Shown: piece by piece, positions 1-64,000 of the stretch
How positions within the stretch are numbered: the stretch's first letter is position 1
Layout: each line of letters starts with the position of its first letter
From: Chloroflexota bacterium
Lineage (GTDB): Bacteria > Chloroflexota > Anaerolineae > Aggregatilineales > Phototrophicaceae
Direction of reading: 5' to 3'
DNA: 64,000 nucleotides
Assembly (NCBI GenBank): GCA_016223085.1
Contig: JACRPS010000003.1
Span: 1,298,274 to 1,362,273 of the forward strand
Position numbers and translations under genes: made by a program
Notes under the pieces: generated by a model
What the model saw: the letters and a program-made list of their open reading frames with translations, nothing else
The model's database searches: none
Told to the model about the DNA's origin: nothing

Positions 1-2
1 TC

Positions 3-266
3 GGCTTGCAGCGCGAGCGCGTGCTGTTCATGCTGCTGCTGGAAAACGGCGTGATGGGGTTGATCGGTGGTTTGATCGGCGTCGGCATCGGTCTGGTGAT
101 GCTGACCGTGCTGGTGGCGACCATCAACGTACCTGGTTCAGCGCTGCCAGTTGGTACGGCGCTGCTGCTGATGCTGCTGTGCGTGGCGGTTGCGCTGCTC
201 GCCGCCATGACAACGGCGTGGGGCGCGTCTGGCGAGAAGCCGCTGAACGTGCTGCGGTACGAGTAG
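3..266 (+). CDS. FtsX-like ABC transporter permease, C-terminal fragment
   Basis: This is the end of a membrane permease whose reading frame is open to the left edge, so the gene is partial. The visible part starts with a charged stretch (LQRERV), followed by three hydrophobic segments, and ends in the basic PLNVLRYE tail typical of the FtsX/MacB permease domain. Such proteins pair with an ATPase to power lipoprotein or peptide export or cell-wall hydrolase control. The partner ATPase must lie outside the window. The family is recognised from the membrane pattern and tail, and the substrate cannot be inferred. Confidence 0.75.
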   Translation, partial: GLQRERVLFMLLLENGVMGLIGGLIGVGIGLVMLTVLVATINVPGSALPVGTALLLMLLCVAVALLAAMTTAWGASGEKPLNVLRYE

Positions 267-294
267 AAATCAGATCAGTTCATTAACAGCAGGC

Positions 295-318
295 AGGAGC
301 ATCGTTCACGATGCTCCT
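295..318. repeat. Short intergenic palindrome between convergent genes
   Basis: An 11-bp perfect inverted repeat (AGGAGCATCGT and its complement, 2-nt loop) sits between the end of the FtsX-like gene and the end of the dehydrogenase gene. A second palindrome, centred on GGGTTTAAACCC, follows at about 340-360. They may act as bidirectional terminators or belong to the dispersed palindrome family of this window. Confidence 0.6.
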
Positions 319-386
319 ATGCCTCCCGTATCTGTATCGCCCCGGGTTTAAACCCAGGGCTGGCCGCCAGCGCCGCCGGACGATAG

Positions 387-1367
387 TCAGAGTACCGGCA
401 GCCGCTGAAGCGAGCTATCCGTCAGCGTGTGAGCAATACCATAAGGCAGGTTATGACGCCGGGCGTATTCCGGCAGGTCGCGCAGGGTCTGGCGAATCAC
501 GTCTGCCGGGATGTTCGTCAGCGGGATGTTACAGTCCAGCAACGCGCGCCGCAGTTCGGTAATGTCCTGCTCCTGCAACGCGGCCACCAGCAGAATCCCT
601 GGCCCAACCAGATCGCCGTGTGGCAGCCCCTTCCCCATCACGTTCTCAACCGAATAGGCGAAGATATGTTCGCTGCCCTCCTCCGGGCGCGAATGGCCGG
701 TCTGATTGCAGAGCTGCACCTCCAGCGCCAGGCAGTCGAGCAGTTGCTTCAACCCTTCCCGGTCGCCGCGTCCGGCGGCTTCGGCGCAGTCCAGTGAGCC
801 GCGCAGGATACCCTGGGCAATCTGGTCAACGTAAGGGATATAGGCCGTCGCCGGGGTAAGCTGGCCGCAGTCGTGGGCAAAGCGCCAGTCCCACAGACCG
901 GTGGCGATGGATAACACATCGCAGATACCGGCAGCACGAATCGACGCCGGGCCAGCCGCGATCACCTCAAAATCCAAGATCAGCCTGTCCGGCGGTTTTG
1001 TCTCGATGTAATACACGCAGCCATCGCGGCGCACGCCTGATGCCCAGGTGAGAAAGGCATCTACCGAGACGGCGGTTGGCACGCAGACGAGGGGCAGATC
1101 GTGTGTCACCGCCAGATACTTGGCCGTGTCTACCGCCAGCCCGCCGCCCACCGCGTAGATCACCTCGCCCCGCAGGTCTGCACCGTGTTGGTCCCAGTAA
1201 TCCCGGCTGGCTTCGCGGGGTTCAAACCGCCAGACGACATTCAGGCGCAGCCGTTCCTTGACCGCCTCCCACGCCGGCCCGCCGTACACCAGCGCCACCG
1301 GGCGTGACTCAGCCACCTCACGCAGCGGCATATAGTCCGTTTTCGGGAGCATCCAGACGTGATCCAT
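387..1367 (-). CDS. Glycerol-1-phosphate dehydrogenase-like (iron-containing alcohol dehydrogenase superfamily)
   Basis: This 326-residue protein has the dehydroquinate-synthase-like fold signature: an NAD-binding loop AVGGGLAVDTAKYLA around residues 90-105, then VCVPTAVSVDAF. Candidate metal ligands are the Asp in AGICDVLS and the His residues in EHIFAYSVE and GLPHGDLVG. The family (AraM/EgsA-like) reduces dihydroxyacetone phosphate or related keto substrates with NAD(P)H. It is the last gene of the minus-strand cluster, 12 bp after the cupin gene. Beside a StsC-like aminotransferase, it could instead act on a keto-sugar or keto-cyclitol. That role is inference, while the superfamily assignment is firm. 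Confidence 0.72.
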   Translation of the reverse strand: MDHVWMLPKTDYMPLREVAESRPVALVYGGPAWEAVKERLRLNVVWRFEPREASRDYWDQHGADLRGEVIYAVGGGLAVDTAKYLAVTHDLPLVCVPTAVSVDAFLTWASGVRRDGCVYYIETKPPDRLILDFEVIAAGPASIRAAGICDVLSIATGLWDWRFAHDCGQLTPATAYIPYVDQIAQGILRGSLDCAEAAGRGDREGLKQLLDCLALEVQLCNQTGHSRPEEGSEHIFAYSVENVMGKGLPHGDLVGPGILLVAALQEQDITELRRALLDCNIPLTNIPADVIRQTLRDLPEYARRHNLPYGIAHTLTDSSLQRLPVL

Positions 1368-1379
1368 ACACCCTCGCGT

Positions 1380-1787
1380 TTATCCGGCCTGCGCCCAGGC
1401 GGGCAGCAGGGCGTCCAGCGCCGCCAGTTCGTCAACCGTAATCGGTCTGATTTCCGTATCGTGCAGGTGAGTATCGCGGTTTTCGACAATCGTGAACATC
1501 ACGTCACGGGTGGCAACCAGGTTGTGCCACACCCCGCGCGGCACGTTGTAGATGGTGCCACGTGTCATCTCCACCGCTGCCAGCGCCTCGCCCTCGCGCC
1601 GGGTGAACAGCACCGCCCGCCCGATCATCAGGATAAAAACTTCGTCACTATGGTTGTGTCGCTCAATCTCGGTCAGGTTGGCGCGGTCGAACAGCGGCTC
1701 CCAGTTCAGCAGCGCCACCTGCCAGCCATCGCTGAAAACCAGCGGCTTATACCCCACACCATCCCAGTTGTAGACTTCAAGGGTCAT
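1380..1787 (-). CDS. Cupin-domain protein
   Basis: This 135-residue single-domain protein has a cupin motif-1-like stretch (ERHNHSDEVFILMIGRAVLF) and a second conserved stretch, GTIYNVPRGVWHNLVA, with a metal-type histidine. It begins directly at the end of the aminotransferase gene, so the two are probably translated from one message. Small cupins in sugar clusters are often isomerases, epimerases or binding proteins. No specific reaction can be read from the sequence. Confidence 0.7.
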   Translation of the reverse strand: MTLEVYNWDGVGYKPLVFSDGWQVALLNWEPLFDRANLTEIERHNHSDEVFILMIGRAVLFTRREGEALAAVEMTRGTIYNVPRGVWHNLVATRDVMFTIVENRDTHLHDTEIRPITVDELAALDALLPAWAQAG

Positions 1788-3017
1788 TTACTGTAATTCC
1801 TTCGCGTGCTGCTGCACCTTGCTGATGGCGGCGGCCACTTCGTACATGTCCTGCTCGTCGCCCAGCAGCGCGTACTGCGGTATCCAGACAGTTTCCCACG
1901 CGGCCTTCATTGTGTTCGGGAACGGCTGGTGCAGAAAGGGATGCTCGGCGGTCGCCTGTTCGCCGCTTAGCCGTTTACGGTACGCGCCGCTGGTGAATAC
2001 GTCCATGTCGTGCAGCGGCGCGTAGCTGGCCTGGGTAGGGATGCCCTCGGCGTTGACCGCTTCGATAAACCGCCCGATTGGCAGGCCGCCGAAAGCGCGC
2101 GCGTCGTAGTGGAAGATGTAACCATAGTGGCCGTTGCGGGTGCAGCGTTTGTCGCGCATCTGGGGCACGATGCCTTCGATTTCCACCAGCAGATCATCCA
2201 GCAGGCGGCCATTCTGGTCGCGCTGCCGCGTCTGCTCGTCCAGCCGCGTAAGCTGGACATTCAGCACCGCGCCCTGCCATTCGCTGAGACGGTAATTGGA
2301 GCCGTAGATGAAGTGACTGTAGAACCACTCGCCCGGCATCCGGCCACAGTCGTGGGTGGAACGCGCCAGCCGTTCAAATTCGGCGTCGTTGGTGATGATA
2401 ATGCCACCTTCGCCGGCAGTCATCGTTTTGCTGGACTGGAAGCTGAACGTCCCGGCAGTGCCAAACGTGCCAATCTTCCGCCCGCGCCACTCGCTGGCGT
2501 GGGCATGGGCGCAGTCCTCCACCAGTGGCAGGCCGTGCTTGCGGCTGATGTCCACCAGCGCGTCCAGGTCCGCCGGGTGGCCGCCCATGTGCACGGCGAT
2601 GATCGCCTTGGTGCGCGGTGTGATCGCCGCTTCGACCGCTGCCGGATCAACACAGTAGGTATGCGGGTCAACATCCACCAGCACCGGCAGCGCGCCGGCA
2701 AACAGCACGGCGCTGGCAGTGGCGATGAAGGTGAAGTCCGGCACAATCACCTCGTCGCCCGGGCCAATGCCCAGCGCGGCCAGCGTGACCTCAATCGCCG
2801 CCGTGCCGTTGGTGACGGCAATGCCATAGGCCGCCCCGTGAAAGCGGGCGAAGGCGCGCTCGAATTCCAGCGTTTGCGTGCCGGGGGTGCGCCACCAGAC
2901 CCGGCTTTCCAGCACGTTTTTGAGCGCCTGTTCTTCCCGTTCGTCATACTGCGGCCAGGGCGGGAACGGCTTTGATTTGCACTTTTCGCCACCCAGCAGA
3001 GCTAATGCAGACATCAT
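1788..3017 (-). CDS. DegT/DnrJ/EryC1/StrS-family PLP aminotransferase
   Basis: This 409-residue protein is a sugar-type PLP-dependent aminotransferase. The N-terminal LALLGGEK and FPPWPQYDEREEQAL segments resemble the StsC/AHBA-synthase branch, which includes scyllo-inosose aminotransferases. TNGTAAIEVTLAALG binds the PLP phosphate, VEDCAHAH carries the cofactor-stacking region, and the Schiff-base lysine is in SFQSSKTMTAGEGG. An AAGGAG ribosome site precedes the ATG. In a catabolic operon it would move the amino group between an amino sugar or aminocyclitol and a keto acid. The exact substrate is unknown. Confidence 0.85.
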   Translation of the reverse strand: MMSALALLGGEKCKSKPFPPWPQYDEREEQALKNVLESRVWWRTPGTQTLEFERAFARFHGAAYGIAVTNGTAAIEVTLAALGIGPGDEVIVPDFTFIATASAVLFAGALPVLVDVDPHTYCVDPAAVEAAITPRTKAIIAVHMGGHPADLDALVDISRKHGLPLVEDCAHAHASEWRGRKIGTFGTAGTFSFQSSKTMTAGEGGIIITNDAEFERLARSTHDCGRMPGEWFYSHFIYGSNYRLSEWQGAVLNVQLTRLDEQTRQRDQNGRLLDDLLVEIEGIVPQMRDKRCTRNGHYGYIFHYDARAFGGLPIGRFIEAVNAEGIPTQASYAPLHDMDVFTSGAYRKRLSGEQATAEHPFLHQPFPNTMKAAWETVWIPQYALLGDEQDMYEVAAAISKVQQHAKELQ

Positions 3018-3047
3018 GACTTTCTCCTTGCTTAAATAACTCTCTAT

Positions 3048-4232
3048 TCAGGACGGGCGGCGGACGACGTAGTAATCCACTGTGTGGTGCAGCACGCTGG
3101 CAATCGTGCCCATCACCACCGCTTTCCGCCCCAGCCGCGACACCGCGAGCTTCGGCGCGACCGGAATCGCCCCGTCGAGGCGGCGCAGCACCGGCTCGAT
3201 AATCAGGTCTGCCGAATTGGCAACTCCGCCCCCCAGGATGATGATCTCCGGGTCGAGCAGCACACTCACGTTGGCAATCGCCATTGCCAGATAATCCAGT
3301 GTTTCCTCCACCACCTCCCGCGCCCAGGCGTCGCCGTCCCGCATCGCGTCAAACACCTGCTCGGCGGACAGGCTGCTGCCATCCGGCTGGCCGTTCCGCG
3401 CCTGCCGCGCCCGTTCGGCGATGCCCGTGCCGGACGCCAGACTCTCAAACGCGCCAAAGCCATCGTAGCGTTTGCCCAGAAACTCCCGCCCCAGCAGGAA
3501 GTAGCCCACTTCGCCGGACGCTTCGTGCGCGCCACGATACAGCGAACCGTCAATCACAATCCCGGCGCCAATGCCTGTGCCGATGGTAATCAGCACCAGG
3601 TTCTGCACCTCGTCGTCCACACCGAACCACAGTTCCCCCAGCACGGCCAGATTCACGTCGTTATCCACGATCACCGGCAGCTTGAAGTCGTCCACCAGCC
3701 TGGCTCTCAAGGGGTAATCGCGCCAGTTGAGGCTGGGTGCCCAGGTGACAATCCCTTCCTGATGCAGCGTCACCCCCGGCGCGCCGACGCCAATGCCCCG
3801 GATGGTGTGCCCATCATCCCGGCAGCTTGCCAGCAGGTCTTCGATCAGCCCGACCAGTTGCCGGTAGCTGGCGTCGCCGGTTGTTTCGTGCTGCTCCACT
3901 GCCACTTCGTGCAGGATGTGGCCGCTTAAATCCGCGACTGCGCCAAACAGCTTCGTGCCGCCCAGGTCAATGCCGATCACAACATTGGCGGCGCTGTTAA
4001 AACTCAGCAGCGAGCGCGGGCGACCACCGCTGAATTCGGTGTCCGGGTGTGGCAGCACCAGCTCCTGTTCGATCAGTTCATCCACAATCCGCATCACCGT
4101 CGGCAGGCTTACGTCCAGCCGGTCGGCGATCTCGGTGCGGGAGATCGGCGCTTCGCGGCGGATCAGGTCCAGCACGGCAGAACGGTTAATCCGCCGCATG
4201 TCGGAGGCAGTGATGGTGTAAGGATACGGCAA
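3048..4232 (-). CDS. ROK-family transcriptional regulator
   Basis: This 394-residue protein has an N-terminal winged helix (residues about 12-70, ISRTEIADRLDVSLPTVMRIVDEL), then a ROK sugar-kinase-like domain starting at GIDLGGTKLFGAVADL. The kinase-like core keeps VGAPG and the sugar-binding IVDNDVNLAVLGE segment. The usual cysteine-rich zinc motif after the catalytic region is missing: the equivalent stretch, EASGEVGYFLLGREFLGKRYDG, has no Cys. A TTG start is favoured because GGAGGG lies 8 nt upstream. It is the probable regulator of the surrounding amino-sugar-type cluster. Confidence 0.85.
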   Translation of the reverse strand: MPYPYTITASDMRRINRSAVLDLIRREAPISRTEIADRLDVSLPTVMRIVDELIEQELVLPHPDTEFSGGRPRSLLSFNSAANVVIGIDLGGTKLFGAVADLSGHILHEVAVEQHETTGDASYRQLVGLIEDLLASCRDDGHTIRGIGVGAPGVTLHQEGIVTWAPSLNWRDYPLRARLVDDFKLPVIVDNDVNLAVLGELWFGVDDEVQNLVLITIGTGIGAGIVIDGSLYRGAHEASGEVGYFLLGREFLGKRYDGFGAFESLASGTGIAERARQARNGQPDGSSLSAEQVFDAMRDGDAWAREVVEETLDYLAMAIANVSVLLDPEIIILGGGVANSADLIIEPVLRRLDGAIPVAPKLAVSRLGRKAVVMGTIASVLHHTVDYYVVRRPS

Positions 4233-4268
4233 AACGTTAACCCTCCGCCCTTCATCCCAGTATCAGGC

Positions 4269-5798
4269 TTAACTCTGGTTCTCGTGCAAAAACTCATCCC
4301 GCATCACCCGCTTGAGCGTTTTCCCGGCGGCGCTGCGCGGGAACGTGTCGCGGATGATGACCTCGCTCACCCGCTGGTAAACGGCATGGACGCGCTGGTT
4401 CAGCCAGTCGCGGATGGCTGCTGGCGGCGTATCACAGCCGGGACGGAGCACCACCGCTGCGACCGGCGTTTCGCCCCACTTCTTATCCGGCACGCCAAAC
4501 ACCGCTGCTTCCACCACGTCAGGATGCTGAACAAGGATTTCCTCGATGTCGCGCGGGTAGACGTTGATGCCGCCGGAGATAATCATATCCTTCTTGCGGT
4601 CCACCAGATACAGATAACCATCTTCATCCAGATAACCGAGGTCGCCGGTGTACAGCCAACCATCTCGTAACACGGCGGCGGTCAGGTCAGGCCGCTTGTA
4701 GTAGCCGGTCATGATCTTCGGCCCGCGCCCGGCAATTTCGCCCACCTGTCCCGGCGGCAGTTCGCGCCCGTCGGCGTCCACGATTTTAATCTGGTAAAAC
4801 GGTGGCGGCGCGCCCACCGACCCCGGTTTGGCCGCGTACATGGTTTTATCGAGAATGGTTGAGAAGCCTTCCGTCAGGCCGTAAAGCTCATAAAACACGC
4901 CGGGCAGCGCGTCATTCAGGCGCTGTTTGTGTTCCAGGTGCAGCGGCGCGCCCACCGTACAGATCATCTCCAGTGACCGCAGCCGGGCCGGGTCAAAGCT
5001 GGGCGAGTGCAGCAGCGCAACAATCTGCGACGGCACCATAACGATGTGTGTCACCTTTTCGTCGGCGATGGTCTGCACGACCCGTTCCACGTCAAAGTGA
5101 GGATGCAGGATGTACGTCGCACCCTGGAAAAAGGCTGGCATCAACGACAGGAACGAGCCGTTAAAGGCAATCGAACCGGCGTGCAGGATGATGCTTTCCG
5201 GCATGATACGAAAGGCGGTGGCAAACGTCAGGCAGTACATGGCACGCACGAAATGCGTGTGCATGATGCCTTTCGGCAGTCCGGTCGTGCCACTGCTGTA
5301 AATGATGTTGTACAGGTCGTCGGCAGTCAGGTCGGCGTCGGGCGGTTCGTCCGGGCTGGCGGCGCTCACCAGATCGGCATAAGTGCGCCAGCCGCCTGTC
5401 CCCGAGGACAGCGTAATCATCCGGTCGCGCGCGATCGCGGGCAGGCCGGCGCGCAGCGACTCCAGCAACGTCAGCACGTCGTCCTCGGCGAACACGGCGA
5501 CTGTATCGGAGTCCTGCAGCAGCGTGACCAGCGCCGGCGCGCGTAGCAGCGTGCTAAGCGGCACAACTACCACGCCGATTTTGGCCGCCGCCCAGTAGAT
5601 GTCCAGCACTTCCAGCCGGTTTGGCACAATCGTAGCGATTTTGTCACCCTTGCGGATGCCCAGACCGAGCAGCGCGTTGGCAAGCCGGTTCAGCCGCGTG
5701 TTGAACTGGCGGTAGGTCAGCCGGTGCTCCTCGAACACCACTGCTACGTGATCGGGGCGGTAGCGCGCGTGGCGGGTGATGATATCACCGATGTGCAT
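4269..5798 (-). CDS. Acyl-CoA ligase (AMP-binding, ANL superfamily)
   Basis: This 509-residue enzyme activates a carboxylic acid as an acyl-adenylate and then a CoA thioester. The phosphate-binding motif [11 protein letters not shown], the A5-type YELYGLTEG, the [27 protein letters not shown] hinge region and the C-terminal [15 protein letters not shown] lysine are all present. The length is normal for medium- or long-chain acyl-CoA synthetases. It starts 3 bp after the ceramidase-like gene, so coupled expression is likely. In this setting it may recover fatty acids released by that amidase, which is inference. Confidence 0.85.
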
Positions 5799-5801
5799 CG
5801 C

Positions 5802-7103
5802 TCACGCTCCGTTGTCAGGCTGCCGGGGCGCGTGCTGCCGCAACATCGGCAAAATCGCGTCGTGGATGCGGTCCTGCAGGTGGCGGCTAAGGCCAACCCG
5901 CTTCGCCCAGGCAACCTCGTAACCGCCTTCGGCAAAAGCGTTGCCGGGTGGCAGATAAGCGTAACTGCCGTTGGCGTAGCTGACCAGCCAGGGAAAAGCG
6001 TAACCCATCTGCTGCGCCAGCTTGCGGAATTCGACCGCTGTTTCGCTGAACACTTCACCCGGCTGCGTCACCCAGACTGCCGGACCGAGGCCCAGCAGCA
6101 TGATTTGCAGCGGGATATAACCCTCGTGGATTTCCGGCACGTAGCGGCGGTATTCCGGCGACAGCCCTTCGCCACGCGGCTCGTCGGGATCGGCAGCGCC
6201 GTTGACGATCATCTGCTCCGTCCACATCGGCAGCGCATCCGTCATCTGGATGGCGCGCCACACGCGCAGAACTTCGGCGTTGTACGCCCGCGCCAGCGTT
6301 TCACACTCCAGGAACGTGCCGCCGCCCCGGTCTTCGATATTCCACGTCGCCGGGTCGCCCTTACGGTAGTCGCCGTAATAGCTGGTCAGGTCGCCAATTG
6401 TGCCCACCGGATGCCCGGCGGCCAGCCGCTGGCGCACCGTTTCCGTCAGCGGGTTCACGTCGCCCGCGCCGCCCTGAGTGTACAGCGCCATACAGCCTAA
6501 CTCGGCTTCTAGCAGGCGGCTGGAATACCCCGGCCAGTCGCCAGAGATCCAATAATTATCGTAGCCCAGCACGACGGCATGGCAGGCGAAATTGCTGACG
6601 ACGGCCAGCGGCCTGCCGTCGGCGCTGTCCACCCGCATGACACCAACCGATGGGTCAGCCGGGCGGTTGAGCCAGCGCCGGTTAATGTTGTAACCGAACA
6701 ATTGGCCGAAGCCGAACCCCACGCGCGCGGGCTGGCGCGCCTCGTAAGCCTGCACAATCGCATCCGCGATGCAATCGGTCAGGGGGCTGTCCCAATCCTG
6801 CGGGTTATGTGGCGCGGCCCCGGCGTGGGTGTGGGTGCAGCAGACCAGAATTTGCGCTTCGGGAATGCCACAGCGGCGCGCGGCTTTCGCCCGTACCTCG
6901 TTGGCGATGCTCGTCCACAGCCACAGCAGTTCGACGCTGCACAGGGCCACCGTTATCCCGCCACTGGTCAGCACCAGCGCCCGCGCTTGCAGGTCATCGT
7001 GCACACCTTTCGAGCCTTCCGGGCGGTTGAAATAACCGACCAGATGCGCCCCCACGCGCGGCGTGACGGTCGTTTTGCCAACCCCGGCCAGTAGTTCTGC
7101 CAT
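5802..7103 (-). CDS. Neutral/alkaline ceramidase-like hydrolase
   Basis: This 433-residue protein carries the N-terminal catalytic domain of the neutral ceramidase family: GVGKTTVTP near the start, an HDDLQARALVL segment, and the metal-binding CCTHTHAGAAPHNPQ motif (around residues 87-101). A later GGAGDVNPLTE resembles the family's active-site loop. Members hydrolyse N-acyl amide bonds of sphingosines, and many bacterial homologues have unknown substrates. No signal peptide is visible, so it probably acts in the cytoplasm on imported substrate. Its neighbours are an acyl-CoA ligase and sugar permeases. Confidence 0.75.
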   Translation of the reverse strand: MAELLAGVGKTTVTPRVGAHLVGYFNRPEGSKGVHDDLQARALVLTSGGITVALCSVELLWLWTSIANEVRAKAARRCGIPEAQILVCCTHTHAGAAPHNPQDWDSPLTDCIADAIVQAYEARQPARVGFGFGQLFGYNINRRWLNRPADPSVGVMRVDSADGRPLAVVSNFACHAVVLGYDNYWISGDWPGYSSRLLEAELGCMALYTQGGAGDVNPLTETVRQRLAAGHPVGTIGDLTSYYGDYRKGDPATWNIEDRGGGTFLECETLARAYNAEVLRVWRAIQMTDALPMWTEQMIVNGAADPDEPRGEGLSPEYRRYVPEIHEGYIPLQIMLLGLGPAVWVTQPGEVFSETAVEFRKLAQQMGYAFPWLVSYANGSYAYLPPGNAFAEGGYEVAWAKRVGLSRHLQDRIHDAILPMLRQHAPRQPDNGA

Positions 7104-7109
7104 CGTTCG

Positions 7110-8012
7110 TCACCCTTTTAACCCTGACAGGGCGATACCGCGAATGAAATACTTTTGCAGCACGAAGAATACCAGAATCATCGGAATCGCCACCAGCGTT
7201 GAAGCGGCCATCATCAGGTGATACTGTGTGCCGTGCACCGTCTGGAAGGTCGTCAGGCCAACGGCAACGGTGCGATAATCGTCGTTGGTCGTGGTCAGCA
7301 CCAGCGGCCAGAGCAGGCTGTTCCAGGTGTCGAGGAAGATAAACACCGCCAGCGCGGCCAGCGGCCCTTTCGACAGCGGCAGCACAATACGCAGATACGT
7401 GCCGATCTCGCTGGCGCCGTCAATCCGCGCCGCGTCAAACAGTTCGTCCGGCAGCGTCTGGATGAACTGGCGCATCAGAAAGATGCCAAAGGCGCTCATC
7501 ATGCCGGGGATAATCAGCGCATTGTACACGCTCGCGCCCTTGAGCCAGCCCAGGTCGCGCATCAGGATAAACAGCGGCACGATCACGACGTGGAACGGAA
7601 TCATCATCGTCGCCAGAATCAGCAGGAACAGGACGTTCCGCCCCGGAAAGCGGTACTTGGCGAAGCCGTAGCCAACCAGGCTGCAAAAGAACAGATTCAG
7701 CAGCGTGGTCGCCACGCTGGTGTAAATGCTGTTGAAGAAATACCGCGCGAACTGCGCTCGATTCCACGCTTCAACATAGTTCTGCCAGCGGAACTCGTAG
7801 GGTATCCACTCAATCGGCACACTGAACAGGCGGTTGGGCGCTTTGAGCGAACTGCTCACCATCCAGATCAGCGGGACGCAAATAATCAGTGCGCCGATCA
7901 TCATCACGGCGTGAAAGCCCAGCGCGCTTAGAATTCGCTGGCGGCGGGAAGCGCCCGTAACGACACGACCGCGACCGACGGTGTAACTGCCCAGTTCCTG
8001 TGTAGTATCCAT
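7110..8012 (-). CDS. Carbohydrate ABC transporter permease (MalG type)
   Basis: This 300-residue inner-membrane permease has six predicted hydrophobic segments. The ATPase-docking EAA-like loop is DGASEIGTYLRIVLPLSKGPLAALAVF (about residues 197-223), and the C-terminal IRGIALSGLKG is typical of MalG/UgpE proteins. Its ATG overlaps the stop codon of the upstream permease (TGATG), implying translational coupling. It forms the channel with the next gene. No cognate ATPase is present in the window, so a shared MsmK/UgpC-type ATPase encoded elsewhere is expected. Confidence 0.9.
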   Translation of the reverse strand: MDTTQELGSYTVGRGRVVTGASRRQRILSALGFHAVMMIGALIICVPLIWMVSSSLKAPNRLFSVPIEWIPYEFRWQNYVEAWNRAQFARYFFNSIYTSVATTLLNLFFCSLVGYGFAKYRFPGRNVLFLLILATMMIPFHVVIVPLFILMRDLGWLKGASVYNALIIPGMMSAFGIFLMRQFIQTLPDELFDAARIDGASEIGTYLRIVLPLSKGPLAALAVFIFLDTWNSLLWPLVLTTTNDDYRTVAVGLTTFQTVHGTQYHLMMAASTLVAIPMILVFFVLQKYFIRGIALSGLKG

Positions 8013-8932
8013 CAGGTATCGTACCTCTGCCGCAGCAGATACAGTTGGATGAAGGTGAGGACGATGAGCATGGCAAACAACACCATCGAAATCGCCGCCG
8101 CGCGCCCCATGTTCAGGTTCGGGAAGGCTTCCTCGTAGATCAGGTAGCCAAGCGTGGTCGTCGCGTCATTCGGGCCGCCGCGTGTGATTAAAAACTGGTA
8201 GACAAAACTCTGGAAGCCGTTGAGCAGCGTAATCACCACTACAAACACGGTTGTGGGGCGCAGCAGCGGCATGGTCACAAAGCGGAACACCTGCCAGCGG
8301 TTCGCGCCGTCCACTTTGGCGGCGTCGTAGTACTCGCCGGGGATGTTCTGCAGGCCGGTGATAAAAATAATCATGTAGTAACCAAACACGCGCCAGATCG
8401 CCACGATGATGAGCGCGATGGGCGCGATGTTCGAGTCGGTCAGCCAGGGGATTTTGACTCCGCCGGTCAACGGTGCGACCGCTGCGTTCATGATGCCCTG
8501 TGGGTGGTAGATCAGCCGCCAGACAATCGAAATGACCGTTTCGGACAGCACAATCGGCACAAAATACAGCGTGCGGTACACGCCCCGACCGCGAAAATCC
8601 TGGGTGAAGATCAGCGCCAGCGCCAGCGCCAGAATCCACATCGGGATGGCGTAGCCGCCGACAAACTCAAACGTGTTCACCAGCGCCTTGTAAAAGCGCG
8701 AGCCTTCCTGAAAGATGAACTGGTAGTTCCCCAGGCCGATATAGCGGGGCGGACTGAGCAGGTTGTAGTCGGTCAGGCTCAACTGCGCGGCGCGCAGCAC
8801 CGGGTAGTAGGCGAAGATGATAAAAAACAGCACGCCCGGCAGCACAAATGCCAGTCCCCACAGGCTGTGTTTGTGGTAGATATTAAAGGTGTCCCACCAG
8901 CGACTCCACCGGCGTCGTAATTGCATGGTCAT
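8012..8932 (-). CDS. Carbohydrate ABC transporter permease (MalF/UgpA type)
   Basis: This 306-residue membrane protein has an N-terminal hydrophobic segment (LAFVLPGVLFFIIFAYYPVL), further membrane spans, and the EAA loop AAKVDGANRWQVFRFVTMPLLRPTT. It is the partner of the MalG-type permease, with which it overlaps by one base. The nearest upstream genes are the two sugar-binding proteins, separated by a 160-bp gap that carries an inserted 87-bp repeat. Confidence 0.9.
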   Translation of the reverse strand: MTMQLRRRWSRWWDTFNIYHKHSLWGLAFVLPGVLFFIIFAYYPVLRAAQLSLTDYNLLSPPRYIGLGNYQFIFQEGSRFYKALVNTFEFVGGYAIPMWILALALALIFTQDFRGRGVYRTLYFVPIVLSETVISIVWRLIYHPQGIMNAAVAPLTGGVKIPWLTDSNIAPIALIIVAIWRVFGYYMIIFITGLQNIPGEYYDAAKVDGANRWQVFRFVTMPLLRPTTVFVVVITLLNGFQSFVYQFLITRGGPNDATTTLGYLIYEEAFPNLNMGRAAAISMVLFAMLIVLTFIQLYLLRQRYDT

Positions 8933-8960
8933 CGTGTCTGCCGTTTTATCTGTTTTGATG

Positions 8961-8986
8961 GTCGGGGCGCATATTGGCGCCCCGAC
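8961..8986. repeat. Perfect 10-bp palindrome
   Basis: GTCGGGGCGC and its exact complement are separated by 6 nt in the gap between the binding-protein and permease genes, immediately before the 87-bp repeat. It could be an intercistronic hairpin or a truncated member of the dispersed palindromes. Confidence 0.6.
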
Positions 8987-9008
8987 GCCGTACAGTGGTT
9001 GTGCCGGG

Positions 9009-9095
9009 CTTAGTGTCTATCCATAAACCCTTCGTAGGGGCACGGCATGCCGTGCCCCTACCGACAAATAAAAGAGGTTTACGGATAGGTTCTTA
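9009..9095. mobile_element. 87-bp MITE-like palindromic repeat, copy 1
   Basis: This 87-bp unit occurs again at 29044-29130 with one difference (G to A in the left arm of the central hairpin). The outer arms CTATCCATAAACC (9017-9029) and GGTTTACGGATAG (9076-9088) are inverted with one mismatch. The centre is a perfect GGGGCACGGCA/TGCCGTGCCCC palindrome. It carries no coding capacity. It lies inside an operon between the binding-protein gene and the permeases. Confidence 0.8.
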
Positions 9096-10400
9096 TTCCT
9101 TCGCCAGCAGCGCGGTCAGTTCGTCGTTAGCGATATTCAGCGACTCCTGCACGTCCATGTCTTCCAGCAGGATGCGCTCCAGCGCGCGGTTCATGATGCC
9201 GGGCAGTTCACCGAAGTTCTTCAGCGACGGCAGCGATGGGCTGTTCGCCATGTCACGGATGAACATGGCCGCAAACGAGCCTTGCATCAGTTCTTCGTTC
9301 TCAGTCAGGCTCAGCTTCGGCTGTAACAGGAGCGCCTCGGAGAAATAGCGTTCTGGCTCGCTGGTCAGCGCACCGGCCAGCTTCCAGGCAGCTTCCTGTA
9401 CTTCCGGCGACGACTGGCTGTTGACGTGCAGGCCGTAGGCATACAGGGCGCTGCCGCCATCGTTCACCAGGCCCTCTTTCCAGCGCGGAAACGGCGCGGT
9501 AATGACGTCCTTCGCCAGTTCGGGGTTATTGGCCTCCACCAACTGCGGCAGATACCAGGGGCCGGACAGCAGCATGGCGACGTTGCCCTCGTAAAAACCG
9601 ATGGATGACGGCGTGAGCGCCATGCCACCAAATTCCTTCGCGTAATCGCGCACGAAGGTGTAGGTTTTTACCCAGGCGTCGGTGTTGATGCGGCCTTCGG
9701 TGCGTTCCTCGTTGAAGTATTCGCCGCCCAACTGGTGCGCCATGCCCTGGAAGGCGATCCCGCCACCCAGGATTTCGTCGGGGATGGGGTACGAGAAGTC
9801 AAAGGCGCGCTGGACGATGTTGCCACTGGCGTCCCTCTTCGTCAGCTTCGGCGCCAGCGCCATCAGGTCTTCCCAGGTGGTGGGAATGTCTTTTTCGGGG
9901 TCGAGTCCTGCTTCTCTAAACAGCGCCGTGTTCACAAACAGCGCGTAATTCCCCAGTTCGGTCGGCAGCGCGTAAAGCTGGCCATCCACGCCAATCATCG
10001 TTTCCAGCACGCCCGGCAGGTAGCTGTTGATGATCTCCTCCTGCGAGGCGTAACCGGCGGCTTCGGCGTCCACTGGCACAACCGCGCCATCGGGAATCAA
10101 ATCCGGCACGAGGAACGTCAGCACGTTAAACAGGTCTGGCCCTTCGCCCGCCGCCAGCGCCGTCAGCAACTGCGGCACGTACTGGAAATCGTCGCCGGGG
10201 CCAATCGTGTATTCGACCTTGATGTTGGGGTTATCCTGCTCAAACCGGGCGATGATGTCGCGGTCAATTGCCTCACGCGGGGGGTAATCGTGCGACCAGA
10301 ACTTGATCACAATCGGTTCCTGCGCGGCGACCGTCGCCAGCGACAGGCACGCCAGCAGCGCCAGCAGACCTAAAATACCTGTCAATCGTCGGATGCTCAT
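9093..10400 (-). CDS. Sugar ABC transporter substrate-binding protein (paralogue 2)
   Basis: This 435-residue extracytoplasmic binding protein has a Sec signal (hydrophobic core GILGLLALLACLSLATVAA, predicted cleavage before QEP). The mature protein belongs to the MalE/UgpB-like family 1, with GEGPDLFNVL, ALPTELGNYALFVN and the C-terminal LLLQPKLSLTENEEL region. It is closely similar along its length to the next upstream gene, and both share FWSHDYPPREAIDRDIIA. A GAGGT ribosome site precedes the ATG. The tandem copies probably deliver related sugars to the same permeases. Confidence 0.9.
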   Translation of the reverse strand: MSIRRLTGILGLLALLACLSLATVAAQEPIVIKFWSHDYPPREAIDRDIIARFEQDNPNIKVEYTIGPGDDFQYVPQLLTALAAGEGPDLFNVLTFLVPDLIPDGAVVPVDAEAAGYASQEEIINSYLPGVLETMIGVDGQLYALPTELGNYALFVNTALFREAGLDPEKDIPTTWEDLMALAPKLTKRDASGNIVQRAFDFSYPIPDEILGGGIAFQGMAHQLGGEYFNEERTEGRINTDAWVKTYTFVRDYAKEFGGMALTPSSIGFYEGNVAMLLSGPWYLPQLVEANNPELAKDVITAPFPRWKEGLVNDGGSALYAYGLHVNSQSSPEVQEAAWKLAGALTSEPERYFSEALLLQPKLSLTENEELMQGSFAAMFIRDMANSPSLPSLKNFGELPGIMNRALERILLEDMDVQESLNIANDELTALLAKE

Positions 10401-10419
10401 AGCTTGACCTCAAATAAGG

Positions 10420-10450
10420 AACGTGGGGCGCGGGCAGTACGCCCCACGTT
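10420..10450 (-). promoter_or_regulatory. Intercistronic hairpin between the two binding-protein genes
   Basis: A perfect 11-bp inverted repeat (AACGTGGGGCG and its complement, 9-nt loop) follows the stop codon of the upstream binding-protein gene and precedes the ribosome site of the next. No run of U follows it, so it is more likely an mRNA-stabilising or partly terminating hairpin than a full terminator. Confidence 0.6.
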
Positions 10451-10464
10451 CGCGGGCTAATTTT

Positions 10465-11769
10465 CTACGATGGCGGTTGCAGTAGAGCGGTGATTTCGTC
10501 ATTGGCGATCTTGAGTGACTCGGCTGGGTCCATCCCTTCCAACAGCGTGCGCTCCATTGAACGATTGAGGATGCCGGGCAGTTCGCCGCCATTGGCGATC
10601 ACGGGCGTGAACGGGCTGCCCTGCATGTCGGCGATGAACAGCGCCGCAAAGGAACTATCCATCAATTCCTGGTTCTCTACCACCGACGTGCGCGGCTGGA
10701 GCAGCAGGGCTTCGGTTAGATACCGTTCGGGCTGGCTGCTGAGCGCGGCGGCCAGCTTCCAGGCGGCGGCCTGTTCTTCCGGGCTGGACTGGCTGTTGAC
10801 GTACAGGCCGTAGCCGAACAGATAGCTGCCGGCGTCGTTGACCATGTCTTCACGCCAGCGGGGGAACGGCGCGACGTGGATGAACGGCGCGAGATCCGGG
10901 TTCTTGCCCTCGATTTCCTGCGGCATGTACCACGCGCCGGAGATGACCATTGCCGTGTTACCTTCGACAAACGATGCGGCCACCGGCGTCAGCGACGGCC
11001 CGCCAAACTCGGCAGCGTAATCACGGATGAACGTCAGCGTCCGCACCCAGCCCTCGTGGTCCAGTCCGCCCGCCGTTTTGTCCTCGTTGAAGTATTCCCC
11101 GCCAAGCTGGTAGGCCATCGCGCCATAGGTCAGGCGCGGCGACATCAGCGCGTCCGGGCCGGGGTACGTAAAATCAAAGGCGCGCTGGACGATGTTGCCA
11201 CTGGCATCCTTCTTCGTCAGCTTCGGCGCCAGTTCCATAATGTCTTCCCAGGTTTTGGGCGCGTCTTCCACTGGGTCAAGGCCGGCTTCTTCAAACAGCT
11301 TACCATTGATAAACAGGGCGTAGTTGCCAACTTCGGTCGGGACGGCATACACTTTGCCATCGTCACCGGTAAAGCCTTCGAGCGTGCCTTCCAGGTACGA
11401 ATCCATAAACGCCTGCTCGGAGTCGAAACCAAACGCCTGGTAATCCACCGGCACCACCGCGCCGGAACTGACCAGTTCCGCCACGCTGCGCGCCAGCACG
11501 TTAAACAGGTCTGGCCCTTCGCCCGCCGCCAGCGCCGTCAGCAGTTGGTCGCGGTACAGATCATCGTCGCCGGGACCAATCGTGTACTCCACTTTGATGT
11601 TGGGGTTATCCTGCTCAAACTGGGCGATGATGTCGCGGTCAATCGCCTCACGCGGGGGGTAATCGTGCGACCAGAATTGAATGGTGATCGGTTCCTGCGC
11701 GCCGGCAGCGGTGATCGAGAGAGCGAGGCACAGTACAGCCAGTAACGGTAACAACCAACTTTTGCGCAT
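10465..11769 (-). CDS. Sugar ABC transporter substrate-binding protein (paralogue 1)
   Basis: This 434-residue protein has a signal peptide (MRKSWLLPLLAVLCLALSI, cleavage near AGA-QEP) and the same domain layout as its downstream neighbour. The ATG at 11769 is chosen over an upstream GTG because AAAGGG lies 7-8 nt before it. Distinct stretches such as PGPDALMSPRLTYGAMAY versus PIPDEILGGGIAFQGMAH lie around the expected ligand cleft, so the copies may differ in specificity. An operator-like ATTTACTGTTA lies just upstream. Confidence 0.9.
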   Translation of the reverse strand: MRKSWLLPLLAVLCLALSITAAGAQEPITIQFWSHDYPPREAIDRDIIAQFEQDNPNIKVEYTIGPGDDDLYRDQLLTALAAGEGPDLFNVLARSVAELVSSGAVVPVDYQAFGFDSEQAFMDSYLEGTLEGFTGDDGKVYAVPTEVGNYALFINGKLFEEAGLDPVEDAPKTWEDIMELAPKLTKKDASGNIVQRAFDFTYPGPDALMSPRLTYGAMAYQLGGEYFNEDKTAGGLDHEGWVRTLTFIRDYAAEFGGPSLTPVAASFVEGNTAMVISGAWYMPQEIEGKNPDLAPFIHVAPFPRWREDMVNDAGSYLFGYGLYVNSQSSPEEQAAAWKLAAALSSQPERYLTEALLLQPRTSVVENQELMDSSFAALFIADMQGSPFTPVIANGGELPGILNRSMERTLLEGMDPAESLKIANDEITALLQPPS

Positions 11770-11845
11770 TTTTGTCACCCTTTAACAGTAAATAGCGGAC
11801 GGTCAGGCAACCTCTGGCAGAACAGGGTGGCGGCTTCTCTCCTCC

Positions 11846-12700
11846 TTAAACTTCAAACCACGGGCGATTGTGCATCGGGAGCGACTCCAGGCCGGGCAGC
11901 GGCACGCTTTCGCGCTGGCAGAAGGCTTCCAACCCGCCGAAGCGTTCCACCCGGTAGACCTCGGCATAGTCCAGGCCGTACTGCTGTCCCCAGTGGCGCG
12001 CGCGGGACTTCACCCACACGGACAGCATGTCGCGCAGATCACCGCTTTCAACGGCGGCGTCCAGCAGCGGCACGCGCCGTCCCCAGGTGGCAAGCTGCAA
12101 TTTGAGCTGGTTCAGGGTATTCCGCATCATCTCAACGTGCGCCGCCAGCGCGTCAATCCGTTGTTCGATCACACCGCTGATGTCCACCGCGCAGGTGATG
12201 GCGGGAAGCTGCCGCGCGAAATACCAGCGTTCGCACACCGAATGCGGCTGCCAGCCCTGCGCCAGATGTTCCGGGTGATGCTTGTCGAAGGTGGCCGTCC
12301 AGTAGGCTTCTTCCACCGCCTGCGACACAACAACATGATCGAGATTGGGTTCATACTGGGCGTAGGGGTCAAACGACAGGACAGCATAAGGGCGGTGCTG
12401 GCGGAACAGACGGATGAATCTTTCGCGCAGTTCAACGCGGGATACGTCGCCCAGACAGTCGGTTACGTAACCAAGTTCGGCAATCTCCGACACGCCAAGA
12501 ATACGCGCGGCCTGGTACATCTGCTCGGTGTTGACACGAATAGTCTCTGCGGGGCTAAGGCCAATCGAGTCGGTTTGGTCATTGGTGACACGCACCATCA
12601 CCACGCGCCAGCCCTCGTTGGCGAAGTGAATGACCTGGCCGCCGCAGAAGGCCGCTGCGTCATCCGCATGAGGACAAATAACCAGAACGGTTTTGTTCAT
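11846..12700 (-). CDS. PIG-L family deacetylase
   Basis: This 284-residue enzyme of the LmbE/PIG-L fold deacetylates N-acetylglucosaminyl-type substrates with a zinc ion. The N-terminal CPHADDAAAF is a variant of the HPDD motif that keeps the His and both Asp residues. A second ligand His lies in EPNLDHVVVSQAV, and DPYAQYEPN precedes it. The start is set at the ATG giving MNKTVLVICPHADD. An in-frame TTG lies 15 nt upstream. It is the first gene after the strong minus-strand promoter, so it leads the cluster. Confidence 0.85.
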   Translation of the reverse strand: MNKTVLVICPHADDAAAFCGGQVIHFANEGWRVVMVRVTNDQTDSIGLSPAETIRVNTEQMYQAARILGVSEIAELGYVTDCLGDVSRVELRERFIRLFRQHRPYAVLSFDPYAQYEPNLDHVVVSQAVEEAYWTATFDKHHPEHLAQGWQPHSVCERWYFARQLPAITCAVDISGVIEQRIDALAAHVEMMRNTLNQLKLQLATWGRRVPLLDAAVESGDLRDMLSVWVKSRARHWGQQYGLDYAEVYRVERFGGLEAFCQRESVPLPGLESLPMHNRPWFEV

Positions 12701-12726
12701 CAACAAAAATCTCAACCAGAATGTTT

Positions 12727-12740
12727 CTTACAGTAAATAA
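12727..12740 (-). promoter_or_regulatory. Operator-like motif downstream of the cluster promoter
   Basis: Read on the minus strand, TTATTTACTGTAAG lies about 10-25 nt after the -10 box. The core ATTTACTGTWA recurs at about 11782-11795 upstream of the first binding-protein gene. A binding site for the ROK regulator is a reasonable guess, but two short copies are weak support. Confidence 0.4.
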
Positions 12741-12749
12741 GTTATCTCC

Positions 12750-12777
12750 ATTATAGGAAAACTTGTAGCCGTGTCAA
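12750..12777 (-). promoter_or_regulatory. Sigma70-type promoter of the minus-strand cluster
   Basis: On the minus strand a consensus TTGACA (12777-12772) is followed after 16 bp by a consensus TATAAT (12755-12750). It points towards the PIG-L gene, about 50 nt away. This is the best promoter match in the window and probably drives the PIG-L, binding-protein and permease genes. Confidence 0.8.
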
Positions 12778-12864
12778 CAGGTCTGGTAACAAAATTCCCC
12801 CTAAAGGCGAACGAGGCCGGAATGGGATTTCGTTTTCTGCTGAAGGCGTTTGACGAACGAGCGC

Positions 12865-14892
12865 CTATTCAATCACCACGACCGTATGCGCGCCCACCGG
12901 CGGCAGTTCAACCTGAACGATGCCGCCCTGATAGCGATATTCAACCGGTGTGCCCTCCGGCGCGAGATAGACGCGTCGGGGCGCGGCCTCGGCGCGGAGC
13001 CCGAACGATAATCCGGCTGTTTGCCAAGACTGGTCAACATGCTGGATGGGCTGCATGGTACGGCGCGGGTGGTAGCAAACCACATGCACGATGCTGCGCG
13101 CCGGACGCTGTCCGTTCGCGGACTGCTGCAGCAGCGAGAATTCCGCCCAGCCGGGCGCGGTCGGCTGCAACAACGGCGGCGGCAGGAAGTCATTCAGCAG
13201 CTTTTGCACGGTGGCGCGGTAAATCCAGTAATCGTGCTGGCGGTAGCCGGTGAACAGGGGTGCGGCCAGGTATAGCACGCTGCCCGACCGCACGGCGATA
13301 GGCGCGGCCAGCGACTCCCCTGCCGGCGCGTTCTGGTGCCCCATGAAGTGATGCCAGGAACGGTTAAACAGCGCCGCGCGCAGATCACCGTAGGCGGTTG
13401 CGCCGGGAAGCGGCTGCACGACATGCGACTGGCCGTAGAAGACGTAATCGTAATCGGCGGCCATCTCGTCGAAGAAGCCGCCGCTGCCCGGCAGCGCCAG
13501 CAGGCGCTCATCCAGCCGCAGGTAGGATGGCACGGTCGGGGCCGGACGCAGGTAACGGACTGGCACCGACTCAAGCTGGAACGTGCCTGTCGTTTTATCC
13601 AGCGCCGCCGTGCCGCTGAGAATCAACCGCCCCCCGTCAGCCAGATAATCGCTCAACCTGGTTTTGAACGCCGCGTCCAGTGCTGTGCCGTCCGGCAGCA
13701 CCAGCGCCGCGTACCGGCTGACGTCGGTGTCCGCGTCAATCACGTCGAACTGGCGTCCCATTTCCAGCAGCATCTGCGCCGCGCCTTCGGTTTCGGCGCT
13801 GTGCGCGGCCACGCCGGGGTTAATGGTTTCCGCCGGGCCGGTTGCCAGCACCGCCAGTTCGGCGGTGGGCTGCGCGTCCACCAGCCAGGGTTCCAGCGCC
13901 TCGATGCGGCGGAAGGTGTGGCCGACCAGCCGGTACACCGCCGGGTCGAGCACGCCGCCGGGGTTCAACTGGTCGCCCACGCAGATTTTGCCGCCTGCCG
14001 CGACAATCGTGCCACATTCGTACTCCAGTTGGTCGCGGGTCTTCAGGCCGCCAAAGTCGCCCCACCAGGTATGAAAGCGTCCGTTCATGCCCAGGAAGTC
14101 CTTGCCATAGGTCCGCGCCTGCCGTGCCTGAATCGGGTAATGCAGGTAGCCCCATGTGCCGGTCGTTGGCAGGCTTTCCACCTCAAAGTGGGTCATATAC
14201 GGCGCGACCCGGCGGATATCCCGGTCCATCGTGCCGTTGTAGAAAATGAGCGCGTCCGGGCAGCGGCTGTGGACAAGGCGCGTCAGTTTGTCGAAGAAGT
14301 CGGTCTGCTGCTTACGGGCGAAGTCCCACACCGCCTGATCGTCCTCGACGTTCACGCCAGCCTGCTGCATCTGCGCCTTGCCCCAGGGGGAGTAGTTCGG
14401 CTGGGGGAAGCAGATATCAAACCAGAAGCCGTCTACCGGATACAGCCGCATCAGTTCTTCGACGGCAGCGGCCACGTAGTCGTAATAGCCGGAGGACACG
14501 TCCATCGTCGTCCAGCCCCATTCGCTGCCCAGGGGCGACCGGCTGGCGATGCGCCCATCCTTGTTGACAATCACCCATTCGGGGTGCTGTTTGCCCGCCA
14601 GTTCGTCCCACATGATCGAGTAGTAGATCGGGCACAGAATGTCGCGGCGGTGCAGGGCTTCGATCTGCGCACCGAGCAGATCAAACGACAGCCCCGGATG
14701 CACCGTGCCCGCCTGCGTTGGGTAGTACGAATAACCATGATGGCACTTGGCGAAGATATTAATTGAGTTCACATGCGCGGCTTTGAGGGTATCGCCGAAC
14801 ACGTCGGGGTCGAAATCCCCGCCAACGTTCTGGCAGTGTTCGGAGGTGTGAAAATCGAGGTGAACCTGACGAAAGCGTAATGCGGGTGACAT
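12865..14892 (-). CDS. Glycoside-hydrolase-like protein with beta-galactosidase-type trimerisation (GATase-like) domain
   Basis: This 675-residue protein begins with a TIM barrel of the hypothetical glycosyl hydrolase 6 type: LDFHTSEHCQNVGGDFDP, CHHGYSYYPTQAG and YPVDGFWFDICFPQPNYSP, where the Asp before ICF is a candidate nucleophile. It continues with a Rossmann-like trimerisation domain (VLPDGTALDAAFKTRLSDYL, DGGRLILSG) and a small C-terminal beta domain. The ATG at 14892 is preferred because AAGGACG precedes it. There is no signal peptide, so it acts on imported oligosaccharide. The specificity is unknown; alpha-fucosidase-like or other exo-activity is possible. Confidence 0.75.
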   Translation of the reverse strand: MSPALRFRQVHLDFHTSEHCQNVGGDFDPDVFGDTLKAAHVNSINIFAKCHHGYSYYPTQAGTVHPGLSFDLLGAQIEALHRRDILCPIYYSIMWDELAGKQHPEWVIVNKDGRIASRSPLGSEWGWTTMDVSSGYYDYVAAAVEELMRLYPVDGFWFDICFPQPNYSPWGKAQMQQAGVNVEDDQAVWDFARKQQTDFFDKLTRLVHSRCPDALIFYNGTMDRDIRRVAPYMTHFEVESLPTTGTWGYLHYPIQARQARTYGKDFLGMNGRFHTWWGDFGGLKTRDQLEYECGTIVAAGGKICVGDQLNPGGVLDPAVYRLVGHTFRRIEALEPWLVDAQPTAELAVLATGPAETINPGVAAHSAETEGAAQMLLEMGRQFDVIDADTDVSRYAALVLPDGTALDAAFKTRLSDYLADGGRLILSGTAALDKTTGTFQLESVPVRYLRPAPTVPSYLRLDERLLALPGSGGFFDEMAADYDYVFYGQSHVVQPLPGATAYGDLRAALFNRSWHHFMGHQNAPAGESLAAPIAVRSGSVLYLAAPLFTGYRQHDYWIYRATVQKLLNDFLPPPLLQPTAPGWAEFSLLQQSANGQRPARSIVHVVCYHPRRTMQPIQHVDQSWQTAGLSFGLRAEAAPRRVYLAPEGTPVEYRYQGGIVQVELPPVGAHTVVVIE

Positions 14893-14918
14893 AAAAACGT
14901 CCTTGTACAAACGCGGTT

Positions 14919-15127
14919 TCACTTGGAGAAACCACTCAGACTGTTAATAAACTGCTTTTGCAGCCGCATGTAAATGACCAGCATCGGCAGCGACGCCAGC
15001 CTGACCGCCGCCAGCAGCGCCGTCCAGTGGGGGTCCATTCGCCCTGAAATTTGGTTAACCCTAACGGAATCGTGCGGATGGCGTCATTACTCAGAACGAT
15101 CAGCTCTGGCACTGCCGGGGCTGCCAT
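14919..15127 (-). pseudogene. Decayed C-terminal remnant of a MalG-type sugar permease
   Basis: Read on the minus strand, one frame gives SNDAIRTIPLGLTKFQGEW. After a one-base shift, the next frame gives HWTALLAAVRLASLP, then MLVIYMRLQKQF, ending at a stop at 14919. Together these reproduce the conserved end of MalG-type permeases. The N-terminal two thirds are absent, and no similar coding signal is seen upstream to 15305. It directly precedes the glycoside hydrolase gene, suggesting that gene once belonged to a complete transporter operon. Confidence 0.75.
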
Positions 15128-15305
15128 GCTGCTTCACCGGGGAAACCCGGGCGGACATTAAGCAGATTAATCCGGCGGAAAAGACAACCCGAACCTGCCC
15201 GATAGCCGGCTGTTGAAGCAAGAATATACCTCACCTTGTTCGGTGCGCCACAGCCTTGTATTTAAGAGTACAATCTAAATACATCATTTGTTTCGGAGGT
15301 TTGAC

Positions 15306-18237
15306 GTGAACGTTCTTCCGCTTACCCCCGCTACTCCCTTTGAGTCGCTGACTGAGCGCGAACGGGACATTCTGGCGCTGATCGCCGAGGGGCTGTCCGA
15401 CCGCGAAATCGCCGACCGCCTCGTCGTCGCTTACACCACCGTCAAGTGGTACAATCGCCAGATTTTCAACAAACTCGGCGTGGACAACCGCAAGGACGCC
15501 ATCCAGCGCGGACGCGAACTGCGCCTGCTCGAACCGACGGAAGCAGCGGATTTACCCCGGCACAACCTGCCCGCGCCGGTGAAGCCGTTCATCGGACGCG
15601 AACGCGAATTGAGCGATTTGGCGCGGGTGCTGCGCGAGGAACGTGCCCGGCTCGTCACCATCTTCGCGCCGGGTGGCCGGGTGGCATGGGCAAAACCCGC
15701 CTGGCGCTGGCGCTGGCCGAAGCGTGCGTAGGGACACGATATACCGTGTCCCAGCAGCCACCCCTTTTCCCCGATGGCGTATACTTCGTGCCGTTAGCAC
15801 CCCTCACCGCGCCAGATGGCATCATTCCCGCGATTGCCGACGCCACCGGCTTCCAGTTCGCACCGGACAGCCGGACGCCAACGCAGCAGCTTTTTGACTT
15901 CCTGCGGAACAAACGCCTGCTGCTGGTGCTGGACAATTTTGAACACCTGCTGGACGATGCGCCGCTGGTGATGGACATGCTGCACGCCGCGCCGGGGGTG
16001 ACGGCGCTGGTCACATCCCGCGAACGGCTCAATGTGACTGGCGAAAGTGTCTACGGGTTGGGCGGCATGGCGTATCCCGAACAGGCGGGAGACGATATAC
16101 TGAGCTATAGCGCGGTGCGGCTGTTCGTTCAGAGCGCCCGCCGTGCTCGCGCTGATTTTGCGCCGGAAGCCGTGCCGGACGGCGTGGTGCAAATCTGCCG
16201 ATTAGCGCAGGGCATGCCGCTGGCGATTGAGTTAGCGGCGGCGTGGGTGGGGGCGCTGACGCCAGCAGAGATTGCGGACGAAATCACGCGCAGCAGTCCA
16301 CATGGGCGCGGTTGACGGCTGATGAGCAAACCGTATTCCGCAACTTGTCCGTGTTTCGCGGCGGGTGCACGCGGGAAGCGGCGCAGGCGGTGACAGGGGC
16401 GGATGTGATAACGCTGACGGCGCTGGTGAACAAGGCGCTGCTGCGGTGTGACCCGGTAAACGGACGCTACGAAGTCCATGAACTGCTGCGCCAGTACGCC
16501 GAGCAAAAGCTGACGCCGGACGAAAAGCAGGCAACGCGGGACGCGCACAGCAGTTATTACCTGAACCTGCTGCACCAGCGTCAGCGTGACCTGGAAGGCG
16601 GCCGGCAGCTTGAAGCCTTGCGCGAGATCGGAAGCGATATTGAAAACGTGCGCGACAGTCTGTTTCTTTATCACTATATCAGCAAACAGTGGGTACAGGG
16701 GGGCGTTCTTTTCGACCAGGCCATTCGAGTGCTTCAGACTATCCCATCCCGTCCAGAACATGAGATGCTGCGAACTCCGCTGCTGATCCGTCAGGCGTTC
16801 CTACGCAGTCAACATGCACAGTACCAGGCTGTCAAAACGATGGTTGAGGCGTGCCAGGCCGGCTTGCAACCGTCGAGCGATCCGCGCGAGTGGGCGCTGC
16901 TGGCAATGACACGGGCAAACATGGAAGGAAATCGGCAGAAGCAGCAGGAAGAGCGACCATTCTGTGAGCAGGCCCTCATGTGGTACCGCCAGGCTGAGGA
17001 CTGTTGGGGCATTTCGTTGGCTCTGCTTGGCCTGGCCGCCAGTTACCTTCAGTGGTCAGATAATCAAACCCATCCTGATGTCGGGCAGGCTAAAAGCCTC
17101 CTGCGGGAAGCACTAACCATCCAGGAAGTACAGGGCGATGTTTTCCACATGTCGCACACTTACCGGATGCTGGCGATAATCGCCAGGATGCAAAGGGATT
17201 ATGACGAAGCGGAACGCCTCACTCGAAGGGTGATGGGCTATTTACAGCAGTTGGGTATCACCAATATGGCGGGAGATTTAAACAATCTGGGAACTATTGC
17301 GATGGACCGGGGGCAATTTGCTCAGGCGCGCCAATATTTTGAAGAATGCCGTACCATTGACCACGAACAAGGGGTGATACCAGGTTTGCTGGTTGTCCTG
17401 GGAAATTTGGCTCAGAGTGCATTTTTGCAGGGCGATTTTACATCTGCGCGGTTATACGCGCAGCAAGCCCAGACGCTCTCAGAGCAGGCCGACCCACACT
17501 GCTACTTGTTAGGTTGGATTGCGTGGGCAGAGGGTGAATACGATCAGGCGGTAGCTTTCTTCAATATTCTTGATAAGTCGATTGACGAATCGGACAACTG
17601 GCGATATGCGCCGGCAGTGTCGCAAATCGCTCTGATTCAAGGGCGAATGCAGGAAGCTCGCCAGCGACTTGAAGCCAGCCTTCCACTCGCCGAGGATCGA
17701 GGCGATTCGCTAGTGGCTGTGCAATGCCGGATAGAGATGGGCAAGCTGGCCTATGTGGAAGGCGATTACACCCGTGCCAGAGAATGCCTGCAAACGGCCC
17801 TGTCCTTTTTGCAGAGCAGCCGCGCCCAGGCTGTGCTTTTCGAGGCTGACGAGAAGACAACCACCCTGGATGCGCTCGTGGCGCTGGCCGATGTAGAACG
17901 CGCCGCAAAAGATTATGAACGTGCCCATCAGCATCTGCTCGATGCGCTGCATATAACAGATATATTCCCGGCTGTTCCGCTGATGCTGGCAATACTGGCA
18001 GCGATGGCCGATCTGCTGGACGCTCAATCCCAACCCGAACGCGCGACTGAACTGGCCGCGTTTATCCGTGACAATCCAAAAGCCTTCGCCGTTGACCGGA
18101 CACGCGCGGCGGCGCTGCTCGATGTGCTACGGGAGCAGATGCCTCCTGAGAGCTTCACGGCGGCGTGTGAACGCGGCAGGGCGCTTGATCTGGAAACGGT
18201 GGTCAGACGTAGTTTGGATGAGCCTTATCCCGGATAA
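15306..18237 (+). pseudogene. Broken LuxR-HTH / NB-ARC-like ATPase / TPR transcriptional regulator
   Basis: The gene starts at a GTG 6 nt after GGAGG and encodes an N-terminal LuxR-type HTH (SLTERERDILALIAEGLSDR, then TVKWYNRQIFNKLGVDNRKD). The ATPase follows: KPFIGRERELSDL, then a Walker A region disrupted at 15668-15686 by an 8-bp tandem duplication (CCGGGTGG twice). Removing one copy restores APGGMGKTRLAL. The second frame runs through LLLVLDNFEHLLD (Walker B) and ALVTSRERL to a stop at 16315. The third frame resumes at STWARLTADEQTVF and encodes about 600 residues of TPR repeats to 18237. About 20-25 residues between ITRS and STWARL appear deleted. Confidence 0.8.
15731..15752. repeat. 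Dispersed palindrome inside the ATPase coding sequence
   Basis: GGGACACG and CGTGTCCC flank a 6-nt loop, the same core as the intergenic copies at 40972 and 49608. Here it adds a peptide (VGTRYTVSQ) between the ATPase helix LALALAEA and LFPDGVYFVPL, where homologous proteins are continuous. Confidence 0.75.
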
Positions 18238-18251
18238 GAAGGCAGGCCATC

Positions 18252-18623
18252 CTAATCACTGCCGATCATGGTAACATGGGTTTGATCTTTATCATCTGCT
18301 AAAAGTGTTTTTAGCAGGTGAAAATAATCATCCAGGATATGGTAACGGTAGATGTACCATGCGCGGTTTTTGACGCTCCACACAAAAAGTATCGTGTTAT
18401 CCTGTAAGTTGTGCTCCATATTAGCGAACGATTGGTTGTCACTTCTACTGAAATAGCGCTGCTGCCCCTGATCGTAAAAGATGATCCGGTTATTCCCGCC
18501 GTAGCTTGAAACGAGAGTTATAAATTCCTGCGGGAATGCTAACCGGCTTGTTAAGACCGAAAGCAGGCTAAGACCGCCAGTCAGAAGCAGTAACGCGAAG
18601 GCCCATCGTGATACCAGCCGCAT
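18252..18623 (-). CDS. Hypothetical single-pass membrane or secreted protein
   Basis: This 123-residue protein begins at an ATG 6 nt after AAGGGGG. An N-terminal hydrophobic segment (WAFALLLLTGGLSLLSVL) is a membrane anchor or uncleaved signal. The rest is polar, with aromatic residues (IIFYDQGQQRYFSRSD, AWYIYRYHILDDYFHLL). The frame stays open upstream, but that part would cross the terminator of the preceding gene. No family is recognised. It is convergent with the broken regulator gene. Confidence 0.6.
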   Translation of the reverse strand: MRLVSRWAFALLLLTGGLSLLSVLTSRLAFPQEFITLVSSYGGNNRIIFYDQGQQRYFSRSDNQSFANMEHNLQDNTILFVWSVKNRAWYIYRYHILDDYFHLLKTLLADDKDQTHVTMIGSD

Positions 18624-18651
18624 ACCAACCCCCTTCCATAGCGGTGAGCAT

Positions 18652-18689
18652 AAAAAAGGCGGCGGGGTCGCTGCGAAAACCCCGCCGCC
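18652..18689 (-). terminator. Rho-independent terminator after the TPR gene
   Basis: An 11-bp perfect stem (GGCGGCGGGGT and its complement, 10-nt loop) is followed on the minus strand by TTTTTTA. It lies 33 bp after the stop codon of the TPR protein gene. Confidence 0.9.
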
Positions 18690-18721
18690 GGTGTCGGCCT
18701 GGCGTGTGAACAGCATCGGTG

Positions 18722-19294
18722 TTAGCCGGTTAACGGAGTCAGATTAACCATTTCCTGCCCAATGCCGTCTTCAAGCCGTTCCACAAACTCGATTGCTTTG
18801 GCGCTGGCCGCGCCGTCCATCAATTCAACAAAATGCCGGTAGCTGGCAAGCGCCTCGTCATACCGTCCGGCCATCAGCAGCGCGTCGCCCATGTCCCAGT
18901 ACATCACACGATAGGCGTCTGCTTTCTCAAACACAATGGCCGGAATGCCGTCAATCGCCTCGGTGTAATATGCAATTGCCCGGTCGTACTGGCCGACGAC
19001 ATAATAGTAATGTCCAACCCGGTAAGCGGTGATCGCTTCGGCAAAGGGTTCATCGGTGCCGGCTTCGGCAGTGTCTTTCGCCTGTGAGATTTGCGGGAAC
19101 ACCAGCGCGCCCAGCGCGATCAGCATCACCAGCCCAACCACGATGGCGCGGACGTGCGACTGCACAAACGCCCGAAGATCAAATTCCGGTTCTTTTCCCG
19201 TCAGTGCTTCTTTCGCCAGATGATCGCGCTGCGCCGCGCGCATTTTCTCGGCCCGGTACAGTTTGTCCTTGGGGTAATCGTTGCTGTTGAACAT
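18722..19294 (-). CDS. Membrane-anchored TPR protein
   Basis: This 190-residue protein has a charged cytoplasmic N-terminus (residues 1-48), one membrane span (AIVVGLVMLIALGALVF, about 50-66) and an external domain with two or three tetratricopeptide-like helical pairs (YYYVVGQYDRAIAYYTEAID and GDALLMAGRYDEALASYRHFVEL). An AGGAG site precedes the ATG, and its own terminator follows. TPR domains mediate protein contacts. No partner is obvious nearby. Confidence 0.75.
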   Translation of the reverse strand: MFNSNDYPKDKLYRAEKMRAAQRDHLAKEALTGKEPEFDLRAFVQSHVRAIVVGLVMLIALGALVFPQISQAKDTAEAGTDEPFAEAITAYRVGHYYYVVGQYDRAIAYYTEAIDGIPAIVFEKADAYRVMYWDMGDALLMAGRYDEALASYRHFVELMDGAASAKAIEFVERLEDGIGQEMVNLTPLTG

Positions 19295-19483
19295 GATCTT
19301 GACTCCTGTTTTCTGTTTGTCCCCACTGTACGGCAGTCAGGAGAATCAAAAACCGTCCGAACAGGAGGGAATATGGGAGGGGAAAAGGAGGGGAAACCCT
19401 CTCACCGCCCGGTAACGCGCGGCGGCGCAGCGTGTTGTACAATGTGCAGGTTGGTCCAATCAGGTGATTTGAGGTTTAAACGT

Positions 19484-20230
19484 ATGCGGATTCTGGTAAT
19501 TGCAGCACACCCGGACGACATCGAATTTGGCGCGGCAGGAACGGTTGCCCGGTGGACGGACGAAGGGCATGAGGTGACGTACTGCCTTGTCACCGACGGC
19601 GGCGCCGGCAGCAACGACCCGGCGGCAGACCTGGCGCAGTTGGTGCGCACCCGCGAGGCCGAACAGCGCGAGGCAGCGGCCTGTGTCGGCGTCCACGACG
19701 TGCGCTTTCTGGGCTACCCGGATGGCACGCTTCAACCGACGCTGGAACTGCGCCGCGACCTGACCCGGCTGATCCGTGAGCTAAAGCCGGAGCGCGTGGT
19801 CTGCTCCGACCCGACGCTGCTGTTTGCCGGCAACTACTACATCAACCACCCGGACCACCGCGCCGCCGCCGAGGCCGCTGTCTATGCGGTATTCCCCAGC
19901 GCCGGCACGCGCCCAATCTTCCCCGAACTGCTGCGCGAGGGTTACGAGCCGCACGACGTGGCCGAACTGTGGCTGCAATTCTCCGACCACGCCGACACGT
20001 TTATAGACATCAGCAGCCAGATCGAGCGCAAAATCGCGGCGCTGCTGTGCCACCGGTCGCAGGTTGGGCCGGAAGTGGGCGAGATGGTGCGCAAGTGGGA
20101 CGCGGAAGAAGGGCAGAAACACGGTTACGCCTATGCCGAAGCCTTCCGCGTGATGAAGCTGAAGCAGGAACAGGTATCTGAAGCGGTGCAGGAAGCGATG
20201 CAGGAAACGGCGGCGCCGGCGCTGGATTAA
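19484..20230 (+). CDS. PIG-L family deacetylase
   Basis: This 248-residue zinc-dependent deacetylase has an N-terminal AAHPDDIEFGAAG (His and two Asp ligand or catalytic residues) and YINHPDHRAAAEAAVYAVF in the middle, supplying the third ligand. The frame is open for 130 codons upstream, but the ATG at 19484 follows GAGGT and begins at the exact family start. It is a stand-alone gene, convergent with a LacI regulator gene. The likely substrates are N-acetylated sugars or thiol precursors, and the exact one is unknown. It is a distant paralogue of the deacetylase at 11846. Confidence 0.88.
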   Translation: MRILVIAAHPDDIEFGAAGTVARWTDEGHEVTYCLVTDGGAGSNDPAADLAQLVRTREAEQREAAACVGVHDVRFLGYPDGTLQPTLELRRDLTRLIRELKPERVVCSDPTLLFAGNYYINHPDHRAAAEAAVYAVFPSAGTRPIFPELLREGYEPHDVAELWLQFSDHADTFIDISSQIERKIAALLCHRSQVGPEVGEMVRKWDAEEGQKHGYAYAEAFRVMKLKQEQVSEAVQEAMQETAAPALD

Positions 20231-20254
20231 ACAATCTATCCACAACCGTTATGG

Positions 20255-20276
20255 AGGGGCGCGGCGGTGCGCCCCT
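20255..20276. repeat. Dispersed palindrome between convergent genes
   Basis: AGGGGCGC and GCGCCCCT with a 6-nt loop, flanked by ATGG and AC as in other copies. It lies between the ends of the PIG-L and LacI genes. Confidence 0.65.
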
Positions 20277-20343
20277 ACAACGGAACAGGTTATAAAATTG
20301 AAGTTGGGGTTGTGCCACACAGCCCAATACCGGCGATACGCGC

Positions 20344-21366
20344 TCATCTCTCGCTGGTCCGCGCCGGGGCGGTGCTGTCCCGGATGACCAGCCGGGGCTT
20401 CAGCAGCACCTGTTTGTCCTCGTAATCAGCATCCTGCAATTTGCGAATCAGCATTTGCGCGGCGCGCGACCCCATCAACTGCGCCGGAAAGCTGATCGCT
20501 GTCAGCGGCGGGCTGATAAACTGCGCCATCTGGTCCGACAGAATACCCACAATCGAGAACTGATCGGGCACGCACAACCCGCGATTTTGCGCAGCCCGAA
20601 TCGCCCCGACCAGCGGCCCGGTGTGCAGGGTAATCATGGCGGTCATACCCGGCTGCTCGTCCAGCAGTGCTTCAGTCGCGCGGTACAACTCGTCAATCGT
20701 CGGCTTCAATTCGCGGTAAATCGGCTCAATCCCGAACTGCTCGCAGGCGCGCTGGTAGCCCCACAGCGACCGGATGGCCGGGCCATATCCGGCCCTCGCC
20801 CCGATCAGATTGGTGAAACCAATATGGCGGTGGCCCAGACTGTACAGATGCTCGCAGGCCAGCAGCATTGCCGTTTCAAAATCCAGATCAATCGTGCTCA
20901 GGCCAGTATTCTCCGTGCAGCGTCCGATCAGCACAAACGGATAGCCGCGTTCGCGCAGCACCGCCACGCGGCGGTCGTTCAGATGCACTTCCATCAGGAT
21001 AACGCCGTCTACCTGATTGCTGCGGTACAGGTTCAGCAGCGTTTGTTCGTTCATCGGCGTCACGATCAGGTTAAACAGGAAACCGGCTTTGGTGGCGACC
21101 TGCGACGCGCCGACAAAAAACTCAAATTCCAGTTCGGTAAAACCGAGCGAGTCGGAGGGATACAGGACGGCGATGGACTGGCTTTTGCCCGCCGCCAGCC
21201 GCTGCGCCTGCACATGCGGCGTGAAGTTCAACTGTTGAATCGCGTCCAGCACGCGCTGGCGCGTGGCCTGGGCGACATCCGGTTTGTTGTTTAAGATGCG
21301 GGACACAGTAGTGATGGACACCCCTGCCAGCCGCGCGACATCCGTGATCGTTGCCGGTTTGCTCAT
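20344..21366 (-). CDS. LacI-family transcriptional regulator
   Basis: This 340-residue repressor has the N-terminal HTH TITDVARLAGVSITTVSRIL and hinge (NFTPHVQAQRLAAGKSQSI), followed by a periplasmic-binding-protein-like effector domain (residues about 60-330). It is divergent from a ribose-type transporter operon, with a promoter and two operator-like palindromes in the 215-bp gap. It therefore most likely represses that operon until a sugar binds. Self-regulation is also plausible. Confidence 0.92.
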   Translation of the reverse strand: MSKPATITDVARLAGVSITTVSRILNNKPDVAQATRQRVLDAIQQLNFTPHVQAQRLAAGKSQSIAVLYPSDSLGFTELEFEFFVGASQVATKAGFLFNLIVTPMNEQTLLNLYRSNQVDGVILMEVHLNDRRVAVLRERGYPFVLIGRCTENTGLSTIDLDFETAMLLACEHLYSLGHRHIGFTNLIGARAGYGPAIRSLWGYQRACEQFGIEPIYRELKPTIDELYRATEALLDEQPGMTAMITLHTGPLVGAIRAAQNRGLCVPDQFSIVGILSDQMAQFISPPLTAISFPAQLMGSRAAQMLIRKLQDADYEDKQVLLKPRLVIRDSTAPARTSER

Positions 21367-21401
21367 AAAAGCACTTTCAATAACTGCTTGTTGACGAAAT
21401 T

Positions 21402-21430
21402 TTGAAAGACTGTTACAGTGTCATTATACT
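21402..21430 (+). promoter_or_regulatory. Promoter of the ribose-type transporter operon
   Basis: TTGAAA (21402-21407) and TATACT (21425-21430) are separated by 17 bp. Transcription would run towards the binding-protein gene with a leader of about 140 nt. The LacI operators begin 2 bp after the -10 box. Confidence 0.75.
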
Positions 21431-21432
21431 CT

Positions 21433-21456
21433 GAAAACGCTTTCGGTAGCGTTTCC
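21433..21456. promoter_or_regulatory. LacI-type operators
   Basis: GAAAACGCTTTC (21433-21444) has the central CG and near-palindromic arms of LacI/CcpA-type sites. It is followed directly by GGTAGCGTTTCC (21445-21456), which on the other strand reads as a second, weaker copy. Their position over the transcription start fits repression by the adjacent LacI protein. Confidence 0.75.
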
Positions 21457-21580
21457 AGTATATTGTCCATACCCGTCACGTTTCATCTGAAAGATTGAGT
21501 AAGGAGGCATAATCGGAACGTATCTCACACTGCCTGAGATTATTGACCGTTTGTAAATAAATTTCCATTAGGAGGCAAAG

Positions 21581-22576
21581 ATGTTTGGCAAGTCTCTGTA
21601 CCGGTTGTTAATCCTCGCCGTTTTGTTAACCCTCGTTGTTGCCGTCCCCGCCCTCGCCCAGGAAGATAGTGGCAAATGGTGCGCCGGTAAAACCATCCGG
21701 TTCTTCACCGGCGGCGCGGAAGGTGACGCCTTCGGTTCGATTGTGCAGCGCGGCGCGCTGGCAGCGGAAGCCGACCTGGGCGCGACCGTTGAATACGTGT
21801 TCTCTGGCTGGGACGTGGAAAAAATGTCGCAGCAGCTTCGTGAAGCGATTGCCGCGCAGCCGGATGGCATCGCCATGATGGGGCATCCGGGTGACGCCGC
21901 CATCATGCCGCTGGCGGAAGAAGCGGCAGCCGCCGGTATCAAGATGATGTACCAGAACGTGGACGTGCCGGAAGTGCGCGCCCAATTCGGCGGCGGCTAC
22001 GTGGGAGCACAACTGGCGGCGCAGGGCAAGGCGCTGGGTGAAGAGGCCGTGCGGCAGTTTGGTCTGGCCGCCGGCGACACCGCCATCGTCTTTATTCCGC
22101 TGGGCCAGCCGGGGCGCGACCTGCGTGAAGGCGCGACGGCGGACGCGCTGGAAGCTGCCGGGCTGAAGGTCATCAAGCTGGACGGTCTGCCCGAATATGC
22201 GTCTGACCCGAACCTGGCGCTGCCGCCGCTGACCGCTGCGGTGCTGTCAAATCCTGATGTGAAACTGATTGTCTACCCTGGCGGCCAGATGCTGGGCGCG
22301 GTGCCGGTGTACATGGATGCGCTGGGCAAGCAGCCGGGTGACATCATCAACATCGGCTTCGATACCAGCCCGGCGATCATGGAAGCCTTCAGCAGCGGCT
22401 ACGTGCAGTTGACTTCTGACCAGCAGCCGTTCCTCCAGGGCTATCTGCCCATCCTCAGCCTGTGCGGCACGCTGGTATATGGCTTCGGCCCGCTGAATGT
22501 GGACACGGGCGCGGGCTTCGTGGACACCAGCAACTACGAGAGCGTCGCAGAACTGGCGAAGGCCGGTCTACGCTAA
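21581..22576 (+). CDS. Sugar ABC transporter substrate-binding protein (ribose type)
   Basis: This 331-residue extracytoplasmic protein has a clear signal peptide (LYRLLILAVLLTLVVAVPALA, cleavage before QED). The mature part is a type I periplasmic-binding fold: GGAEGDAFGSIVQRGALAAEADLG, IAAQPDGIAMM, NIGFDTSPAIMEAF and LTSDQQPFLQGYLPI, a characteristic stretch of this family. An AGGAGG site precedes the ATG. It is the first gene of the LacI-controlled operon. The sugar is not identifiable, though the alpha-xylosidase downstream suggests xylose-containing substrates. Confidence 0.9.
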   Translation: MFGKSLYRLLILAVLLTLVVAVPALAQEDSGKWCAGKTIRFFTGGAEGDAFGSIVQRGALAAEADLGATVEYVFSGWDVEKMSQQLREAIAAQPDGIAMMGHPGDAAIMPLAEEAAAAGIKMMYQNVDVPEVRAQFGGGYVGAQLAAQGKALGEEAVRQFGLAAGDTAIVFIPLGQPGRDLREGATADALEAAGLKVIKLDGLPEYASDPNLALPPLTAAVLSNPDVKLIVYPGGQMLGAVPVYMDALGKQPGDIINIGFDTSPAIMEAFSSGYVQLTSDQQPFLQGYLPILSLCGTLVYGFGPLNVDTGAGFVDTSNYESVAELAKAGLR

Positions 22577-22601
22577 CGCCATCTCACCCGTTGTTCCATC
22601 A

Positions 22602-22631
22602 CCTGCCGGCGGCAGATGCACCGCCGGCAGG
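22602..22631 (+). promoter_or_regulatory. Intercistronic hairpin
   Basis: An 11-bp perfect inverted repeat (CCTGCCGGCGG and its complement, 8-nt loop) lies between the binding-protein and ATPase genes without a U-tract. Such hairpins commonly protect the highly expressed binding-protein message, so ATPase and permease levels would be lower. Confidence 0.65.
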
Positions 22632-22666
22632 ATTCCCCAACCCACCCAGCAGCAGAGGAGGCGAGC

Positions 22667-23434
22667 GTGAGCAGCCGGCTCGTAGAACTCAAAAACATCA
22701 CCAAGTCGTTTGGCAATGTCAATGCCGTCAACGACGTGAGCATGGTCATCAACAAGGCAGAGATCGTCGGCCTGATCGGCGACAACGGCGCGGGCAAATC
22801 CACCCTCATCAAAATCCTATCCGGCGTCTATTCGCCCGACAGCGGCGAAATTTTCATTCGTGACCGGAAGATCGAAGGCCGCTGGACGGTCGCTAAAGCG
22901 CATGAAGCCGGCATCGAAACGGTGCATCAGGACCGCGCGCTGGCGGTGCAGCATACCATCGCCCGTAACATCTTCATGGGGCGGGAGATCACCGGCAGGC
23001 TCGGCTTAATCCGTGTGAAGAAGCAGTACGAAGAAGCCGAACGGCTGATGCGTGAGATCGGCTTTACTTCAAAAGTGTTCACCCCGGACTCGGTGGTGGC
23101 AACGCTGTCCGGCGGCGAACGGCAGGGTGTGGCGATTGCCCGCGCGCTGTACTTCGAGGCCGAACTCCTGATTCTGGACGAACCCACAACGGCGCTGTCG
23201 CTAACGGAAACGCAGAAAGTCTACAACTTTATGCTGGCCGCCAAAGAGAAAGGCAGTTCCGTTCTGTTCATCAGCCACAATATCTATCACGCTTACGACA
23301 TTGCCGACCGCTTCGTGATTCTGGACCGGGGCACAGTGGTGATGCAGGCGGACAAATCGGAAATTGAATCGGCGGAACGGCTGGTTCAGCATATGAAGGA
23401 CTTCGCCCGCGCCGGACACCGCGCGCCAGGCTGA
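22667..23434 (+). CDS. Sugar ABC transporter ATP-binding protein
   Basis: This 255-residue ATPase has Walker A GDNGAGKST, signature LSGGERQGV, Walker B LLILDEPT and the switch His in FISHNIYH. It is a single nucleotide-binding domain, unlike the fused double RbsA/XylG proteins, so it would work as a homodimer, as FrcA does. The GTG at 22667 follows GAGGAGG by 6 nt and is preferred over an upstream in-frame start. It belongs to the operon 21581-28998. Confidence 0.92.
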   Translation: MSSRLVELKNITKSFGNVNAVNDVSMVINKAEIVGLIGDNGAGKSTLIKILSGVYSPDSGEIFIRDRKIEGRWTVAKAHEAGIETVHQDRALAVQHTIARNIFMGREITGRLGLIRVKKQYEEAERLMREIGFTSKVFTPDSVVATLSGGERQGVAIARALYFEAELLILDEPTTALSLTETQKVYNFMLAAKEKGSSVLFISHNIYHAYDIADRFVILDRGTVVMQADKSEIESAERLVQHMKDFARAGHRAPG

Positions 23435-23476
23435 TCTGCCGGACAAAGAGAACCATTATTCAGGAGAAATTTACCG

Positions 23477-24502
23477 ATGACCGCAGGCACGCTGACTTCC
23501 ACGCCCCGCAGCCGCCCGGAGCGCCGCCCGCTGATGGCGTTTGTGCGCCGCAACCGCCGCGCCTTCAGCGCGCTGCTGATCTTTCTGGTGCTGCTGGCGA
23601 TTTTTACCATCCTCAATCCAAAAGTTTTTACCAACGCGATTACCTACCGCGCCATCTTTTTAAGTCTGCCGATCTCGCTGTTTGTGGTGGTGCCGATGGT
23701 GTTTATCGTCGCCAGCGGCGAAATTGACCTGTCCTTCCCGGCCACCGTCGGGATTACTTCATGGGTGTTCTCGGCGGCAGTCAGGTCTGGTTGGGAGCCG
23801 TTCGCGGCGCTGGTGCCGGCGCTGCTGCTGGGCATGTTGATCGGTGTGGTTGTTGGCAGCCTGGTGACGTACGTCGGCCTGTCGTCGCTGGTCGCCACGC
23901 TGGGCATGAACTTCCTGCTGCGCGGTATCATCAACATGGGCACGGAAGGGGTCGCCATCCAGTTTCCGCAGATGCGCAGCACGACGCTGTGGCAGGTGTT
24001 CGCCGGGCGCATTGACGGCTTCCCGATCATTGACGATTTCCCGATTCACATGATCTGGGGCGTACTGTTTGTGGCGCTGGGCTGGGTGCTGTTCAACCGC
24101 CATAAATTTGGCACGCAGGTGCAGATCGTCGGCGATAACCCCGACAGCGCGACCGAGATGGGTATCAACGTCTTTCGCGTGAAGATCGCCGCCTACGTGT
24201 TTATGGGAATCGGCGCGACGCTGGCCGGGGTGCTGTCGGTGCTGGTGAATCAGAACTGGTGGCCGACGACCGGCGACGGCCTGCTGCTGCCAACGCTGGC
24301 GGCGGTGTTTGTCGGCGGCACACCCACCTGGGGCGGCATCGGCACGGTGGTCGGCAGTTCGATTGGCGCGTTTATCATCGCCTTCATCGAAACCGGCATC
24401 ATCGCCGCCGGGCTGACGGGCTACGTCACCCAGTTTTTCAACGGCCTCGTGATAATCGTGTCGCTCATCGGCCACCGCTTTAACGGGCCGCGCTACCGCT
24501 AA
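23477..24502 (+). CDS. Sugar ABC transporter permease (RbsC/FrcC type)
   Basis: This 341-residue inner-membrane permease has about eight to ten hydrophobic segments. Family hallmarks are [16 protein letters not shown] near residue 80, a [19 protein letters not shown] loop that contacts the ATPase, and the [19 protein letters not shown] region. AGGAGAAA lies 10 nt before the ATG. It pairs with the adjacent ATPase and binding protein to form a complete importer. Confidence 0.92.
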
Positions 24503-24519
24503 CCGGAAACGAGGGGGAT

Positions 24520-25515
24520 ATGGAATACCGCGTATTAGGCCGCACCGGGCTGCGTGTCTCCGAACTGTGCCTGGGCGCGATGACCTTTGGCCGCGAGTCG
24601 GACGAAACGGTGTCACGGCAGATGATAGACCGCTTCATCGAAGCGGGCGGGAACTTTATTGATACGGCGGACGTGTACTCCAACGGAAAAGCCGAAGAGA
24701 TTGTCGGCGCGGCGCTGAAGGGGCGGCGGCAGGATGTGGTCGTTGCCACCAAAGTGCGCTTCCGCACCGGCGACCGCCCGAATGACATTGGGTTATCACG
24801 CAGGCACATCCTGGAAGGCTGCGAGAACAGCCTGCGCCGCTTGCAGACCGACTTCATTGACCTGTATCAGGTTCACTGTTGGGACCCGTTCACACGGCTG
24901 GAAGAAACGCTGGCGGCGCTGGACGATCTGGTGCGCGCCGGCAAAGTCCGCTACATCGGCGTGTCGAACTTCACCGGCTGGCAGTTGATGAAGGCGCTGT
25001 GCATCAGCGACGCCCGCCATCTGGCGCGGTTTGTCTGTTTGCAGCCACGTTACAATCTGATAGACCGCCACATCGAACTGGAACTACTGCCGCTGTGCCT
25101 TGAAGAAGGAATGGGTGTGATTCCCTGGAGTCCGCTGGCGGGCGGTTTCCTCACCGGCAAGTACCGCCGTGACTCGATGCCGGCAGGCGCGCGCATCACC
25201 CACGCGGAAAAACACTGGCCGGAACATATGCAGAATCAGGCGAACGACCGCAGTTGGCGCACGCTGGACGTGATGCAGCAGATCGCGCAGGCGCGCGGCA
25301 GAAGCTGCTCGCAGGTGGCGCTGGCCTGGGTGCTGGCGCAGCCGGGCGTGACGGCGCCGATCATCGGCGCGCGCAATCTGGAACAGTTGGACGATAACCT
25401 CGGTGGCGTTGGGTGGCAGTTGACCGGCGACGAACTGCATCAGTTGGATGCGGCCAGCGCCCTGGACTACATCTACCCGTACAGCTTCATCCGGGATTTC
25501 GGAATGAAGGAATAA
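24520..25515 (+). CDS. Aldo/keto reductase
   Basis: This 331-residue NAD(P)H-dependent oxidoreductase is an (alpha/beta)8 barrel. The catalytic tetrad is visible: Asp and Tyr in [11 protein letters not shown], Lys in VVVATKVRF and His in YQVHCWD. The C-terminal [14 protein letters not shown] binds the cofactor. The gene starts 17 bp after the permease gene. In the operon it may interconvert a sugar and its polyol or lactone. The precise substrate is unknown. Confidence 0.9.
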
Positions 25516-25532
25516 ACGAAGGAAAGAACACC

Positions 25533-27926
25533 ATGCCTTATCGAGCAGCCCTTGCTCCTTACGTCTTTTTTGCTGCTGACCCGCCGGATTTGCCTGTCCG
25601 GCAGCACGACGACCCCGGTGGGCCGGAGTACCTCATCAAGGCGGCGCTGGCCGGGCAGACCGAGCGCGGCGTCATGCTGATCGGCACGACCGTCAACGGC
25701 GTGACGCTCAACGCCGGCGTGAGCATCGCCGCGCCGGGGGTGGCGCGGGTGTATATCGAAGGCGAACCGGGCCGGCGCGTGCCGCTGGCGCGCGACCGGT
25801 CGGCTGTGCCGGTGAACGTGGCGGTGCAGGTCAGCGGCAACTGTGTCGAACTGGTGACGCCGGAACTGCGGGTGCAGATCACACTCGACCCGTTTAACAT
25901 CCGCTTCTTCCACGCCGATGGGCGGCTGATGCTGGCGCAGAACAGCACCGATACCGACGTGACCGACCGCCTGATTACGCTGCCATTTGGATACAGCGAG
26001 GTCAACGGCCAGTGCGCCGCCTTCCACGACAGCTTCACCGTCGAGCCGGATGAACATTTTTACGGCTTCGGCGAGAAATTCACCGACTTCGACAAACGCG
26101 GACAGCGCATCGAGATGTGGCATTACGACGCTTTTGGCGCGGCCAGCGAACGGGCTTACAAAAACGTGCCGTTTTTCCTCAGCACACGCGGTTACGGCCT
26201 GTTTGTGGACAGCCACAGCCCGGTACGCTTTGACATGGCCGCCAGCAACCACAGCGTCTTCAGCGTGATCGTGCCGGACACCACGCTCGACTACTACGTG
26301 ATTGCCGGCCCGGAACTGAAGACCGTCATTTCGCGCTACGCTGATCTGGTTAGCTATCCGATACTGCCGCCGAAGTGGTCGTTCGGGCTGTGGATGTCGT
26401 CCGGCTTCAAGGACGACAGCGCCGACGCGGTGCTGGCGCGGGCGCAGGAACTACGGGAACACGATATCCCTACTGATGTACTGCACCTCGACTGTTACTG
26501 GCAGAAGTATGGCCGCTGGTCGGATATGCAGTGGGATACCGAAATGTTCCCCGATCCCGCCGGTCTCATCCGGCAGGTGCATGAGGCCGGGTTTAAGGTC
26601 TGCCTGTGGATGAACCCCTACATCGGCGTGGAAAGCCCGTTGCTGCAGGAGGCGATTAACAAGGGTTATGTGCTCAGGAAGCCGGACGGCGAAGCGTGGA
26701 TCGGGCAGTTGTGGGGCGGCTATCACCCGCCGGTGGGCATCATAGACCTGACCAACCCCGCCGCCGTCGAGTGGTTTCAGAGTCTGCTGCGCCCGCATCT
26801 GGAAATGGGCGCGGACGTGTTTAAGACCGACTTCGGCGAAGGTGTGCCGGCGGAAGTGGTCGCCTGGAACGGCATGACCGGCGTCGAACTGCACAACCTG
26901 TACACGCTGATCTACAATGACATCGTGGCGGACCTGACCGCCGAACTGAGCAGCCACCATACCGGGCTGGTGTGGGGGCGCTGCACCTACGCCGGCGGCC
27001 AGCGCCACGCGGCCCAGTGGGGCGGCGATCCGAACTGCACGTTTCAGGGCATGGCGTCCACCCTGCGCGGCGGGTTGAGTATGGGCGCGTGCGGCCACGC
27101 CTTCTGGAGCCACGACATCGGCGGTTTCCACCGCACGCCGACCCCGGAACTGTACGTGCGCTGGGCGCAGTTTGGCCTGTTTTCGCCGCTGTCACGGGCG
27201 CACGGCATGAGCAGCCGCCTGCCCTGGGACTACGGCGACGAAGCGGAGCGCATCTTCCGTGACACTGTGCGGCTGCGCTACCGGCTGCTGCCGTATATTT
27301 ACAGTTACGCGGCCTATGCCCACGAAACCGGCCTGCCGCTACTACGGGCGATGGCGCTGGAATTCCCGCATGACCCCTGCACTTACACGCTGGACTTGCA
27401 GTATATGTTCGGCGCGGAACTGCTGGTCGCGCCAATCTTCAACAGCGAAGGCCGCCGCACGGTGTATTTCCCTGCCGGTCGCTGGGTGGATTACTGGACA
27501 CATGAGATCATCACCGGGCCGCAGAGCCGGTTGATCGAAGCGCCACTGGATGTGCTGCCGCTGTACGTGCAGGCCGATTCGCTCATCCCAACGATAGAGC
27601 CGGTCAGCCACATCGCCGACGAGCCGTTTGCATTTGTGACGTTTGACGCTTACCTGCTGGATAAAGCCGTGTTTGACCTGCGCGACACCGACGGTTCAAC
27701 CTGCGTGGAAGCTGTGCTGCGCGGCGGCACGCTGGCGCTTCAGATCGAGGGCGCGAAGTCCAAAGTCGGCCTGCGGCTGCTGGCGCTGCCCGGCGCGGGC
27801 GCAGTGGAGCGTGTGACCGTCAACGGCCAGACGCTGAATAAAATGGCGGCGCTGGAACTCAATGCTGCTGCCAGCGCGGGCTGGTCACGCGGCGCGGACG
27901 GCGTGGTGACGGTGGTGACAGTCTGA
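25533..27926 (+). CDS. GH31 alpha-xylosidase/alpha-glucosidase (YicI-like)
   Basis: This 797-residue retaining glycoside hydrolase has a GH31 catalytic barrel in the middle (DVLHLDCYWQKYGRWSDM). The nucleophile is Asp433 in FKTDFGEG and the acid/base is Asp499 in QWGGDPN. Their 66-residue spacing equals that of E. coli YicI, and KTDFGE is the alpha-xylosidase form of the motif. The ATG at 25533 follows AAGGAAAG. There is no signal peptide, so it cleaves imported xylosyl oligosaccharides in the cytoplasm. Its place in a sugar importer operon agrees with that role. Confidence 0.88.
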   Translation: MPYRAALAPYVFFAADPPDLPVRQHDDPGGPEYLIKAALAGQTERGVMLIGTTVNGVTLNAGVSIAAPGVARVYIEGEPGRRVPLARDRSAVPVNVAVQVSGNCVELVTPELRVQITLDPFNIRFFHADGRLMLAQNSTDTDVTDRLITLPFGYSEVNGQCAAFHDSFTVEPDEHFYGFGEKFTDFDKRGQRIEMWHYDAFGAASERAYKNVPFFLSTRGYGLFVDSHSPVRFDMAASNHSVFSVIVPDTTLDYYVIAGPELKTVISRYADLVSYPILPPKWSFGLWMSSGFKDDSADAVLARAQELREHDIPTDVLHLDCYWQKYGRWSDMQWDTEMFPDPAGLIRQVHEAGFKVCLWMNPYIGVESPLLQEAINKGYVLRKPDGEAWIGQLWGGYHPPVGIIDLTNPAAVEWFQSLLRPHLEMGADVFKTDFGEGVPAEVVAWNGMTGVELHNLYTLIYNDIVADLTAELSSHHTGLVWGRCTYAGGQRHAAQWGGDPNCTFQGMASTLRGGLSMGACGHAFWSHDIGGFHRTPTPELYVRWAQFGLFSPLSRAHGMSSRLPWDYGDEAERIFRDTVRLRYRLLPYIYSYAAYAHETGLPLLRAMALEFPHDPCTYTLDLQYMFGAELLVAPIFNSEGRRTVYFPAGRWVDYWTHEIITGPQSRLIEAPLDVLPLYVQADSLIPTIEPVSHIADEPFAFVTFDAYLLDKAVFDLRDTDGSTCVEAVLRGGTLALQIEGAKSKVGLRLLALPGAGAVERVTVNGQTLNKMAALELNAAASAGWSRGADGVVTVVTV

Positions 27927-27933
27927 TATTTTA

Positions 27934-27967
27934 TTGCAGGGGTGGGTATATAAACCCGCCCCTGCAA
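27934..27967. repeat. Intergenic palindrome
   Basis: Arms of 14 bp (TTGCAGGGGTGGGT and its complement with one G-T pair) flank a 6-nt loop between the GH31 and isomerase genes. It may be a dispersed-palindrome copy acting as an intercistronic hairpin. Confidence 0.65.
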
Positions 27968-28032
27968 AATCGCAGAGATTGACATGCGCCGTTTGACGAA
28001 AAACGGCGCACCCACAACAGGACAACGTAATC

Positions 28033-28998
28033 ATGAAACTCGGTGTTTTTATCGCGGCCTTCGCCGACATGGAATTTGAGGCGCTGCTCGATTATGTGGC
28101 GTCGGTTGGCGTCAATGCCATCGAAGTGCCGTGCGGCGGCTACGTGGGGGACGCCCATTGCAAACCGGCGCAAATGCTCCACGATGACAACGCCTGTGGT
28201 GACTTCAAGGCGAAGATCACAGCGCGTGGTCTGACCATCAGCGCCCTGAGTGCCCATGCCAATCCGCTGCACCCCAACCCCGCAATTGGCGAACCGCACC
28301 GGCAGGCCATCAAAAACGGGATTCTGCTGGCGGAAAAGCTGGGTGTGGATACGTTTATCACCTTTTCCGGCTGTCCTGGCGGCGCGCCCGGCGACCTGAC
28401 ACCCAACTGGGTAACGTGTCCCTGGCCGCCGGACTTCAGCCAGACGGTGCGCTACCAGTGGGAACAGGCCATGATTCCCTACTGGAAAGAGATAAACGCC
28501 TTTGCCGAAGCGCGCGGCGTGCGGCTGGCGCTGGAAATGCACCCCGGCTTTTGCGTCTACAGCGCGGAACACGTATTGGCGCTGCGCGACGCGGTGGACA
28601 GCAGCAACATCGGCGCGAACTTCGACCCCAGCCATCTGTTCTGGCAGGGGGTTGACCCGGTATTTGCCATCCGCAAACTGGGCGACGCCATCTTCCACTT
28701 CCACGCCAAGGATACGATCATTGACCCGGTGAACGCGACCGTCAACGGCGTGCTGGATACCAAGCCCTACAGCGACTACCTCCACCGGAGCTGGATTTTC
28801 CGCACCGTCGGTTACGGCCACAGCGAATCGGTCTGGCGGGATATGGTCAGCAATTTACGGCTGGTCGGCTACGACGGCGCGCTGTCCATCGAACACGAAG
28901 ACGGGCTGATGTCACAGCGGGAGGGGTTTGAAAAAGCGGCGCAGTTCCTGAAAAACATCGTTATTCAGCACGACGCCGGACACGCCTTCTGGGCGTAA
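28033..28998 (+). CDS. Sugar phosphate isomerase/epimerase (xylose-isomerase-like TIM barrel)
   Basis: This 321-residue protein has the AP-endonuclease-2/xylose isomerase fold: GVNAIEVPCGGYVG near the start, LTISALSAHANPLHP, VRLALEMHPGFCVY with a metal-type Glu, ANFDPSHLFWQG, IFHFHAKDT and YDGALSIEHED with further metal ligands. Enzymes of this group isomerise or epimerise free or phosphorylated sugars with a divalent metal. It follows the alpha-xylosidase gene in the LacI-controlled operon, so a pentose or keto-sugar intermediate is likely. Confidence 0.88.
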   Translation: MKLGVFIAAFADMEFEALLDYVASVGVNAIEVPCGGYVGDAHCKPAQMLHDDNACGDFKAKITARGLTISALSAHANPLHPNPAIGEPHRQAIKNGILLAEKLGVDTFITFSGCPGGAPGDLTPNWVTCPWPPDFSQTVRYQWEQAMIPYWKEINAFAEARGVRLALEMHPGFCVYSAEHVLALRDAVDSSNIGANFDPSHLFWQGVDPVFAIRKLGDAIFHFHAKDTIIDPVNATVNGVLDTKPYSDYLHRSWIFRTVGYGHSESVWRDMVSNLRLVGYDGALSIEHEDGLMSQREGFEKAAQFLKNIVIQHDAGHAFWA

Positions 28999-29014
28999 CG
29001 AACGATAAATCTCC

Positions 29015-29042
29015 GTAGGGACGAGGCATGCCTCGTCCCTAC
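29015..29042. repeat. Perfect 28-bp dispersed palindrome
   Basis: The 14-bp arm GTAGGGACGAGGCA and its exact complement lie back to back. The GTAGGG...CCCTAC ends match other copies. It is immediately followed by copy 2 of the 87-bp repeat. Confidence 0.8.
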
Positions 29043-29043
29043 A

Positions 29044-29130
29044 CTTAGTGTCTATCCATAAACCCTTCGTAAGGGCACGGCATGCCGTGCCCCTACCGAC
29101 AAATAAAAGAGGTTTACGGATAGGTTCTTA
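29044..29130. mobile_element. 87-bp MITE-like palindromic repeat, copy 2
   Basis: It is identical to the unit at 9009-9095 except for one base in the central hairpin. It lies between the isomerase gene and the beta-propeller gene, and ends 26 bp before the latter's ATG. Confidence 0.8.
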
Positions 29131-29155
29131 ATAAAGATGGAAAGGATGATCGAAC

Positions 29156-30331
29156 ATGGCGATTCAATGGACTTCACCACCGCCGCCGGACTGCCCGTTC
29201 CCGCTGTCGGACACCATCTGCGGCGTGATCTTCACCGGTCGGTACGCGGCGTACACCCACGCTGACACGTGGTATCCGACGTGGGCGTCGGACGGCCACC
29301 AGTATTCGCCCTGGACGGACGGCAATTTTGAGCGCCCGATTGACAATATCTTCAATTTTGACTGTTCCTCCGACAGCCGTAATCCCACCAACGCGGCCTA
29401 CGGCGGCAAATCCGGCACGGCGCAGGCGCGCCTTGTGGGTGACGACCCGTTAAATCTGAAGGTCGAAAATCTTGGCGTTCACTACGCCTCGCCCGCGCCG
29501 TATGGCGGACGGTATCCCTGCGGCAGCCTGGTTCACAACGGCGTGTGGTATTACGGCACCTACTGCCTGGACGAAACCGACCGGGGCTTAAACTGGGATA
29601 TCCTCGGCCCGTTTGTTGGCTTCCGAACTTCCTACGATTACGGCAAAACGTGGCAGGACTGCCCACATACGCCGGAACATCCAATTTTCGGCGAGTCGGG
29701 TAAAAACGGCGGCAAGGTCAAAATCGGCGCGCCGCACTTCGTACATCTGGGGCAAAATCTGGAACACTCGCCGGATGGCAAAGCCTATCTGGTGGCGCAC
29801 GGCGCGACCCGGCCTGATGCCGAGGTGGCCTGGATTCGCGGCGATCAGGCGTATCTGCTGCGGGTAACCCCCTCGCCAGAAACGATCAATGACCCGGCGG
29901 CCTATGAGTTCTTCGGTGGTTACGACGCAAACGGGCAGGCGGTCTGGGTGAAGGACTTCGCGCAGATCAGGCCGCTGTTCGAGTGGAACGGGCGTGTCGG
30001 CCATGCCAATATGACTTACAACGCACCGCTGAAGAAATACCTGATGTTCTGCACCGACGGAGGCAATACCATCAGCACGTTTAACACCTACGTGCTGGAG
30101 TCGGACAACGTCACCGGCCCCTGGAAGCTGGTAACGTACATGGAGAAGTTCGGCGAGCAGGCCTATTTTGTCAACCTGCCGTCGAAATTCATCAGCGCCG
30201 ATGGCAAAACGGCCTGGTTGAGCTACTCCGCCAACTTCACCAACATGGCGTTTGGTTCAAGCTGGGTGGAGAACCCACCCGGCAGCCGGTACGCCCTGTG
30301 CCTGTACGAAATCCAGTTCGACGTGCGGTAG
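29156..30331 (+). CDS. Beta-propeller protein, DUF4185/GH43-like
   Basis: This 391-residue protein is rich in aromatic and Gly-Asp motifs and has repeated beta-blade patterns (ARLVGDDPLNLKVENLG, GVWYYGTYCLDETD, FRTSYDYGKTWQDCPHTPEH, KKYLMFCTDGGNTISTFNTY). These resemble five-bladed propeller sugar-binding or hydrolase proteins annotated DUF4185. GAAAGGATG precedes the ATG. There is no signal peptide. It is the last plus-strand gene after the alpha-xylosidase operon, so a role in glycan breakdown is plausible but unproved. Confidence 0.6.
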   Translation: MAIQWTSPPPPDCPFPLSDTICGVIFTGRYAAYTHADTWYPTWASDGHQYSPWTDGNFERPIDNIFNFDCSSDSRNPTNAAYGGKSGTAQARLVGDDPLNLKVENLGVHYASPAPYGGRYPCGSLVHNGVWYYGTYCLDETDRGLNWDILGPFVGFRTSYDYGKTWQDCPHTPEHPIFGESGKNGGKVKIGAPHFVHLGQNLEHSPDGKAYLVAHGATRPDAEVAWIRGDQAYLLRVTPSPETINDPAAYEFFGGYDANGQAVWVKDFAQIRPLFEWNGRVGHANMTYNAPLKKYLMFCTDGGNTISTFNTYVLESDNVTGPWKLVTYMEKFGEQAYFVNLPSKFISADGKTAWLSYSANFTNMAFGSSWVENPPGSRYALCLYEIQFDVR

Positions 30332-30365
30332 GCGCCGCACGCCGCCGATTTTTGGACTTCCGCTA

Positions 30366-30387
30366 GGGGCACGGTATACCGTGCCCC
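30366..30387. repeat. Perfect 22-bp dispersed palindrome
   Basis: GGGGCACGGTA and its exact complement lie between convergent genes, with the same core as the centre of the 87-bp repeat. It could serve as a bidirectional terminator stem. Confidence 0.75.
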
Positions 30388-30401
30388 GACGATGGATAAA
30401 C

Positions 30402-30974
30402 CTAGTGGATTTCCGCCAGGTCTTTCACCATGCGCTTGATCGGAATGCGCACACCGTCCGGCAGGGTGTCCGTGATCGCTTCCACTTCGCGGAAACCGAA
30501 TTTGGCGTACAGCGGTTCGCCCATCCGGGTGGCAAACAGTTCTACCTGCTGGAAGCCCGCCGCTTTGGCCGCCGCCAGCGATTCCTCCATCAGCCAGCGG
30601 CCCAGCCCGCGCCGTGCCCAGGCCGGATGCACGTAAAATGTCCGTAGCCTGGCCGGTTCCAGCGCCGGGTTCAGGACCCTCGGCTCATCCTTCGGAAACA
30701 ACGCACCGCGATAGCTCCAGCCGCCGCAGGCGATAGGCTGGCCGCCGCTTTCGATCACGTACAGCGTGCCGTCCTGCACCATCTGCGGGTCAACGTGAAT
30801 GGCATACTTCAGCGCGCTCTCGATCTGCTGCGACGTGTAGTAACCCTTGCCCAGTTCCCGCACGGATTGCTCGATCAGCCGCGTCAGGGCTGGAATATCG
30901 CGCGGGATAGCGCGGCGCAGTCGAATTAAGGGCAGCGTGCTGCTGCTCGTCAGCCGATGGGAAACATCGAACAT
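30402..30974 (-). CDS. GNAT-family N-acetyltransferase
   Basis: This protein of about 190 residues has the GNAT fold: IRLRRAIPRDIPALTRLIEQ in strand/helix 1, then TLYVIESGGQPIACGGWSYRG, and the acetyl-CoA-binding VHPAWARRGLGRWLMEESLAAAKAAG (R/Q-x-x-G-x-G/A loop). FATRMGEPLYAKFGFREVE is typical of the C-terminal part. The start at 30974 (MFDVSH) is chosen because it lies close to the domain. An in-frame start 63 nt upstream is possible. Confidence 0.85.
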   Translation of the reverse strand: MFDVSHRLTSSSTLPLIRLRRAIPRDIPALTRLIEQSVRELGKGYYTSQQIESALKYAIHVDPQMVQDGTLYVIESGGQPIACGGWSYRGALFPKDEPRVLNPALEPARLRTFYVHPAWARRGLGRWLMEESLAAAKAAGFQQVELFATRMGEPLYAKFGFREVEAITDTLPDGVRIPIKRMVKDLAEIH

Positions 30975-31224
30975 GGTGGCATACCGCCTTTCTGTCTTCC
31001 GGGATTGATGAGGGCAGCCGTGTTGACAATAGTTCACAGGATAGGCAAAGGCGGGCCGGTCGTCATCGGTCGGAAGGCGGAAAAGCGTGTCGTGCTTTCA
31101 GGGGAAGTGGGAATGTCCCCCGGTTATACCGCTGCGACAAACGCAACCAGCAGGGCAGAAAAGGTATATAATGACCGTAGCAGCAACCGTTCATATCGCG
31201 TTAGCAGCACGACAACAACCATCG

Positions 31225-31267
31225 CAGGGCGCTATCCGTTGTGGCGGGCAGCACCCTGTTTTGTTTT
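31225..31267 (+). promoter_or_regulatory. Terminator-like hairpin in a 5' leader
   Basis: CAGGGCGCT (31225-31233) pairs with AGCACCCTG (31250-31258) with one mismatch and is followed by TTTTGTTTT. It lies 5 bp before the AAGGGGGG ribosome site of the next gene and downstream of a TATAAT (31167-31172), so it could attenuate transcription. Confidence 0.4.
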
Positions 31268-31284
31268 CCGCAAGGGGGGTAGAC

Positions 31285-32298
31285 ATGACCTGGCACGATC
31301 AATTAAACGGCGATTCGCTGGCCTGGCTGCTCGAACCGGACGCGCCCGGCGTCCGTTACCTGGCGCTGCGCGATCTGCTCGATTGCCCCGAGGATAACCC
31401 CGAACTGGCAGCGGCGCGGGCGCAGGCGCATACACACGGGCCAATCGCAACCATTCTGGCGCACATGGACGAGGCCGGATACTGGGCCGAACCGGGTCCC
31501 GGTTACAATCCCAAATATTATTCGACGGTCTGGGCCATCATCCTGCTGGCCCAGTTGGGGGCGTCTCAAACCCAGGATGCACGTATCGCGCGGGCGTGCT
31601 CCTACGTGCTTGACCATGCCCTGACCGCAACGGGCCAGTTCACGGCTTCGGGCGCGCCGTCCGGGACGGCGGACTGTTTGCAGGGCAATCTGTGCACGGC
31701 GCTGCTTGATCTCGGCTGCGACGACCCGCGTCTGGAGGCGGCCTTCGACTGGATGGCGCGCAGCGTCACCGGCGAGGGTATTGAGCCAGCGCAGAACCAG
31801 AAGGCAGCCGTTCGGTATTACGCCGGCAAGTGCGGGCCGGTGTTTGCCTGTGGCTCGAACAACAAACTGCCCTGCGCCTGGGGCGCTGTCAAGGTCATGC
31901 TCGCGTTCAGCACACTGCCGTCCGCACGCCGCACGCCGCTGATCGAACGCGCCATCCGGCAAGGGTCGGATTTCCTGTTCAGCGTGGAACCGGCTGAGGC
32001 TACCTACCCCACCGGCTGGAACGACAAGCCCAGCGGCAACTGGTGGAAGTTTGGCTTTCCGGTGTTGTACGTCACCGACGTGCTGCAACTGGTCGAGGCG
32101 CTGGTCGGCCTGGGTTATGGTCACGACTATCGGCTGTGCAACGCCCTCAATCTCATTCGCAGCAAGCAGGATGCGCAGGGACGATGGCCGCTGGAATACC
32201 ATTACGCCGGTAAAACCTGGGTGGACTTTGGCGCGAGGAAACAGCCAAGCAAGTGGGTCACGCTGCGGGCGCTGCGGGTGCTTAAAGCGGTTGACTGA
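31285..32298 (+). CDS. Prenyltransferase/squalene-cyclase-like alpha-alpha barrel protein
   Basis: This 337-residue protein contains repeated helical pairs of the terpenoid cyclase/prenyltransferase type (YYSTVWAIILLAQLG, CLQGNLCTALLDLGCDDPR, WKFGFPVLYVTDVLQLVEALVGLGYG, LRSKQ-like QDAQGRWPLEY). The ATG follows AAGGGGGG by 5 nt. No DxDD or other catalytic motif is seen, so an enzymatic cyclase role is doubtful. Homologous stand-alone proteins are usually annotated only by fold. Confidence 0.65.
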   Translation: MTWHDQLNGDSLAWLLEPDAPGVRYLALRDLLDCPEDNPELAAARAQAHTHGPIATILAHMDEAGYWAEPGPGYNPKYYSTVWAIILLAQLGASQTQDARIARACSYVLDHALTATGQFTASGAPSGTADCLQGNLCTALLDLGCDDPRLEAAFDWMARSVTGEGIEPAQNQKAAVRYYAGKCGPVFACGSNNKLPCAWGAVKVMLAFSTLPSARRTPLIERAIRQGSDFLFSVEPAEATYPTGWNDKPSGNWWKFGFPVLYVTDVLQLVEALVGLGYGHDYRLCNALNLIRSKQDAQGRWPLEYHYAGKTWVDFGARKQPSKWVTLRALRVLKAVD

Positions 32299-32309
32299 GG
32301 CATCGTCCG

Positions 32310-35300
32310 TTATTCGCCAGACGCTGGTTCGAGATCGGGTTCACCCTCCCAGATGACGTTGATCTCCGTGCCCTCACCGGGTGTGCTGGACACGTCCAGC
32401 GTCGCGCCGATAGCCTCCGCCCGTTCGCGCATCGTGTCCAGCCCCAGCCCGCCGGAAAGCTGCGCCGCGTCGAAGCCGCGCCCGTTGTCCTGGATACACA
32501 GGCGAATGTAGCCGGGACGCCGGTTGACCTTGACCGTAAACCGGGTTGCCTGGCTGTGTTTGACGACATTGTTCAGGCTTTCCTGGGCGATGCGGTAAAT
32601 CGCCAGATGGACACCGGGCGGCAGCCGTTCCTCGTCGTCGCCTTCGATCACCAGTTCCGCCGCCATGCGCTTGCGCCCCTGCACCACCTCCACCAACTGC
32701 GTCAGCAGGCGGTTCAGCCGGGTGTTGAGGATGGCTTCCGGGCGCAGTTCCAGCAGCAGCGTCCGCATTTCGGCCATCGCAGCACGGTTCAGTAGCACGA
32801 TCTGGTCCAGTTGCTCCATCGTGCGCTGCGGGTTGCGCTGCCACAGGCGGGGCAGCGCCTCCGCCAGTGTGGTGGCGGAAAACAGCGTCTGGCTGACGGC
32901 ATCGTGCAGATCACGCGCCAGCCGCTGCCGTTCTTCGTAGGCGGCCAGTTCCTGCGCCTGCTGGTACAGCCGGGCGTTTTGCAGCGCGGTGGCGATAGCC
33001 TCCGCGAACAGCCGCAGCCGTTCAGCATGGGCTTCGGTAAAACCATCCGCCTGCCGGCAGAACAGGTTGATGAAGCCGATCAACTCGTAGCGCAGATACA
33101 CGGGCGCGCCGATAAAACTCTGCAACACCGGCTCGTCGGTCACGCTGCTGCGCAGCCAGCCGGGATACTGCCTGACATCCGGGATAATCAGCGGCCTGCC
33201 GTGTTCGACCATTTCCCGCAGCGCCGCCGTTTGCATCACCGGCATTTCCGCGTTCTCGGTTTCCGCTTTCAGGACGGGGTTAAACTCCAGCCCGCGCGTG
33301 CGCTGGACAGTAGCAATGCCATCTTCCACCAGCAGCACCACGCCGGCATCGTGCGGCACCACGCGGCGCACGCTTTCCAGAATCCGGTCCAGCACGTCGT
33401 TCAGGTCGAGCGTGCTGTTGATGGCAATCGTGATGTCCCGCAGCGATTCCGCCAGCGCCCGCTGTTCGCGCTCGGCGGCCTCCATTTGCTTGCGTTCGGT
33501 GACATCTTCGGCCACGATATTAATGCCCGTTACCCGTCCGGTTTGATCTTTCAGCGGTACCCAGTGTTCAATCAGCGTTCGTTCAACACCCGAACGAAAC
33601 GCCATTTCGCCGGTCACTTCAACATTTAAGATCGGCTGTCCGGTTTTAATCACCTGCTGCCCCAATGGCTCCAACTGGTCGGCAATGGTCGGCAGCAATT
33701 CGCGCAGGGTATGACCGACATGATCTTCCGGCGGCAGACCGTTGATTTCCGCCAGATATTTGTTCACCCGTTGGAAGCGCAATTGCGGATCAAACACGGC
33801 CAGCCCTACCGGCGCGTTATCGTAAATGGCGCTGATTTCGGCCACCTGCTGCCAGGCGGTTTGTTCGCTGCGGCGCAGGGCTTCTTCGGCGCGCCTGCGT
33901 TCACTAACGTTCTGGAAGTACACAAACAGACCATCTTTCGACGGATAAGCCCGGATATCAAACCAGGTCTCCAGCGGCGGATAGAAATAATAATCGAGAT
34001 GAACCGTTACGCCTTCGGCCATCGCACGGTGATAGGCATGGTATAACTCGGTATCAACGGCGGGCGGGAATTCCTCCCAGATGTTTTTGCCCAGCAGGCT
34101 GTTCCGTGTCCGCCCCAGCGCCCGTTCGGCTTCGGCGTTGACGTAAACAAACTCCCAGTTCCGGTTGATGGCATAGTGCGCGTCGGTGATGCTTTCCAGG
34201 ATGCGCGTCACCTGCTCGCGGGACTTTTCGGCCTGCTGGCGTGCCTGAAGTTCCGCTTCGTACAGCCGGGCGCGTTCCAGCGCCTGGCCGCACTGGTGCG
34301 CCAGCGCCAGCAAAAACGAGCGTTCATCCTCGCTGAAGCGGTGCGGCTCGGTGAAGGTGATGCCCAGGCCGCCGATCACGTGGTTATCGTACCGCATGGG
34401 TATACACGCCAGCGCCTGTGTGCCGGTCAGCGGCTGCACCGTCGTCGCCAGATCGGGGTAGCGGCGCTGGTATTCTTCCAGTGATGAAATCCAGACCGAC
34501 TGGCCGGTGCGGATGGAATCGGTCAGCGGCGTTGGCTGGCTCAGGGGAAGCCGCTGGAAGGCCGCCAGGGTTTCCGGCGTAAAGCCGCGCGTGCTCACCG
34601 GCTGAACGGCCAGCCCATCTTCAGTCAGCAGCGACACCGTTCCATACTGCGCCCCCAGCACCGCGAAGCCCTGTTCAGCCACCACATCGGCCACCTGCTG
34701 GTAGGTGAGCGCGCCGGACAGCGCCGCCGTAATGTCCTGCAGGCGGGCCAATCGCTGCGCTGTCCGTTCGGTGGCGGCGCGGGATTCCTGTTCGGCGCGG
34801 TACAGCCGTTCGGTTTCCTGCTCGACCGCCCGCCGTTCGGTGATGTCGCGGAAAACCAGCACGACCCCGGCGATCTGCCCCCGGCTGTCGCGGATGGGCG
34901 CGCCACTGTCGTCAATCGGCACTTCGCGTCCGTCTTTGGCAATCAGGATGGTATGGTTCGCCAGACCAACAACCGTGCCTTCCCGCATCACCTTGTCCAC
35001 CGGGCTTTCAACCGGCTGGCGGGTGTATTCGTTGAGGATGTGGAACACCTCCACCAGCGGTCTGCCGGCGGCTTCGGCCTGCGTCCAGCCGGTAAGCTGC
35101 TCCGCTACCGCGTTCATCAGCGCCACGTGGCCGCGTTCGTCGGTGGTGATGACGGCATCGCCGATGCTTGTCAGTGTTACATGCAGCCGTTCGTTCAACT
35201 GCGCCAGTTCTTCGCCCCGGCTGATAGACGCGGTCAACTCCAGGCGGAAGGCGCGGTTAAACAGCGCCAGCAGAAAGCTGAGCAGGCCGTAGATAATCAG

Positions 35301-35825
35301 GAAAAACAGGGTGTACGCGACCGGTAGATTGGTATTGGGAAAATCACTTTGGGCGGAGAAGTAGACGATCACGGTGCTGATCGCCAGCACCAGCAGCAGC
35401 GCCCGACGGCTTAGCAGCAGGCCGGCCAGCGCAATTGGGATGGCGTAGGCCATCAGGATCGCGCCGGCAGTGGTCAGATCGGCGGACAGGGTATTACGCG
35501 CCTGGGCGATCATGGTTGCGCCGACGATAACCCACAGTGACGCCCGAAATCGCCCCTGCCGCAGCAGGGCCAGGCCGGCCAGCATGGCGGTGATAAACAG
35601 CACGGTGGGCGCCAGCGCAGCGGGTGACAGCGCCCGCAGCCCGGACGTGACCAGCCCCATGATGACCGTCGCCGCGGCGGACACGGCCAGGCCGATGAGC
35701 GTGAGTTGAATTAAGGGGGACAGCCGCCGTTCGATGGGATCGGTCAAGGGTACGGCGTTTAACCAGTCCTGAAAAGCGGCGAACCTCATAGCCAGTCTCG
35801 CAATAAAAACTCGTTCATAAACCAC
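32310..35825 (-). CDS. Multi-PAS/GAF sensor histidine kinase (NarL type)
   Basis: This is a very long kinase of 1171 residues, or 1159 if it starts at 35789. Its order is an N-terminal membrane region with about six hydrophobic segments (30-200), PAS (ITTDERGHVALMNAVAEQLTG), GAF (YQQVADVVAEQGFAVLG), PAS (INRNWEFVYVNAEAERALG), PAS (APVGLAVFDPQLRFQRVNKY) and GAF (LDLNDVLDRILESVRRVV). A HisKA_3 domain (LARDLHDAVSQTLFSA, phosphorylated His about 974) and an HATPase domain (CIQDNGRGFD, GGLGLDTMRERAE) complete it. Such kinases sense small molecules or redox state and phosphorylate NarL-type regulators. None is nearby. Confidence 0.92.
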   Translation of the reverse strand: MVYERVFIARLAMRFAAFQDWLNAVPLTDPIERRLSPLIQLTLIGLAVSAAATVIMGLVTSGLRALSPAALAPTVLFITAMLAGLALLRQGRFRASLWVIVGATMIAQARNTLSADLTTAGAILMAYAIPIALAGLLLSRRALLLVLAISTVIVYFSAQSDFPNTNLPVAYTLFFLIIYGLLSFLLALFNRAFRLELTASISRGEELAQLNERLHVTLTSIGDAVITTDERGHVALMNAVAEQLTGWTQAEAAGRPLVEVFHILNEYTRQPVESPVDKVMREGTVVGLANHTILIAKDGREVPIDDSGAPIRDSRGQIAGVVLVFRDITERRAVEQETERLYRAEQESRAATERTAQRLARLQDITAALSGALTYQQVADVVAEQGFAVLGAQYGTVSLLTEDGLAVQPVSTRGFTPETLAAFQRLPLSQPTPLTDSIRTGQSVWISSLEEYQRRYPDLATTVQPLTGTQALACIPMRYDNHVIGGLGITFTEPHRFSEDERSFLLALAHQCGQALERARLYEAELQARQQAEKSREQVTRILESITDAHYAINRNWEFVYVNAEAERALGRTRNSLLGKNIWEEFPPAVDTELYHAYHRAMAEGVTVHLDYYFYPPLETWFDIRAYPSKDGLFVYFQNVSERRRAEEALRRSEQTAWQQVAEISAIYDNAPVGLAVFDPQLRFQRVNKYLAEINGLPPEDHVGHTLRELLPTIADQLEPLGQQVIKTGQPILNVEVTGEMAFRSGVERTLIEHWVPLKDQTGRVTGINIVAEDVTERKQMEAAEREQRALAESLRDITIAINSTLDLNDVLDRILESVRRVVPHDAGVVLLVEDGIATVQRTRGLEFNPVLKAETENAEMPVMQTAALREMVEHGRPLIIPDVRQYPGWLRSSVTDEPVLQSFIGAPVYLRYELIGFINLFCRQADGFTEAHAERLRLFAEAIATALQNARLYQQAQELAAYEERQRLARDLHDAVSQTLFSATTLAEALPRLWQRNPQRTMEQLDQIVLLNRAAMAEMRTLLLELRPEAILNTRLNRLLTQLVEVVQGRKRMAAELVIEGDDEERLPPGVHLAIYRIAQESLNNVVKHSQATRFTVKVNRRPGYIRLCIQDNGRGFDAAQLSGGLGLDTMRERAEAIGATLDVSSTPGEGTEINVIWEGEPDLEPASGE

Positions 35826-35995
35826 GATAAAGGTGGCGCATGGCTCAAACGAGCGCAGCCGTTATCCAAGAATGTAGTATAAGGAAAGTGATTGCAGTCT
35901 GCCACTGAAACGCAACCCCAACCTTTCTGGAAAACAGCAACAGCAGGGTACACCCTCGTGGATGCCCCTGCCAGGTCGTAAAACGGTAATCGTCT

Positions 35996-36925
35996 TTAAC
36001 CCGCTGATGCCGGTTCGTGTTCCGTGCCTTTCACCTCGATATGGCCGTTCATGACGCGCACCTGATACACCGGCTGGTTGTACGTGGTTGGCCCATGCAC
36101 CACGCTGCCGTCACGTACATCATAGACCGAATCGTGCCAGGGGCACTGGACGCAGTAATCGTAAAACTGCCCCTGTTCCAGCGGCCCGCCGGCATGGCTG
36201 CACACCGCGCCGATGGCATAAATGATTCCATTTTTGCGGTACAGCAGGATGTCCTGCCCTTCCACGCGCACGCGCTGTGGCTGGCCTTCCAGCAGGCTGT
36301 CGTCAGGCAGCGCCGGCATCCAGTTTGCCGGACGCCGGGCCGGCTGGCTGTGGTTCACGCCCACGCGCAGATTGTAAACCAGTTCGCCACCCAACCAGGC
36401 GGAAACCAGCCCCAGACCAAACGCCGCCGACGAGTACAGCATCCCGCTGAACCAGTGGCCGCCGCGCCGCGCCCGCACCGACAGGATATACAGCCCCAAC
36501 ATGATCGTATTCAGCAGACCGTGCAACGCGCCGTGCCGCGCCGCCGGCTTTTTAATGGCGGAATAATCGGTCATCCCGGCCAGCGCCGTCGGGATGGCGG
36601 TGATCGTGCCCAGCGTGGTCAACGTATCGGCGGCATGACGGCTGCTGCGCCAGCGCCGCAGCGTCAGCAGGGACAGCAGATCAAACACAAAACCCATCAT
36701 CCACGCGCCCAGCGTCACATCCGTCAGCACCGGATGCAGCGGATGGCCGAGCCACTTGCTGCCGTGCAGCACGTCGGCCACATTCCGCACCATATCACCG
36801 CCGTTCACAATCTGATGGTGCAGCCTGCGCGCCAGACGTAAGCCGGGTTCTTCCACGTTGGGAAGCTGCTGGATAACCTGATCGGTGATCTGGTGAATGT
36901 CCCGGTCGCTTTCAATCTTCCACAT
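35996..36925 (-). CDS. DUF2231 membrane domain fused to Rieske [2Fe-2S] protein
   Basis: This 309-residue protein has an N-terminal membrane domain of the DUF2231 type with about four spans (HPLHPVLTDVTLGAWMMGF, TLGTITAIPTALAGMTDY, LLNTIMLGLYILSV, AFGLGLVSAWLGGELVYNL). A C-terminal Rieske domain follows, whose ligands are CSHAGGPL and CPWHDSVYD (Cys-His pairs, as in ferredoxin-type Rieske proteins). The start is the ATG after GGAGG at 36925. It probably passes electrons at the membrane. Redox partners are not seen nearby. Confidence 0.9.
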   Translation of the reverse strand: MWKIESDRDIHQITDQVIQQLPNVEEPGLRLARRLHHQIVNGGDMVRNVADVLHGSKWLGHPLHPVLTDVTLGAWMMGFVFDLLSLLTLRRWRSSRHAADTLTTLGTITAIPTALAGMTDYSAIKKPAARHGALHGLLNTIMLGLYILSVRARRGGHWFSGMLYSSAAFGLGLVSAWLGGELVYNLRVGVNHSQPARRPANWMPALPDDSLLEGQPQRVRVEGQDILLYRKNGIIYAIGAVCSHAGGPLEQGQFYDYCVQCPWHDSVYDVRDGSVVHGPTTYNQPVYQVRVMNGHIEVKGTEHEPASAG

Positions 36926-36946
36926 GGTCACTCCTCCATACAGCAA

Positions 36947-36974
36947 CAGGGACACACGCTGCCGTGTGTCCCTG
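36947..36974. repeat. Dispersed palindrome
   Basis: CAGGGACACACG and its complement with a 4-nt loop lie between the Rieske gene and the small membrane protein gene, both on the minus strand. It may act as an intercistronic hairpin. Confidence 0.7.
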
Positions 36975-36991
36975 CCCGCTGGTCGGCGGGG

Positions 36992-37252
36992 TTACGTTAA
37001 CTCTTTGATTCGATCTTGAATGCGCTTGCTCAGGTGTGACAGTTCCTTCTCCATGCTGGAGATGCGCTCCTCGATCTCGCCCGCCAGCCCCGGCTTCTTC
37101 TTCGGCTTGGGCGCAAGCATGGCCGCCAGCGCCACCGCCACGCCGATACCGAGCGCAACAAAGATCACAATGCCCAGCATTTGATTGGGCTGCATCGAGC
37201 CGTTGTTGCGACTGCCGGTATCCCAGTTGGTATCATAACGATGTTCAGCCAT
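36992..37252 (-). CDS. Small membrane protein with coiled-coil tail
   Basis: This 86-residue protein has a polar N-terminus, a single span (MLGIVIFVALGIGVAVALAAML, about 25-46), a basic patch (PKPKKKPG) and a heptad-rich tail (EIEERISSMEKELSHLSKRI). AAGGAG lies 6 nt before the ATG. The arrangement resembles YtxH-like envelope proteins, but no family is certain. It precedes the DUF2231-Rieske gene on the same strand. Confidence 0.7.
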   Translation of the reverse strand: MAEHRYDTNWDTGSRNNGSMQPNQMLGIVIFVALGIGVAVALAAMLAPKPKKKPGLAGEIEERISSMEKELSHLSKRIQDRIKELT

Positions 37253-37273
37253 TTGCTTCTCCTTTACGTTCGT

Positions 37274-37609
37274 TTACATCTGAATGCGGCACCACTTGTC
37301 GAGCAGCTTTTCATCATCCATCGGGGCATCATACCCGAACCAGCCCTTGTCCAGATGGGTAGCAAAGCCGGGTTCAGCAGATTCATGAAAAGCAGCGTCT
37401 TCGTGATATTCAGTGGGGTAAATGTCGGTCACAATGACCTCGCGGGAAAACTGCCGCCGGGCGGCACTGCGGTTATCGGACAGCAGGGATGGCTGCTCAA
37501 GCGGGACATTGCAGAAGGCGCCGGTGTTGCTCGGATTCCGACCCGCCCCCTTGCCGTGAGCATTGACGACAACACCGCCGCTAAAGATGTCATGCTTGAG
37601 GTTGTTCAT
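37274..37609 (-). CDS. Hypothetical protein
   Basis: This 111-residue soluble protein begins MNNLKHDIFSGGVVVNAHG, with AAAGGA 6 nt upstream of the ATG. The frame is open a little further upstream, but without a ribosome site. It is polar and rich in Asp and His (PTEYHEDAAFHESAEP, DKGWFGYDAPMDDEKLLDKW). No domain is recognised. It ends 22 bp before the start of the small membrane protein gene, so the two may be co-transcribed. Confidence 0.55.
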   Translation of the reverse strand: MNNLKHDIFSGGVVVNAHGKGAGRNPSNTGAFCNVPLEQPSLLSDNRSAARRQFSREVIVTDIYPTEYHEDAAFHESAEPGFATHLDKGWFGYDAPMDDEKLLDKWCRIQM

Positions 37610-37795
37610 GATAAGTCCTTTCTGACCGCTGCTTACTGCATAACCCGGGATCGGGATTGGTGTCTTTCGGTTTAATTCCAACGGTATTCCGACCATTGAT
37701 GTTTACACTATAAAACCAAAGCTCTGTAAATACATCGGAGTACCAGCACATTTTTTGATAGGCCACTCAGTGAGATTTGCAGTGGGTCAGGTGGC

Positions 37796-39802
37796 CTATG
37801 CGCCGGAATTTAGGGCGACCGGCACCGGCAGCCGGATGGTGAAGGTCGTGCCGTGCGCGGGTGTGCTGTCAAGCGCAAGCTGGCCGCCATGCAGTTCCAC
37901 GATTTTACGGGCAATCGGCAGCCCCAGCCCGAAGCCGGGCATCACCCGAGCCGCGTCCAGCCGGTAAAACCGTTCAAATACCCGTTCCTGCACCGCCGCC
38001 TCGATACCAACGCCGGTATCGGCCACATGCAGCACCAGTTCGCCGCCCTCCATCCGGGTTTCCAGCGAGACACGTCCACCGGGCGGCGTGTGGCGCAGCG
38101 CATTGTCCACCAGTTTCACCAGCGCCACCCGCAGCCGGTCGGCATCGCCCTGCACCGGCGGCAGCGTGTTATCCAGCGTCAGATCAAGCTGCAACTGTCC
38201 CATCTGGAACGATCTTTCAAACTGCGCCGCCACATCGTGTACCAGTTGATTCACGTCTACGGGCAGCGCCGCCAGCGCCGGGTCGGTATCCAGCGTTGCC
38301 ATCAGCGCCAGGTCTTCCAGCAGATGCACGATGCGGTTAATCTGCTCACGGGCTTTTTCGGCGTGGTAATGCCGCCGTTCGGGGTCCGGGGAACGTTCCA
38401 TCAGGTACAGGCTGCTGCCGATGACGGACAGCGGCGTGCGGAACTCGTGCGAGGCATCCTGAATGAAGCCGGTAATCACCCGCACCCGCTCCTGCTCCAC
38501 CGTCAACTGAATCGCTTTCTGCTCCATTTCCTTCTGGCGGGTGATGTCGGCAGTGGCACAGGTGATGCCGATGATCTGGCCGCGCTCGTCGCGCAGCGGT
38601 TCAATCGTCATGTCAAACCAGTACTGGCGCTCGCCAACCCGGACACTGACTTCGCGGCGCAGGCCCTGCCCGGTCGCCAGCACCTGCTGCTTGGCGGCGA
38701 CGAGGTGGCGAACGTCATCCTCGTCTTCAAATAAATCGTGGTCGCGTTTGCCGATAACATCTTCCGCTGTCAGGCCTAAAGCGGGGTTATAAACCCAGGT
38801 GTAACGCAGGTCGGTATCCTGGTTAAACACCACGATAGGCGAATTCTGGAGCGCGATGCGAAAGCGTTCGACGGCCAGTCGCAGCGATTCTTCGGCGCGC
38901 TGCCGTTCCGCCTCCACCCGCGACTCGCGCATGGCGACGGCGAGATACTGCCCGATTTCCGACAGCAGCGCGATTTCGTGGGCACTCCAGAGATACGGCT
39001 GGGGCGTATCAAACGACAGCAGGCCAACCGTCCGGTCATCCAGCACGATGGGCACGTTCAGGACGGCACGAATCCCGCGCTCGGTGAGCAACTCCTCCAG
39101 CCCCGCCAGACGCCGGTCGCGGGTGACATCCTCGACGACCAGCACCTCACCGGAGCGCAGCGCCTCCAGATACGCCGGCCAGGGCGTCAGGTCGCCTTCG
39201 GAACCGGTCAGCGGCAGCGTATCAGTCGTCTCGATCACCTGCCGCGCGCGGAGAAAACCATCCTCGTCCAGCGTATAAAACGCGACCCGCAGTTGGGGGA
39301 AATGATCGTGAATCCGTTCCAGCGAGAAGTGGATGATGTCATCCAGCGAAGCGCCGGAGACGATCTTGAAGGCGATGGCGTTAATCAGCCGCAGCCGCAC
39401 CTGATTTTCGCGCAACTGCGCCTCCAGCCGCCGGCGCGGCGTGATGTCCCGCATCAATGCCACCAGCCGCACGATCTCTCCGGCTTCGTTGCCAACCGCT
39501 TCAGCAGTGGTTTCCAGCCACAGCAGCCGTCCCGACCGGTGGCGTGCCGGGTGTTCCAGCCGGTAGGCGGCGGTGCCAGGGTCTTGGAGTGTGTCGTGCA
39601 GGTCAGTGGCCTGTTCCGGCGGCATGAAGTCGTACAGCGACCGTCCACGCAGGGCGTCCGGCTCGTACCCCAGCACAAAGGCGCTGGCCGGGCTGGCGCT
39701 GATAATCCGCCCGTCCGGCTCGCAGAGGATCACCACTTCGCGTGAATGCTGCGCGAGCCAGTCCTCCAGCCCGGCAAATTCCTGACTGCCGTCGCGCGGC
39801 AT
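37796..39802 (-). CDS. PAS-GAF-PAS sensor histidine kinase (HisKA type)
   Basis: This 668-residue soluble kinase has PAS (LCEPDGRIISASPASAFVLGY), GAF (about 150-300, LRVAFYTLDEDGFLRARQVIE), PAS (NQDTDLRYTWVYNPALGL), and HisKA with the phosphorylation site His452 in ASHEFRTPLSVIGSSL. An HATPase domain (VKLVDNALRHTPPGGR, VADTGVGI, GFGLGLPIARKIVE) closes it. No membrane segment is visible, so it senses a cytoplasmic signal. No response regulator gene is adjacent, so it is an orphan kinase. Confidence 0.92.
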   Translation of the reverse strand: MPRDGSQEFAGLEDWLAQHSREVVILCEPDGRIISASPASAFVLGYEPDALRGRSLYDFMPPEQATDLHDTLQDPGTAAYRLEHPARHRSGRLLWLETTAEAVGNEAGEIVRLVALMRDITPRRRLEAQLRENQVRLRLINAIAFKIVSGASLDDIIHFSLERIHDHFPQLRVAFYTLDEDGFLRARQVIETTDTLPLTGSEGDLTPWPAYLEALRSGEVLVVEDVTRDRRLAGLEELLTERGIRAVLNVPIVLDDRTVGLLSFDTPQPYLWSAHEIALLSEIGQYLAVAMRESRVEAERQRAEESLRLAVERFRIALQNSPIVVFNQDTDLRYTWVYNPALGLTAEDVIGKRDHDLFEDEDDVRHLVAAKQQVLATGQGLRREVSVRVGERQYWFDMTIEPLRDERGQIIGITCATADITRQKEMEQKAIQLTVEQERVRVITGFIQDASHEFRTPLSVIGSSLYLMERSPDPERRHYHAEKAREQINRIVHLLEDLALMATLDTDPALAALPVDVNQLVHDVAAQFERSFQMGQLQLDLTLDNTLPPVQGDADRLRVALVKLVDNALRHTPPGGRVSLETRMEGGELVLHVADTGVGIEAAVQERVFERFYRLDAARVMPGFGLGLPIARKIVELHGGQLALDSTPAHGTTFTIRLPVPVALNSGA

Positions 39803-39939
39803 AATCTTCCCCGGCCTTCACGTGAGCGCCCGGCCTGCATGGGGGACGCCCATGAACAGAGAATTTAATCGTAAACCAGCACCGGGTAACACTCATGAGC
39901 CATACAGCGGGTTTTGGGATGGGACAGGTGGGTAGATCG

Positions 39940-40950
39940 TCAGGAACTGGCCTGTACTGCCGAATCGGCTGCGAAAAACTGCTCGTAGAGCTGCTCGCCA
40001 ACGTAGTGGTTAAAGCTGGCGCTGGCGTGGGAATCGCGCCGCGAGACCATCAGATCGTTATAGTCCCAGGCGGCGGCGGCATCAAACAGCTTGAGGATGT
40101 CGTGCTGGCCGTACTCCTGGAACGCCTGCTCCACCCGGTCAATATAGGGAATCGAACGGACCACGTCCAGCAGATTGGGGAAGATGACGACGATCAGCCG
40201 CGCGCCGATGCTGTCCACGTAATCCACCAATTCCTTGATTTCCTGCTTGTGCACGCTCCAGATGCCAACATTATCGTAAGCGGCATACGACCATTCCCAC
40301 CAGCGTGTGAAAAAGGCATCACTGGGGTTTGTCGCGCGCAGGAAGCGCCAGTAAATAAAGTTCCCCAGGTAGGTTTCTTTCGTCCAGTTCGGCGAGGGTT
40401 CGGGTTCAGGCAGCACGCCAAGCTGCAAACCGGCATAATTAATATCGTTCAGGAAGTATTGCAGGATCACCACGTCCGGCTGTTTCACCGGCGATTCGTC
40501 CTGTAGGATTTTTAGCTGCTCCGGCGTGGCGGTGCCATAACGCCCCAGGTTGAGGACGGCATAACCGTCACCCAGCTTCGACGCCAGCACGTCGGAGAAG
40601 CGGTCCGCCGGGTCTTGGAGTCCCCAGCCGGCAGCGAACGAGTCGCCCAGCACCACCACCGTCTGCCTGCCCGCCAGATCGTCCGCCGTCCATTCCCGGT
40701 CACGGAAGCCGAGCGAGTTGGTGTGCCAGTAGCGGTCGAGCCAGTTTTTGGTCGCCAGCGTATACACGTTTTCCGACTCGGCGTAGAAGAACCGGAAATA
40801 GATTTCGCCTGCCCCCAGAATTAGCAGCACCGTGAAGTAGGAGACCAGCAGGCCGCCGGCCAGGCCGCGCAGCCGCCGCGAATGCCGCTGGGCCACACCG
40901 AGCGCCAGCAGCGCGCCAACGGCGAGGAAGATCAAAATGAAGGGGAGCAT
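39940..40950 (-). CDS. Membrane-anchored SGNH/GDSL hydrolase-like protein
   Basis: This 336-residue protein has two N-terminal hydrophobic segments (LPFILIFLAVGALLALGV and GGLLVSYFTVLLILGAGE), then an SGNH domain: block I VVVLGDSFAAGWG with the nucleophile Ser, block III LNDINY, and a C-terminal DSHASASFNHY with candidate Asp and His. The ATG at 40950 follows GAGG. An upstream in-frame ATG at 40971 lies at the very edge of a dispersed palindrome. It probably modifies an acylated envelope polymer. Confidence 0.8.
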   Translation of the reverse strand: MLPFILIFLAVGALLALGVAQRHSRRLRGLAGGLLVSYFTVLLILGAGEIYFRFFYAESENVYTLATKNWLDRYWHTNSLGFRDREWTADDLAGRQTVVVLGDSFAAGWGLQDPADRFSDVLASKLGDGYAVLNLGRYGTATPEQLKILQDESPVKQPDVVILQYFLNDINYAGLQLGVLPEPEPSPNWTKETYLGNFIYWRFLRATNPSDAFFTRWWEWSYAAYDNVGIWSVHKQEIKELVDYVDSIGARLIVVIFPNLLDVVRSIPYIDRVEQAFQEYGQHDILKLFDAAAAWDYNDLMVSRRDSHASASFNHYVGEQLYEQFFAADSAVQASS

Positions 40951-40971
40951 GGAGAACCTCAAACCTATCAT

Positions 40972-40999
40972 GTAGGGACACGATAGATCGTGTCCCTAC
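40972..40999. repeat. Dispersed palindrome
   Basis: GTAGGGACACGAT and its exact complement are separated by 2 nt. The sequence is nearly the same as the copy at 49608. It lies directly upstream of the GDSL-like gene. Confidence 0.8.
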
Positions 41000-41275
41000 T
41001 CGCAAAACCGCCCCTCATTGTAAGCGCCGTGCTGGACGATTGCAACGCCGGGGCGTTGAGCGATTTGTGATCCGTCATGCGCCGATTCGTGATAAATGTC
41101 ACTCTCGCTTCGGCGCAATTCCCCGTAAAATGCAATTTTAACCGCCGGTAATCATAAGATTCGTTGATGTAAGCGCGATATGTGGTCATGCTCAATCCCG
41201 GTTTACGCAGCGTGGTTATCGTGAAATTGACCACAAGAGTAGATATTGGTAGACCTTTCAGGCACACTGAAACAG

Positions 41276-41302
41276 TAGGGGCGACCTGATAGGTCGCCCC
41301 TA
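41276..41302. repeat. Dispersed palindrome
   Basis: TAGGGGCGACCT and its exact complement with a 3-nt loop, in the gene-free stretch before the permease gene. Confidence 0.75.
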
Positions 41303-41331
41303 GTATCAGGTTAAGCGATTTTTGACCCCAC

Positions 41332-41420
41332 CCCTTGGCCCCCTCCCCGTCAACAGGGAGGGGGAATCGGATGCGCCAACAACTCCTCCCCCGCTGGCGG
41401 GGAGGTTGGGAGGGGGTCAC
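41332..41420. repeat. Double-hairpin repeat of CCCTCCCC type
   Basis: Two adjacent G/C-rich hairpins, CCCTCCCC with GGGAGGGG and CCTCCCCCGC with GCGGGGAGG, sit within an outer imperfect repeat that begins TTTGACCCC and ends GGGGGTCA. From general experience, similar units recur in many environmental genomes. It is non-coding. Confidence 0.6.
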
Positions 41421-41505
41421 GCGGCCTTAAATTGATGTGCAGGGGCGACCCTTTTGAGTCGTTCCCATGATGCCGGTTTTGATCTTCAGCCATCAGGACA
41501 CATTC

Positions 41506-43125
41506 ATGCAGCGAACCTTACCCATCACTGTTACCCGCGCGCTGGCGCGCCCTGCCGACAAGCGCGCATTTACGCTGCCACGTTTTCCCTCGCTGCTGGT
41601 TGTCAGCGCGACGCTGATTCTGGCGCTGGTGCTGCTGCCGCTGCTGTATCTGGCGCTGCGGGCAGCGGGCGCAGGCATGGCCGGGGTGGAGTATCTGCTG
41701 GATGGGCGCACGCTGGCCGTGATCGGCAACAGCCTGCTGCTGACCGGCGCGGTTCTGCTATCATCGGTGCTGATCGGCGTGCCGTTCGCCTGGCTGACGG
41801 CGCGCACCGATCTGCCGCTGCGCCGCTTCTGGCTGGTGGCCGGGCTGCTGCCGCTGGTGATTCCGTCCTACATCGGCGCGATTGCCTACATCGCGGCGTT
41901 CGGGCCGCGCGGGATTCTGCAGCAGACACTTGAACCCTTTGGTGTGACCAGCCTGCCGCCGCTGTACGGCTTCTTCGGCGCATGGCTGTCCATCACGCTG
42001 TTTACCTATCCGTACGTCGTGCTGCCGGTGCGGGCGGCGCTGCTGAACACCGACCCGGCGCTGGAAGAATGCGCGCACAGTCTGGGACTCAGCCGGTGGA
42101 CGGCCTTCCGCCGCGTGACGCTGCCACAGCTTAAGCCGGCGCTGGCGGCGGGCGGCCTGCTGGCGGCGCTGTACACCCTGAGCGATTTTGGCGCGGTGGC
42201 GCTGATGCGCTTCGACGCTTTCACCCGCGTCATTTACGTGCAGTACACCAGTTCGTTTGACCGCAGCCGCGCCGCGATTCTGGCCGTCGTCCTGGTGCTG
42301 GTCACGCTGGCGCTGCTGGCGCTGTCCCGCCGTCTGACCGCCGTCCAGCGCAATTATCGTGTTGGCACGGGCGCAGGGCGGCAGCTTCGCCCGGTAGCGC
42401 TGGGGCGCTGGCGCGTGCCGGCGCTGCTGTTCTGCGCGGCGCTGGTCGGCGTGGGCACGGTTGTGCCGGTTGGTGTGCTGGCCTCGTGGGTGATCGGCGG
42501 GCAGTCGCTTTCCATCAACTGGCATGGCGCGGCGGTCAACACCATCGGCGTTAGCGGTCTGGCGGCGGTGGCGGTGGCGCTGGCGGCGCTGCCGCTGGCC
42601 TGGCTGGGCGCGCGCGCGCCATCCCGCGCCGGGCGCTGGCTGTGTGAGCTGTCGTACCTGGGCAACGGTCTGCCGGGCCTGGTGATCGCGCTGGCGCTGG
42701 TGTTTTTCACCGCTAACGCCGTGCCCGCGATTTACCAGACGCTGCCCGTGCTCATCCTCGGCTATGCCACGCGTTTTCTGCCGTTAAGCGTCGGCGCGAC
42801 CCGCAGCGCCCTGACGCAGATTAACCCCCGGCTGGAAGAAGCCGGGCGCAGCCTGGGCCTGCTGCCCTGGCAGGTGATGGCAAAAATCACCGTGCCGCTG
42901 GCGCGGGCCGGCATCCTGGCCGGCATGGCGCTGGTGTTCCTGAGCGTGATGAAGGAGCTGCCGACCACGCTGCTGCTGTCGCCCACCGGCTTTAATACCT
43001 TTGCCATGCAAATCTGGACGGCGCAAAAAGAAGTTAACTTCGCCCAGACCGGCGCGCCGGCATTACTGCTGGTGGCTGTTTCTGCGGTATCATTGGCGCT
43101 GATTTTGAAGCGCGAAAGCCATTAG
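41506..43125 (+). CDS. Iron(III)/thiamine-type ABC transporter permease (FbpB/ThiP-like, two-domain)
   Basis: This protein of about 539 residues has around 12 hydrophobic segments arranged as two fused permease halves. Each half has an EAA loop: ALEECAHSLGLSRWTAFRRVTLPQL in the first, and LEEAGRSLGLLPWQVMAKITVPLA in the second. This is the FbpB/AfuB/ThiP layout. The start at 41506 has AGGA upstream, and an ATG at 41467 is possible. Its likely ATPase is the gene at 44411. No binding-protein gene lies in the cluster. Confidence 0.88.
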   Translation: MQRTLPITVTRALARPADKRAFTLPRFPSLLVVSATLILALVLLPLLYLALRAAGAGMAGVEYLLDGRTLAVIGNSLLLTGAVLLSSVLIGVPFAWLTARTDLPLRRFWLVAGLLPLVIPSYIGAIAYIAAFGPRGILQQTLEPFGVTSLPPLYGFFGAWLSITLFTYPYVVLPVRAALLNTDPALEECAHSLGLSRWTAFRRVTLPQLKPALAAGGLLAALYTLSDFGAVALMRFDAFTRVIYVQYTSSFDRSRAAILAVVLVLVTLALLALSRRLTAVQRNYRVGTGAGRQLRPVALGRWRVPALLFCAALVGVGTVVPVGVLASWVIGGQSLSINWHGAAVNTIGVSGLAAVAVALAALPLAWLGARAPSRAGRWLCELSYLGNGLPGLVIALALVFFTANAVPAIYQTLPVLILGYATRFLPLSVGATRSALTQINPRLEEAGRSLGLLPWQVMAKITVPLARAGILAGMALVFLSVMKELPTTLLLSPTGFNTFAMQIWTAQKEVNFAQTGAPALLLVAVSAVSLALILKRESH

Positions 43126-43190
43126 CTTTTAGCGGTTGGCTGTTAGCTTATGGCTTCTGCCAATCGCCAGTCGCTAATTGCCACCTGCCA
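43112..43190. repeat. Low-complexity inverted repeat (TTAGC type)
   Basis: Around the permease stop codon, GCCATTAGCTTTTAGC is mirrored by GCTGTTAGCTTATGGC, followed by GCCAATCGCCAGTCGCTAATTG. The unit resembles TTAGC-rich dispersed repeats of other bacteria. It overlaps the last codons of the permease. Confidence 0.4.
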
Positions 43191-43203
43191 GAAAGAAACA
43201 AGG

Positions 43204-43530
43204 ATGAACACCCCGTATAACTACTTCGAAAATCTGGCCGATCCGGCCAACCTCCCCGCCAAAGGAATTCTCAGCCAGACCATCCACGACGACGACACCG
43301 TGCGCGTCGTGCTGTTTGGCTTTGCCACCGGAGAGGAACTATCCGAACACACGGCTTCGATGCCGGCGATCATTCACATCCTCCAGGGTGACGCGCGCGT
43401 CGTTGTGGGCGGCGACGGCTACGACGCTAAACCCGGCACCTGGATTCACATGGCGGCGCGGCTGCCGCACAGCGTCCACGCCAACACGCCGGTTATCATG
43501 CTGCTGCTGATGCTGAAAGGGGCGAAATGA
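43204..43530 (+). CDS. Cupin-domain protein
   Basis: This 108-residue small cupin has FGFATGEELSEHTASMPAIIHILQG as motif 1 and PGTWIHMAARLPHSVHA as motif 2. The ATG at 43204 follows AACAAGG. The start codon of the YwiC gene overlaps its stop (ATGA), so both are translated from one message. Its metal or ligand is unknown. Confidence 0.8.
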   Translation: MNTPYNYFENLADPANLPAKGILSQTIHDDDTVRVVLFGFATGEELSEHTASMPAIIHILQGDARVVVGGDGYDAKPGTWIHMAARLPHSVHANTPVIMLLLMLKGAK

Positions 43531-44321
43531 CCGCTGCGCCCGCTGTCAAGCTGCGTTCCGTCGCCCTGCCCGCCGAACACGGTGGCTGGGGTTTTATGCT
43601 GGAGCCGATTCTGCTGGGACTGCTGGTCGCGCCATCGCTGGCCGGGCTGCTGCTGGGACTGGGCGTGTTTGGCATGTTCCTGGCGCGCCACCCCTTGAAG
43701 CTCGTAGCGGCTGACCGCAAGCGCGGGCGGCGCTTCGCCCGCACCGGCGCGGCGGAACGTTTCGTGTTGCTGTATGGCGGGCTGGCGGCCTTCGGCGTTT
43801 TCGGCGCGGCGCTGGTCGGCGGCCCAACCGTACTGCTGCCGATGCTCGCCGCAGCGCCGCTGATGCTGCTCACGCTCTATTTTGACTTCACCAACCGCAG
43901 CCGTGACCTGCTGCCGGAACTGGCCGGGCCGCTGGGACTGGCTGCCGTCAGCAGCAGTATCGCGCTGGCGGGTGGCTGGCCGCTGCTGCCGGCGCTGGCG
44001 CTGTGGGTGATTCAGGCCGCGCGCGCCCAGCCATCGGTGCTATACGTCCGCGCCCGGTTAAAGCTGGAACACGGCAAGGATGCCCATCTCGCGCTGCCGC
44101 TGATCGCGCAGGCCACCGCGCTGGTGATTGTGCTGGCGCTGGCGCTGGCGGGACTGGCGCCGCTGCTGGTAGTCGCGCCGCTGGCCGCTCTGCTGGCGCG
44201 GGCGTGGTTCGGGCTGTACCGCCGCGTGCCCCTGCCGGCAAAAATCATCGGCTTCCGCGAGATGGCATTTGGCTTCGGCACGGTGCTGCTGGCCGCCGTC
44301 GGCTATGCGTTGAAAATATAA
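43527..44321 (+). CDS. YwiC-like integral membrane protein
   Basis: This 264-residue protein has the family N-terminus LPAEHGGWGFMLEPILLGLLVAPS, an internal FLARHPLKLVAADR, and seven or more hydrophobic segments. YwiC of Bacillus is encoded near respiratory nitrate reductase genes, and its biochemical role is not known to me. Here it overlaps the cupin gene by 4 bp and lies between the two parts of a metal-type transporter, suggesting a function linked to that import. Confidence 0.85.
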   Translation: MTAAPAVKLRSVALPAEHGGWGFMLEPILLGLLVAPSLAGLLLGLGVFGMFLARHPLKLVAADRKRGRRFARTGAAERFVLLYGGLAAFGVFGAALVGGPTVLLPMLAAAPLMLLTLYFDFTNRSRDLLPELAGPLGLAAVSSSIALAGGWPLLPALALWVIQAARAQPSVLYVRARLKLEHGKDAHLALPLIAQATALVIVLALALAGLAPLLVVAPLAALLARAWFGLYRRVPLPAKIIGFREMAFGFGTVLLAAVGYALKI

Positions 44322-44324
44322 GTT

Positions 44325-44395
44325 AACCGCCAAGACGCGAAGGACGCCAAGATAATCCCGAAGTATTTCTTGGCGCTCTTGGCGTCTCGGCGGTT
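44325..44395. repeat. Long imperfect hairpin (CCGCCAAGACGC type)
   Basis: The outer arms AACCGCC and GGCGGTT enclose repeated CCAAGACGC/GCGTCTTGG-like units around a short AT-rich loop. From general experience, similar units recur in environmental genomes. It separates the YwiC and ATPase genes. Confidence 0.65.
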
Positions 44396-44410
44396 CAAAA
44401 AGGCATTTGA

Positions 44411-45442
44411 ATGGCTCACGCGCTTGAGTGCGACAATCTCTCGAAAGCTTTCCTGGACGTGGCGATCGTGCGCGGAGTCAGCTTCACGGCGCAGGCCGGG
44501 GACATTCTGGCGCTGCTGGGGCCAAGCGGCTGCGGCAAAACCACCACGCTGCGCCTGATCGCCGGCTTCGAATGGCCGGACGAGGGCACGATCACGATCA
44601 ACGGGCGTGTCGTTGCGGGTGATGGCGCGCGCGTCCCGCCGGAACAGCGGCGCGTGGGTATGGTGTTCCAGGAATACGCGCTGTTCCCGCACCTGAACGT
44701 GGCCGATAACGTCGGCTTTGGGCTGAACCTGAGCGGACGCGAAAAAGCGGCGCGCGTGGCCGACATGCTGGCGCTGACCGGACTGGATGGACTGGACAGG
44801 CGGATGCCCTACGAACTGTCCGGCGGGCAGCAGCAGCGGGTAGCGCTGGCGCGGGCGCTGGCGCCGCAACCGGACGTGCTGCTGCTGGACGAGCCGTTTT
44901 CCAACCTCGACGCGGCGCTGCGGATGCAGGTGCGCGGCGAAGTGCGCGCCATTCTCAAACAGGCGGGCATGACCTGCGTGTTTGTTACCCACGATCAGGA
45001 AGAAGCGTTGAGCCTGGCCGACCAGGTGGCGGTGATGTTCGACGGGCATATCGCGCAAATCGCGCCGCCGGAAACGCTGTATCATCATCCCGCCAGCCGC
45101 GAGGTCGCCGCGTTTGTGGGTGAGGCCAACTTCCTGCCCGGCGATGCGCAGGGGGATATTGCCGCTTCACCTGTTGGCACGCTGCTGCTGGCGCGTCCGG
45201 CATACGGGCAGGTGGACATCCTCATCCGCCCGGAAGATGTGACTGTCACGGCTAACGGCGGTGAGGCCAACGCCACCGTACTCTGGCGTGAATTTTACGG
45301 CCACGATCAACGGCTCGGTCTGCGGCTGGATGATGGTGCTGCGATTGTGGCGCGGCTGGATACACGCCAGTTCTTCGTTATCGGCCAGCGCGTGACCGTT
45401 GCTACTGCCGTGTCGGCACAGGCATTCCCCCATCTTTCCTGA
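44411..45442 (+). CDS. Iron/spermidine-type ABC transporter ATP-binding protein (FbpC/PotA-like)
   Basis: This 343-residue ATPase has Walker A GPSGCGKTTT, Q-loop VFQEYALFPHLNV, signature LSGGQQQRVALARAL, Walker B VLLLDEPFSNLD and switch VTHDQEEALSLAD. A C-terminal TOBE-type regulatory domain (GEANFLPGDAQ, VDILIRPEDVTV) follows. It most likely energises the two-domain permease at 41506. The aminoglycoside-kinase-like gene follows 24 bp later. Confidence 0.9.
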   Translation: MAHALECDNLSKAFLDVAIVRGVSFTAQAGDILALLGPSGCGKTTTLRLIAGFEWPDEGTITINGRVVAGDGARVPPEQRRVGMVFQEYALFPHLNVADNVGFGLNLSGREKAARVADMLALTGLDGLDRRMPYELSGGQQQRVALARALAPQPDVLLLDEPFSNLDAALRMQVRGEVRAILKQAGMTCVFVTHDQEEALSLADQVAVMFDGHIAQIAPPETLYHHPASREVAAFVGEANFLPGDAQGDIAASPVGTLLLARPAYGQVDILIRPEDVTVTANGGEANATVLWREFYGHDQRLGLRLDDGAAIVARLDTRQFFVIGQRVTVATAVSAQAFPHLS

Positions 45443-45466
45443 CAGCAAAATCGGGCGATTCGCGCA

Positions 45467-46306
45467 ATGAGAGACCGGCTGGAACATTACCTGCGCCTGT
45501 GGCATCTGAGCGACCCCGAACCGCTGGCGCAGACACCGACGAGCCATGTGTACACTGTGCAGCACAACGGCGAACGCGCCGTGCTGAAACTGCTCACGCC
45601 GATTGGCGTGGAAGATGAGCAGGGCGGCGCGGTCGCGCTGCGATACTTCGATGGGCAGGGTGCGGTGCGGCTGATGCGCCACGACCAGGAAGCGCATCTG
45701 CTGGAGTACGCCGGCGACGAAGACCTGGCGCCGATGGTGTGGCGCGGTGAAGACGTGGCGGCAGCCGCGATCATCGCCGGCGTGCTGAATCAACTGCATC
45801 GCGTATCGTTGGATAAGCCGCCACCGGAACTACAACCGCTGCGACGGCGCTTCCGCGAATTGTTCGTAAAAGCAGCGCGGGATGAAGCGGCAGGGGAAGA
45901 CTCGATCTACGGGCGCGGGGCACGGGTGGCGCAGCGCCTGCTGGCAGAGCCGCGGCAGGAATGTGTGCTGCACGGCGACATTCATCACCAGAACCTGCGG
46001 CGGCATCCGGTGCGTGGCTGGCTGGCGTTTGATCCCAAAGGTTTATACGGCGAACGCACCTATGACGCTGCCAACACCCTATGTAATCCGCCCCACGCGC
46101 AGGAACTGGTGTCGTCGGAGGCGCGTCTCCTGCGGATTACACAGGTGCTGGCGAATGGCATGGGAATTGAGGTAGACCGCGTGCGGGCGTTTGTGTTCGC
46201 CTATGCCTGTTTAAGCGCGAGCTGGCTGGACGATGGCGCTGGCGATGTCCGCCAGCAGATGCTGACGGTTGCCCGGAATGCCGAGCGTCACGTTCACACA
46301 GGCTGA
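45467..46306 (+). CDS. Aminoglycoside/streptomycin 6-kinase-like phosphotransferase (APH(6)/hydroxyurea kinase family)
   Basis: This 279-residue kinase-fold protein has RAVLKLLTPIGVEDEQGG with the ATP-binding Lys, the Brenner motif VLHGDIHHQNLRR with catalytic Asp and Asn, and AFDPKGLYGERTYDAAN as the metal-binding DPKG motif. These are marks of the APH(6) family, which phosphorylates streptomycin or hydroxyurea in known cases. In an environmental genome without resistance neighbours it may phosphorylate a natural aminocyclitol or other small molecule. Resistance is not demonstrated. Confidence 0.85.
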   Translation: MRDRLEHYLRLWHLSDPEPLAQTPTSHVYTVQHNGERAVLKLLTPIGVEDEQGGAVALRYFDGQGAVRLMRHDQEAHLLEYAGDEDLAPMVWRGEDVAAAAIIAGVLNQLHRVSLDKPPPELQPLRRRFRELFVKAARDEAAGEDSIYGRGARVAQRLLAEPRQECVLHGDIHHQNLRRHPVRGWLAFDPKGLYGERTYDAANTLCNPPHAQELVSSEARLLRITQVLANGMGIEVDRVRAFVFAYACLSASWLDDGAGDVRQQMLTVARNAERHVHTG

Positions 46307-46359
46307 CCGGATTTTGTGTAAAATGCCCATCATAATTGAGATTATTTTCACAATCTCTA

Positions 46360-46389
46360 TTGACTTTGCCCTTCAATCAGGCGTAAAAT
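46360..46389 (+). promoter_or_regulatory. Promoter of the 39-residue protein gene
   Basis: TTGACT (46360-46365) and TAAAAT (46384-46389) are separated by 18 bp. The start codon lies about 89 bp downstream. Confidence 0.6.
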
Positions 46390-46477
46390 GTAATCAAACA
46401 TTGAAAATAATTTAAATGCTTGCGTGACCGCATTTTATCGGGAGATGACTCCCGTTGTTCGCAAGAGGAATGAAGCC

Positions 46478-46597
46478 ATGTACATCAGCTATCTACTTGC
46501 CAAGACCATTCAGAACGATCACCTGCGCGAAGCGGACCAGGAACGCCTGGCGCGCAAGCTGGCGCGGATCAAAAAGGCCATCAAGAAGTCCCGGTAA
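46478..46597 (+). CDS. Small 39-residue basic helical protein
   Basis: The ATG at 46478 has AGAGGAA 7 nt upstream. The product starts MYISYLLAKTIQND and ends in a Lys/Arg-rich amphipathic helix (LARKLARIKKAIKKSR). A promoter-like pair lies upstream and a strong terminator follows at 46661, so the gene is a self-contained unit. No family or function is known to me. The basic helix could bind nucleic acid or membrane. It would be missed by annotation with a length cut-off. Confidence 0.6.
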   Translation: MYISYLLAKTIQNDHLREADQERLARKLARIKKAIKKSR

Positions 46598-46660
46598 CAG
46601 GTTTCGTCGCCCGGTAGCGGGCGTGTGAAGCGAAGAACGTTTCTCTTTTCCCCAACTTAA

Positions 46661-46707
46661 GCAGGGCGGTAGAGCCGAACGCGGTTCTGCCGCCCGCTTG
46701 TTTTCCT
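46661..46707 (+). terminator. Rho-independent terminator of the small-protein gene
   Basis: GGGCGGTAGAGCCG pairs with CGGTTCTGCCGCCC (non-Watson-Crick positions in the stem, 4-nt loop) and is followed by a T-rich tract, TTGTTTTCCT. Confidence 0.8.
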
Positions 46708-46800
46708 GACGGAACGCTGCCGCTTACCCAATGTTCATGACATGTGGCTAACAAAACGGATTACAATATTCATGACGAAACATGGGAATCCGAAGCCATC

Positions 46801-47757
46801 ATGAAGCACCTGTATTGGGCTGTCACTATTCTCCTGCTTTCCATCTGGCTCATCGTTCCTGCCGCCGCGCACCCCACCCCACTGCCTGAATTTATCGTGC
46901 AGGCCGACCCCGTATCGTTGATCGGCTCGTACTACAACGCAATTGATCGCGGTGACTACACCCGCGCCTACCACTACTGGGAACGGCCCCCGCAGAACAT
47001 GACGGAAGCGCAGTTCGTGGCGGGTTTTGCCGATACCGTAAACGCCGAAGTGATCGTTCGCCTGCCGGTACTGATCGGCGCGGCGGCGGGCAACAGTTAC
47101 GCTGATGTGCCCACGTTGGTGATCGCCGAGCACGGTGACGGGACGGTCCATTATTACGCCGGTTGCTTTACAGCGCACAAGACCAACGTGCCGGTTGGCA
47201 GCGCGACCGAGCCAGACCCGAACTGGTACATCCAGGATGGCACGTTAAGCGAACAAACAGCGCCCGACTTCGCCGCGCTGGAAAGAGCCTGTGCCAATAC
47301 CGCCCCACTGCCCAACCCGGATGTGCCACCCGGCCAGCTTGACCCGGCGCCGCTTATCGAGTCCTATATCGCCGCACTCGTCGTGGGCGACCGGCAGCAG
47401 GCGTTATCCTACTGGCAGAACGGGCAAAATGACACGTTCGCGGCAACTTACGGCAGCCGCCTAACCACAGCGGCACAGGTCAGCCTGTTGGTGAACCCGG
47501 TTATCATCCGGGAAGGCGCAGCGGGCAGCCTTTATGCGCCGGTGGCAGCGTTAAGTATCATCACCGCCGCTGACGGTATGCCGTCTTATGTCACGGCCTG
47601 CTTTACGACCCGCCGCAGCAACGTGCCGCAGGGGGATAATTTCACCCCCGACCCGAACTGGTTTATCGTCAATGCCGCCTCCAACGAGGTCGGCAGCCCC
47701 CGGATGGCGGTCACGGCGCTGACAGAAAATTGTACCGGCCAGCCCGCAGCCGGGTAA
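46801..47757 (+). CDS. Secreted protein with two tandem copies of an uncharacterised domain
   Basis: This 318-residue protein has a signal peptide (LYWAVTILLLSIWLIVPAAA, cleavage near AHP). Two homologous units of about 120 residues follow: SLIGSYYNAIDRGDYTRAYHYW...CFTAHKTNVP...PDPNWYI and PLIESYIAALVVGDRQQALSYW...CFTTRRSNVP...PDPNWFI. Each unit has one conserved Cys. The fold resembles small secreted DUF4878/NTF2-like repeat proteins, but this is a guess. The ATG at 46801 begins the signal peptide. Confidence 0.7.
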   Translation: MKHLYWAVTILLLSIWLIVPAAAHPTPLPEFIVQADPVSLIGSYYNAIDRGDYTRAYHYWERPPQNMTEAQFVAGFADTVNAEVIVRLPVLIGAAAGNSYADVPTLVIAEHGDGTVHYYAGCFTAHKTNVPVGSATEPDPNWYIQDGTLSEQTAPDFAALERACANTAPLPNPDVPPGQLDPAPLIESYIAALVVGDRQQALSYWQNGQNDTFAATYGSRLTTAAQVSLLVNPVIIREGAAGSLYAPVAALSIITAADGMPSYVTACFTTRRSNVPQGDNFTPDPNWFIVNAASNEVGSPRMAVTALTENCTGQPAAG

Positions 47758-47839
47758 TTTGTGGTATCATTGGCGTCGGTTCAGGCAGACTATTCCCCTC
47801 GATTGTGAGGACCGTGTCCGGTTACACACGTAAAACACC

Positions 47840-48505
47840 ATGTCTGACTCAAACACCGCGCCTTATAAACCGATCCCTGAATATGTGGTCAATGATCTGG
47901 ATACGCTGCGAGTCCTGGCCGACCCGCTGCGAATTCAGATCATCGAACTGGTCACGCACGAGCCGCGCACGGTCAAGCAGGTTGCTGCCGTGCTGGAACT
48001 GCCGCCAACCAAGCTGTATTACCACATCAAGCTGCTGGAAGAACATGGCCTGATTCGTGTGGTAGATACACGTATCGTGTCGGGCATCGTGGAGAAGCAG
48101 TATCAGGCGACCGCGCTCAGTTACCATGTGAACAAGGGGTTATTTTCCCCCGCCTCCCCCAGTGGGCTGGAAGGGCTGGATATGATGCTGCGCGGCCTGT
48201 TTGACGACACTCGCGCCGATATCGAGGAGAGCGTGGCTGGCGGCGCGATTGATGTTCACGCTGGCGAGGATGGCGATGGGCCGGTCAACCGGATGCTGCT
48301 GATCGCGCGGAACACGCTGCACCTGCTGCCGGAACAGGCCGACGACTTCTACCGCCGGTTACGGGCGCTGATCCGCGAGTTTGTCGGGGAGGACGAACGG
48401 CTGTCCGGCAGCCCGGACGAACAGACCTATGGCCTGCTGGTGACGCTGTATCCGTCCACCCGCCAATCCAGCCCCGGCAGGAGCGGACCTGCCGACGCGG
48501 AGTGA
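47840..48505 (+). CDS. ArsR-like winged-helix transcriptional regulator
   Basis: This 221-residue protein has an N-terminal winged helix (LRVLADPLRIQIIELVTHEP, then VKQVAAVLELPPTKLYYHIKLLEEHGLI, about residues 18-75). A C-terminal region of unknown fold is rich in acidic residues (DADIEES-like DDTRADIEESVAG, FYRRLRALIREFVGED). No ArsR metal-binding Cys box is present. Its target genes are unknown. A strong terminator lies about 170 bp downstream at 48677. Confidence 0.82.
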   Translation: MSDSNTAPYKPIPEYVVNDLDTLRVLADPLRIQIIELVTHEPRTVKQVAAVLELPPTKLYYHIKLLEEHGLIRVVDTRIVSGIVEKQYQATALSYHVNKGLFSPASPSGLEGLDMMLRGLFDDTRADIEESVAGGAIDVHAGEDGDGPVNRMLLIARNTLHLLPEQADDFYRRLRALIREFVGEDERLSGSPDEQTYGLLVTLYPSTRQSSPGRSGPADAE

Positions 48506-48566
48506 TGTTTATCACCTCCGAATGGGACGAATGTCACTCTCGCGGTCGGTGATTTAGAGTCAAAAT

Positions 48567-48714
48567 GGTGGTAACTAAGTTTTGTAATAGTCTTCATTCA
48601 CAATTATATGGTACTGAACTTTTGAGGCACAGGCGATGCCTCTCTTCTCCAAAATTAGATTTTTAGAATAATGTTAGGCGGGCGCTCCTGGTGGGGCGCC
48701 CGCCGTTTTTATTT
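48567..48714 (+). ncRNA. Candidate small RNA or very short ORF transcript
   Basis: A promoter-like block (AATGTCACTCTCGC at 48530 and AAAATG at 48562) is followed by about 110 nt without a gene and then a strong terminator. The same block with identical 30-nt spacing occurs at 41095. The only open frame is 11 codons (ATG at 48635). Read-through 3' UTR of the preceding regulator gene is the simpler alternative. Confidence 0.3.
48677..48714 (+). terminator. Rho-independent terminator
   Basis: GGCGGGCGC and GCGCCCGCC form a perfect 9-bp stem with a 10-nt loop, followed by GTTTTTATTT on the plus strand. It lies between the convergent ArsR-like and DsbA-like genes. Confidence 0.9.
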
Positions 48715-48730
48715 CAGGGCCGTGGCGGTC

Positions 48731-49579
48731 TTACGACGCGCTGTCACCCTGCGGATTAGCAGCCTGCTGCAAGGCGGCCTCAATCGCATCGGCGAACACC
48801 TGGTAGGGCTGCGCACCGCTGATGTATTTGCCGTTGATGAAAAAGGCTGGCGTCCCGCGCAGTCCCAATGTTTGCGCCGTGATCGCGTCGTTGCGGATTT
48901 CGTCCAGGTACTTCTGGTCGTCCAGGCATTTGGTGAAGGCGGTTTCGTCCATCCCCAGTTCGCTCGCCTGCTGGATGAAGAACTCCCGCCCGAACTGCCC
49001 CTGATTGGTGAACAGGACGTTGTGATAATCCCAGAACTTGCCCTGTTCGTAGGCGCACTGGGCGGCCAGCGCAGCGGTCAGTGACGACTGCGCCAGAATC
49101 GGGTAATCGCGGTAGACAAACTTCACCCGGTCGCCGTATTTTTCCATTAGCGGGTTGAGCGTTTCCTGCGCGAACCGGCCACAGAAGCCGCAGTTGAAGT
49201 CGCTGAATTCGATCATCACCACCTGGGCATTCTCCGTCCCCCGGAAGGGGTCATCGTCGGCGCTGACGTCGTACACTTTGTTGGGGTCGGGTTCAGCACT
49301 GGCGGTGTCAGTGCTACCCTGCGCCGACGCGACGGCCTTCACCGCGTCCTGAATTAGCGCCTGATTTTCGCGGCTGTTGGCGTTAAACAGGGCATTGCTG
49401 CCCAGGGCGCTGACGACCGCGCCCAGAATAAAAAAGACAACGGCGATCACCACGTAGTTAAACAGCACGCGCGGGATAACCAGCACGGCAGGCGATTCGG
49501 CCTGGGCCGCTGCATCGTCGTCCACCGGCGTTACGGTCGCTGGTTCGGGCAGATTGAGGGAATTTAACTGATTTTCCAC
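48731..49579 (-). CDS. Membrane-anchored DsbA-like thiol-disulfide oxidoreductase
   Basis: This protein of about 282 residues has one N-terminal span (VLFNYVVIAVVFFILGAVVSAL, about 48-69) and an extracytoplasmic DSBA/thioredoxin domain with the redox motif FSDFNCGFCGRFAQE. GTPAFFINGKYISGAQPYQVF supplies the cis-Pro loop (T-P). The GTG at 49579 is favoured by GAGG 5 nt upstream. Starting further upstream would translate the palindrome at 49608. It probably oxidises or reduces disulfides of secreted proteins. Confidence 0.88.
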   Translation of the reverse strand: MENQLNSLNLPEPATVTPVDDDAAAQAESPAVLVIPRVLFNYVVIAVVFFILGAVVSALGSNALFNANSRENQALIQDAVKAVASAQGSTDTASAEPDPNKVYDVSADDDPFRGTENAQVVMIEFSDFNCGFCGRFAQETLNPLMEKYGDRVKFVYRDYPILAQSSLTAALAAQCAYEQGKFWDYHNVLFTNQGQFGREFFIQQASELGMDETAFTKCLDDQKYLDEIRNDAITAQTLGLRGTPAFFINGKYISGAQPYQVFADAIEAALQQAANPQGDSAS

Positions 49580-49607
49580 GACAACCTCGTTGGTATAAAT
49601 CGTTGGT

Positions 49608-49635
49608 GTAGGGACACGATATATCGTGTCCCTAC
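49608..49635. repeat. Perfect 28-bp dispersed palindrome
   Basis: The 14-bp arm GTAGGGACACGATA and its exact complement lie back to back between the DsbA-like and rsgA genes, which diverge. Confidence 0.85.
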
Positions 49636-49758
49636 AGTTTACCATAACTTAAAATGCAGCCAGCACAAAAAAGAAAAAAGTCAGTACAATATAGATGCCG
49701 TTCGGCGTCTTTATATTACGCCAAAAGTTGTAAGGATGAGCCTGTTGGGAGGCAGCCT

Positions 49759-50721
49759 TTGGGTGAAGCGGTGAACACGCTGGTAGACGGCCTGGTGATT
49801 AGCGATCAAAGTGGTTTTTTTAACGTAGAGATCGCCGGGGGACAGGTCATAACGTGCCGGTTGCGAGGACGTTTAATGGAGGAGGCCCGCTCGTCCGATA
49901 TTGCCACTATTGGCGACCGGGTGAAGATACAGTTACTGGATGACGGCACGGGCACGATTGAGGATGTTCTGCCGCGCACCAGCGTGCTGTCGCGCGCGGT
50001 TCGCACCGAAGGCCGCCGGGGGGAAGGCAGCCCGGAACGTGAACAGGTGATTATCGCCAACGCCGATCAGGCGCTGTTTGTGTTTGCCGCCGCGCAACCC
50101 GCGCCGAATTTTAAGATGCTGGATCGTTTTCTGGTCGCCGGCGAAAAATCGGACATCGGCAGGCTGGTCATCGTCGTCAACAAGATTGACCTGCTGGACG
50201 AGCAGGCCGCGCACGAGTTATTCGCGACCTACGAAAAGATCGGCTACCAGGTTTTATATACCAGCGCGCGGGAAAAGATCGGCGTGGACGCCCTGCGCGA
50301 TTTGCTCAAAAATCGCCTGTCGGTGTTCACCGGGCCGTCTGGCGTAGGCAAAACCAGCCTGCTGAACGTGATTCAGCCGGGACTGGGGCGTGTGGTGAAG
50401 GAAGTGAGCAAGCGGCGTGCCGAGGGCATCCACACCACCCGCGACAGCGTGCTGGTGAAGCTGGATATGGGCGGCTACCTGGCCGATACACCGGGGATGC
50501 GCCAGTTGGCGCTGTGGGACATCGAGCCGGAAGAACTGGACGGCTACTTCGTGGAGATCGCGCCGCTGGTCAGTCAGTGCCGCTTTAACGATTGCAGCCA
50601 CTTCGACGAACCCGGCTGCGCGGTGAATGAAGCCGTCGAACGCGGCGAGATTGCCGAAAGCCGCTACCTGAGCTACCTTGACCTGCGGATAGAGCTGGAG
50701 AATGCCTACGCGATTTCGTGA
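49759..50721 (+). CDS. rsgA: Ribosome small-subunit-dependent GTPase A
   Basis: This 320-residue circularly permuted GTPase helps 30S subunit maturation. It has an N-terminal OB fold (about 15-85), then the permuted order NKIDLL (G4), GPSGVGKTSLLN (G1) and DTPGMRQL (G3). A C-terminal zinc site has Cys and His in SQCRFNDCSHFDEPGCAV. A TTG start at 49759 is chosen because GGGAGG lies 6 nt upstream. The frame is open further upstream but lacks a ribosome site. Confidence 0.93.
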   Translation: MGEAVNTLVDGLVISDQSGFFNVEIAGGQVITCRLRGRLMEEARSSDIATIGDRVKIQLLDDGTGTIEDVLPRTSVLSRAVRTEGRRGEGSPEREQVIIANADQALFVFAAAQPAPNFKMLDRFLVAGEKSDIGRLVIVVNKIDLLDEQAAHELFATYEKIGYQVLYTSAREKIGVDALRDLLKNRLSVFTGPSGVGKTSLLNVIQPGLGRVVKEVSKRRAEGIHTTRDSVLVKLDMGGYLADTPGMRQLALWDIEPEELDGYFVEIAPLVSQCRFNDCSHFDEPGCAVNEAVERGEIAESRYLSYLDLRIELENAYAIS

Positions 50722-50795
50722 CATTCAAGGGATGTTGCAGGGGATCCGGCCAAAAGCCAGCGTTGCCGAATAATCCATCCATAAGGGGGGATGTG

Positions 50796-51440
50796 ATGTC
50801 TAACCGCGCCACGCCGTTTGTCGTTTTCGGCCTCACCGTTGTCGTCTTTGTCGCGGTGGGGCTTATCATCGGCCTGCTGCTGAACAGCGGCCTCGCGCTG
50901 CCATTGCCGTCGTTGAATCCGTTAGCCGGTCAGGTCGAACGCCGCGTGCTGGAGCGTGACTCCTCGCGGGAATATACCGTCGTCATCCCTTCGGGCGCAA
51001 TTCCCGCCAACGGCTGGCCGACGCTGGTGGCGATTCACGGCGTGGGACAGACCGGCGCGGACGTGGCCGAAGCGTTTCAGGACGCGGCAACCAAAGCCGG
51101 CGTGCTGGTGATCGCCCCGACGCTGCCGGAAATTCACAGCGGTTCGACCGAAGCCGATTACGAAAATGCCCGCAACGTGCTGCTTGTCCTGCTGGAAGAC
51201 CTGCAAACCGCCATGTTCCAGAATCCGCGCCTCAGTATGCACTTTCTGGGGCAGGTGTATTTCGGCGCTGGCGAGGGCGGCGCGTTTGTCAACTGGCTCA
51301 ACACGCGCGGCCTGGATTATCTTGACTCCGGCTTTGCCATGCAGATGCCGCTGGACGCCATCACGGTCGAGGCGCTGTCGGCAGAAGCCGTCAACGACGC
51401 GGTCCAGCGCACGCTGAAGGCTTATGGCGGCGGTGCGTAA
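50796..51440 (+). CDS. Alpha/beta-hydrolase-like membrane-anchored protein lacking the nucleophile Ser
   Basis: This 214-residue protein starts after AAGGGGGG with a membrane segment (FVVFGLTVVVFVAVGLIIGLLL), then an alpha/beta-hydrolase-like fold: REYTVVIPSGAIPANGWPT and LVAIHGVGQTGAD (HG oxyanion region). The nucleophile-elbow position, FGAGEGGAFVNWL, has Gly where GxSxGG enzymes have Ser. It is shorter than active family members and lacks a clear catalytic His near the C-terminus. It may be a binding protein rather than an enzyme. Confidence 0.6.
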   Translation: MSNRATPFVVFGLTVVVFVAVGLIIGLLLNSGLALPLPSLNPLAGQVERRVLERDSSREYTVVIPSGAIPANGWPTLVAIHGVGQTGADVAEAFQDAATKAGVLVIAPTLPEIHSGSTEADYENARNVLLVLLEDLQTAMFQNPRLSMHFLGQVYFGAGEGGAFVNWLNTRGLDYLDSGFAMQMPLDAITVEALSAEAVNDAVQRTLKAYGGGA

Positions 51441-51636
51441 GCCCCCGCCACAGGCTCAAGCCAATGGCTGAACTGCCAAAGCCTGCTTCAGCAGGCTGAC
51501 AGGCGACAGGATGATCACCCGCTTCAGCCGGCGTTGTTCCCTTGCCGGGGAACCCACGCCCAAGCGATATTCACGCTACCTTCCCTGCAATTCGTTGTCC
51601 TTCCCCCCCGAATCCGCTACACTGTCTCGCACTCGT

Positions 51637-51984
51637 CATAAACGATATGACCTGGCGCGCGAGCTGATGCAGTGGGACACCCCGCCGGAGGCGCTGTTTG
51701 TTTGCAACAACCTGATGACACTTGGCGCGCAGCGCGCCCTGCGTGAGCTGGGTGTCCGCATCCCGGACGACGTGGCGCTGGTGGGCTTCGACGATATGCC
51801 CTGGGCTGGCGACCTTAATCCCCCGCTGACCGCCGTTGCCCAGCCGGGTTACGAACTCGGCCAGCAGGCGGTAGAATTGCTGCTGAAACGGTTCGACCAG
51901 CCGGATGCGCCCTATCGCAAGGTAATCCTGCAGCCGCGCCTGATCGTGCGCCAGTCGTGCGGCACGAGCCACCACGCTGGCTGA
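51637..51984 (+). pseudogene. C-terminal remnant of a LacI-family regulator
   Basis: The encoded peptide from RHKRYDLARELMQW covers only the last third of the LacI effector domain: ALFVCNNLMTLGAQRAL, ELGVRIPDDVALVGFDDMPW, YELGQQAVELLLKRF and VILQPRLIVRQSCG. There is no HTH or N-terminal half. The 200 bp upstream show only degenerate G/C-rich hairpins. No start codon with a ribosome site is visible. It is therefore judged a gene remnant. Confidence 0.8.
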
Positions 51985-52077
51985 ATGATGTCCGGCAAAC
52001 GAGTACAATCTGAGCGTCATCAGCAGAGTAGTGTGGTTTTTTGCTGGAACAACGGCGGTTGAACGAAAGCAGGGTGC

Positions 52078-52494
52078 ATGGATACAGGCGACATCATTTA
52101 CACAATGGACGTGGCGGGCGTGGACTGGGACGAGATGCGGAACACGCTGATCGCTGACAACTACGACAACGGGCGCACGGTTGAGCAGTACCGGCGCTCG
52201 TTTGAGAATACCTATGCGGTGTGTATCGCCTACGCCGACGGGCGCATCATCGGCACGGCGCGGGCGCTCTCTGACGGAGTATGCAACGCCTACGTTGTGG
52301 ACGTGTGGACTTACACGCCCTATCGCAAGCAGGGTATCGCGCGCACCATGATTCAAAAGCTGCTGGAGAAGCTGCCCGGCCAGCACGTCTACCTGTTTAC
52401 CGACGACGTGCCGGACTTCTACCGCCGCATCGGTTTTAAGGATCGCGGCGTGGGCCTGGAAATCCTGTCCGGCCAGTGGCTGATCAACGAATAG
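52078..52494 (+). CDS. GNAT-family N-acetyltransferase
   Basis: This 138-residue minimal GNAT domain has the acetyl-CoA loop VWTYTPYRKQGIARTMIQKLLEKL (Q-x-x-x-G-x-A) and the C-terminal VYLFTDDVPDFYRRIGFKDRGVGLEI. IIGTARALSDGVCNAYVVDVW forms the central strands. The ATG follows GCAGGG. The substrate is unknown. Confidence 0.85.
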   Translation: MDTGDIIYTMDVAGVDWDEMRNTLIADNYDNGRTVEQYRRSFENTYAVCIAYADGRIIGTARALSDGVCNAYVVDVWTYTPYRKQGIARTMIQKLLEKLPGQHVYLFTDDVPDFYRRIGFKDRGVGLEILSGQWLINE

Positions 52495-52540
52495 CGACAC
52501 GTTGGACAGGTCATACACAAATGAGATCAGAGAGATGAGC

Positions 52541-52569
52541 GTAGAGGCTTGTCGGCGACAAGCCCCTAC
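52541..52569. repeat. Dispersed palindrome between convergent genes
   Basis: GTAGAGGCTTGTCG and its complement (one mismatch, 1-nt centre) lie between the GNAT and YihY/BrkB genes. Confidence 0.7.
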
Positions 52570-52583
52570 CGTTTGCCCACCCG

Positions 52584-53759
52584 TTACGTCGTCCCGCTGC
52601 TACGTTTTGCGCCGAAGACCAACCCCGCCAGGAAGCTGATGAGCGTAGCAGCCAGACTGGCCGCTGCAAACAGCCGCTGCTGCACGCCGAAGGCGGCAGG
52701 ATGCTGTTCCACTTCCGCCGCCGTTTCCGCCGGTGACGGCTCGATTTCCAGCAGGGGCAGCGGGTGAACGGCGCTTTTTGCCAGCGCGGGCCGTGCCGGC
52801 GAATCAACAACCGCGACACCTGCTGCCGCCGGTTGTGATTCAGCGGGTAGTTCCCCCGCCGGTGTGCGGTTGGCCTCCGCCTGCGCGGCGGCCTGCTTGC
52901 GTTCAGCTTCCTTCATCACCCACGAGCCATGCCGTTTGGCGAATACCTGCGTGAACTCCGCGCCGAACAGCAGAATATGCGCCGAGTAATACACCCACAG
53001 CAGAATCACCACCAGCGAACCGGCTGCCCCGTAAGTTGAGGTGACGCCGCTGTTACCCAGGTACAGGCCGATCAGCGTTTTGCCGATGGTGAACAGCAGC
53101 GCGGTAAACGCCGCGCCAATCGTCACGTCACGCCACTCGATCTCCGCATCCGGCAGAATCTTGTAGATCATGGCAAACAGCAGCGTGATGAAGCCAAACG
53201 AGATAACAAAGTTGATGACCTGCAGCAGGAATTCCGAGTTGCCGATGATACCGTTGATGAAGGTGCTGAGGGCAGAGATAACGGCGCTGATCACCAGCGA
53301 CACCAGCAGCAGGAAGCCAACACCCAGCACCATCGTGAAGGAAATAAAGTGGGATTTGATGGTCGCCAGGATGCCCTGTTTCTGCGGCTCAATCTCCCAG
53401 ACGGTGTTCAGCGCATCCTTAAGCTGTCCGAACACCCCCGCCGCGCCCAGCAGCAGCGTGACAACACCGATCACCGTCGCCACAAAACTTTCGTTGGGGC
53501 GGCGGGCGTTCTGGATCATCTCCTGTATCATGTCTCCGCCCTGCGCACCAACCAGCCCCTGAATCTGTTCGTCAAGCCGCCCCTGCACCGCTTCCTGGCC
53601 GAAGACCGCGCCAGCAACCGCGATCACCACGATTAGCAGCGGCGCGATGGAAAAGACGGTGTAATACGACAGTGCCGCCGCCAGCCGGGGCGCTCTGTCT
53701 TCGTTAAAGTCATCAAAGGCCGCTTTTAGGAGGGATAGAAATTCCTTCACCTTGTCCAT
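52584..53759 (-). CDS. YihY/BrkB-family inner-membrane protein
   Basis: This protein of about 391 residues contains the family hallmark AALSYYTVFSIAPLLIVVIAV near residue 40 and six spans (including VTLLLGAAGVFGQLKDALNTVW, VVILLWVYYSAHILLFGAEFTQVF). An unusual Ala/Pro-rich extension of about 100 residues (AAAQAEANRTPAGELPAESQ) ends in an extra hydrophobic helix, LFAAASLAATLISFLAGLVFG. The start at 53759 gives MDKVKEFLSLLK. The function of the family is not settled. Confidence 0.88.
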   Translation of the reverse strand: MDKVKEFLSLLKAAFDDFNEDRAPRLAAALSYYTVFSIAPLLIVVIAVAGAVFGQEAVQGRLDEQIQGLVGAQGGDMIQEMIQNARRPNESFVATVIGVVTLLLGAAGVFGQLKDALNTVWEIEPQKQGILATIKSHFISFTMVLGVGFLLLVSLVISAVISALSTFINGIIGNSEFLLQVINFVISFGFITLLFAMIYKILPDAEIEWRDVTIGAAFTALLFTIGKTLIGLYLGNSGVTSTYGAAGSLVVILLWVYYSAHILLFGAEFTQVFAKRHGSWVMKEAERKQAAAQAEANRTPAGELPAESQPAAAGVAVVDSPARPALAKSAVHPLPLLEIEPSPAETAAEVEQHPAAFGVQQRLFAAASLAATLISFLAGLVFGAKRSSGTT

Positions 53760-53897
53760 AATCCTGCTCCACTTCACACGAAGCATCGGCGTCAGGACAA
53801 TCGCCAGTCCCGACGCGGCATCGTTACGGATGAGCTTTGTTTGCAGTATACGGACAGCGTGTTGAAGTTGTGTTAACGCGCGTGCTTTGGTCGTGAA

Positions 53898-54338
53898 TTA
53901 CCGGTTCAGCGTCAGCAGATAGGCGATGATGTCCGCGATCTGTTCATCTGTCAGTTTCGTTTCAAAGGTGCGTGGCATGATGCCCGGCTTGGTCAGCGGG
54001 ATGATCGTCTGGTCGGGGTTGAGGATGACGTTATAGAGGTAGGTCACGGCGTCCATGCCGGGGCGTTTGTAGGCGGCGCGGTTGGCAATCGTCTTCAGCG
54101 ATGGTCCGACAAATACGTCTTCGGTATCGGTGAGATGGCAGGTGGCACAGTTGCCGGTGCCGGTAAACAGTTCCCTGCCGCGCGCCGGGTCGCCCACCGG
54201 TACGGGCAGCGCCAGCGGCGTGGCCGTAGGGGTAGGGGTGGCGAGGGGTAAACTGGTGGCGCACGCGCCGACCAGAACGGCCAGCAGCAAACTCGTAAAC
54301 AGGACGATCAACGTCCAGCGCGGTAATGGTCTGGTCAT
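53898..54338 (-). CDS. Cytochrome c lipoprotein
   Basis: This 146-residue protein has a lipoprotein signal (LLLAVLVGAC, lipid-modified Cys26), a Pro/Thr-rich linker (TPTPTATPLALPVPVG) and a monohaem class I domain. Haem is attached at Cys64-Ala-Thr-Cys67-His68, and the axial ligand is Met121 in PGIMPRTF. The end, LTDEQIADIIAYLLTL, is typical. It is a membrane-tethered electron carrier outside the cytoplasmic membrane. The partner oxidase or reductase is not in the window. Confidence 0.92.
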   Translation of the reverse strand: MTRPLPRWTLIVLFTSLLLAVLVGACATSLPLATPTPTATPLALPVPVGDPARGRELFTGTGNCATCHLTDTEDVFVGPSLKTIANRAAYKRPGMDAVTYLYNVILNPDQTIIPLTKPGIMPRTFETKLTDEQIADIIAYLLTLNR

Positions 54339-54442
54339 GCTCTATCCCGGTAAACCGAACTCTGACATGATACTCTAACGGAAACCCGGTGCTTGCACCA
54401 GTATCATTTATCGCCATCTGGCGCGCGTTTTTACACCTTCCC

Positions 54443-54471
54443 GTAGGGACATGGCAGTGCCATGTCCCTAC
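54443..54471. repeat. Dispersed palindrome
   Basis: GTAGGGACATGGCA and its exact complement around a single central G, between the divergent cytochrome c and aminotransferase genes. It ends 22 bp before the aminotransferase ATG. Confidence 0.8.
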
Positions 54472-54493
54472 AGACGAATCACTGGAGATGAGA

Positions 54494-55603
54494 ATGTCTG
54501 ATAATCGAATCCCTGTCCTCGACCTGTCGCCGGAAATTGAATCGCTGTGGGACGAACTGAATGCCGCGTTCCAGTCGGTGCTGCGGTCGGGGCAGTTTAT
54601 CATGGGGCCCGCCGTGCGTGATTTTGAGGCGAAAATCGCCAGCTACCTGGGCGTTAAACACGCTGTTGGCATGAACTCCGGCACGGATGCGCTGGTGATC
54701 GGCCTGCGGGCGCTGGGCGTGCAGCCCGGCGACGAGGTGATTACCACGCCGTTCAGTTTCTTCGCTACCGCTGAAGCGGTCAGCATCATCGGCGCGACGC
54801 CGGTGTTTGTGGACATAGAGCTGGATACCTTCAACCTCGATGTGTCCCAGGTGGCAGCCGCCATCACCCCACGCACAAAAGCGATACTGCCGGTGCATCT
54901 GTACGGCCACGCCGCCGATCTCGACCCGCTGCTGGCGCTGGCGCGGCAGCACGGCCTCAGGATTCTCGAAGACGTGGCACAGGCGTTCAGCGGCGAATAC
55001 AAAGGCCGCAAGCTGGGCACGATTGGCGATGCGGCAGCATTTTCGTTCTTCCCATCGAAGAACCTGGGCGCGTATGGCGACGCCGGCCTGTTCGCCACCA
55101 ACGACGACGGTGCAGCCAGCATGGCGCGGATGCTGCGTGTGCATGGGTCGCTCAGAAAGTATCACAACGAAGTGGTGGGTTATAACTCGCGGCTGGACAC
55201 GCTCCAGGCGGCAATTTTAAACGTCAAGCTGCCGCACGTGGACGAGTGGAGCGCTGGCCGCCGGATGGCTGCCGCGCGGTATAACGAGCTGCTGCGCGAT
55301 TTGCCGGGGATTGTGACGCCGTGTGAAAAACCCTATGCGCACCACGTATATCACCAGTACACGGTGCGCGTGCTGGATGGCAGGCGCGATGCGGTGCAGG
55401 CGGCGCTGGATGCAGCGGGTGTGTCCACGATGATTTATTACCCCGTGCCGATTCACAGGCTGCCGATTTATGCCGGACAAGGTTATCACCTGCCGCAGGC
55501 CGAACGCGCTGCCGCCGAAGCCCTCAGCCTGCCGATCTGGCCGCAAATCACTGCTGACGTGCAGCAACGGGTAGCCGACGCGCTGCGGGCGGCGCTGGAG
55601 TGA
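54494..55603 (+). CDS. DegT/DnrJ/EryC1/StrS-family aminotransferase
   Basis: This 369-residue PLP enzyme has FIMGPAVRDFEAKIASYLGV, MNSGTDALVIGLRALGV (PLP phosphate), LEDVAQAFSGEYKGRKLG, and the Schiff-base Lys in FSFFPSKNLGAYGDAG. These match nucleotide-sugar aminotransferases such as WecE or DesV. The ATG at 54494 has TGGAG upstream. It is convergent with a methyltransferase and flippase pair, so a role in making an amino sugar for a surface glycan is likely. Confidence 0.9.
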   Translation: MSDNRIPVLDLSPEIESLWDELNAAFQSVLRSGQFIMGPAVRDFEAKIASYLGVKHAVGMNSGTDALVIGLRALGVQPGDEVITTPFSFFATAEAVSIIGATPVFVDIELDTFNLDVSQVAAAITPRTKAILPVHLYGHAADLDPLLALARQHGLRILEDVAQAFSGEYKGRKLGTIGDAAAFSFFPSKNLGAYGDAGLFATNDDGAASMARMLRVHGSLRKYHNEVVGYNSRLDTLQAAILNVKLPHVDEWSAGRRMAAARYNELLRDLPGIVTPCEKPYAHHVYHQYTVRVLDGRRDAVQAALDAAGVSTMIYYPVPIHRLPIYAGQGYHLPQAERAAAEALSLPIWPQITADVQQRVADALRAALE

Positions 55604-55612
55604 GCGATCTCC

Positions 55613-55639
55613 GGAGGGGGCACAGTCGTGCGCCCCTCC
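55613..55639. repeat. Dispersed palindrome between convergent genes
   Basis: GGAGGGGGCAC pairs imperfectly with GTGCGCCCCTCC around a 4-nt loop. It lies exactly between the ends of the aminotransferase and methyltransferase genes. Confidence 0.6.
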
Positions 55640-55640
55640 A

Positions 55641-56408
55641 TTACTGTGACCGCCGGTAGAGCACAACCATCCAGTTCGGGCGCTCGTACAAGGGAATGAA
55701 GCGCGCCAGTCCCGGTGGATTGCGGGATTGCGCCGGCGGCTGTGGTTCATCCTGCGAACGGGCATAACCACACTGTGGACAGATGGCGCTGGCCGGATAC
55801 GGGTTGCCCCGGAGCAGCAGACGCAGGCGGCGCACCAGCGGCATAATGACATATTCCGGCACAGGAACGGCGACGCGGTTCACCGGCTGGAACTGCTGGA
55901 ACAGCCGGGACAGCATATCGTCGTCAAAGCGGCGCATGTGATAGTATGGGTTGAAGGCGCAGCCGCAGTAGGGGCATATCACTGGCTGGCGATTTTCGCG
56001 GTAGGGCACGGATATCAGAATATACCGGGCGGCGACCCGTTCCAGTTCGCGCAGCGCCCGTTCATAAACGCCAAACGGCAGATGTTCGATCACTTCCAGC
56101 GCGGCCACCACGTCAAAGCTGCGGTCGCCAAACGGCAGTTCGTCAGCGGAGCCAGCGCGGATGTCGGCGCGGCAGACCTTCATCTCAATCGCCGTGCGCG
56201 CCCGTTCCAGACCAAGCAGTTGCAGTGGGCTGTCCTGATCTTCCAGATAGCGCAGGAATGCGCCATTGCCCGCGCCTACGTCCAGCAGTGTGGCAGCCTC
56301 CGGCGGCAGCAGTCCGGCGCAAGCGGCAAAACGCCGCTGTTCGCGCTCAACCTGGTAGCGAGCTTCTGACCAAAACGCCTGATTCTCATAATACTGCTGT
56401 TCGCTCAT
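55641..56408 (-). CDS. Class I SAM-dependent methyltransferase with zinc-ribbon-like Cys pairs
   Basis: This 255-residue protein has SAM-binding motif I LLDVGAGNGAFLRYLE, then LPFGDRSFDVVAALEVIEHL (motif II/post). Two CxxC pairs lie in its C-terminal half (ICPYCGCAF and AICPQCGYA), suggesting a bound zinc. The frame is open for about 97 codons upstream, but that would overlap the flippase gene. The ATG at 56408 starts 14 bp after the flippase stop. It is probably a glycan or lipid methyltransferase. Confidence 0.85.
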   Translation of the reverse strand: MSEQQYYENQAFWSEARYQVEREQRRFAACAGLLPPEAATLLDVGAGNGAFLRYLEDQDSPLQLLGLERARTAIEMKVCRADIRAGSADELPFGDRSFDVVAALEVIEHLPFGVYERALRELERVAARYILISVPYRENRQPVICPYCGCAFNPYYHMRRFDDDMLSRLFQQFQPVNRVAVPVPEYVIMPLVRRLRLLLRGNPYPASAICPQCGYARSQDEPQPPAQSRNPPGLARFIPLYERPNWMVVLYRRSQ

Positions 56409-56422
56409 GGTTTTCCGATTCC

Positions 56423-57718
56423 TTACCGCGCGAACTGCCCCAGCGCGCGCCATTGTAACCCGAATAAAACGAGATAGGCGGCGGTCATGCTGGCGGAATA
56501 GAACACAACTACCGCCGTGCCGCCCAGCCCTGCTGCACCAACCAGAACCACAGCCAACAGCACCAATCGCGCCAGGTCCCAGACCAATTGTACGCTCTGG
56601 CGTTCCAGAACGGTCATAACCTGCGACAGTGATGACACCACAACCTGCACCAGGAACATCGGCGCAAGGATTTGCGCGTACAGCCCGGCGGTGCGCCATT
56701 CCTCACCAAACACCCAGCCGAACAGCGGCGCGCCGGTCAGCAGCAGGAACAGCGACGGCACGAGGCCGAGCAGGAACAGGCGGCGGGCGGTCTTCAGATA
56801 AAACGGCTTCAGTTGGTCCGGCGCGTCGTTTTTCAGCTTTGAGATGGTGCCGAGGAACACCTGCCCAACCGACGCCCCGATCAACGTCATCGGTATGGCG
56901 ATGATGCGCTGGCCGAACAGAAACCAACCGGTTACCATCGTGCCAAACAGCGTTGACAGCAGCAGTTGGGGCAGGCTCAGCCCCAGGCTGTTGAGCAGGC
57001 TCGACCAGGTGGCGATCAGCGGAAAGCGGTAATATCGTCCGGCCATCTGCGCCATGCCGTGCAGCGACACCCGCCGCAGCGCCGCGCGGCTGTCCCGCCA
57101 GGCCAGCCACGCCAGACTACCACTGCCCGTCATTTGACCTATGACGTGTCCTACCAGCAGCCCAACCGGGCCGCCAGCTACCAGCCCGACCAGCACCGGC
57201 GTCAGTGCGCCGGCCAGACTCTGCGTGAAGCGGGTACGGGCAATCGGCGCATACTGCTGGCGGCGGATCGCCCAGTAGTTTAAGCCCTGGTAAAAACCCG
57301 CGCCAAGCAAACTCAGCGGAATCAGCCACAGGTAAGGCCGCAGCGCCGGCGCGTTGGTCCAGGTGATGATCGGGTCGGCCAGCAGCGCCAGCGCGATTTC
57401 AAACAGGATGGTGGTGACGACCACCAGCGCCAGCGTCAACACCAGCAGATTGGCCGCGTCGTCCTCGTCTATTGGCAGGCTGATGGCAAACTCGTAACGC
57501 AGCGAATTTACCGCCAGCAGGATGCTGAAGATGGACGTAAACACCCCCAGCGCGCCAAAATCGTCTGGCGTGTACAGCCGCGACAGAATGGGCGCGGCCA
57601 GCACGCTAATGGCCTGCGCCAGCGCCGTGCCGCCCGCCAGCACGCCGACATTATAGACGAAACCGCGCGCGTACACGGCCTGCCTGATTTTGTCAAAGGT
57701 GGTGGTCAGGGTTTGCAA
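56423..57718 (-). CDS. Oligosaccharide flippase (Wzx/MATE-like)
   Basis: This 431-residue protein has about 12 hydrophobic segments. The N-terminus VGVLAGGTALAQAISVLAAPILSRLYTP with its DFGALGVFTSIFSIL loop is typical of Wzx-type polysaccharide flippases. It moves lipid-linked oligosaccharide across the membrane. It lies upstream of the methyltransferase on the same strand and opposite an amino-sugar aminotransferase, which fits a surface-glycan pathway. Confidence 0.9.
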   Translation of the reverse strand: MQTLTTTFDKIRQAVYARGFVYNVGVLAGGTALAQAISVLAAPILSRLYTPDDFGALGVFTSIFSILLAVNSLRYEFAISLPIDEDDAANLLVLTLALVVVTTILFEIALALLADPIITWTNAPALRPYLWLIPLSLLGAGFYQGLNYWAIRRQQYAPIARTRFTQSLAGALTPVLVGLVAGGPVGLLVGHVIGQMTGSGSLAWLAWRDSRAALRRVSLHGMAQMAGRYYRFPLIATWSSLLNSLGLSLPQLLLSTLFGTMVTGWFLFGQRIIAIPMTLIGASVGQVFLGTISKLKNDAPDQLKPFYLKTARRLFLLGLVPSLFLLLTGAPLFGWVFGEEWRTAGLYAQILAPMFLVQVVVSSLSQVMTVLERQSVQLVWDLARLVLLAVVLVGAAGLGGTAVVVFYSASMTAAYLVLFGLQWRALGQFAR

Positions 57719-57887
57719 CGAACGATACGTTCCTCTGTGATGGTCAGCCGATCATTATAGCGGTTACGCCCGCCGCCGCGCTACGATAGCTAAGCTGGGG
57801 AAGCGGTAGAGTAGAGTTCAGCACAAAAAGTTCCTTGCGCTATACTTAATAGGAGTGCTGCAACAACTGTAGTGAGATTGACATTGA

Positions 57888-58765
57888 ATGACAAATCCAT
57901 TAGCCGAGATTTTTGGGTTTCCAGCCGACAACTTTTCACCCGAAGCGGAACGATACCGTCGACTTCGACTGTGTCCTTACAACAACCGCGTGGCAAACTG
58001 CACCAAAGACAAAGCCAATGACCCTCTCGGCGTATGTAGCGTATTTGACAGTAGCGGCCAGCCGGCCATTACCTGCCCGATTCGTTTTAGACAGGACTGG
58101 TTGATTGCAGAAAACGCGGCTTCGTTTTTCTTTCCGGCGGGAACTACGTGGACTTCGTTAACTGAAGTGCGTCTGGATACGCAGACCGGCGAATCTGCCG
58201 GGAATATTGATCTGGTTCTGGTCGCCTACGATGATCGGGGGCGCGTAACCGATTTTGGTGGATTAGAGGTACAGGCAGTCTATGTATCGGGCAACATCCG
58301 GCGGCCTTTTGAATATTATCTGTCCGACCCGGCCAACCGTTACAATATGGATTGGCGGCATGAGATTAATTATCCCCGCCCCGACTACCTATCCTCGTCG
58401 CGGAAACGTCTGGCACCGCAGTTGATTTATAAGGGCGGCATCCTCCATCACTGGGGAAAAAACAGGCCGTTGCCCTCCACAGGGGCTTTTTTAACACCCT
58501 GCCTAAAATGAACGAAGTGGCTGTTCAGGAAGCTGAAATTGTCTGGCTGATTTATGATCTATCGCTCGACGAAACGCGAAACCAATATCAACTGGTGTTA
58601 TATCGAACTGTTTACACCCTATTTGAAGAAGTTTTGAGCCGAATTGTAACACCGCAACCTGGCGCGATGGATGGTTTTATCCAACATTTGCAGGAACGGT
58701 TAGACCGGAAATTGGAGAATGATGACAATCCTCCAGACGCGCCAATCTTAACTGATTTACTCTAA
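57888..58765 (+). pseudogene. NotI-family type II restriction endonuclease, split by a -1 frameshift
   Basis: The first part (57888-58511) has the family Cys4 metal site (Cys29, Cys38, Cys50, Cys63; LCPYNNRVANCTKD) and the catalytic Asp108, Glu127 and Gln129 (NIDLVLVAYDD, GGLEVQAVYVSG). It ends LIYKGGILHHWGK then a stray tail. Moving -1 at A_AAA_AAC (58457-58463) continues QAVALHRGFFNTLPKMNEV and joins the C-terminal part to 58765, giving about 292 residues. The adenine methyltransferase follows 14 bp later. Either a homopolymer indel or programmed frameshifting explains the split. Confidence 0.85.
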
Positions 58766-58779
58766 CGGAGAGCAGTTCG

Positions 58780-59664
58780 TTGAAACAGTTACCACTTTTC
58801 CCTGACGGCCCATCCTTTCAGCCAGTGGTAAACGTGGCTTCGGTGCCACAACGAAGTCCATTTCGCTATCCCGGCGGAAAAACCTGGTTGGTGCCGGTGA
58901 TTCGTCGGTGGCTAACATCCTTGCCGCAGAAGCCTGTGGAATTTATCGAACCGTTTGCCGGTGGGGCAATAGTTGGTTTGACAACCGCGTTCGAGCAGCT
59001 TGCCGATCACGTTACCCTCGTGGAAGTGGATTCACAGGTAGCTGCGGTCTGGCTGACCATTATCGAAAGTGGTGATGGCGAGTGGCTGGCACAACAAATC
59101 GAGGATTTTCAGTTTACGCCTCAGCGGATTCAATCCCTGTTGGAAAAAACAGAACTTTCTGTTCGGGAACAGGCGCTACAAACGATTGTCAAAAACCGCA
59201 TCAATCGGGGCGGAATTCTGGCTCCAGGCGCAGGAAAACTTAAGAATGGTGAGAATGGAAAAGGTCTTGCTTCCCGCTGGTATCCCCACACGCTTAGAAA
59301 ACGCATCGTTGATATTGTAAAAATCCGCGATCGTTTGACCTTTGTTCACGGCGATGGGTTAGCGATGCTTCGCCAAGCAGCGGGATTACCTGATCGAGCG
59401 TATTTTATTGACCCCCCATATACAGCAGCGGGCAAACGTCCCGGAAATCGCCTTTATATGCATCACGATCTGGATCACCGGGAACTTTTTACAATTGTGA
59501 GCACACTTACTGGTGATTTTTTGATGACCTACGACAATAACGAGCATGTAACCGCATTGGCTCAGGAATTTGGCTTTGACACTCGAATCGTCCCGATGAA
59601 CAATACTCACCATGCCCGATTAACCGAACTCCTTGTTGGGCGCGACCTAAGCTGGTTATCGTAA
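58780..59664 (+). CDS. D12-class DNA adenine-N6 methyltransferase
   Basis: This 294-residue Dam-like enzyme has N-terminal SPFRYPGGKTWLVPVI (SAM site), FIEPFAGGAIVGLTTAF as motif I, and YFIDPPYTAAGKRPGN with the catalytic DPPY motif IV. The TTG start at 58780 has CGGAG 9 nt upstream. It is the likely protector for the NotI-family nuclease just upstream. If so, the recognition site contains adenine, unlike NotI's GC-only site. Composition is visibly AT-richer than that of most neighbours. Confidence 0.9.
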   Translation: MKQLPLFPDGPSFQPVVNVASVPQRSPFRYPGGKTWLVPVIRRWLTSLPQKPVEFIEPFAGGAIVGLTTAFEQLADHVTLVEVDSQVAAVWLTIIESGDGEWLAQQIEDFQFTPQRIQSLLEKTELSVREQALQTIVKNRINRGGILAPGAGKLKNGENGKGLASRWYPHTLRKRIVDIVKIRDRLTFVHGDGLAMLRQAAGLPDRAYFIDPPYTAAGKRPGNRLYMHHDLDHRELFTIVSTLTGDFLMTYDNNEHVTALAQEFGFDTRIVPMNNTHHARLTELLVGRDLSWLS

Positions 59665-59751
59665 TCCAAACAATTCGTCATTTTTGCTTAAGCGGATACA
59701 ATCCATCTAGATGCTGATGTTGCTTGTGTGGAAACAGAGGAAAAATAACCG

Positions 59752-61566
59752 ATGGCCGACGCACCGACCGTGACGCTGCCACCCCGCAGCCTGATCGCCC
59801 CACGACATACCTGGAATGCCGAGAGTGTCTTCCCTTCGCGGCAGGCCTGGGAAACCGAATATAAGACCCTGATGGAGCAGGTGCCAAATCTGTCCCGCTT
59901 TAAAGGCCGCCTGGGGGAAAGCCCCGCTGTGCTGGCCGATTATATGGACGAATCCGATGCGCTGTACCGCCGCGCCGGGCATGTCTATTTTTATGCCAAC
60001 ATGGCTCAGGCGTGTGACTCCAACGACATGCAGGCGGTAGCGATGGCCGGACAGTCCGGCGCACTCATGAGCACGCTGGCGGCAACAACGGCGTTTGCCG
60101 AGCCGGAACTGCTGGCGCTGGGTAAAGACCCGCTTTTGCGCTGGGTGAACGAAGAACCGCGCCTGAAGTATCTGGCGCATTACGTGGACAACCTGTTCCG
60201 GCGGCAGGCGCATGTGCGGTCGGCGGACGTGGAAGAAGTGCTGGGACTGGCGGGTGACCCCTTCAGCGCCGTTGAAAACACGGCGGAACTGCTGACCAGC
60301 ACCGAGATTCCGTTTCAGCCGGCGGTCAGCAGCAGCGGCGAATCGCTGCCCCTCGGTCAGGGCACGATCAACAAACTGCTGAACAGTCCCGACCGCGAAA
60401 CCCGCCGCACCGCCTGGGAAAACTACGCCGATGGCTATCTGGCCTTCAAAAACACGCTTGGCAGCAACCTGACCGCCGCCATCAAGCGCGACGTATTTTA
60501 CGCGCGGGCGCGGCGCTATAAGTCCACGCTGGAAGCGGCGCTGTTTGAATATAACGTCCCGACGGCGGCCTTTTATAACCTGGTAGACACCTTCCGCAGG
60601 AACATTCCCACGTGGCACCGTTACTGGGCGATTCGCCGCCGCGCGCTAGGCGTGGAGACGCTGCACCCATATGACATCTGGGCGCCTCTGACTCAAAACA
60701 ATCCGGTTGTGCCCTACGAGCAGGCAGTGGAATGGATCAGCGCGGGCATGAAGCCGCTGGGCGACGATTACGTGGCTACACTGCGGCGCGGCTGCCTGGA
60801 ACAGCGCTGGGTGGACATTTACCCGAATCAGGGCAAGCGCCAGGGCGCGTTTTCCTTCGGCTGGCAGGGCACACACCCGTTTATCATGATGAGCTACAAC
60901 GACCGCCTGATGGACGTAAGCACGCTGGCGCACGAACTCGGCCACTCGATGCACTCCTATCTGACGTGGCAGAACCAGCCGGGCATCTACACCCACTATT
61001 CGATGTTTGTGGCGGAAGTGGCGTCCAACTTTAATCAGGCGCTGGTGCGCGATCACCTGATGAAAACCCACGCCGACCGCGATTTCCAGATCGCGCTGAT
61101 CGAAGAGGCGATGAGCAACTTCCACCGCTACTTCTTCATCATGCCGACGCTGGCGCGGTTTGAACTGGAGATGCACCAGCGCGCCGAACGCGGCGAACCG
61201 CTGACCGCTGAGGCCATGACTACACTGATGGCCGACCTGTTCAGTGAAGGCTATGGCAGCGAAATGCACGTTGACCGCGACCGCGTGGGCATCACCTGGG
61301 CGCAGTTCGGGCATCTGTACCTGAATTATTACGTGTTCCAGTACGCCACCGGCATATCGGCAGCGCACGCTCTGGCGGAAGGTGTGCTGGCGGGCAAGCC
61401 GGGCGCGGCGGAAAACTACCTCCGGTTCCTCAGCGCCGGCAGTGCGCTGTATCCGCTGGACGCGCTGAAGCTGGCGGGCGTGGACATGACGACGCCGGAA
61501 GCGGTGGAAAAGACGTTTGGCGTGCTGGCGCGCTACGTGGACAAGCTGGACGAACTGACGCGATAA
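59752..61566 (+). CDS. pepF: Oligoendopeptidase F (M3B metallopeptidase)
   Basis: This 604-residue cytoplasmic zinc peptidase cleaves short peptides. The zinc motif is His394-Glu-Leu-Gly-His398 in [13 protein letters not shown], and the third ligand is in [16 protein letters not shown]. The N-terminal [17 protein letters not shown] and the full length match the family. The ATG follows GAGGAAAA. Composition returns to the GC-rich average here, so the restriction-modification genes upstream look like an insertion next to it. Confidence 0.92.
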
Positions 61567-61575
61567 ATCAAGAAA

Positions 61576-61670
61576 GAAAGAGCGTAACGCAAAGTCGCTA
61601 AGGGGCAAAGACGCAGAGAGGAAGAAAATAACACAGAGGCGCAGAGGTTCGGAGACACAGAGAGAAAATA
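61576..61670. repeat. Degenerate GCAAAGACGCAGAG-type repeat
   Basis: AACGCAAAGTCGCTAAGGGG, CAAAGACGCAGAG and CACAGAGGCGCAGAGG are imperfect copies of a purine-rich unit. It matches a dispersed repeat known to me from many environmental genomes, which often yields spurious 'LCVSEPLRLCV' proteins on the opposite strand. Confidence 0.6.
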
Positions 61671-61703
61671 ACAAGGGGCGGCCTGGTTGTGGTCGCCCCT
61701 TGT
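61671..61703. repeat. Dispersed palindrome
   Basis: ACAAGGGGCGGCC pairs with GGTCGCCCCTTGT around a short loop between the pepF gene and a convergent small membrane protein gene. TGTGTTTTG follows on the plus strand, so it may also terminate pepF transcription. Confidence 0.65.
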
Positions 61704-61730
61704 GTGTTTTGATGTTCGGTCATCTGAGCG

Positions 61731-62063
61731 TTACTCGCTCAGGTTCGGCGCGAAGTGGTCGTAGGGGTGATGCGTTGGCATCGCGCGCAGCACATTGACC
61801 GTACCCATGATCGCCAGTACCAGCAGGCTGAAGATTTCCCCGACCAGCGCAAAGCCCATCAACCCGGCAGCGCCCATCAGCCCAAAGCCGATCAGCCCCA
61901 TGAAGACGCTGAACAGCACGCCCGCCAGCACGACACCCGCCATACCTTCCAGCGTCGCCCGCAGGCTGCCCCACTGGCCGAACGCATACGCAAACCGCTG
62001 CGCCAGCGGCAGCGCCAGCGCGACGATGAATAAACCCATGAAGATCAGCCACAGCACCAACAT
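61731..62063 (-). CDS. Small multi-pass membrane protein
   Basis: This 110-residue protein has three hydrophobic segments (MLVLWLIFMGLFIVALALPL, AGVVLAGVLFSVFMGLIGFG, FALVGEIFSLLVLAIMG), and AGGAGG precedes the ATG. The N-terminus resembles that of the next upstream gene (MIWLIVMALFIAALAGPVA, 62554), so the two look like an old duplication. No family or function is recognised. Confidence 0.65.
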   Translation of the reverse strand: MLVLWLIFMGLFIVALALPLAQRFAYAFGQWGSLRATLEGMAGVVLAGVLFSVFMGLIGFGLMGAAGLMGFALVGEIFSLLVLAIMGTVNVLRAMPTHHPYDHFAPNLSE

Positions 62064-62170
62064 GATTACGTCCTCCTGAACGGCTGTCGTGACAGGCTCT
62101 ATTGAACACCAGTTCAGGGTTAGGAGCGTCTGGCGTGGGACTGATTTTGGCCCAGACTTTTGGCCGATGC

Positions 62171-62554
62171 CTACAGCCGGTCTTCAGATGGGGTGTTAAC
62201 CGGCGCCCCATCCGGACCAGGCGGCTGATTACCCGGCGGTGTCGGGCCGGCAGGGTCAGCCTCGCCAGCGCGGTTGGGTTCGGCGCTGGCACTGGCCGCC
62301 CCGAACAGCACCATTAGCACCACGGCGATCATCGCACCGACAAAGCCGCCGATGAGCGCACCATTGTCGCCGCCTGCCTGGAAGCCAACCGCGCTAAAAA
62401 TGGCCGTCAGGATAACGCTACCGAGGATTGCGCCGACGACCACGACCAGCATATCGCCGAGGCGGCCAAAGCGGCCATACGACCAGCCAAACTGGCGCGC
62501 CACCGGCCCGGCCAGCGCCGCGATAAAGAGTGCCATCACGATTAACCAGATCAT
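62171..62554 (-). CDS. Small membrane protein with Pro-rich tail
   Basis: This 127-residue protein has three hydrophobic segments (MIWLIVMALFIAALAGPVA, MLVVVVGAILGSVILTAIFS, ALIGGFVGAMIAVVLMVLFG) and a disordered tail (PAGPTPPGNQPPGPDGAPVN). AGGAGG lies 9 nt before the ATG at 62554. An in-frame extension upstream lacks a ribosome site. It is a likely paralogue of the protein encoded at 61731. The function is unknown. Confidence 0.6.
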   Translation of the reverse strand: MIWLIVMALFIAALAGPVARQFGWSYGRFGRLGDMLVVVVGAILGSVILTAIFSAVGFQAGGDNGALIGGFVGAMIAVVLMVLFGAASASAEPNRAGEADPAGPTPPGNQPPGPDGAPVNTPSEDRL

Positions 62555-62709
62555 CAGCTGTATACCTCCTGCGCCATTCGTAACACAGGCGGCATAAAAG
62601 CGCGGGTAGCGGGGTGTTAGAAGCATGTAGGAGGGAATCCGAAACTTATGTGTTAAAATGCGCAGTAGCTATTATGATTGAGTTAACTTGCCAACTAAGG
62701 GGGAATGCC

Positions 62710-63571
62710 TTGACTCATGCATATTTGTTGCCAGAAGATGATGGTTTGCCGATGCGTGAAAGTCAGGATTATGCAAAAGATAAGCTGAGAATTTTGGAGG
62801 GATATATTTCTCGATTTACAACTTCAATGCGTAACAAGCAGTGGAGTGCACTTGGCTATATAGATTTACTTTCAGGCCCAGGTAAAAATCGTTTCCAACC
62901 AAGTGGTGATATTCTGCTAGGTTCCCCTTTAATTGCTTTAACCACCCGATACCCTTTCACCTATTACCACTTTGTTGAAATGGGTAATCAAGAGCATAAT
63001 GCTCTTGAACAGCGCATTGCATCAAGTGAACATGTTGAGCGTGTTAAAGTAATATATGGAGATTGCAATGTGATCGTGAATTCTATGGTTGCAGAAATAG
63101 AAGCAAGGGACAGACAGTTCTTGGCAGAACATAAATGGAGTAGTTTGAATCTTGCCTTTCTCGACCTTGAAGGTCTTGAACTTGAATGGGCAACGGTTGA
63201 GAAACTGGGTCGTGTTAGAAAAATGGATTTAATAATCAACTTCTCCACCAGCGGGTTTACTCGAAATGCTGCACAAATGCTAGAGAGCGAAAACACAGCT
63301 CGTTTTGGACAAATTCTTTGGTAATACAGAGTGGAAGATTATTTATCAGGACGTAGCGGGGAGAGATAATACGTATGTCCGACGTGCTATGCTCGATTTC
63401 TATAAGAAACGGCTTTCGCTATTGGGATACAAAATTCATCCTGACGAGCGACCTTTTCGTAACAGCAAAGGCGTACAGGTTTACACCCTAATGTTCGCAA
63501 GCAAACACGATTTAGGTAACAAGTTTTGGAGTGGTGCAATACAGGAAGTCAGCCAGCCAAAGCTGTTTTGA
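62710..63571 (+). pseudogene. tcmP: Three-Cys-motif partner protein TcmP, frameshifted
   Basis: The first part has the family N-terminus (YAKDKLRILEGYISRFTTSM, then GYIDLLSGPGKNRF, a Rossmann-like motif), followed by YYHFVEMGNQEHNALEQRI and LNLAFLDLEGLELEWATVEK. It stops at 63324. Removing one T from the TTTT at about 63304-63307 joins ARLDKFFGNTEWKIIYQDV to the C-terminal part ending at 63571. A TTG at 62710 with AAGGGGG 6 nt upstream is the best start. An ATG at 62674 is the alternative. Composition is distinctly AT-rich. The 3' end overlaps the convergent partner gene. Confidence 0.78.
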
Positions 63572-64000
63572 GGCTTTGCAAAGGCCAAAGTTGTGGTTCT
63601 TGCAATCGAATAGAGGCGTTTTGAGGAAAATCACCTCGCCACTTGTGCCATTTCAAATTTCCCTTGAAAAACACAGGAAGCTGTTGCGCATCGAAAATGT
63701 CGAGCAGTGATTGAACCCAGTCGGCTTTTGGTTGGAAAATACTGCGCCCGCTGGAAGCTGCGCCGATAATCACCCACTCGAACGGCAGGCGTTCGTGGCT
63801 TTGCAACCAGTCCGCAAACACCGATGCAACATCAAACCATAACGGTTCGATACTCATAAATCGAATACTTGCTTCAATTTGCTCCATGTGGCGCAGGTAG
63901 GCTTTCAGCGCCCGCGCACCGCCTTCGAGCTTCATCAAATGTCCAGCGGGCAAACTTACGCCTACCCATACATTTGCGGGAAATGGGTTAAACTCGACCA
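63549..64000 (-). CDS. Phage Gp37/Gp68 (DUF5131, three-Cys-motif) protein, partial
   Basis: The frame is open to the right edge, and the visible C-terminal 149 residues read NPFPANVWVGVSLPAGHL, then SIRFMSIEPLWFD, FEWVIIGAASSGRSIFQPKADW and QLPVFFKGNLKWHKWRGDFP. These match DUF5131/Gp37 proteins, whose N-terminal three-cysteine motif would lie outside the window. This is the known genetic partner of TcmP. It is convergent with tcmP, and the coding ends overlap by about 23 bp. Confidence 0.82.
   Translation of the reverse strand, partial: VEFNPFPANVWVGVSLPAGHLMKLEGGARALKAYLRHMEQIEASIRFMSIEPLWFDVASVFADWLQSHERLPFEWVIIGAASSGRSIFQPKADWVQSLLDIFDAQQLPVFFKGNLKWHKWRGDFPQNASIRLQEPQLWPLQSLKTALAG

Follow-up and report, generated by a model that had tools for sequence, protein, structure and literature searches.

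Short palindromes that share GTAGGG/CCCTAC ends are found at the same sites in two related genomes, the genome under study (G000) and its nearest relative (G060), at many sites with different stems, and as far as sequence comparison can tell the sites look older than the stems they carry. Our preferred reading, which we put forward tentatively and with somewhat less than even confidence, is that resident palindromes may be replaced in place as units, by a mechanism that we infer, and that the palindrome at positions 15728-15755 of the window (the whole 64-kb stretch of DNA that was analysed) would be one such REP-like site.

Within the window, GGGACACGATATACCGTGTCCC forms a palindrome at 15731-15752, and 100 dinucleotide-preserving shuffles produced 0 matches to it. 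The bases GTA precede it, so that GTAG is read from 15728; at the right end, the palindrome of 15728-15755 has AGC and not TAC, the left GTAG having been kept and the right CTAC lost. The GTAGGG/CCCTAC ends are common to window copies with different stems, and the copies are the following:

9034 to 9061, no strand: family copy, type B, GTAGGGGCACGGCATGCCGTGCCCCTAC
15728 to 15755, no strand: the palindrome under study, GTAGGGACACGATATACCGTGTCCC followed by AGC, stem type A, read in frame as VGTRYTVSQ
29015 to 29042, no strand: family copy, type G, GTAGGGACGAGGCATGCCTCGTCCCTAC
29069 to 29096, no strand: family copy, type B, one end base altered
40972 to 40999, no strand: family copy, type A, GTAGGGACACGATAGATCGTGTCCCTAC, outside the in-gene class
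41275 to 41303, no strand: family copy, type H, one end base altered
49607 to 49636, no strand: perfect family copy, type A, TGTAGGGACACGATATATCGTGTCCCTACA, outside the in-gene class, overlapping the final 39 nt of a mechanical 304-aa ORF
52541 to 52569, no strand: family copy, type J, one end base altered
54443 to 54471, no strand: family copy, type D, GTAGGGACATGGCAGTGCCATGTCCCTAC

The sequence-only reading had stated that the palindrome has the same core as intergenic copies. The core does recur, at 40972-40999 and 49607-49636, but these two copies are at most putatively intergenic, because each overlaps a mechanical ORF of at least 60 residues. Elsewhere in the window, an imperfect palindrome at 27934-27967 (TTGCAGGGGTGGGTATA/TAAACCCGCCCCTGCAA) is perhaps a type-F copy that has decayed.

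The product of the host gene combines a LuxR-type HTH (GerE), an AAA-type ATPase part and TPR repeats. As had been proposed, the palindrome lies inside coding sequence, in the open frame of the P-loop ATPase part (GGMGKTRLALALAEACVGTRYTVSQQPPLFPDGVYF), although the gene itself is not intact. Compared with its paralogue L009, the gene is broken by an 8-bp duplication, which puts the HTH and the ATPase in separate frames, and by a loss of 67 nt:

15288 to 15671, + strand: 5' part of the host gene, LuxR-type HTH (GerE) and start of the ATPase region, in the frame of the ORF 15288-15731
15670 to 15685, + strand: 8-bp tandem duplication, CGGGTGGC twice, directly before the P-loop, shifting the frame relative to L009
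15680 to 16309, + strand: ATPase frame (GGMGKT...) that holds the palindrome peptide, with the ORF end at 16315
16294/16295, + strand: junction lacking the 67 nt that L009 has, by comparison with L009
16243 to 18237, + strand: 3' part of the host gene, end of the ATPase region and TPR repeats, in another frame

L009, whose ATPase part is 85% identical, has an open frame of 853 codons and gives Pfam AAA matches over the cut-offs, those in the ATPase frame of the window being under them. At the same codon, and in frame, it has all 28 bp of the palindrome, which is read there as FVGTRYIVSLP. The statement that the element can be tolerated in frame therefore stands for the intact L009 and falls for the window copy, which says nothing on tolerance because its gene is broken; as proof of tolerance, that copy is ruled out by the 8-bp duplication and the 67-nt loss.

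Besides L009, we fetched 34 homologous loci (5 paralogues and 29 from relatives, many further matches being left out), and the linker could be read in 30 of them. Neither the palindrome nor VGTRY.VS was present in any of the 30, and in 19 the linker was 7 residues shorter than that of L009, which agrees with the earlier claim that the palindrome adds a peptide where homologues have none. This agreement is qualified by 4 linkers (L020, L022, L024, L032) that are longer than that of L009 and unrelated in sequence, so loop length varies anyway. The same peptide encoded without the palindrome was likewise seen in 0 of the 30 linkers. The further claim, that the insertion is direct evidence that the element moves, did not survive the comparison: short flanking duplications were sought and none was found beyond the permutation level, and the net gain amounts to 21 nt instead of 28. 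Since both paralogues share the insert, the insertion predates the gene duplication, and the site at 15728-15755 records one old event; the original insertion at the ATPase linker cannot be reconstructed from the sequences.

The family is abundant in G000, a genome of the Chloroflexota that stands near Aggregatilineales. The pattern GTAGGG(N14-18)CCCTAC occurs in 738 exact copies genome-wide, versus 1 for the reversed pattern, and the perfect 8-base arm of the 15731-15752 palindrome in 249 copies, versus 0. On contig C12, of which 1.46 Mb was examined, a detector allowing one end mismatch returned 288 rows, 276 of them 28-30 bp long; 286 were used, and these fall into about a dozen stem types. 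With two end mismatches allowed, 331 copies were detected in C12 and 9 on the reversed sequence. A search that assumed no ends found 251 C12 palindromes with 11-base arms, 151 of them bearing both ends, while order-2 random sequence gave 75; 148 of the 251 start with (T/C)GTAGGG or GTAGGG inside the paired arm. The two arms of a copy are concordant in type in 234 of 286 cases, discordant in 15 and untyped in 37, and we rejected arm hybrids as intermediates on these counts. No fused palindromes occurred among the 10 gaps shorter than 60 bp (of 285 gaps).

Flanks are unique in 246 of the 286 C12 copies. In these 246, target-site duplication at k = 1-10 stayed within the permutation range, k = 1 coming close to the top of it (55 observed, maximum 56); the outward +1 base was a purine (A or G) in 75% and T in 7%, and the outward bases of the two sides were alike less than expected (53 matches vs 79). 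This flank-base asymmetry hints at a hidden orientation or a target preference. Some copies sit in larger contexts, C12 having 14 shared flank 12-mers. Type-B copies often lie within a longer element with ends CTATCCATAAACC/GGTTTACGGATAG (L005:1400-1500, L006:1900-1980), one of which adjoins each of two short IS200-like genes, and type-C copies often have the common flanks GAAAAATCTATG / ATTCTATGAATC (tttc...attc; e.g. C12:171396, 439923, 1033102), which points to a further composite element of greater length. A second small repeat, resembling ACTCAGTACTTAGTACT and with a peptide like NSELGTRNSELSTQHSAL, is found both in non-coding DNA and in open frames (L007 around 1440-1530; translations of C12:802499-805483 and 325765-327783).

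By a codon-score test, 29 of 376 copies in 1.66 Mb are in frame within protein genes, in 19 genes; an earlier pass had found no coding signal on either side of 206 of the 286 C12 copies. Phase 0 (GTA GGG, VG[TA]R..V.L) accounts for 26 of the 29 in-frame copies and phase 1 for 3, and the third phase hits TAG whenever GTAG is intact. The two-sided binomial P of this bias is 1.5e-5, a rough value, phases 0 and 1 being taken as equally likely, and selection on the peptide would be its simplest reason. From their translations, we take the hosts to include methionyl-tRNA synthetase, primase, a fused glycyl-tRNA synthetase, asparagine synthetase, a P-type ATPase, an acyl-CoA ligase (two copies), biotin carboxylase, an ABC ATPase and membrane proteins. 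One membrane-protein gene, C12:802499-805483 (a 995-aa ORF), holds five in-frame palindromes of several stem types; no copies with the family ends were found in its G060 orthologue.

Evidence for our reading comes from the comparison with G060, the nearest relative among 17 genomes of the same genus (86% across 125 residues of MetRS); the closest named MetRS is from a MAG of the Aggregatilineales, an order within Anaerolineae, Chloroflexota. Sixty-one G060 sites were tried, of which 36 aligned with G000 on both sides and 25 did not, two neighbouring copies at L242 being counted as two sites. At 26 of the 36 aligned sites, G000 has a palindrome at the same place (or, after dropping 11 loci fetched via G000 copies, at 15 of 25, two of the remaining sites being on contig C290, which was chosen by synteny), and the same aligned stretches of G000, comprising 10,437 bases, contain 3 other palindromes. 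The other 10 sites are without a palindrome in the aligned G000 stretch, and some of these align poorly. Where both genomes have a palindrome, the nearest stem type is shared at 8 of 26 sites, compared with 3.0 by random pairing (P = 0.0046), and core-arm identity is at most 0.5 in 7, 0.5-0.75 in 6 and above 0.76 in 13, mean flank identity at aligned sites being 0.77. Mean self-complementarity is 0.94 and 0.93 in the two genomes, while a simulated 13% drift gives 0.76. The stem repertoires also differ, type A making up 57 of 286 copies in G000 and 1 of 61 in G060, and type E 14 of 286 and 19 of 61. The comparison anchored in G000 is weaker support: 55 sites were attempted and 36 aligned, and in G060, 15 of the 36 were significantly palindromic, namely 8 of the 20 gene sites and 7 of the 16 other sites.

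Single genes illustrate the pattern. At the same codon of MetRS, G000 has GTAGGGACACGG.. and G060 has GTAGGGACGAGG.., whereas in 80 named relatives the loop differs in length and holds a palindrome in L310 only, with no clean empty site among them. The AsnB stem is of type C in G000 and type E in G060, that of the P-type ATPase of type A and type E, and that of a membrane protein of type A in G000 with a GCTTACGG stem in G060; GlyQS has three variants, one each in G000, G060 and G045. At several altered gene sites, G060 has a segment of unchanged length whose peptide resembles that of the palindrome, such as IGARHAVPLQ or AAVRQAMPLP; as decayed palindromes these segments have no site-by-site statistical support, 12 of the 20 gene sites not being significantly palindromic. 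Clean empty sites and intermediates were not seen in the one genome pair compared in depth.

Candidates for a mobilizing enzyme were sought with transposase models. A PF01797 search of G000 returned two short IS200-like genes and one long weak match, and gave no short match in G060. The two short Y1 genes of G000 are IS200-like (93.6 and 97.2 bits, cut-off 55) and were rejected as the mover, since G060 lacks them and yet has 173 copies of the palindrome; short Y1 genes were also rejected on a second count, G064 and G061 having several of them and yet only 23 and 16 copies. Copy number varies sharply over the 98 genomes of the taxonomic family (280 in G021, 148 in G022, 117 in G005, and 10 or fewer in many).

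A REP transposase model gave further weak matches in both G000 and G060. In G060, a 234-codon open gene matches NF047646 (REP transposase) at 57.6 bits, under the cut-off of 80, and relatives of its protein, resembling REP-associated tyrosine transposases (RAYTs), are present in 14 of the 17 genomes of the genus, again scoring under the curated cut-off; a search of solved structures with the RAYT-like protein gave no match. Family palindromes flank the RAYT-like gene on both sides in G000, G045 and G065, in the last with identical stems:

L403:1197-1840 (G000): RAYT-like gene with palindromes around and inside
L411:1125-1878 (G045): RAYT-like gene with palindromes around and inside
L415:1207-1830 (G065): RAYT-like gene with palindromes around and inside
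L414:1130-1483: RAYT-like gene with a palindrome on one side and inside

The inner loop of the gene holds a near-perfect palindrome in 10 of the 22 loci aligned over both halves, with stems that differ between genomes. Taken together, the flanking and inner-loop palindromes and the matches to the REP model make a RAYT-like origin likely. Both RAYT-like copies of G000 carry an in-frame stop, and the number of RAYT-like genes does not track the number of palindromes across genomes. Stems near one RAYT-like gene tend to match each other. Separately, a conserved protein (L390:1390-1926 in G000, L391:1390-1959 in G060) matches a REP transposase model weakly, at 41.3 and 34.4 bits (cut-off 80), and the family palindrome is absent from these two fetched loci.

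If palindromes are turned over in place, the founding of a site would be rare, probably through a RAYT-like activity, and founded sites would then persist. A resident palindrome would be overwritten whole by one of the stem types that abound in its genome, through a copying or hairpin-exchange step that draws on another locus via the common GTAGGG/CCCTAC ends. Within genes, frame-keeping replacements alone would survive, mostly in the phase VG(T/A)R..V.L, and the window copy would be one of these sites, its gene having been duplicated and this duplicate having decayed. Several results count against turnover, namely the excess of same-type pairs over random (8 vs 3.0), the 13 of 26 cores above 0.76, the weaker reverse comparison, the 25 of 61 sites that failed to align together with the poor alignment of some palindrome-less ones, the absence of intermediates in the single pair compared in depth, and the stops in the RAYT-like genes of G000. 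A more general proposal, possible although we lean against it, is that a REP-like family can persist by stem exchange at fixed sites, intergenic and in frame in essential genes, without new insertion; under such exchange the loops of MetRS, asparagine synthetase and the RAYT-like transposase would have been rewritten by the repeat.

We favour turnover in place, with RAYT-mediated reinsertion close behind. According to the latter, RAYT-like transposases would repeatedly excise and insert palindromes at preferred sites, so that sites are emptied and refilled and the stems of relatives are independent insertions. We regard this as a real possibility, though one to which we would commit less readily: the palindromes around RAYT-like genes, the different palindromes in the inner loop of that gene in several genomes, the bias of the outward base with its avoidance of likeness between the two sides, and the 10 of 36 G060 sites without a palindrome in the aligned G000 stretch all speak for it, whereas target duplication is absent, no clean empty site was seen, and palindrome-less gene sites in G060 often keep a look-alike of the same length, even if 12 of 20 are not significantly palindromic.

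The high self-complementarity (0.93-0.94, where simulated drift gives 0.76) could also be maintained with no copying between loci, by selection on the hairpin or by quasi-palindrome correction, in which one arm mutates and the other arm follows. The sites with core identity of 0.5-0.75 (6 of 26), and the 13 with higher values, fit such paired change, but 7 of the 26 have a core identity of at most 0.5, and the nearest type on each side is frequent in that genome, so that we consider paired change unlikely. Improbable, too, is an ordinary REP-like element that was inserted once, the shared sites reflecting ancestry and the stem differences alignment or assembly artefacts. The insert common to both paralogues suits that account, and in-gene GTAG palindromes are already known (PMC3733652); nevertheless, the differing stems are bounded by aligned flanks with a mean identity of 0.77, and some are in open genes.

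Palindromes within genes are usually taken as records of insertion. In G000 and G060, however, one codon position can have different yet near-perfect palindromes, and a site can therefore be older than the sequence it now holds. This would, if confirmed, be a way, open to testing, for short repeats to evolve in concert while staying at their old places, and protein loops would receive ready-made in-frame peptides that are swapped wholesale. Higgins, McLaren and Newbury reportedly proposed gene conversion between REPs in the title of a 1988 article, and because coding flanks align reliably, that old idea can be tested directly against its alternative, RAYT-mediated reinsertion.

No paper on the G000 family was among the literature matches listed, and several known systems resemble it in part. 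A classical MITE would show target-site duplication, which the 246 unique-flank copies do not, and a parent with matching ends; some type-B copies do lie in the CTATCCATAAACC/GGTTTACGGATAG element, but 246 of 286 copies have unique flanks. Rickettsia palindromic elements are in-frame palindromes within coding genes (as cited in PMC3733652), and the G000 family shares in-frame coding insertion with them (29 copies in 19 genes, and L009), although they belong to another phylum and the likeness is drawn from their description. REPINs (Bertels and Rainey 2011, PMC3116915) are abundant short palindromic populations associated with RAYTs, for which excision reads are described; they are inverted REP doublets, whereas the G000 family consists of single symmetric palindromes.

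The closest likeness is to the GTAG REPs of Di Nocera et al. 2013 (PMC3733652), which are short abundant GTAG palindromes with several stem types per genome, Chloroflexi included; they lie mostly between genes, with some in ORFs including those of tRNA synthetases and repair genes, and they flank RAYT genes (REPtrons). The G000 family agrees in being a 20-40 bp multi-copy palindrome (276 of 288 at 28-30 bp; 738 copies) and mostly extragenic (29 of 376 in frame in genes), and its possible link to RAYTs consists of RAYT-like genes below the cut-off (57.6 bits vs 80), flanked in three loci. The tag of a GTAG REP, however, is unpaired and at one end, while the GTAG of the G000 family pairs with CTAC at the other end, as was seen in the search without assumed ends (148 of 251), although the two-ended detector may miss one-sided copies; for this reason the family, although it works like these REPs, is not a strict member of them. 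The phenomenon has a published precedent in recB, where two Xanthomonas species have different REPs at roughly one position (PMC3733652), and in the G000 family same-site pairs with different stems extend to many sites between two genomes. The 'orthoswitch' of Nunvar et al. 2013 (PMC3686654) likewise describes different REP classes flanking orthologous, syntenic RAYT genes, with new REP variants that may partly replace old ones. That description concerns REPs around RAYT genes, to which the G000 comparison adds ordinary intergenic and coding sites.
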